Positions 1-20,854 of a stretch of 20,854 nucleotides of DNA are shown here, piece by piece. The stretch lies in IMG/VR virus record IMGVR_UViG_3300028557_000226, positions 1-20,854 of that record; one strand, written 5' to 3'. This DNA is from a virus. Numbering within the stretch: position 1 is the stretch's first letter; every line of letters starts with the position of its first letter. Below the pieces are notes generated by a model. It had not been told where the DNA came from, did not search any database, and saw only the letters and a list, made by a program, of their open reading frames with translations. The translations under genes were made by a program, and so were the position numbers.

Positions 1-1
1 T

Positions 2-130
2 ACAGCTTGTTGTCCCATATGTCGCGAAGGTGATTCCTGGCTAAAAAAGAAACGATTTTATTTTTACACAAAAACCAACAGCTGTTATTGTTTCAATTGT
101 GGTTACAGCGCAAAATTATATAAATTATAA
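2..130 (+). CDS. Zinc-ribbon protein, C-terminal end (partial at left edge)
   Basis: The reading frame is open from the left edge and stops at 128-130, giving 42 visible residues. It contains two Cys pairs, CPIC near the start and CFNC near the end, separated by about 25 residues that include GDSW and a basic KKKR stretch. This spacing and the closing CGYS fit the zinc ribbon found at the N-terminus of many phage DNA primases and related DNA-binding proteins. The protein ends only eight residues after the last Cys, so if it was a primase the catalytic part is missing. It could instead be a small stand-alone zinc ribbon or a C-terminal zinc ribbon of another enzyme. The zinc ribbon is seen directly; the primase link is inference from family resemblance. 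Confidence 0.6.
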   Translation, partial: TACCPICREGDSWLKKKRFYFYTKTNSCYCFNCGYSAKLYKL

Positions 131-153
131 TAACTTTTGATGAAAAAATAAAC

Positions 154-477
154 GTGAAAACTGTAATATTGGATGATTTTGTAAAAAATGAAAACATAAA
201 TAAAATTGATTATATGTGGTTGGACATGCAAGGATATGAATCAATTGTTTTGAAAAATAGTCCAAATGTTTTAAAAATGGCAAATTTTATACACACGGAA
301 ACACACAATACTGAAAATTATGAAGGAAACATGCTCACTCCAGAATACGTTGATTTTTTGGAAAAAAATGGATTTGCTCTTCTTTTTGATGGTGCCAGCA
401 GTTTCACAGATGGTGGTGATCTTACTTTTGTGAAAAAAAGCTATTATGATACCTTGACAAACCAAACAACAAAATAA
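154..477 (+). CDS. FkbM-type methyltransferase, C-terminal fragment
   Basis: The 107-residue product matches the second half of FkbM-family SAM-dependent methyltransferases: a TLDDF-like entry (ILDDFV), then IDYMWLDMQGYE, the typical IDxxxxDxxGxE block, then VLKNSPNVLK, a THTE-like strand and a final GDLTFVKK strand. The N-terminal Rossmann part with the glycine-rich SAM motif is absent, and the frame is open only back to about 121. The only reasonable start is the GTG at 154, with no clear ribosome-binding site. Full-length relatives usually exceed 200 residues, so this looks like a decayed or truncated gene and may have no methyltransferase activity. Phage FkbM enzymes are thought to modify sugars or surface structures. 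It directly follows another apparently truncated gene, so the junction may be a deletion scar. Confidence 0.6.
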   Translation: MKTVILDDFVKNENINKIDYMWLDMQGYESIVLKNSPNVLKMANFIHTETHNTENYEGNMLTPEYVDFLEKNGFALLFDGASSFTDGGDLTFVKKSYYDTLTNQTTK

Positions 478-485
478 ATCTATAT

Positions 486-731
486 ATGAATAAACTACCT
501 AATGATATTGATCCAAAACAGTTTGAACCCACAAATGATGAACAAGAAAAGATCAAGGAAGTTTTGACAAAGCTAGATGCTTTGCTCAAGCTGAATGATC
601 TGACTATTGTTCCTACCACAATCATCAGTGGTGGAAGTGTGATGAACAAGATTGATTTGATTCCTAACAGGGTCATTCGCCTCAACAAAGAGTTGAATGA
701 TCGGGCTCGTCAGGAACAAACATCAAACTGA
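486..731 (+). CDS. Small hypothetical protein (81 aa)
   Basis: This 81-residue protein is not recognised. It is hydrophilic with a predicted helix around residues 18-38 (NDEQEKIKEVLTKLDALLKL), a short beta-like stretch (LTIVPTTIISGGSVM) and a basic, glutamine-rich tail. There is no signal peptide, membrane segment or cysteine. The start ATG lies 8 nt after the stop of the FkbM fragment and is preceded by an AATAAATC stretch, a weak version of the octamer seen before many genes here. The 3' end overlaps the last 9 nt of the convergent small gene on the minus strand. It is probably a real phage gene because it fills the gap exactly, but no function can be assigned. Confidence 0.55.
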   Translation: MNKLPNDIDPKQFEPTNDEQEKIKEVLTKLDALLKLNDLTIVPTTIISGGSVMNKIDLIPNRVIRLNKELNDRARQEQTSN

Positions 732-851
732 TTTGGTCTTTTTCCGTTTGGTTCCATCCCAACGGATTTTTTCATAATTTTGCCGAAACTTTTCGCTAAT
801 ATTGCGAGGTTTGCTTCCTTTACCATTTTGAACTGTGTTCAGTTTGCTCAC
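723..851 (-). CDS. Small conserved phage protein with TVQNGKGSKPR motif (42 aa)
   Basis: A 42-residue reading frame starts at GTG 851 and ends at TGA 723. Its N-terminal block NTVQNGKGSKPRNISEKF is, from memory, the hallmark of a family of very short proteins found in many T4-like and other phage genomes; its function is unknown. The rest is strongly basic (KIRWDGTKRKKTKSV) and could bind nucleic acid, which is inference. The start overlaps the stop of the upstream zinc-ribbon gene as GTGA, so translation is probably coupled. It fills a stretch that otherwise has no gene, and its end overlaps the convergent 81-residue gene by 9 nt. Confidence rests on the motif and the exact gene packing. Confidence 0.75.
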   Translation of the reverse strand: MSKLNTVQNGKGSKPRNISEKFRQNYEKIRWDGTKRKKTKSV

Positions 852-1060
852 GTTTCGAATTGTAAAGGATCATCTTCCAGAGTCAATAGTTCGTCTGCAC
901 GTTTGCTGACTTGGTTTATGTTATCCTCGAATCTGTAATTGCTGCAATACATGCAGAATGGTGATTCTTTTGGATTCATATTATCACAAGCTTCACATAT
1001 TTTATAAAAATATGGATATTTTTTAATATCTTGATACATGCGTTTTCTTTTATTATTCAC
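848..1060 (-). CDS. Small zinc-ribbon protein (70 aa)
   Basis: The 70-residue product has two zinc knuckles, CEAC (Cys22, Cys25) and CMYC (Cys36, Cys39), ten residues apart, which fits a single bound zinc ion. The N-terminus is basic (MNNKRKRMYQ) and the C-terminus acidic (LTLEDDPLQFE). Small zinc ribbons of this kind in T4-like phages are often thought to be transcription or DNA-binding factors, but no specific function is shown here. The GTG start at 1060 is preferred because a TGTAAATA octamer and a TAGG stretch lie just upstream. An ATG seven codons further in would also keep both knuckles. The stop overlaps the start of the 42-residue gene by 4 nt. Confidence 0.7.
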   Translation of the reverse strand: MNNKRKRMYQDIKKYPYFYKICEACDNMNPKESPFCMYCSNYRFEDNINQVSKRADELLTLEDDPLQFET

Positions 1061-1065
1061 GCCTA

Positions 1066-1079
1066 GTTAAATATTTACA
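1066..1079. promoter_or_regulatory. Overlapping divergent late-promoter-like octamers
   Basis: The 18-nt gap between the divergent starts at 1060 and 1079 contains the palindrome TAAATATTTA. Read on the plus strand it gives GTTAAATA (1066-1073) 5 nt before ATG 1079. Read on the minus strand it gives TGTAAATA (1072-1079) 11 nt before GTG 1060. Both resemble the T4 late consensus TATAAATA. Confidence 0.5.
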
Positions 1080-1276
1080 TGCAAAGGGAAGAAAAGGTAG
1101 AGGGTATTGTTAAACAAAAAATTACTGCTGATTTTGTATTGGACATATACGAAAAATTTAAAAAAGAAAAAAATTTTGAAAAGAAAAAAGAAATGAAACA
1201 AAAGCTTGAATTATTTTCAAAAAAACTCAATCAATATCTGATCATGCCAAAGGATTTTGATAAATATTATAGCTGA
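1079..1276 (+). CDS. Small charged helical protein (65 aa)
   Basis: The 65-residue product is very rich in Lys and Glu, with a long helix from about residue 16 to 52 (DFVLDIYEKFKKEKN onward) that could form a coiled coil. No domain, cysteine or membrane segment is seen and the family is not recognised. The ATG lies 5 nt after a GTTAAATA octamer and there is no Shine-Dalgarno sequence. The stop TGA overlaps the next start (TGATG at 1274-1278), so it is the first gene of a plus-strand unit that runs through the endolysin. This position could suggest a lysis or virion accessory role, but that is only context. Confidence 0.6.
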   Translation: MQREEKVEGIVKQKITADFVLDIYEKFKKEKNFEKKKEMKQKLELFSKKLNQYLIMPKDFDKYYS

Positions 1277-1527
1277 TGAGAAAAAGTTATCAAAAAGATC
1301 TGGACATAAAAGAGATTTATGAAAGCCAAGTGGTCAACACCGGCATCATGAGTGGTCCAGATGCAAGCAAAATTAGCCCAGGAATCAATCGGGATAGTGG
1401 AGTCAGTCAAAATTTTTATACTCCCAATGATTATCGGGTAGGTGAAAATGAAGAAGGTGAGAAAGAAACCAAGTTGCGGCAGGCATTGAAAAAAATAAAA
1501 GACATACTAGATACTCTTGATCTATGA
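1276..1527 (+). CDS. Hypothetical protein (83 aa)
   Basis: This 83-residue protein is not recognised. The N-terminal third is charged, the middle (NTGIMSGPDASKISPGIN and the following SGVSQNFYTPNDY) is rich in Ser, Gly, Pro and Asn and looks extended, and the C-terminus forms a short charged helix (KLRQALKKIKDILDTL). It starts inside the stop of the previous gene (TGATG) and its own stop overlaps the endolysin start (ATGA), so the three genes are probably translated in a coupled way. There is no signal peptide or membrane segment. A virion or endolysin accessory role is possible only by position. Confidence 0.6.
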   Translation: MRKSYQKDLDIKEIYESQVVNTGIMSGPDASKISPGINRDSGVSQNFYTPNDYRVGENEEGEKETKLRQALKKIKDILDTLDL

Positions 1528-2057
1528 ACGATTTTAAAATAACTCCGGACAAAAGCCCAGAGTTTGAAACGGCCATGAAGTTTGTCAGGGAAGCAGAGGG
1601 AGGATATTATAACCATCCAAGCGATCCAGGCGGTGAAACCCAATTTGGTCTGACAAAGCGAGATTATCCGTTGCTAGACATTAAAAATATTACTCGGGAA
1701 CAAGCAGATGAAATTTTCTGGCAGGATTATTGGCTGAAAAGCAGTGCTTATTTGATACCTTATCCTGCATATATTAGCTTTTTTGATAGCGTTGTGAATA
1801 CAGGCAGAAAGCAGGCCAATAAGTTTCTGCAACGTGTTGTGGGTGCAACTGCTGATGGTATTGTTGGTCCTTATACACGCAGTCTGTTGAGTAAAAAAGA
1901 TCCTGTTGATGTTGCATATGGCATAATTGATCAACGCCAGACTTTTTATAATAATTTGTCAGAAAATCGTCCAAAATTGGCAGTATTCCTCAAAGGTTGG
2001 ACTAATCGTAATAACAATCTGCGCAATTATATTCAAAATCTTCTTAAAACTGCTTGA
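1524..2057 (+). CDS. Endolysin, GH108 N-acetylmuramidase with C-terminal binding domain
   Basis: The 177-residue product has the glycoside hydrolase family 108 signature near its start, EGGYYNHPSDPGGETQFGLT (residues 25-44). Glu25 is the expected catalytic acid of this family, which cuts the MurNAc-GlcNAc bond of peptidoglycan. The second half (about 90-177; ADGIVGPYTRSLL, then YGIIDQRQTFY and FLKGWTNR) matches the small peptidoglycan-binding domain that normally follows the catalytic part in these enzymes. There is no signal peptide, so export would need a holin; a holin-like gene lies at 11085-11297 on the other strand. The length is typical of the family. The start overlaps the preceding stop (ATGA). 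This is the first of four consecutive cell-wall-active candidates. Confidence 0.9.
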   Translation: MNDFKITPDKSPEFETAMKFVREAEGGYYNHPSDPGGETQFGLTKRDYPLLDIKNITREQADEIFWQDYWLKSSAYLIPYPAYISFFDSVVNTGRKQANKFLQRVVGATADGIVGPYTRSLLSKKDPVDVAYGIIDQRQTFYNNLSENRPKLAVFLKGWTNRNNNLRNYIQNLLKTA

Positions 2058-2072
2058 GATTTGTTTGCTAAA

Positions 2073-2080
2073 GATAAATA
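2073..2080 (+). promoter_or_regulatory. Possible late-promoter octamer GATAAATA
   Basis: GATAAATA differs from the T4 late consensus at one position. It lies just after the endolysin stop and 78 nt before the next start, much farther than the other octamers in the window. If used, the transcript would carry the two hairpins that follow. Confidence 0.25.
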
Positions 2081-2102
2081 TTATTAACAAAAAAAATTGT
2101 AT

Positions 2103-2125
2103 TTTGTAAAGAATATCTTTACAAA
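2103..2125. terminator. Perfect 10-bp inverted repeat after the endolysin gene
   Basis: TTTGTAAAGA and TCTTTACAAA form a perfect 10-bp stem with a 3-nt loop (ATA). The stem is AT-rich and a short CCTTTT follows, so as an intrinsic terminator it would be weak. It could also be a protein-binding palindrome or an RNA-processing site. Confidence 0.4.
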
Positions 2126-2131
2126 CCTTTT

Positions 2132-2150
2132 GACCTGTTATAATCAGGTC
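2132..2150. terminator. Hairpin GACCTG/CAGGTC just before the 2159 gene
   Basis: A 6-bp GC-containing stem with the 7-nt loop TTATAAT is followed by TATTTATT and then the start codon at 2159. It could end transcription from the endolysin unit, or fold in the leader of the next gene and affect its translation. The loop contains TATAAT, but no -35 element is suitably spaced. Confidence 0.4.
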
Positions 2151-2158
2151 TATTTATT

Positions 2159-2755
2159 ATGAAAAAAACCATCTTAGCCACAGCTTTAGCCCTGAGCCTG
2201 GTAAACGGGTTTCATGATATTTCAGTTCAAATTCCAACAAAAAAAGGTTTACAACCTAATCTAACATCAAATGAATTCAAAACATTCATGATGGACGTGA
2301 ATAAACTTACCAGAAACTATAGCAGTGGCGTATGCGCAAAGTTCACCACTGCTCTTTTAGACAATCTGCATGAGCGCAATGAAAAAGCTTTTCCTCAATT
2401 GGATCTGAGGGAAGGTGGCATTGTTAAAGGAAGATCTGGAAGGCAAACATATCCAATCACCACATCCAGCAACGAGATACTTTATGCCAAAAACTACAAA
2501 ACAGTGTTTCAAACCCGTAAAGATTTTGAAAAGATAAGCAAGAACGATGTTTTAAATTTGCCTGAAAACACATTGGTTATTGCTGTTTATCAACCAAAAA
2601 GTTCAGCCAGACCCGGGCACATTGAAGTTATTTTTAAAAGAAATAATAGATTGTATGCAGCTTCAGATAAGCTTGACAAACCCATGTTTTTTTGCAATAA
2701 GCTTTATAAACAAGTGGACTTTTATTATCCAATAAGAGAGGACACACAAACATGA
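2159..2755 (+). CDS. Secreted Cys/His hydrolase-like protein, probable cell-wall amidase/peptidase
   Basis: The 198-residue product begins with a clear Sec-type signal (MKKTILATALALSLVNGF). The mature part has a possible nucleophile in SSGVCAKFTTALLDNL (Cys59 at the start of a helix) and a later strand RPGHIEVIF with His154. That order, Cys on a helix followed by His in a strand, is the layout of CHAP and NlpC/P60-like papain-fold enzymes that cut peptidoglycan peptides or amides. The usual sequence motifs are weak, so this is inference. It sits between a muramidase and a 3D-domain protein, and its stop overlaps the next start (ATGA), which supports a lysis role. No octamer lies close to the start; the hairpin at 2132-2150 does. 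Another secreted Cys-containing enzyme remains possible. Confidence 0.5.
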   Translation: MKKTILATALALSLVNGFHDISVQIPTKKGLQPNLTSNEFKTFMMDVNKLTRNYSSGVCAKFTTALLDNLHERNEKAFPQLDLREGGIVKGRSGRQTYPITTSSNEILYAKNYKTVFQTRKDFEKISKNDVLNLPENTLVIAVYQPKSSARPGHIEVIFKRNNRLYAASDKLDKPMFFCNKLYKQVDFYYPIREDTQT

Positions 2756-3237
2756 AGAAAATAGCATATTTGATACTGATTGCCGGAATATTATATAATA
2801 TTATTCTGCAAAATAAAGAAAAGACCTCAACCAATCCAGTTGATAAGTTTGTTTGCTTCACAATGGATAAAATGACGGATAATTTTGTAAAAAAATTGAT
2901 TGTTGAAAGAACTGTAAAGGTACGATTAACAACATATTGGGCAAAAGGAGGTGAAACAGATAAGGATAGTGCAAAGAAAAGAAGTTATACAGGAGCCACA
3001 TTAAAAGAAGGTGTGAGCGTAGCAGTAGATCCTCGTTTGATACCCTTTTTTAAACGTTTATACATACCAAATTTAGGGCTTAGAGTAGCTCATGACACAG
3101 GAACTGCAGTCAAAGGTAAAAAGGCAAGTAAGGGAAAATTGCCTGTTATAGATGTATTTTTTGAAAAAAAGAGCGATGCCATGCTTTTTGCATATAATAA
3201 TCCTAAAATTGTTACTGTCAGTGTTTATAAATATTAA
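2752..3237 (+). CDS. Membrane-anchored 3D-domain protein, probable lytic transglycosylase-like
   Basis: Residues 1-20 (MKKIAYLILIAGILYNIILQ) form an N-terminal membrane anchor without an obvious cleavage site. Residues 57-161 form a '3D' double-psi beta-barrel as found in the MltA/Rpf-like families. Its three Asp are visible: AVDPRLIP (Asp93), AHDTGTAV (Asp115) and VIDVFFEK (Asp134). A threonine-rich entry strand (VRLTTYWA) and GATLKEGVSVAVDP are also typical. Known members cut or bind the glycan strands of peptidoglycan. The start overlaps the previous stop (ATGA), so it is co-translated with the secreted hydrolase-like protein. Its last codons contain the TATAAATA octamer used by the next gene. 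The same domain recurs, interrupted, in the baseplate protein at 8294-10003. Confidence 0.8.
   Translation: MKKIAYLILIAGILYNIILQNKEKTSTNPVDKFVCFTMDKMTDNFVKKLIVERTVKVRLTTYWAKGGETDKDSAKKRSYTGATLKEGVSVAVDPRLIPFFKRLYIPNLGLRVAHDTGTAVKGKKASKGKLPVIDVFFEKKSDAMLFAYNNPKIVTVSVYKY
3226..3233 (+). promoter_or_regulatory. Late promoter TATAAATA inside the 3' end of the 3D gene
   Basis: This is an exact match to the T4 late consensus, lying within the last codons of the upstream gene. Its last base is 6 nt before ATG 3240, so a T4-type start site would fall at or beside the start codon. Confidence 0.55.
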
Positions 3238-3239
3238 AA

Positions 3240-3785
3240 ATGCAGTTTGATGACCGCGTAAAAGAGCTTTTAAACGAAGCTGATCTACCCCCTCCCCCAC
3301 CAATACCAGCACCGCCAGCAGCTTATATACAGCAGCAAAAGGCACCTATTCATTACAGTGACATCGTGGCAGCTGCCCTTATTGGTGAAGCAGGAGGTGA
3401 AGGTGAGAAAGGCATGCAAGCAGTTATGAATGTGATCATGAACAGGGTAAAAGGAGGCGATCCGTTTCGAGGTGCAGTCAATGTTGTTTTAAAACCAAAA
3501 CAATTCAGTTTTTTTAATGAATATAATGACGGAAAAGAGCAAATGCAGGATATTATAAATAAAGCGGCAAAACATCCATATTGGGCACAAGCAAAAGAAC
3601 TGGCAATTGTTGGAATGCGTGGAAAATTACAGGATTTGACAGGAGGAGCAACTCATTATCATGTCACAAGTGGACCCAGCAAAGTTTCACCAAAATGGAG
3701 CAATCCTAAATTTGGAGGTAAAAATAGAGAAGCTTCAGCGACCAACACGATTGGTCGACACACGTTTTTTACGAATATTAAGTGA
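3240..3785 (+). CDS. SleB-family cell wall hydrolase
   Basis: The 181-residue product carries a SleB/Hydrolase_2 domain (about residues 40-179). The core motifs are AALIGEAGGEGEKGMQAVMN with probable catalytic Glu50, FSFFNEYND, and GGATHYHV, SPKW and IGRHTFF with His139, His141, Trp153 and His174. This family cuts peptidoglycan glycan strands and occurs in spore lysis and in phage endolysins. There is no signal peptide. The N-terminus is a helix (MQFDDRVKELLNEADL) followed by a Pro-rich linker (LPPPPPIPAPPAA). The same N-terminal layout occurs in the 85-residue protein encoded head-on at 3735-3992. The last 51 nt overlap that gene on the opposite strand. It may act in lysis or, if the N-terminus is a targeting tag, be packaged in the virion. 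Confidence 0.85.
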   Translation: MQFDDRVKELLNEADLPPPPPIPAPPAAYIQQQKAPIHYSDIVAAALIGEAGGEGEKGMQAVMNVIMNRVKGGDPFRGAVNVVLKPKQFSFFNEYNDGKEQMQDIINKAAKHPYWAQAKELAIVGMRGKLQDLTGGATHYHVTSGPSKVSPKWSNPKFGGKNREASATNTIGRHTFFTNIK

Positions 3786-3992
3786 TTTTTTCTTTTTGTT
3801 TTTGTTTTTAACAGGCAAAGAAAATATTATCTGACTGCTGCTTGTGTTGAAACTGTCTCCTTTGAATCCAGAAGGAGTGGCTCCATTCCGACCCCAATCA
3901 ATATTTTTGCCTTGATATGTTCCAGGAATTTTTGGTTGAGGATATATATTAAAATCTTCCAAAAGCTTTTTGATGGTATCGTTGAATTTCAT
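3735..3992 (-). CDS. Hypothetical protein with SleB-like N-terminal tag (85 aa)
   Basis: The best start is the ATG at 3992, which overlaps the stop of the upstream fibre gene (TGATG). A TTG one codon earlier is also in frame. The N-terminus MKFNDTIKKLLEDF, followed by PQPKIPG, parallels the SleB protein's MQFDDRVKELLNEA and PPPPIPA, starting at the first residue in both. The middle (GKNIDWGRNGATPSGFKGDSF) is polar and the C-terminus very basic (KNKNKKKKSLNIRKKR). No known domain is recognised. The final 51 nt run antisense to the SleB gene, so the C-terminal residues may be lightly constrained. It could be a small virion or packaged protein; this is inference from the shared N-terminus and the position behind a fibre gene. 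Confidence 0.55.
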   Translation of the reverse strand: MKFNDTIKKLLEDFNIYPQPKIPGTYQGKNIDWGRNGATPSGFKGDSFNTSSSQIIFSLPVKNKNKKKKSLNIRKKRVSTNRVGR

Positions 3993-5149
3993 CAAGCAGT
4001 GGCTTTGATAAGTTTGCGAACAATTGCGGTGGGTTGCACTATGTTATGAGGATCTGCTTCAGATGATCCGACTGTTCCTGTTACTGTGGCAATAGGAGCA
4101 GTAGGACCTGCTGTAAAGTCGATATTTCCTTTGTTTGTTATCGTTAAACCACCCAAGAATCCGGAGGATGTGCTTCCAGCTTGAACCTGCTGGAATGTGG
4201 CACTCACATCAAATTCACATTTTCCTTCATTGGCTGACAAAATATGGGTTTCAGATCCACCCGTGCTTCCTACTGTGTTCAACAATGTGGCAGACGATGA
4301 ACCCCCGGCTCCTGCTGTAACTTTTCTGCGCAGATCTGGAAGATTGAATGTGGTGGTTCCATTTCCACTTCCCCAAGTTGTGCTTAATACAGCAAACAAT
4401 GTTGCATATGTTGTGCGTGAAACTTGTTGACCGATACATTCCAGATATGTTGATGGTATGCTGGTGCTTGCTCCGGCCCAATCAATGATTGTTCCAATTG
4501 GAACTGTTGTGAAAATACCTGTTAAAAGAGTAGCCAAATCATTTAATGTCAGATCCTGAACAGGACCCACGCTATTCAAACGACCTTTGACTGTATTGGC
4601 CGGAGCATTTACAAAAGTTGCATTAGCCAAGCTGTTATTTGCAACAATCATTCCTCCACCTGCATCATAAGTGATGCTGCTGCCTACTTTTGTTTTTAAA
4701 ACAGTATTTAAACTGATTCGTTCCAGACCAGCACCAACTGAAGATGCATTTAATTTTACAGGAAGCAGACTGTTATCAGCAACACTAGCTATATTTGATT
4801 GCAAAACAATTGTGTTGTTGTCCACTGTGAACTGACTTCCAAAAGCTTTAAAAGCACTGGTTTTTGCAAAATTTGTTCCAGTCAGCATATAAGTCAGGTT
4901 AGAAGATGTATCAAAAACAAAATCACCACTAACAGGAGCTAATGACGATGAAATGTTGGTATCATTTCCTGTAAATGTAACAAATCCAAGGTTATTTGTG
5001 CCTACAGGCGCACCACCTCCTGTTCCGTTGCCTATATAAAGACGGTTGCTGTCTGTGCAAAAACCAGGCTCACCTGAATCTAATGTTATCTGTTTTCGTT
5101 CAGCTTCAGTACCTTGCCGAAGTATTATTTTTTTAATTTCAACAGCCAT
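3992..5149 (-). CDS. Tail fibre protein with Mtd-N-like start and phage tail collar domain
   Basis: The 385-residue product starts with KKIILRQGTEAERKQITLDSG then EPGFCTDSNRLYIGNG, the pattern of the N-terminal domain of Bordetella phage Mtd and many fibres (RxGTxxE, GEPGxxTDxxRLxIGxG). Residues about 216-285 form a tail collar domain (PIGTIIDWAG, then PSTYLECIGQQVSRTTYATLFAVLSTTWGSG and TFNLPDLRRKVTAG). The end DPHNIVQPTAIVRKLIKA is the usual closing strand of collar fibres. The middle is low-complexity beta-rich sequence. This architecture suggests a trimeric short fibre or fibre tip that contacts the host. An exact TATAAATA lies 6 nt upstream of the ATG, with no Shine-Dalgarno sequence. 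It is probably cotranscribed with the 85-residue gene downstream. Confidence 0.85.
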   Translation of the reverse strand: MAVEIKKIILRQGTEAERKQITLDSGEPGFCTDSNRLYIGNGTGGGAPVGTNNLGFVTFTGNDTNISSSLAPVSGDFVFDTSSNLTYMLTGTNFAKTSAFKAFGSQFTVDNNTIVLQSNIASVADNSLLPVKLNASSVGAGLERISLNTVLKTKVGSSITYDAGGGMIVANNSLANATFVNAPANTVKGRLNSVGPVQDLTLNDLATLLTGIFTTVPIGTIIDWAGASTSIPSTYLECIGQQVSRTTYATLFAVLSTTWGSGNGTTTFNLPDLRRKVTAGAGGSSSATLLNTVGSTGGSETHILSANEGKCEFDVSATFQQVQAGSTSSGFLGGLTITNKGNIDFTAGPTAPIATVTGTVGSSEADPHNIVQPTAIVRKLIKATA

Positions 5150-5155
5150 TTCTAT

Positions 5156-5163
5156 TATTTATA
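5156..5163 (-). promoter_or_regulatory. Late promoter TATAAATA before the collar-fibre gene
   Basis: An exact T4 late octamer on the minus strand (TATTTATA as written) ends 6 nt before the ATG at 5149. The mRNA would be close to leaderless. Confidence 0.6.
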
Positions 5164-5202
5164 TATAATATTAATTTATACAATTATTTTAAAAATATTT
5201 AT

Positions 5203-5210
5203 GGTAAATA
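5203..5210 (+). promoter_or_regulatory. Late-promoter-like GGTAAATA before the 5217 gene
   Basis: GGTAAATA keeps the TAAATA core and ends 6 nt before ATG 5217. It faces away from the TATAAATA at 5156-5163, so the 67-nt intergenic space is a divergent promoter region. Confidence 0.45.
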
Positions 5211-5216
5211 AGATAT

Positions 5217-5459
5217 ATGCAAGATAAGAACAAAAAAATGTATTCTGTTATAGCAACTGGTCTTAATACCATCAAATGCATTGATGCCAGCACTGGAGAA
5301 ATCAAACGTAGCATGAAATTAAGCGGTAGAATATCTTCCAGTCCAGTGGTGGTTGGAAACAAAGCCACCATTATTTTACAAAGCACATCCGGCAAACAAA
5401 AAGGTTATATTTTCAATTTACCCTCACTTAGCCAAACTTTTTCTTTTAATGTATCTTGA
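5217..5459 (+). CDS. Small beta-rich protein resembling one PQQ/propeller blade (80 aa)
   Basis: The 80-residue product reads as four short strands: MYSVIATGLNTIKCIDASTG, EIKRSMKLSGRISSSPVVVG, NKATIILQSTSG and GYIFNLPSLSQTFSF. The pattern 'I-x-AxTGE-I...G-I-xSSPVVxGN-x-A' is what one blade of a PQQ-type beta-propeller looks like. Similar stand-alone proteins of about 70-80 residues occur in T4-like phage genomes from memory, without known function. One blade cannot form a propeller alone, so it would have to oligomerise or bind a partner. The ATG at 5217 is chosen because the GGTAAATA octamer lies 6 nt upstream; the internal ATG at codon 8 is an alternative. It begins a plus-strand island inside minus-strand structural genes. 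Confidence 0.6.
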   Translation: MQDKNKKMYSVIATGLNTIKCIDASTGEIKRSMKLSGRISSSPVVVGNKATIILQSTSGKQKGYIFNLPSLSQTFSFNVS

Positions 5460-5490
5460 AAATTGAGATCTATCATTTACGATAGGTTTC

Positions 5491-5994
5491 ATGATGACAC
5501 TAACATTCGGTCAAACAGAGAAGCCCGCCGACTTCGAAAAATTTGAAACCATAACCTATCCAACATTCTTTTTCGGATTCATTATAAGAAATGAATATGA
5601 CCAAAAAAGATTGCAAATAAAACAGGAATTTTCACCAAAATATATTTTTCACAAATATGGAACCAAGCAGGAAGAAATGCTTTTTCTATATGGAATCACC
5701 AACCCAGTAGAGAAGGATATTCTGCCAAACATTTATCCAATTCAACACAATCCAAATTTGAATAGGGAACAGTATGAAGCTGTTTTAAATCCTATGGAAG
5801 TTGAATGTAGTGAAAATTATTTGTTTCTGAGCCGCAATTTGTATCCGATCAATACATTTTATGCACACAGATTCTTTAAAAATAAACCATTTAAAAACAT
5901 TGTTTCATATTCTGACATGCTGATTCGAGACAGTGAACTGCCATTGCATCACTCCATATCATCATTCCAATTGTTTCTTTTAACCAACTATTAA
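5491..5994 (+). CDS. Hypothetical protein (167 aa)
   Basis: The 167-residue product is not recognised. It is rich in aromatic residues (FFFGFIIRNEYDQKR, KYIFHKYG, NTFYAHRFFKNKPF) and has no signal peptide, membrane helix or known motif. Two ATGs at 5491 and 5494 are equally possible starts. The only upstream signals are a weak TAGG and a 5-bp inverted repeat, CTATC/GATAG (5470-5485). The stop overlaps the stop of the convergent baseplate gene by 4 nt, leaving no space for a terminator. The gene is plausibly real because the frame is long and fills the space, but no role can be offered. It could be a virion or host-takeover protein. Confidence 0.55.
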   Translation: MMTLTFGQTEKPADFEKFETITYPTFFFGFIIRNEYDQKRLQIKQEFSPKYIFHKYGTKQEEMLFLYGITNPVEKDILPNIYPIQHNPNLNREQYEAVLNPMEVECSENYLFLSRNLYPINTFYAHRFFKNKPFKNIVSYSDMLIRDSELPLHHSISSFQLFLLTNY

Positions 5995-8294
5995 CGAACA
6001 ATCGGATTTTGGGGAGGTGTACTTCCTTTTATATTATAAGCATTGTTCTGAGGATCTGCGACAAATCGATCAATATTGTTGCTGCTCTGGGCAACTTTTC
6101 TAACATCATTGTTCTTGGGCAGAAGATTAAGAGGAAGATTTTTAAACAAATGACTGTGACTGTATGTGAACAAACAGTCAGGTTCATGCAAATCACCATA
6201 AACCGGCCAATTTCCGCCTGAAGATCCGCCTGTGATACGGGCAGTTCCTATGCGTTTTCCATTTACCGTTTCTCCATAAACAAAAGTCTTTTCTGTTTCT
6301 TGTATTTCCACTGGGGCTGTAATGTGATGAACGGTAAGTTCTCCTTCAATATGAGCACCTCCTGCAACCACAAGATTTCGGCTCACTCCCAGGCTGGAAT
6401 CCACCATGACTTGATCATAATTTCTTTGACGTAATACCAAAATATCGCTGGTAATGACTGTTCTTTGACCGCCATCAATATTCAATTCATATTGGGCACC
6501 TATATTCACTTGTTGACCGGCAAAGCTTGTAATGGTTCCGCTCATTTCAATAGGTCCAAGGGTTTTTATGCTGATTCCTCCGGCACCTACTTGCAGTGTG
6601 TAACGATTACATGCATTGATTGTATAATTGCCCCCAGGCAGATCATCCACATGAACAGGTTCAATCAAAGGACTGCTTTTTTGATTTTCATATACCCCTT
6701 GTTCGTCAATTTGAACTTTATAATTATATATTTTTCCAGCAGGATCTATCCTTATAGATCCAAAATCATTCATGACCATGCCCACCGTATCAATTTTGTG
6801 TTTGGCAACTTCAGTGATAAGACAACCACCCAATCCTATATTTTCTTCTATTTTTGCCAAATCCACAATTTTGCTTTGATATAATTGTTCTAATTTTTTC
6901 TTTTCAGGATTTTTTTCCCAATTACCATCCATGCTGCTTGGGTTTTTTCCACTCTTTCCACATACTGGACATCTGGATGTGGGAGGAAATGCAATAGATT
7001 GTGCAGGAGAAGACTTTCCTTTGGGATCTACAGTTTCATATTTGTCTACACCATTGCTGCTGATTGTGACAACAGGAATGACCACAGTTTTAAATTGATT
7101 GTTCAGTGCAGAATATTTTCTTCCTTTGGAACAAACAGGACAGGAACCGAAACTTCCACTTTGTTTTTGATTCAAAGAACTGGTTCGATTAGGATCTCCT
7201 TCTTTTTTCTTTGTGCGATTAATTTCAAAAAGCTGTTTGATATCTGCTATAGGATCTACCAAACTTTTCCATTGTTGTTGGGCATTTGTGTTTAAATTAC
7301 CAATCTTCCAGTAAACATCTCCGGAAATAACATTGTCCATATCTCTTCCAACAAAAAGGTTTTGATAACCTTTAACTGTTAAAAATTGATCGGCCATGAT
7401 CAAAGATTGGTCGTTCTTTGTGGCCAATTTTGTTATTGTTGCATTATTAAATTCAAGGAAAGAACCAGAATAATGTGTAAGTTTGATTGTTTCCTTCATG
7501 TCTGTATTCACAATCTCCAAAGCACCACCCTTTTGACTCATGACCATCTTGTTTCGATATGTTTCTACATCGCTTCTTTGACCCTTTAAAGCTTTGTTTT
7601 TCTCATCAATATTTTCATAAGTTCCTGGATAATCTTCAGCCACACCATAATCATCATCGTATATTCCTTGCCAATCTGATTGTCCATAGCTTGCCGCCCA
7701 ATAAACAGGTCGGAGAGGGTTTCCGTCTAAAAAGAAAACCCATAGATGTGCGCCCACGTTTGGTATGCAAAACAATCCTTTTGCCCGATTACTATAACTG
7801 CTGGGAACATATGCATATGAATTTGGATTGACCCTGTTTGTATTGTTTTTAGGACTGGAATAAAAAGCATCAGAAACTCTAACTCCTGTCTTTTCTATCA
7901 AATTACCGGGTTTTTCTCCTATTCCATCAATATTTTGACTGGAATCTGTAGTGGAAAAATCATTGATTGGTTTGGTTGTTTCCAACAAGCTGCTGTCACT
8001 TATGCTACCTGTTTTTTCTGTGATATTATATCTTCCTCCACTGGATCCTCCAAAAAGAGGCATGGCACAATCAGCCCAAGGAAGTATTTTTTTCAAATCA
8101 TCAATAATGCTATTAATGCTGCTTGTAAGATTTTCTCCTACAAAATTAAATTGTTTGTCTATTTTTACTTCATTCCATTTGTTATAAACGGTTGGTGTCA
8201 CATGCGGAACAAATATCTTTAACCGTCCACGCTTTTCTGGATCGTTGTTTTGTACAACAATTCCCAAATATTGACCATCAAATCGTTTTTTCAT
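5991..8294 (-). CDS. Baseplate hub/spike protein, gp5-like OB-fold with beta-helix and zinc knuckles
   Basis: The 767-residue product begins with a gp5/VgrG-type OB-fold: YLGIVVQNNDPEKRGRLKIF (9-28) and LPWADCAMPLFG (71-82), then AKGLFCIPNVGAHLWVFFLD and GNPLRPVYWAASYG (171-204). Long beta-rich stretches follow (about 255-330 and 550-660; ISIKTLG, VNIGAQYELNIDGG), as expected for a trimeric spike. The C-terminus (PVYGDLHEPDCLFTYSHSHL, 697-716) resembles the end of other T4-like spike proteins. Unusually, residues 385-445 hold two CPVC knuckles that could bind zinc. No lysozyme domain is seen, unlike T4 gp5; muralytic domains sit instead in the upstream gene. The start overlaps that gene's stop by one base (TAATG), so the two are probably co-translated and assemble together at the tail tip. 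Confidence 0.8.
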   Translation of the reverse strand: MKKRFDGQYLGIVVQNNDPEKRGRLKIFVPHVTPTVYNKWNEVKIDKQFNFVGENLTSSINSIIDDLKKILPWADCAMPLFGGSSGGRYNITEKTGSISDSSLLETTKPINDFSTTDSSQNIDGIGEKPGNLIEKTGVRVSDAFYSSPKNNTNRVNPNSYAYVPSSYSNRAKGLFCIPNVGAHLWVFFLDGNPLRPVYWAASYGQSDWQGIYDDDYGVAEDYPGTYENIDEKNKALKGQRSDVETYRNKMVMSQKGGALEIVNTDMKETIKLTHYSGSFLEFNNATITKLATKNDQSLIMADQFLTVKGYQNLFVGRDMDNVISGDVYWKIGNLNTNAQQQWKSLVDPIADIKQLFEINRTKKKEGDPNRTSSLNQKQSGSFGSCPVCSKGRKYSALNNQFKTVVIPVVTISSNGVDKYETVDPKGKSSPAQSIAFPPTSRCPVCGKSGKNPSSMDGNWEKNPEKKKLEQLYQSKIVDLAKIEENIGLGGCLITEVAKHKIDTVGMVMNDFGSIRIDPAGKIYNYKVQIDEQGVYENQKSSPLIEPVHVDDLPGGNYTINACNRYTLQVGAGGISIKTLGPIEMSGTITSFAGQQVNIGAQYELNIDGGQRTVITSDILVLRQRNYDQVMVDSSLGVSRNLVVAGGAHIEGELTVHHITAPVEIQETEKTFVYGETVNGKRIGTARITGGSSGGNWPVYGDLHEPDCLFTYSHSHLFKNLPLNLLPKNNDVRKVAQSSNNIDRFVADPQNNAYNIKGSTPPQNPIVR

Positions 8295-10003
8295 TATATT
8301 AATCCTGCAGCTTTAAGCAGTTGTTCGCTGCTAGGGTTTTTAAAACGTTCATATCCTTTTGGATAATATGCTACTGTTGTTCTTCCAGAAGGAGAACGAA
8401 CATTTCTTCCAATTACACCGTTTCTTGGAGGTTGAACTGTGGCTGCAACAGTTCCTCCTCCACTTATCTGTTGTATCACTTTTTCAAAAGCTTGACGGGA
8501 CTTTTCTGTTTCGAAATAAACATCAATTGTAACTACCCTTTCAGGATTGCGATTATTTACTGTTTCTGTATCTGGACCAAATTCAATTTTATATTTTCCT
8601 CCATTTTTAGACATGAGATATTTCATTTTTTCACGAAAATCTGACCAATTTTCTTGAATTCCTATGCATCCTTCTGTTGCATTTGCTGCAGGATGAATCA
8701 ATAAACCAGAACGTGTATCACTATAAACAGGATCGTACACATCATTAAGATCAAATGTATCCTGACCTCTTAAAGAACCTCTTTGACTTCTGCCTGCTTG
8801 CTGACGTTGTTGCGCAGTCATATAATTAGACACTGTATATGTGCCAAAAGGAATATTCCCTCTTCCGGCACCGCCATTCACAAATTTATATTTTCCTAAA
8901 AGTGTACCATCAGTATCTTTAAGAAGCAGATTTCCTGATAATTTTGAACCTCTGCCACCTTTTCTTACAGTTTGATCGGTTGATGCTGCCCCGCTGCCTG
9001 CTTCATAAGGTAATGGAGTATTATTTTCATTACCCAATGATATTCCCCTGGATCGGGCTGCTTGTTGAGAAACCACAGCTGAACCTGTATCCATGGCAAC
9101 ACGTGTTCCCAGTCGAGGATCCTCAAAAACTATTTTTGATCCATAAGGAATGATTGAAGGATCCACTGCACAACTAATTCCTTCCACAAGGTTTCCTTGT
9201 CCTGTTGAGCTATCACCTCGAGCTGTCCATTTGTCTCCTCCACTTCCTACCTTTTCTCCTTTGCCATATGTGGTAACAACTGCTTTTATTTTAAAATCTT
9301 CACCAGAGGATGCATTTGGAACAATTGGGGATGATTGTGCCTGAGTAGTATTTGCTCCAGCAGCATTGTTTGTGTAAGTTTGGGCATTACTTATTGCCTG
9401 AGTTTGAACATTCGAATTGGCTTTTTGTGTAGTTGTATTAATAAAATTATTAATATTTTGTGGAGAAGCATTTAAATCCCTAATTTGTTTTGGAGATATA
9501 TTAGAAGGAAGCGAAGTTTGAATGGAATTTAAAACAGAACTTATGTTTGAAACATTTTGAGAAGTTTGAAATATTGAACCAACTTGCGATTGAGATGATG
9601 AAAACACGGAAGAAGATCTTTGTGCTAATTGATTGAAAGTATTTTCGAAAATAGAATCAATGTTTACACCACCTCCGGCAAAATCCGGAATTTGTATGTT
9701 GCCCTGAATTGAATTTACAGCACCTAAAAATTGATTAACAATATCAATACCTTGGGTTATTTGATTTACTTGGCCGTTTAATATTTTGCTTGAAGGAAGC
9801 GTTGGAATACTATCCAAAATACTTGTAAAACCAAAAGCAGCCGGAACTTGTTGAACCAAAGCTGTTAAATTTTCAGGATTTAATTGGCTTATTTGTTGGG
9901 ATGTTTGATCAAAATTGGGAGTGGAAGTTACTTTTTGCAATAATTGCAAATTCATTTCTGGTGCCAATTTTGACAATAATGCTGAAGATATTTCATTTGC
10001 CAT
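8294..10003 (-). CDS. Baseplate/tail protein with split 3D domain carrying an L,D-transpeptidase-like insert
   Basis: Residues 1-235 are Gln/Asn/Ser-rich helices that look structural. A 3D double-psi barrel starts at about 238 (FKIKAVVTTYGKG) with GISCAVDPSIIPYGSK (Asp281) and TRVAMDTGSAVV (Asp305). The third Asp appears only at 494 (VVTIDVYFETEKSRQAF). The 189-residue gap compares with 19 in the 3D protein at 2752-3237. The insert contains NIPFGTYTVSNYM and SGLLIHPAANATEGCIGIQ (His437, Cys446), a His...GC pattern like YkuD or DUF2778-type L,D-transpeptidase folds. The end (about 530-569) is basic. It lies directly before the gp5-like spike with a one-base overlap, so it probably supplies wall penetration at the tail tip in place of a gp5 lysozyme. 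The 3D part is confident and the insert assignment is moderate. Confidence 0.75.
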   Translation of the reverse strand: MANEISSALLSKLAPEMNLQLLQKVTSTPNFDQTSQQISQLNPENLTALVQQVPAAFGFTSILDSIPTLPSSKILNGQVNQITQGIDIVNQFLGAVNSIQGNIQIPDFAGGGVNIDSIFENTFNQLAQRSSSVFSSSQSQVGSIFQTSQNVSNISSVLNSIQTSLPSNISPKQIRDLNASPQNINNFINTTTQKANSNVQTQAISNAQTYTNNAAGANTTQAQSSPIVPNASSGEDFKIKAVVTTYGKGEKVGSGGDKWTARGDSSTGQGNLVEGISCAVDPSIIPYGSKIVFEDPRLGTRVAMDTGSAVVSQQAARSRGISLGNENNTPLPYEAGSGAASTDQTVRKGGRGSKLSGNLLLKDTDGTLLGKYKFVNGGAGRGNIPFGTYTVSNYMTAQQRQQAGRSQRGSLRGQDTFDLNDVYDPVYSDTRSGLLIHPAANATEGCIGIQENWSDFREKMKYLMSKNGGKYKIEFGPDTETVNNRNPERVVTIDVYFETEKSRQAFEKVIQQISGGGTVAATVQPPRNGVIGRNVRSPSGRTTVAYYPKGYERFKNPSSEQLLKAAGLI

Positions 10004-10013
10004 AACCTAGAAT

Positions 10014-10021
10014 TATTTAGA
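10014..10021 (-). promoter_or_regulatory. Late-promoter-like TCTAAATA before the baseplate unit
   Basis: On the minus strand TCTAAATA ends 10 nt before the ATG at 10003, with TAGG in the spacer. It would drive the 3D/L,D-transpeptidase-like gene and the spike gene together. Confidence 0.45.
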
Positions 10022-10079
10022 AAAAGAACCTTTTTTGCAATTAGTTGAAAAATTGATTATTTATGTTATATAAAATATC

Positions 10080-10667
10080 TTGAAAATTGCATTTTCTGGT
10101 CCTCAAGCTTCAGGTAAAAGTACTATTATAAAGAATCTTCTTGATAATCATTTAAACAAAAAGGATTATACTTTTATAAAAGGAGGTGCTCGTAAATTAA
10201 AAGATCTTGGTTTTGAAATAAATGAAAAAGGAGATGATCTTTCTCAGGTTCTTCTTTTCAACAATTACATTGATGATTTGGTTATCAAACCAAAACAATA
10301 TAATACAAACAATTTCATTTATGATCGATGGTTAATGGATGGTGTGGTTTACAGTGAATGGAGCACAAGCATAGGAAAAAATAAACCTTGGGTTTTTGAT
10401 TATGGTTTGCTCATGTTAAGAATGTTATGCACAGAAATTGATATTGTTTTTTATTGTGACCCAAATGGAATACCTGTGGAAAATGACAATTATAGAAACG
10501 TAGACTTGGAATATCGGAATATAATAACTTCAATTTTTGAGAATTATATGAAAGAGCATGTCGCTCCTTTTAAAAAATTGGTTCGTTTAACCGGTTCTTT
10601 GCAGGATAGAACTGCAAAAGTATTAAAAGAAATTAATAACCTAGATGGACCAAACGACGAAGATTAG
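10080..10667 (+). CDS. P-loop NTPase, NadR/AAA_28-like small-molecule kinase
   Basis: The 195-residue product has a Walker A motif close to the start (GPQASGKST, residues 7-15) and a YDRWLMDGVVYSEW stretch that fits the substrate or lid region of thymidylate-kinase-like and AAA_28/NadR-like kinases. An acidic strand (IDIVFYCDP) could be the Walker B-like element. Members of these families phosphorylate nucleosides, nucleotides or nicotinamide riboside; the substrate cannot be told here. A TTG start at 10080 is used, since it places the P-loop at the normal distance and no ATG precedes it. ATATAAAATA lies just upstream. It is a metabolic-type gene on the plus strand amid structural genes, and its last 35 nt overlap a convergent gene. 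Confidence 0.75.
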   Translation: MKIAFSGPQASGKSTIIKNLLDNHLNKKDYTFIKGGARKLKDLGFEINEKGDDLSQVLLFNNYIDDLVIKPKQYNTNNFIYDRWLMDGVVYSEWSTSIGKNKPWVFDYGLLMLRMLCTEIDIVFYCDPNGIPVENDNYRNVDLEYRNIITSIFENYMKEHVAPFKKLVRLTGSLQDRTAKVLKEINNLDGPNDED

Positions 10668-11052
10668 GTGATACTGATTCGAAACCATTATCTGTCAATG
10701 TTTGACCATTGGGTGATTGCGTGGCAGTGGCTGCAGTAAACAAGCTGCTGCTACGATTTTTGTAAATTACAGCAAATTGCACGTTATTATATGCACGATC
10801 CACTCGCAATGTTACTGCATTTGCTGCAGAAAGAGTTTGAGAATTGGGAGTTAGATTTGCTGAAAGAGTAACATAAGCATTTGTGAGTGCTGTTGTTGTA
10901 TCATTAAAAGCAATCAGTTCAATATTTGAACCTGCACTGATAAGATCTACTTTTTTTCCGCTTGCAGATAAGCTATAATTGATCGTTGGAATATAAGGAG
11001 GATTTACGCTTGCAGGGTCCAAAACTTGATTAGGGAAACTTAGTATTGCCAT
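10633..11052 (-). CDS. Putative virion protein (139 aa)
   Basis: The 139-residue product is rich in Ser, Thr, Ala and Asn with alternating hydrophobic strands (KKVDLISAGSNIELIAFND, AYVTLSANLTP, AVTLRVDRAYNNVQFAVIYKN), the composition of fibre, decoration or Ig-like virion proteins. No named domain is recognised. There is no signal peptide and no cysteine. An AATAAATA octamer ends 7 nt before the ATG and there is no Shine-Dalgarno sequence, so it is probably a late gene. The 3' end runs 35 nt into the convergent kinase gene. It follows the holin-like gene in the same direction. The function is inferred from composition and neighbours only. Confidence 0.6.
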   Translation of the reverse strand: MAILSFPNQVLDPASVNPPYIPTINYSLSASGKKVDLISAGSNIELIAFNDTTTALTNAYVTLSANLTPNSQTLSAANAVTLRVDRAYNNVQFAVIYKNRSSSLFTAATATQSPNGQTLTDNGFESVSPNLRRLVHLGY

Positions 11053-11059
11053 ATAGTAT

Positions 11060-11067
11060 TATTTATT
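11060..11067 (-). promoter_or_regulatory. Late-promoter-like AATAAATA before the 139-aa gene
   Basis: The octamer differs from TATAAATA at the first base and ends 7 nt before the ATG at 11052. Confidence 0.5.
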
Positions 11068-11084
11068 CTTTTTTTAATATTTTT

Positions 11085-11297
11085 TTAATATAATCCAATT
11101 TTTGTTTTCACAATATCCCAAAGCAAAGTTGCTACTGCAGAAATAGTTATGGCACCTCCAACAATTTTTGTTTTAAATTTTTCAATATTTGTTAAACGAT
11201 CATGATGATCATCAATTTTATTGATAATATGATCAATTTTAGTTTCCATGCGAACAACACGTTCCCGCACATCTACTATATCGTCTTGGTAAGGCAT
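11085..11297 (-). CDS. Holin-like membrane protein (70 aa)
   Basis: Residues 1-42 form a charged amphipathic helix with heptad-like spacing (VRERVVRMETKIDHIINKID, then HHDRLTNIEKF). Residues about 46-63 are one hydrophobic membrane segment (IVGGAITISAVATLLWDI), followed by a short basic tail (VKTKIGLY). A coiled coil followed by a single C-terminal membrane helix is the layout of XhlA/hemolysin-type phage holins. It would permeabilise the inner membrane to let the cytoplasmic endolysin reach the wall. No other holin candidate is seen in the window, though the lysis enzymes lie about 8 kb away on the other strand. It could instead be a small membrane anchor of another kind. The octamer before it is 13 nt from the ATG. 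Confidence 0.55.
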   Translation of the reverse strand: MPYQDDIVDVRERVVRMETKIDHIINKIDDHHDRLTNIEKFKTKIVGGAITISAVATLLWDIVKTKIGLY

Positions 11298-11310
11298 AAT
11301 GAGTTTTAAA

Positions 11311-11318
11311 TATTTATT
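11311..11318 (-). promoter_or_regulatory. Late-promoter-like AATAAATA before the holin-like gene
   Basis: The octamer ends 13 nt before the ATG at 11297 and is part of the self-complementary stretch AAATATTT. The leader would be longer than for the other genes. Confidence 0.35.
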
Positions 11319-11359
11319 GTTTATAATGTTATAATTTAGACATAATTTGCAATTTTTTG

Positions 11360-13306
11360 TTAGTTTTTAATACAAATAAAACTGGAATGACCACAATCAT
11401 ATATTCTTTCATAACCCAAGCTATCCATAATTATTCTTTCACTATATTCACACAATTCAGGATATTTTTTAACTAAAAAACTTTTGTTATATTTGTACCT
11501 ATATTCTCTAATCATGTAATTTTTTGTATAAAAATAGTTAGGATTACTATTATGACTAAATTCAAATCCTAATTTTTTATAGAGATTTCCAATAGACCAT
11601 CTTCTGTCGGCATAGGTTATAATTTTGTTCCATGAATAATTTTGTTTAAAGTAATTCAAAAGTTTTCCAGCACCTCCAGCAATCGAAAAATGAAAATTAC
11701 TGCAAAAACGAAGTAACTCATAACTACCTTCAGGCACATTTTTATGACCCATTACTAATCTTGGTTTGGCAAAAGTCATCATACTTACCAAATGTTTTTT
11801 ATAAAAAAGACCCAAACAAATGGAACTTCTATCATTTCCTTGTAAATGATATTTTTCAAGAAATTTTTGTTTCATTTTATAATCAACTATTTGAATTTCA
11901 CACTCACGGGCACCTATTGTTCTTTTTTTAATACCTAGAATTGTTTTTAATCGGCTTTCTACTATTCTTGGATGATTTAATATTTCATCTGAAAATATTT
12001 GAATCAAACGAATATTTTTTTTCTGACTATTTTCCAATTTTTCTAAATGATAAAGACGAGGATTTTTTCCACGATTTATTATTTTTCTTTCTGTGTGCCA
12101 GTATAAGCCATGTACTTCTATTGCAAGATGATGGGAAGGAATATAAAAATCTAATTCTGATCTATTTTCAAGAATTAATCTATTCCTAAATTGATATTCG
12201 ATATTATTCTTCTTTAGAAATGAAATTACAAAATTTTCTATGTTTGTTCCTTCATTAGTATGACAACATGGACAAACAGGAACCAAACCGTTCGCATAAT
12301 ATGCTTCAAATGTTTTTTCTGTTTTTGTGCATTGCCACGAATATATTTTATATTTTTCTCCACCATACTCTTGCATAGAAAAATTTGGTTTTATTTGATT
12401 TAATAAAAATAATTTATCATAGTACCGTTTTTTATGAATTTGTTTTACATATTCTGTTTTGGAAATATTTTCAACACCATATTTTTCTAAAAGAGTTTGT
12501 TTTATTTTTTCTTTTATAGAATCATTTGCAAAAGGATTTTCTACTCCAAATTTTTTCAAAAATGAATTTTTTCTGTTTTGTTTGATTTGTTCGCTTCTTT
12601 CAAGATATCTTTGTTCATACGGTAAACTATTTTTTTCTCTTATTTCTTTTCCAAGCAAAGGGGTTATAAAACCATATTTTTTTAAATTAGTTTTTTGAAT
12701 TTTCTTTTTTATTTCTGTATTTCCCGCAGGTGCAATTGTTCCGTATTTTTCTAAATTGGTTTTTTTTCTTTTATCTATGGCTTGTTGTGATTGTGTTCCA
12801 TATTCAACTCCGTATTTTTGTAAACAGGTTTTTTTTCTTTTTTCTATGATTTGTTTTTTTCTTTCTTTCCCAAATTTTTCTTCATAAGTTTTAGTCAAAT
12901 TATTTTTTAAAAGCAAAAGAGGATTTTCGACTCCATATTTTTTTAAGCATGTTTTTTTACTCTTTTCTTTTATTTCTTTGTTCTTTTGAGGATTATCCAC
13001 ACCATATTTTTCAATATTTGTTTGTATTTTTTTATTTCTAACCTCTGGACAAGCATTACTGCATATTGCTGAACAATATTTCAAATATCTATCTTTTGTT
13101 ACACTATATTTTACCGTTTTATTGCAAATTTTACAAACAGGATCTTTGGTTATATTGTTTTTTAATATATAAATCTTTTCTTTTAATGTTTTGTTTTTAT
13201 CTTTTCCTAAATTTTCAATTCTTTCATCTATCATATTACATATATGTTGATAACGTCTAATGCTTGTATAGCTTTTAGTATTAAGAATTTCATTTAAATT
13301 TTTCAT
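11360..13306 (-). CDS. Homing-endonuclease-like protein with KYGVENP repeats and a Vsr-like nuclease core
   Basis: The 648-residue product starts with a zinc-finger-like Cys cluster (Cys58, Cys61, Cys78, Cys82, Cys86). Eight degenerate repeats follow from about 96 to 288, each built on LEKYGVENP plus a basic KEIKEKxKKT helix, likely DNA-contacting. A second Cys cluster lies at 345-348 (CPCC). Residues 355-440 form a Vsr-like PD-(D/E)xK nuclease: RSELDFYIPSHHLAIEVHGL with Asp386 and Glu397, then LYWH with His404. The C-terminal 190 residues (from RTIGAREC; MTFAKPR, AGGAGKLL, TYADRRWSIG, LYKKLGFEF) resemble a domain seen beside such nucleases. Similar proteins in large phages are regarded as free-standing homing endonucleases. 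It sits right behind the capsid gene terminator, and it is more AT-rich and Lys-rich than its neighbours. Confidence 0.75.
   Translation of the reverse strand: MKNLNEILNTKSYTSIRRYQHICNMIDERIENLGKDKNKTLKEKIYILKNNITKDPVCKICNKTVKYSVTKDRYLKYCSAICSNACPEVRNKKIQTNIEKYGVDNPQKNKEIKEKSKKTCLKKYGVENPLLLLKNNLTKTYEEKFGKERKKQIIEKRKKTCLQKYGVEYGTQSQQAIDKRKKTNLEKYGTIAPAGNTEIKKKIQKTNLKKYGFITPLLGKEIREKNSLPYEQRYLERSEQIKQNRKNSFLKKFGVENPFANDSIKEKIKQTLLEKYGVENISKTEYVKQIHKKRYYDKLFLLNQIKPNFSMQEYGGEKYKIYSWQCTKTEKTFEAYYANGLVPVCPCCHTNEGTNIENFVISFLKKNNIEYQFRNRLILENRSELDFYIPSHHLAIEVHGLYWHTERKIINRGKNPRLYHLEKLENSQKKNIRLIQIFSDEILNHPRIVESRLKTILGIKKRTIGARECEIQIVDYKMKQKFLEKYHLQGNDRSSICLGLFYKKHLVSMMTFAKPRLVMGHKNVPEGSYELLRFCSNFHFSIAGGAGKLLNYFKQNYSWNKIITYADRRWSIGNLYKKLGFEFSHNSNPNYFYTKNYMIREYRYKYNKSFLVKKYPELCEYSERIIMDSLGYERIYDCGHSSFICIKN
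12443..13021 (-). repeat. Eight degenerate KYGVENP protein repeats within the endonuclease gene
   Basis: Repeat cores occur at residues about 98-106, 121-129, 142-146, 162-169, 185-193, 207-216, 250-258 and 273-280 with the pattern [LI]xKYGVENP followed by a basic helix. Spacing is mostly 21-23 residues, with longer gaps later. At DNA level only short ccatattttt-like pieces repeat, so this is a protein repeat and not a CRISPR-like array. Confidence 0.7.
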
Positions 13307-13313
13307 ATAATGT

Positions 13314-13321
13314 TATTTAGC
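13314..13321 (-). promoter_or_regulatory. Late-promoter-like GCTAAATA before the endonuclease gene
   Basis: The octamer ends 7 nt before the ATG at 13306, on the far side of the capsid terminator. The endonuclease would therefore be transcribed on its own. Confidence 0.45.
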
Positions 13322-13354
13322 ATAAACGACATACTAACTCAATCAAAATAATCA

Positions 13355-13388
13355 AAAAGAGGGGGATCTTTCGATCCCCCCCTCTTTT
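13355..13388. terminator. Strong intrinsic terminator after the major capsid gene
   Basis: AAAAGAGGGGGATC (13355-13368) pairs with GATCCCCC and TCTTTT (13373-13388), leaving a TTTC loop and a two-C bulge. Read on the minus strand, the stem ends in TCTTTTTGATTATTTT, a suitable U-rich tail for ending capsid transcription. The arms are A- and T-flanked on both sides, so it could act in both directions. Confidence 0.85.
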
Positions 13389-13395
13389 AAAAGTT

Positions 13396-13411
13396 CACGG
13401 GACATACCGTG
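13396..13411. other. Second hairpin between capsid stop and terminator
   Basis: CACGG and CCGTG form a 5-bp stem around GACATA, extendable with a small bulge to TTCA/TGAA. It lies between the capsid stop and the main terminator. In the capsid mRNA it could protect the 3' end or act as a processing site; this is inference. Confidence 0.4.
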
Positions 13412-13448
13412 TGAAAAGTTTTCTTTTATTTGCCAGAATCTACTTTTT

Positions 13449-14945
13449 TTAGAAGTAGACGCTCTGTGTGGCAGGTGTGAAGGCTTCGCCTAGACCAACG
13501 CAAAGAATTACGTGGTAGTACAGGTTTGCCCCGAATATATTATCAACAACACCATACCGAGTCATCAATCCAACGCGAGGCGAGAAGTCGTTAGGACCAA
13601 TCGTGCGTTGAACGAGAACTGGGATGTATGGGCAGTAGATAATTCCGGTATCATAATACTCCGGCCCTTTGTAGCCGAGTAGTGCATACTCGACACGTTT
13701 AGAACGCTGCGGGTTTGTGTAAGAACCTGGATATGCTCCGAGGTTCTCAGCCTGCGCGTCTGTGCGGGTATCACGATACACGTTGAACCGACCACCGAGA
13801 TTACCAACCTTAGCAACGCCAACAGGTTGAGTGTTGACATTACCTTGGACGGGAACCCACTGGAACTCAGGAAGCATTTCCAAGATTGCGCAAATGCGAG
13901 GTGTGGCAACAATAAAGTTGGCAGCACCACGACGATTACGAACCGCAATACGGTTTGCTTCAATGATGAGTCTCTGGTAGAAGTCGCGATTTCTCTCGAC
14001 CAGCCAGCGACCATCTGCAGAAGCAGGGGACCATACGGAATATCCGGAGCCGTATCCAGCATTGAGTGCAACCTGAACCATACGAATGATCATCTCACGG
14101 TCGATTTCTGCCTGTAGCTCATAGCTCATAGCATTGGTCAACTCTGTGTCGATGTCGATACCATTCATATTCTTCAAGTCTTGTTCAAGCTCTACGGACC
14201 AGCGAGCGGCGAGCCTACGTGTTCCTGCTTCGACTGCAGTTTTCTCGAAAGAAACTTCAATCTGGGGAATCTTACCGGTAAGTTCGAATTGGCTCAGAAT
14301 CTGGGCAACACCCTGATCCGTTCCCAACATGTTGAACACATTGGAATAGGGTTGAGTTGGTGCAGCACCAGACAACTGAGAAGACGAAGTGCCTGTATAC
14401 CTTGTGTCAAGGAGCTGATAACCAAGTTCAGCACCGTTAGCAAGGGATTGAGGCTGGGCAAGAGCGCCATTAGCATTGGTTCCGCTACCGTCCACGCCAT
14501 CGTTACCAAGCTGTTTAGCAAGGTACTTGTAGCGCAGAGCAAAAGCAAGACCAACTGGACCACTCATAGGTTGTACGCCTACGATCTCGTTGGTGATTAG
14601 TTCGGGGAATGTACGACGAATCATCGGGATCAGAATCTTGGGCAGACGAGCATCACCGGTGGCATAAGAATCACGCGAGGTGATCTGACCAGGGGGATTG
14701 AACGCTGCACCAATGCTAGCTCCAGAACCGAAAACACCACCGTTACCGGCGGAATTGTCTTCGTTAACTTGGCACCATTGCTCTTGGTTTTCCAAAAGCA
14801 TGGCGGTGTTAAGACGGGTATGATCGTCTTCGATTGCCCGGACAGAATCCGAGGTATAATCGAGAACGGGTGCCCATTTTTCTAGAAGAGTCTTAGCACG
14901 ACTCTGATTGATGTAACTCGTGGGAGGAGCGATACGCTTACTCAT
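13449..14945 (-). CDS. Major capsid protein, T4 gp23-like
   Basis: The 498-residue product matches T4 gp23 in layout. The N-terminus has a helical LLEKWAPVLD (T4: LLNKWKPLLE) and a LENQEQW block. The signature region then follows: PKILIPMIRRTFPELITNEI and VGVQPMSGPVGLAFALRYKY (T4: VRRAIPNLIAFDICGVQPMNSPTGQVFALR). The C-terminal part includes YCPYIPVLVQRTIGPNDFSP and RYGVVDN. It forms the capsid shell after cleavage of an N-terminal propeptide by the prohead protease. Candidate cut sites of the hydrophobic-x-Glu type are Glu52 and Glu62, by analogy only. It has the best Shine-Dalgarno sequence in the window and ends at a strong terminator, and its base composition is less AT-rich than its neighbours, as expected for a highly expressed gene. 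It follows the scaffold gene directly. Confidence 0.95.
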   Translation of the reverse strand: MSKRIAPPTSYINQSRAKTLLEKWAPVLDYTSDSVRAIEDDHTRLNTAMLLENQEQWCQVNEDNSAGNGGVFGSGASIGAAFNPPGQITSRDSYATGDARLPKILIPMIRRTFPELITNEIVGVQPMSGPVGLAFALRYKYLAKQLGNDGVDGSGTNANGALAQPQSLANGAELGYQLLDTRYTGTSSSQLSGAAPTQPYSNVFNMLGTDQGVAQILSQFELTGKIPQIEVSFEKTAVEAGTRRLAARWSVELEQDLKNMNGIDIDTELTNAMSYELQAEIDREMIIRMVQVALNAGYGSGYSVWSPASADGRWLVERNRDFYQRLIIEANRIAVRNRRGAANFIVATPRICAILEMLPEFQWVPVQGNVNTQPVGVAKVGNLGGRFNVYRDTRTDAQAENLGAYPGSYTNPQRSKRVEYALLGYKGPEYYDTGIIYCPYIPVLVQRTIGPNDFSPRVGLMTRYGVVDNIFGANLYYHVILCVGLGEAFTPATQSVYF

Positions 14946-14954
14946 TTATTACAT

Positions 14955-14961
14955 TCTCCTT
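14955..14961 (-). promoter_or_regulatory. Shine-Dalgarno sequence AAGGAGA of the major capsid gene
   Basis: AAGGAGA lies 9 nt before the capsid ATG at 14945. It is the only strong Shine-Dalgarno match found near a start in the window. TTATAAAG directly upstream could be a weak late octamer. Confidence 0.7.
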
Positions 14962-15004
14962 TATAAAAAATCGACCAGTGACAAGAATGCCACCATATAA
15001 TCTC

Positions 15005-15016
15005 AGGTTTAAACCT
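15005..15016. other. 12-bp perfect palindrome in the scaffold-capsid intergenic gap
   Basis: AGGTTTAAACCT lies just after the scaffold stop. It could be a protein-binding site or a weak mRNA structure; no U-tract follows, so a terminator is unlikely. Confidence 0.35.
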
Positions 15017-15022
15017 CAGAAA

Positions 15023-15901
15023 TTACCAACGACCAAGCTCGTTGAGATAACTTGAAGTGGATGAGTCGGCTTCAGAAGCAGGCTTTTCAGAAGCTGCTTC
15101 CTCTACAACGACACGATCAACTGTTTCAGTTTGCTCTATAGCTTCGTCGCGAATTGTTGAAAGACGCTCCTCTTCAGTTTTATTAAAGAGTTTAAGAGTA
15201 TAGTCGAAGTTTTCCTTGATGAACTCAACGTCCTTATTGCCAAGAAGCTTTTGGATATACTTCTTCTTGTTTTCAGGAAGCTCACGTGTCTTCTGTTCAA
15301 GAAGAAATGATGCTTGTGATTTGTTGAGTTCTTTTTCAAGAACTACTCCGCGCTCTTTTGCGCTTTCAAGCTCTTTACGAGCTTCATCTAATTGTTTCTT
15401 TCCGTCCATTACGGCTTCACGAATGCTTTCTTGGGCAGTCGCGGCATCAATGGCGAGAAGATTGCGAACCTTTCCGAGAATATCAACAGCACGGCGATTA
15501 GCCACTGCTTTTTTGATGTCTTCGGTAGGAACAACTTCATCAAGATAAGCTTCCAAATAGGTGCTGATATCATTGACGGTTTCATTTTTGAAATTCTTGG
15601 CTTCGCTGTTAAGAGCTTTTGTATATTTTTCAACAATAGATTTCAGCTTTCCGCTATGATTTTCATCGATAGCAGCAACAACTTTATTCAGCTTGGCAAC
15701 ATGATCTTTATCGATTGCTTCAACAAGAGATTCTAGCTTTTTGCTGTGATCTTCGTCTTGTTCAGCAAGAGCTTTTTCAACGTGTATTTTAACTTTTTCG
15801 TTAACAGAAGCTTCGAATGATTGTTGTATTTCATTCAAAGTTTGTTCGCTAAGAATATCCTTTGTGGCTTCTTTAAGTACATCAACAACGTTTTTGCTCA
15901 T
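15023..15901 (-). CDS. Prohead core scaffolding protein, gp22-like
   Basis: The 292-residue product is almost entirely charged helix and sits between the prohead protease and the capsid gene, exactly where T4 has gene 22. It starts with helices (VVDVLKEATKDILSEQTLNEI), then three tandem 15-residue repeats (49-93), a conserved-looking stretch (ISTYLEAYLDEVVPTEDIKK), and a long coiled coil at about 165-210 (QLDEARKELESAKERGVVLE). The acidic, Ser-rich tail ends in SYLNELGRW. Scaffold proteins of this class fill the prohead core, guide shell assembly and are degraded by the gp21-type protease. Sequence similarity to T4 gp22 is hard to see by eye, so the call rests on position, length and composition. 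AATAAATA copies lie just before the ATG. Confidence 0.8.
   Translation of the reverse strand: MSKNVVDVLKEATKDILSEQTLNEIQQSFEASVNEKVKIHVEKALAEQDEDHSKKLESLVEAIDKDHVAKLNKVVAAIDENHSGKLKSIVEKYTKALNSEAKNFKNETVNDISTYLEAYLDEVVPTEDIKKAVANRRAVDILGKVRNLLAIDAATAQESIREAVMDGKKQLDEARKELESAKERGVVLEKELNKSQASFLLEQKTRELPENKKKYIQKLLGNKDVEFIKENFDYTLKLFNKTEEERLSTIRDEAIEQTETVDRVVVEEAASEKPASEADSSTSSYLNELGRW
15623..15757 (-). repeat. Three tandem 15-residue repeats in the scaffold protein
   Basis: Residues 49-63 DEDHSKKLESLVEAI, 64-78 DKDHVAKLNKVVAAI and 79-93 DENHSGKLKSIVEKY are in exact 15-residue (45-nt) register. DxxH, KL and V at fixed positions are kept. They extend one amphipathic helix. Confidence 0.8.
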
Positions 15902-15906
15902 ATATT

Positions 15907-15914
15907 TATTTATT
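15907..15914 (-). promoter_or_regulatory. Late-promoter-like AATAAATA run before the scaffold gene
   Basis: Three overlapping 4-nt-shifted copies of AATAAATA occupy 15903-15918. The middle copy ends 5 nt before the ATG at 15901, in line with the other genes, so it is the best candidate. Confidence 0.45.
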
Positions 15915-15932
15915 TATTTTGTCCTAATTTTT

Positions 15933-16082
15933 TTATTTTTTTAAGTGCTTAACTGCGTTTTGTATACGATTTTGTAATTTAATGTCCATCACAGAATTAA
16001 GAGCTTTTTTAGCATTATTATAATCTTTTTCAGTAAGACATTTAAGAAAATTGTTGATAAGTGACTTTTGAATATTGTACAT
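15933..16082 (-). CDS. Small protein between protease and scaffold genes (49 aa)
   Basis: A 49-residue frame runs from ATG 16082 to TAA 15933: two amphipathic helices (MYNIQKSLINNFLKCLTEKD and NNAKKALNSVMDIKLQNRI) and a basic end (AVKHLKK). A GCTAAATA octamer ends 8 nt before the ATG, overlapping the protease stop region, so it has the same start signal as its neighbours. In T4 the small prohead core proteins gp67 and gp68 are encoded beside gene 21, so a small core component is a reasonable guess from position. Sequence similarity cannot be claimed. It fills the otherwise empty 190-nt gap between the protease and scaffold genes. Confidence 0.65.
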   Translation of the reverse strand: MYNIQKSLINNFLKCLTEKDYNNAKKALNSVMDIKLQNRIQNAVKHLKK

Positions 16083-16090
16083 TGTCTTTA

Positions 16091-16098
16091 TATTTAGC
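16091..16098 (-). promoter_or_regulatory. Late-promoter-like GCTAAATA before the 49-aa gene
   Basis: The octamer ends 8 nt before ATG 16082 and overlaps the last codons and stop of the protease gene. Confidence 0.4.
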
Positions 16099-16774
16099 TT
16101 TTTGAGCTTAGTTTTCTAAAGAAAAGAACCACCTGTTCTTTCAAAAATGATTCAACATCATGCCGGGGAAGATTGCGAAGAGCATCAGAAAAACTGTCAT
16201 AAATCTCCTCATAATGTCCACTTTCTTTAAGAACGAATTGTTTACTTTCCAAAATTCCGTCAACAAAAGCTTTGGGGAACGACGGATCAGCAACACAATC
16301 AATAGCAACCAAACGAAAATCTGAAACTTTGTTAACTCCATTTGAACTTTCTGAAAGTTTACCCAAGGCACGGCTACTCATTCCTACCTTAACACCATCT
16401 TGAATTAAACTCTTAACAATCATTCCCATAGGAGTGCTAAGAACTTTACTTTTACCAAAAAACACATTTCCGTCCTGACGAAGTTCAGTGACCATGTGAC
16501 AAACCCGTTCCAAATTAACTTCAGGAGTTTGAGGATGATTCAATTCACCCATGCTACGATGATTCTTGATCATTTCTCCAGTATAGCGATTAACTTCTTT
16601 TGCCATTTCTTCCAGATTATAAATTCTACGATTACGATTGGCTTGTTCTGCCATCATGTAAGGACCTTTGATGAAAAGAGTGGCAGGTTGATTGGGATTT
16701 TTTTCTTCTAACACATATTCGAAATCTTCATTAGAAGCAGGCTTTTCTACAATAAGTTTTAATCCATCGTTCAT
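16094..16774 (-). CDS. Prohead maturation protease, T4 gp21-like
   Basis: The 226-residue product carries the hallmarks of the gp21 / S80 prohead serine protease family: GELNHPQTPEVNLERVCHMV with His80, and GVKVGMSSRALGKL with the probable nucleophile at Ser133 or Ser134. A later VAIDCVADPSF block may carry the third active residue. The N-terminal region (FIKGPYMMAEQANRNRRIYN) matches the usual 'NRNxRxY' segment of these proteases. It would cleave the scaffold, the capsid propeptide and itself inside the prohead. Its place before the scaffold and capsid genes matches T4. An exact TATAAATA ends 7 nt before the ATG, inside the end of the upstream nuclease gene. The length is close to T4 gp21. 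Confidence 0.92.
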   Translation of the reverse strand: MNDGLKLIVEKPASNEDFEYVLEEKNPNQPATLFIKGPYMMAEQANRNRRIYNLEEMAKEVNRYTGEMIKNHRSMGELNHPQTPEVNLERVCHMVTELRQDGNVFFGKSKVLSTPMGMIVKSLIQDGVKVGMSSRALGKLSESSNGVNKVSDFRLVAIDCVADPSFPKAFVDGILESKQFVLKESGHYEEIYDSFSDALRNLPRHDVESFLKEQVVLFFRKLSSKS

Positions 16775-16776
16775 GT

Positions 16777-17271
16777 TTAATTATTTATATATTTTATCTT
16801 TTTTTTCGAGTTATTTATTTTTAAATCTTTTTCAGTAAGGATAATAAACTGCATATCATGGGTTTTTGCAAAAAATTTGGCTGCTTCCCATTTTGCACAA
16901 TTTGTTACATAAGTCATTTGTTCATAGAGGATTGTGGATTTTCTACACTTGCTGTTTGTAAAATATGGTTTTTGTGTTTGTTTTTCTGGTTTTATTTCTA
17001 CAAGATATTTTTTGTAAACATCTCCTTCTTTTATTACCATGTTAAGATCCACATGATATAACCTGGTTGTTTTTGAGAATGGATGAAAATAAGGAATCTT
17101 TATGCTTTCACTTGCCCAGCGTGAAACATTTGGATTATCATCACAAAAACGAAAAAATTTCAATTCATAGGATGATCTGTAAATGATAGGTTTTTTTCCA
17201 ACATATTTTTTTTCATTTTTAGGACTGAAAACTCCCTGTATGAACCGGGAATTTTTTTGAAGAGGTATCAT
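16777..17271 (-). CDS. Head-completion nuclease, T4 gp4/TnsA-like
   Basis: The 164-residue product has the pattern of the T4 gp4-type head-completion proteins, which have a TnsA-like PD-(D/E)xK nuclease fold. Seen are YRSSYELKFFRFCDDNPNVSRWASESIKIPY (31-61, Glu36), the strand RLYHVDLNM with Asp75, and LVEIKPEKQT with Glu92 and Lys94. YRSSxELKF...W.SE..xIPY is the part most typical of these phage proteins. In T4, gp4 acts after DNA packaging to prepare the full head for tail joining. The start ATG lies 5 nt after the stop of the upstream gene with no octamer or Shine-Dalgarno sequence, so translation is probably coupled. The basic tail carries the promoter of the next gene. Confidence 0.8.
   Translation of the reverse strand: MIPLQKNSRFIQGVFSPKNEKKYVGKKPIIYRSSYELKFFRFCDDNPNVSRWASESIKIPYFHPFSKTTRLYHVDLNMVIKEGDVYKKYLVEIKPEKQTQKPYFTNSKCRKSTILYEQMTYVTNCAKWEAAKFFAKTHDMQFIILTEKDLKINNSKKKIKYINN
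16782..16789 (-). promoter_or_regulatory. Late promoter TATAAATA before the prohead protease gene
   Basis: An exact T4 late octamer that ends 7 nt before ATG 16774 and lies within the codons for the last residues (YINN) of the upstream gene. It could start a transcript for protease, small protein, scaffold and capsid. Confidence 0.6.
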
Positions 17272-17276
17272 TAAAA

Positions 17277-18293
17277 TTACCCAACCATGAAAGTTACCGG
17301 ACTGGCATCCCCTAGTCCTGGAGCTGATCCTTCGTACAATCTCTTTTCTAGTTCTTCTTTTTCACGCAATCCTTGAGACAACATATCGTTATAATTGATC
17401 TGTCCACCCCCGAAAAGATTGACGGAAGTGTATTTTCCACGAACATGACCCACGGCAATTTTTGTTAAAGCCAATGCATATTGTTGAATCCACTGTTCTT
17501 GTATCAATTGATAAACTGGACGTTCAACAAAACATGAAATTATACCATAAAATCTGGAACCAGATCCTGGAGTACGGGGTGGTGGATACATTTGCAGGTA
17601 CTGTGTACGTTCATCGAATTTAACTGAACGACGAATGGCCAAAAGTTTTTCTCGCATTTCTAACCAATCTTTAAGAATATACCAGCTGATTAAATCAAAT
17701 CCATAATTTCCCATGGCATAACTAAAATAAGTTTGTTGAGCAAGAGTTTGTTCAATGGTGAACAATGTGTTTACTCCGTTATTGCTACCTTCCTCAAATT
17801 CACGAATATCAATAACTTTTCTATAATCACCAATAAGATAATCATAGCTGTTTAAAATAGAAAGTTGATCCGGAAGATTTCCTTTGGGATCATCTTCTGA
17901 AACTTGAAATGCCATGGGATTTGTTGGATCGCCAATGACCATATTTCCAATATTATACATGCTATTGATTTCAGTATTGCGAACATCAACTCGAAAATTA
18001 AAATCCCGAGTAAGACTAAAAAGAGTGTCTAATCTAACACCTTTTCCATCTTCATAAAGATTACTGTCAAACACAAGATATTCTTCTGTATAACCTGCAA
18101 ATTTGCTAAACATTTCTAAAGCAATGCTAATATTCTCATACAATTGATCCTGATGAATTTCAACATTAACAAGAGGAGCGCCCAATTGACGGCTGATACG
18201 AATACCCAGATCATTGAAAGCTTTGATACGACTATTCAAATTGGTACTGTAAAAAGTACTCACGCTTTCTGTGACTGTGCAACTCAGGCTCAT
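17277..18293 (-). CDS. Virion structural protein, probable neck/connector (gp13-like, tentative)
   Basis: The 338-residue product is a soluble mixed alpha/beta protein. Its N-terminal third (RISRQLGAPLVNVEIHQDQL, then YENISIALEMFSKFAGYTEEYL) resembles the helical start of phage neck and head-tail connector proteins. The C-terminal third (LALTKIAVGHVRGKYTSVNL, FGGGQINYNDML, REKEELEKRL) contains the helix-plus-glycine stretch I associate with T4-like neck proteins of the gp13 kind. The match is from memory and not decisive. It overlaps the upstream fibre-like gene by 4 nt (ATGA) and precedes the head-completion nuclease by 5 nt, so all three probably act in head-tail joining or neck/whisker assembly. 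A baseplate wedge component is an alternative. Confidence 0.55.
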   Translation of the reverse strand: MSLSCTVTESVSTFYSTNLNSRIKAFNDLGIRISRQLGAPLVNVEIHQDQLYENISIALEMFSKFAGYTEEYLVFDSNLYEDGKGVRLDTLFSLTRDFNFRVDVRNTEINSMYNIGNMVIGDPTNPMAFQVSEDDPKGNLPDQLSILNSYDYLIGDYRKVIDIREFEEGSNNGVNTLFTIEQTLAQQTYFSYAMGNYGFDLISWYILKDWLEMREKLLAIRRSVKFDERTQYLQMYPPPRTPGSGSRFYGIISCFVERPVYQLIQEQWIQQYALALTKIAVGHVRGKYTSVNLFGGGQINYNDMLSQGLREKEELEKRLYEGSAPGLGDASPVTFMVG

Positions 18294-19156
18294 AGTGTGC
18301 TGCTTATGGAAACAAAAACGGTTCCTTTGTTTGCGGTTAGACCTTCCAATAATGCATAAATTGTATTGATACGTTCATTCAAAGCAGAAATTGCACTTTG
18401 TACTGTTGTTGCAAGAAGCTGTAATGGTTCTATTCTTGCTGAAAAATAATCTGTGTTTGTAATCGGAGTAAATGCAATTGCTGATGCGACACCCCCTGAA
18501 AGATAAGCTGAACTATTGTTTATTAAATTTGTATATGCATCATATCCAAGATTCCAATTACCACTAGTTGATTTTGTTGTATTGTAAACACTGTTCCATT
18601 GATTGCTGTTTCCGCCCTGAACAGTTATTGTATCGTTGGAACTGATTGCTCCGTTTACTGTAAATTCAACTGTGGGAAAACTTGTGTTTATGCCTACTTT
18701 TCCAAGAGATGCTGTTGTAAGACCATTTCCCACGTGAAGAACTTCGATTCCATCCAAATCATAGAAACTGGCAATATCATAAATTCCTGGAGCTTGTGCA
18801 ACATAAAGTGCAGGTCCTATTCCATTATTGATTACACTAAGAGCACTTGTGGTTGTGAATATAGTATTCCTAAATACGGAATTGCCAAGTGCAGTTAAAC
18901 TTCCTAAAATTGTTATATTTTTCTGAAAAATGTTGTCTGTATCTAAACGAGCAAAATTGGCACTATTTGTTTTAAGATATGTATAAGCATTATACCATTG
19001 ATAACTATTACCTTCTAAAACCGTATGGAAAATTCCTTTAAACGGTGCTGATGGTGCAGCAACAGGATCTGTGCCACTTTCTAATACGCCAGCTGTGGGA
19101 TCAGTATGGTGTGTTGATCTGTGCAGTTTTCCATGAAAAGGGTAATTTCCGGCCAT
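18290..19156 (-). CDS. Fibre-like virion protein (288 aa)
   Basis: The 288-residue product has the N/S/T/G-rich, beta-repeat composition of phage fibres. It begins with GNYPFHGKLHRSTHHTDPTAG. Two related segments are seen: EGNSYQWYNAYTYLKTNSANF (about 48-68) and GGNSNQWNSVYNTTKSTSGNW (about 181-201). This WxxxYxxxxxxSxxW repeat is common in T4-like fibre proteins. A central VGINTSFPTVEFTVNGAISSNDTI stretch looks like the 'head-fibre' repeat that often precedes chaperone or tip domains. The C-terminus is a helix (SAISALNERINTIYALLEGL) that could trimerise. It is co-translated with the putative neck protein, so a collar fibre or whisker role is plausible. An ATTAAATA octamer ends 5 nt before the ATG. 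Confidence 0.65.
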   Translation of the reverse strand: MAGNYPFHGKLHRSTHHTDPTAGVLESGTDPVAAPSAPFKGIFHTVLEGNSYQWYNAYTYLKTNSANFARLDTDNIFQKNITILGSLTALGNSVFRNTIFTTTSALSVINNGIGPALYVAQAPGIYDIASFYDLDGIEVLHVGNGLTTASLGKVGINTSFPTVEFTVNGAISSNDTITVQGGNSNQWNSVYNTTKSTSGNWNLGYDAYTNLINNSSAYLSGGVASAIAFTPITNTDYFSARIEPLQLLATTVQSAISALNERINTIYALLEGLTANKGTVFVSISSTL

Positions 19157-19161
19157 ATAAT

Positions 19162-19169
19162 TATTTAAT
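19162..19169 (-). promoter_or_regulatory. Late-promoter-like ATTAAATA before the 288-aa fibre gene
   Basis: The octamer keeps TAAATA and ends 5 nt before ATG 19156. It would start transcription of the fibre, neck and nuclease genes. Confidence 0.45.
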
Positions 19170-19172
19170 AAA

Positions 19173-20854
19173 TCAATTGCACAATATGCTGATTAAAAAT
19201 GCACCATCCCCAACTCCTTGCATAAGGTCGGCATTTGCTATTGTAATAATATTACAATTCAAAAGGAACAAAGGTAACGGTAATGGTGTATCCCCCTGGA
19301 ATATGTTTAAAAGAGCTAATTGTTGCAAATATATCCTATACAGGCAGCGATTTATAACGTCACTTTGGAAATTCTCATTATTTCCAATAAAATTATTACA
19401 ATTTATTGCTAAATTCTGATCATTCAAAACCGAATCATCTATATAGATATTTCTTACAAATTTATAACTTTGATAAATGTCGTTGTTTGTCATTTGAATA
19501 TCAACTGCCGATAATGGAAGATAAGGATCCAAATCAAACTTAAATCTTTCTCTAGCTTCATTTAAAAGAATGTAATTATTGTTTATCAATTTAATAATTG
19601 ATTTGTTAAACGTAAGAGCCTGTGAGTATTCTTCATCTTTAATATGAATTTGATCTTTTTTATAAATGTCAAAATCATATGAATATAACATATTATTTGT
19701 AAAATTAGGTTCGATAAACTTTAAAAATTGTCCACAGGACAGTATGGGAGATAATGACGTTCTTGAAAATGAAAATAACGTATCATTTTCATTTTCTAGA
19801 ATAATATCAAGAGCTTTTAAATCATAATTTTTAACACCATCTCTTTGCAAATCAAATTTTCCAATTCTTGTTTCAGGACGTGTAAAGAATTTTTTATAAA
19901 TTGATTTGTTTGTGAGAATATAAAAAATGTTTGTGTTGTTTTTACTAAAAACAAATTTAACACCAATTTCTCCTGTTGTTGTTTCTTGTGAAAAATCTAT
20001 AACATCAAATGATGAATCCATAATTTTTAAAATTATTATTTTATTATTCTTGGACAACATGAAAATATCCGTATTTCCTGTTAGTTTATTTTTATGAAGT
20101 TTTATATCTACAATTTCATAATTTCTAAAAATTCGATTCACGACCAGGGAATAACGCCAATTCAAATCTGAATCATAAAATTTCAAACATGCATTTCCAC
20201 TGTCCATAACAACAAGAGTTGAATTATAAAAATCTGCAGCAAATGGATTTCTAAACGCACCGTTATCGTATCTTCCTCCTTGACCACCAATAATTTTTCT
20301 GATGTAACGTTTATTCTTTTTTATATTTTCACCACCAATAAATCCTTCAATATCGTAAAGAATAACATTGTTATTGGTATAATCGATTGAATATAGATTG
20401 TATCCATCCACTATTAAATCTGTTACATTACCGTTTCTAAGTTGGGTAAATTCATCAATGTATGGAGATGATAAAATTACTGTGAATGATGAATAATTTT
20501 GATCTGTAACTGCATAAACGATTTGTTGACCTTGAGTTCCTATGAACAAAATTTCATCATTTTCAGTTTTTATTGTAACTAAATCTTGAAGAAAATCCAA
20601 AGCAGAAAGACCTGCGTTGGCAAATGGTGCGGCACTTGTATTCGGAATTGTATTTTGGTTCCATGACACATTATTTTTACCGGAAACAACACCTAGCCAG
20701 CTTGAAAATTGATAAGGAATTTGATTTGTTAAAAGTTTGCTTTGAGAATATAGGTAAATCAAATTTTCAAAGAAATAATCTAGTTTTAAATTAATGGCAC
20801 CAGATACTGCTAATTCGTTTACAGGGATTTGTATTTTGGAAAAATCATAAGAAG
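19173..20854 (-). CDS. Large beta-propeller-like virion protein, partial at right edge
   Basis: The frame is open without a stop to the right edge, so the real start lies outside the window. The TTG at 20762 has no start signal and is not needed; upstream in-frame residues such as KIQIPVNELAVSGAINLKLD continue the protein. At least 560 residues are visible. One segment, GGQGGRYDNGAFRNPFAADFYNSTLVVMDSG followed by CLKFYDSDL, is a clear NHL-type propeller repeat. Strands such as DLIVDGYNLYSIDYTNNNVILYD, IFMLSKNNKIIILKI and IFYILTNKSIYKKF suggest several more blades. The C-terminal part (about the last 150 residues) is different and may be helical. A fibre, receptor-binding or tail accessory role is likely from the neighbours. 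NHL propellers bind proteins or sugars in other settings. Confidence 0.65.
   Translation of the reverse strand, partial: SYDFSKIQIPVNELAVSGAINLKLDYFFENLIYLYSQSKLLTNQIPYQFSSWLGVVSGKNNVSWNQNTIPNTSAAPFANAGLSALDFLQDLVTIKTENDEILFIGTQGQQIVYAVTDQNYSSFTVILSSPYIDEFTQLRNGNVTDLIVDGYNLYSIDYTNNNVILYDIEGFIGGENIKKNKRYIRKIIGGQGGRYDNGAFRNPFAADFYNSTLVVMDSGNACLKFYDSDLNWRYSLVVNRIFRNYEIVDIKLHKNKLTGNTDIFMLSKNNKIIILKIMDSSFDVIDFSQETTTGEIGVKFVFSKNNTNIFYILTNKSIYKKFFTRPETRIGKFDLQRDGVKNYDLKALDIILENENDTLFSFSRTSLSPILSCGQFLKFIEPNFTNNMLYSYDFDIYKKDQIHIKDEEYSQALTFNKSIIKLINNNYILLNEARERFKFDLDPYLPLSAVDIQMTNNDIYQSYKFVRNIYIDDSVLNDQNLAINCNNFIGNNENFQSDVINRCLYRIYLQQLALLNIFQGDTPLPLPLFLLNCNIITIANADLMQGVGDGAFLISILCN

Follow-up and report, generated by a model that had tools for sequence, protein, structure and literature searches.

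A candidate capsid-targeting propeptide on a SleB-type hydrolase and other unrelated proteins of an uncultured T4-like phage clade

A short N-terminal element of 12-16 residues, M-x(1-3)-F-[DNSKEQ]-..-[VILFY]-..-[LIVM]-x-E, begins both a SleB-type hydrolase and an otherwise unrelated 85-residue protein of an uncultured T4-like phage, and the same kind of N-terminus stands on about a dozen unrelated protein families in related contigs, five contigs of the clade having been analysed first. This tag carries an aromatic residue near position 3-5, is predicted to form a short amphipathic helix and ends in [LIVM]-x-E. We infer, with a probability of roughly 0.78, that it works as a capsid-targeting propeptide, like the one on the T4 internal proteins, directing its bearers into the head and being removed there by a gp21-like protease. 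This reading is considered the most likely because position, length, end motif, protease partner and type of cargo are all T4-like; some of the putative cargo is nevertheless unexpected.

The window, that is, the whole stretch of DNA analysed, is the complete IMG/VR record IMGVR_UViG_3300028557_000226 (20,854 nt), a fragment of a T4-like phage genome that includes gp23-, gp22- and gp21-like genes. The clade is known solely from uncultured sequence. The isolates nearest by capsid protein share only ~34% identity, and a search of bacterial genomes with the gp21 query returned no relative. Gene calls and start sites in the clade come from a simple ORF caller, GTG being accepted as the start in several hydrolases.

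Two convergent genes with a common N-terminus

An earlier note on this DNA, made from its letters, had described two convergent open reading frames that encode a SleB hydrolase and an 85-residue protein, and both were found where it had placed them:

3226..3233 (+): T4-type late promoter box, TATAAATA, separated by 6 nt from the hydrolase ATG
3240..3785 (+): SleB hydrolase gene (PF07486, E=7e-14, residues 53-177)
3240..3278 (+): hydrolase N-terminal tag MQFDDRVKELLNE, predicted cut after Glu13 (left-out profile; kept in relatives)
3279..3785 (+): predicted mature hydrolase, putative cargo, with a disordered Pro-rich linker followed by the PF07486 domain
3735..3785 (both strands): 51 nt in which the two convergent genes overlap, from the coordinates
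3735..3992 (-): 85-residue ORF, no Pfam or PHROG match
3957..3992 (-): tag MKFNDTIKKLLE at the start of the 85-residue protein, with cleavage predicted after Glu12 (left-out profile)
3735..3956 (-): predicted mature 85-residue protein, Lys/Arg-rich, probably disordered, putative cargo (charge, AF2, alignment A1)

The bodies of the two proteins are unrelated, as had been claimed, the hydrolase matching PF07486 (Hydrolase_2) at 52.7 bits against a curated cut-off of 27 and the other protein belonging to no family in either collection. At the N-terminus, where the hydrolase tag is followed by ADLPPP and that of the 85-residue protein by DFNIYP, 6 of 13 residues are identical, the highest score of the 406 window pairs; since other pairs reach 5, the pair taken alone is weak evidence and suggestive only. 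The tag codons agree at 21 of 33 nucleotides, with F, D and one L encoded by synonymous codons, so the likeness lies at the protein level. The shared part had been drawn to include PPPPIPA and PQPKIPG: its first ~12-16 residues are indeed common to both proteins, whereas the Pro part is not, and the Pro-rich stretch was dropped as a component of the tag, SleB relatives having either PPPPA or no Pro run behind it.

Because the pairwise match is modest, relatives were collected. The hydrolase tag reads MRFEDRIKQLLLE and MRFNKLVKNILE in relatives and MTFNRLVYSILE in the relative G022, where the enzyme is at 45% identity; in G001 it reads MRFNELVNEIMGD, with no E at the usual place and VNE five residues earlier, and two genomes (G023 and G024) have no SleB relative. 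Glu50 and Glu54 of the hydrolase are invariant in seven relatives. Among relatives of the 85-residue protein the tag ends in KKLSE, KKLTE or ARILE followed by DF, or in KKIYE followed by GL, and the end part is Lys-rich in all members, the window protein having a net charge of +13 after its tag. AF2 models, both built on shallow alignments, give the hydrolase a low-confidence helix at 3-11, behind which a disordered linker leads to the enzyme domain; for the 85-residue protein they show a single element, a helix at 3-13 (pLDDT ~79 in the first block), the remainder being of low confidence. The convergent neighbourhood is conserved, G022 included; the overlap measures 51 nt in three related contigs and is shorter in two others, G022 (28 nt) and G006 (4 nt). 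The last codons of the hydrolase gene (window 3735-3785) are opposed, on the other strand, by those for the basic C-terminal tail of the 85-residue protein, RKKRVSTNRVGR.

Occurrence and specificity of the tag

Within the window's own record the tag search returned the two known genes and no others, as a 20.9 kb fragment is too short to hold the full tagged set; run on the relatives, the search for further tagged proteins that the earlier note had proposed yielded many unrelated ones. A strict motif matched 12 genes of the clade out of 288, compared with 0.43 expected from internal positions, and 2,000 shuffles of the N-termini averaged 0.37 matches, with 4 at most. Since this motif was derived in part from the same data, two cleaner tests were made. 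The first used a gapped profile built from nine further tagged families, both window proteins being excluded from its training; this profile gave the SleB N-terminus 15.5 bits (1 of 65,966 internal 24-mers as good) and that of the 85-residue protein 15.1 bits (3 of 65,966), placing both within the best nine of 288 N-termini, and as the training families were picked by a similar motif and not found blindly, these scores place the window tags among them. Relatives of the two window proteins obtained lower scores, weak for some. The second test applied the motif, now frozen, to three relatives unused in its making (229,717, 210,956 and 211,587 bases), which gave 5 matches where 0.42 were expected (one of the five being a double call), 6 where 0.54 were and 4 where 0.56 were, so that ~1.5 of the matches are expected to be false.

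The suggestion that the tag is of a type cut after Glu is supported by an enrichment specific for the [LIVM]-x-E end. When the last residue was varied over all 20 amino acids, Glu gave 26 distinct N-termini against 1.95 expected (13x), homologues being included and thus counted more than once; other residues gave mostly 0-5x, the higher ratios for Cys and His resting on expectations below 0.5. Likewise, changing P3, two residues before Glu, from aliphatic to other classes left an enrichment of 0-2x. The tag is not general to T4-like phages, as it was absent from the examined parts of T4, S-SSM4, BUCT-ZZ01, AG-345-O18 and immuto.

Several approaches were discarded. A crude motif (21 matches against ~8 expected) was too loose and gave way to the stricter motif and the profile, while an ungapped position matrix missed the 85-residue protein's tag because of a one-residue difference in spacing, a tag that the gapped profile recovered. 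Proteins that fitted the loose motif alone, among them gp32-like ones (MSKFTSSMFETLKESL), were set aside.

Head genes, tagged cargo and known packaging systems

The window holds the following head genes and predicted processing site (↓ marks the bond after Glu):

13449..14945 (-): gp23-like major capsid protein (PF07068, E=1e-87)
14754..14771 (-): predicted capsid maturation site CQVNE↓D, after Glu62, where the block shared with the capsid-arm protein begins
15023..15901 (-): gp22-like scaffold (weak phrog_237 match, E=0.009; located between the gp21- and gp23-like genes)
16094..16774 (-): gp21-type prohead protease, the predicted processing enzyme (phrog_207, E=4e-60)
16777..17271 (-): gp4-like head closure protein (family match)

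The T4-type triad of His, Ser and Asp is conserved in the protease (alignment A3). The scaffold, whose N-terminus includes DILSE↓Q, is the predicted core to which the tag would bind.

What would be the most direct link between the tag and head processing is a tagged capsid-arm protein of 75-82 residues (L032, L038, L056-L062 and L165), composed of a tag, MGLFSNIF.KILNE, capsid residues ~59-102 and a Lys-rich tail. Its capsid-arm stretch is 68-73% identical to the capsid protein (E down to 3e-18), and the match begins at (I/V/L)NE↓DN; the tag thus takes the position of the capsid propeptide, ending precisely where the capsid protein is predicted to be cut. The CQVNE↓D site falls in the region of the LTE/LME sites of cyanophages and the FLTE site of T4 in a MAFFT alignment of imperfect placement. 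Diverged tags occur on this protein in G022 (MITFKQFVMNE) and G023 (MNKFQQFIISILE).

Other tagged proteins are acidic and core-like (MKFEQILKNKYSLLSE, MSNFDKLYEAVMSE and MAVFSKYFANIISE at their starts, the second adjoining the portal gene in G005) or very basic, with 55-90 residues. The body of one basic protein matches phrog_727 from residue 12 onward, and another has an isolated-phage match only from about residue 20. A tagged protein of 389 residues, beginning MISFKNIKTILNE, is assigned an ArdC N-terminal domain by matches to PF08401 (E=2e-5) and phrog_7245 'anti-restriction' (E=5e-12); it also contains the metallopeptidase motif HEVAHEMLHW. Its alignment to relatives in isolated phages starts only at residue ~103. 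The tags thus precede domains that are found untagged in other phages; searches of the 85-residue and capsid-arm proteins against isolated phages gave no useful match. Two small conserved proteins of the window also have an N-terminal [LIV]-x-E, at 1276-1527 (+; DLDIKEIYE↓SQ) and at 15933-16082 (-; NFLKCLTE↓KDY) between the scaffold and protease genes, and these N-termini could be weak or different tags.

According to reviews of T4 head assembly, T4 internal proteins enter the prohead core by means of N-terminal propeptides of 10-20 residues, which gp21 removes after a motif ending in Glu; the first ten residues of IPIII suffice for targeting, and Asp at the cut position blocks processing while still allowing targeting (PMC9026906, PMC5694885). 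The clade tag resembles these sequences (MKTYQEFIAE↓A in IPI-IPIII, and the related propeptides of Alt, gp67 and gp68) in being a short N-terminal element on unrelated proteins, in its aromatic and aliphatic pattern, in its [LI]-x-E end and in the gp21-type protease encoded with it. The cargo is also of the kinds found in the T4 prohead, namely acidic core-like proteins that resemble gp67/68, small basic proteins and anti-restriction-type proteins, the ArdC-type protein being parallel to the packaged anti-restriction protein IPI. On the other hand, the sequence and spacing of the tag differ from those of T4, and a SleB hydrolase, an ArdC-type protein and a capsid-arm copy are among its cargo. 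The clade profile fails to detect T4 IPIII and there is no detectable homology to MKTYQEFIAE; by eye, the G022 capsid-arm tag, which continues MNE↓E, looks T4-like.

More distant parallels exist. In phage P1, an N-terminal packaging signal is carried by anti-restriction proteins (DarB, DarA and Ddr) and is sufficient for a reporter, but it lies within the first 30 residues, is unrelated in sequence and operates in a phage that has no separate T4-type scaffold (PMC9024508). In phiKZ and SPN3US, propeptides of head-internal cargo are removed after Glu by gp21-related proteases (gp175/gp245), although they mostly exceed 100 residues and the cut follows S/A/G/T-x-E, with a small P3 where the clade has an aliphatic one (PMC5694885). 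For polyvalent proteins, it has been suggested that ArdC-type and ART domains are packaged and then injected together with the DNA (Iyer et al. 2017; PMC5512222); ArdC-type cargo is common to both systems, whereas the clade's cargo consists of separate short proteins with a tag each, the two window proteins having a single domain. Flavobacterium phage immuto (MW353175), which has gp21 and gp23, also places one N-terminal sequence on several proteins, and this sequence, FDLKKFLVENKLT, differs from the clade tag; unrelated proteins beginning FDLKKFLVENKLT.N start at 18807, 32632 and 33633 (L068).

Proposed route into the head and competing explanations

According to the propeptide reading, late in infection the tag helix would bind the prohead core, that is, the gp22-like scaffold, and the tagged proteins would be enclosed as the shell assembles around it. 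The gp21-like protease would then cut after Glu and release the mature proteins into the head interior. Of these, the 85-residue protein would become a free Lys-rich peptide, likely on the packaged DNA, and the SleB hydrolase a soluble enzyme. Least certain is what would follow for the latter, which could exit alongside the DNA and breach peptidoglycan, or be active in the cell at an early stage; delivery of the hydrolase with the DNA, while plausible, is the weakest step. A wider and distinctly more tentative proposal, to which we give somewhat less than even odds, is a packaging code across the clade in which one tag serves changing cargo: the hydrolase and the ArdC-type protein would be delivered with the DNA, and the capsid-arm protein, with its Lys-rich tail, might take a place in the lattice of the shell and hold DNA against the inner wall.

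The packaged proteins of T4 were discovered singly. A recognisable tag would allow the head cargo of large uncultured T4-like phages to be read off their sequences, and many small proteins of no assigned role could then be predicted to lie inside the head or to be injected as effectors. Such putative cargo (cell-wall hydrolase, ArdC-type protein, capsid-arm copy) bears on wall crossing, restriction evasion and the organisation of DNA in the head.

It is unlikely, but deserves serious weight, that the SleB protein is an ordinary lysis enzyme which is never delivered to the next host, its tag serving harmless storage (for example bound to the scaffold) or being a relic of a packaged ancestor. 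The hydrolase gene ends a cluster of peptidoglycan-active genes, coming after a GH108 endolysin-type gene and a 3D-domain gene with an N-terminal hydrophobic segment, and its product has no apparent signal peptide of its own, so that a role in lysis is possible. Packaging is nevertheless favoured, as the tag is kept over the large divergence of the enzyme seen in G022. Moreover, distant SleB-domain relatives lie inside large NUDIX-SleB proteins (L012 5867-9919, L013 7470-10568, L014 5885-8155 and L022 7389-10277, in gp23-encoding or related contigs), some with ART-PolyVal or nucleotidyltransferase domains, and several of these contigs also encode gp23. Such 'polyvalent' proteins are the class proposed to be co-injected with DNA, although SleB is absent from the text of the paper that describes them (PMC5512222). 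Some of the large proteins carry ART-PolyVal or polyA-polymerase/HD domains, and [LIVM]-x-E motifs occur between domains (KLSE↓AYGD, ELNE↓AYGD and LLME↓A), which might be protease sites.

We regard as improbable that the tag is a non-cleaved helix that docks its bearers to the tail, baseplate or capsid surface of the virion, or to another phage protein. Both window genes do stand beside tail-fibre and baseplate genes, that of the 85-residue protein overlapping a fibre gene by 1 nt, and the modelled short helix with a flexible linker behind it would suit docking; however, docking leaves the required [LIVM]-x-E end unexplained, as well as the capsid sequence that starts at that very Glu in the capsid-arm protein. 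Chance likeness of the two N-termini, or a nucleotide-level effect at translation starts, has a negligible probability, for although six identities in 13 are not extreme for a single pair, the left-out profile, the shuffles and the synonymous codons argue against it and the held-out genomes refute it.

Two further proteins of the window were noted. One of 569 residues in the baseplate region, at 8294-10003 (-), combines a 3D domain with a weak match to the Tlde1 domain, both of them associated with the cell wall. Another of 648 residues, at 11360-13306 (-), has many KKYGVENP-type repeats and resembles homing endonucleases or zinc fingers; it is inserted beside the capsid gene and is absent at that place in G001, G003 and G005.

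A late-type promoter box precedes the SleB gene and several other tagged genes. Its form NATAAATA was followed in the window (3226-3239 and other late genes) and in the relatives G001, G003, G005 and G022-G024. It lies 5-8 nt before a start in 31 of 108 occurrences in close contigs, and in 21 of 103, 19 of 111 and 17 of 94 in three large genomes, while in the parts of T4 and cyanophages examined it lies 21-52 nt before starts and never at 5-8 nt. This short distance predicts that the late mRNAs of the clade are leaderless.
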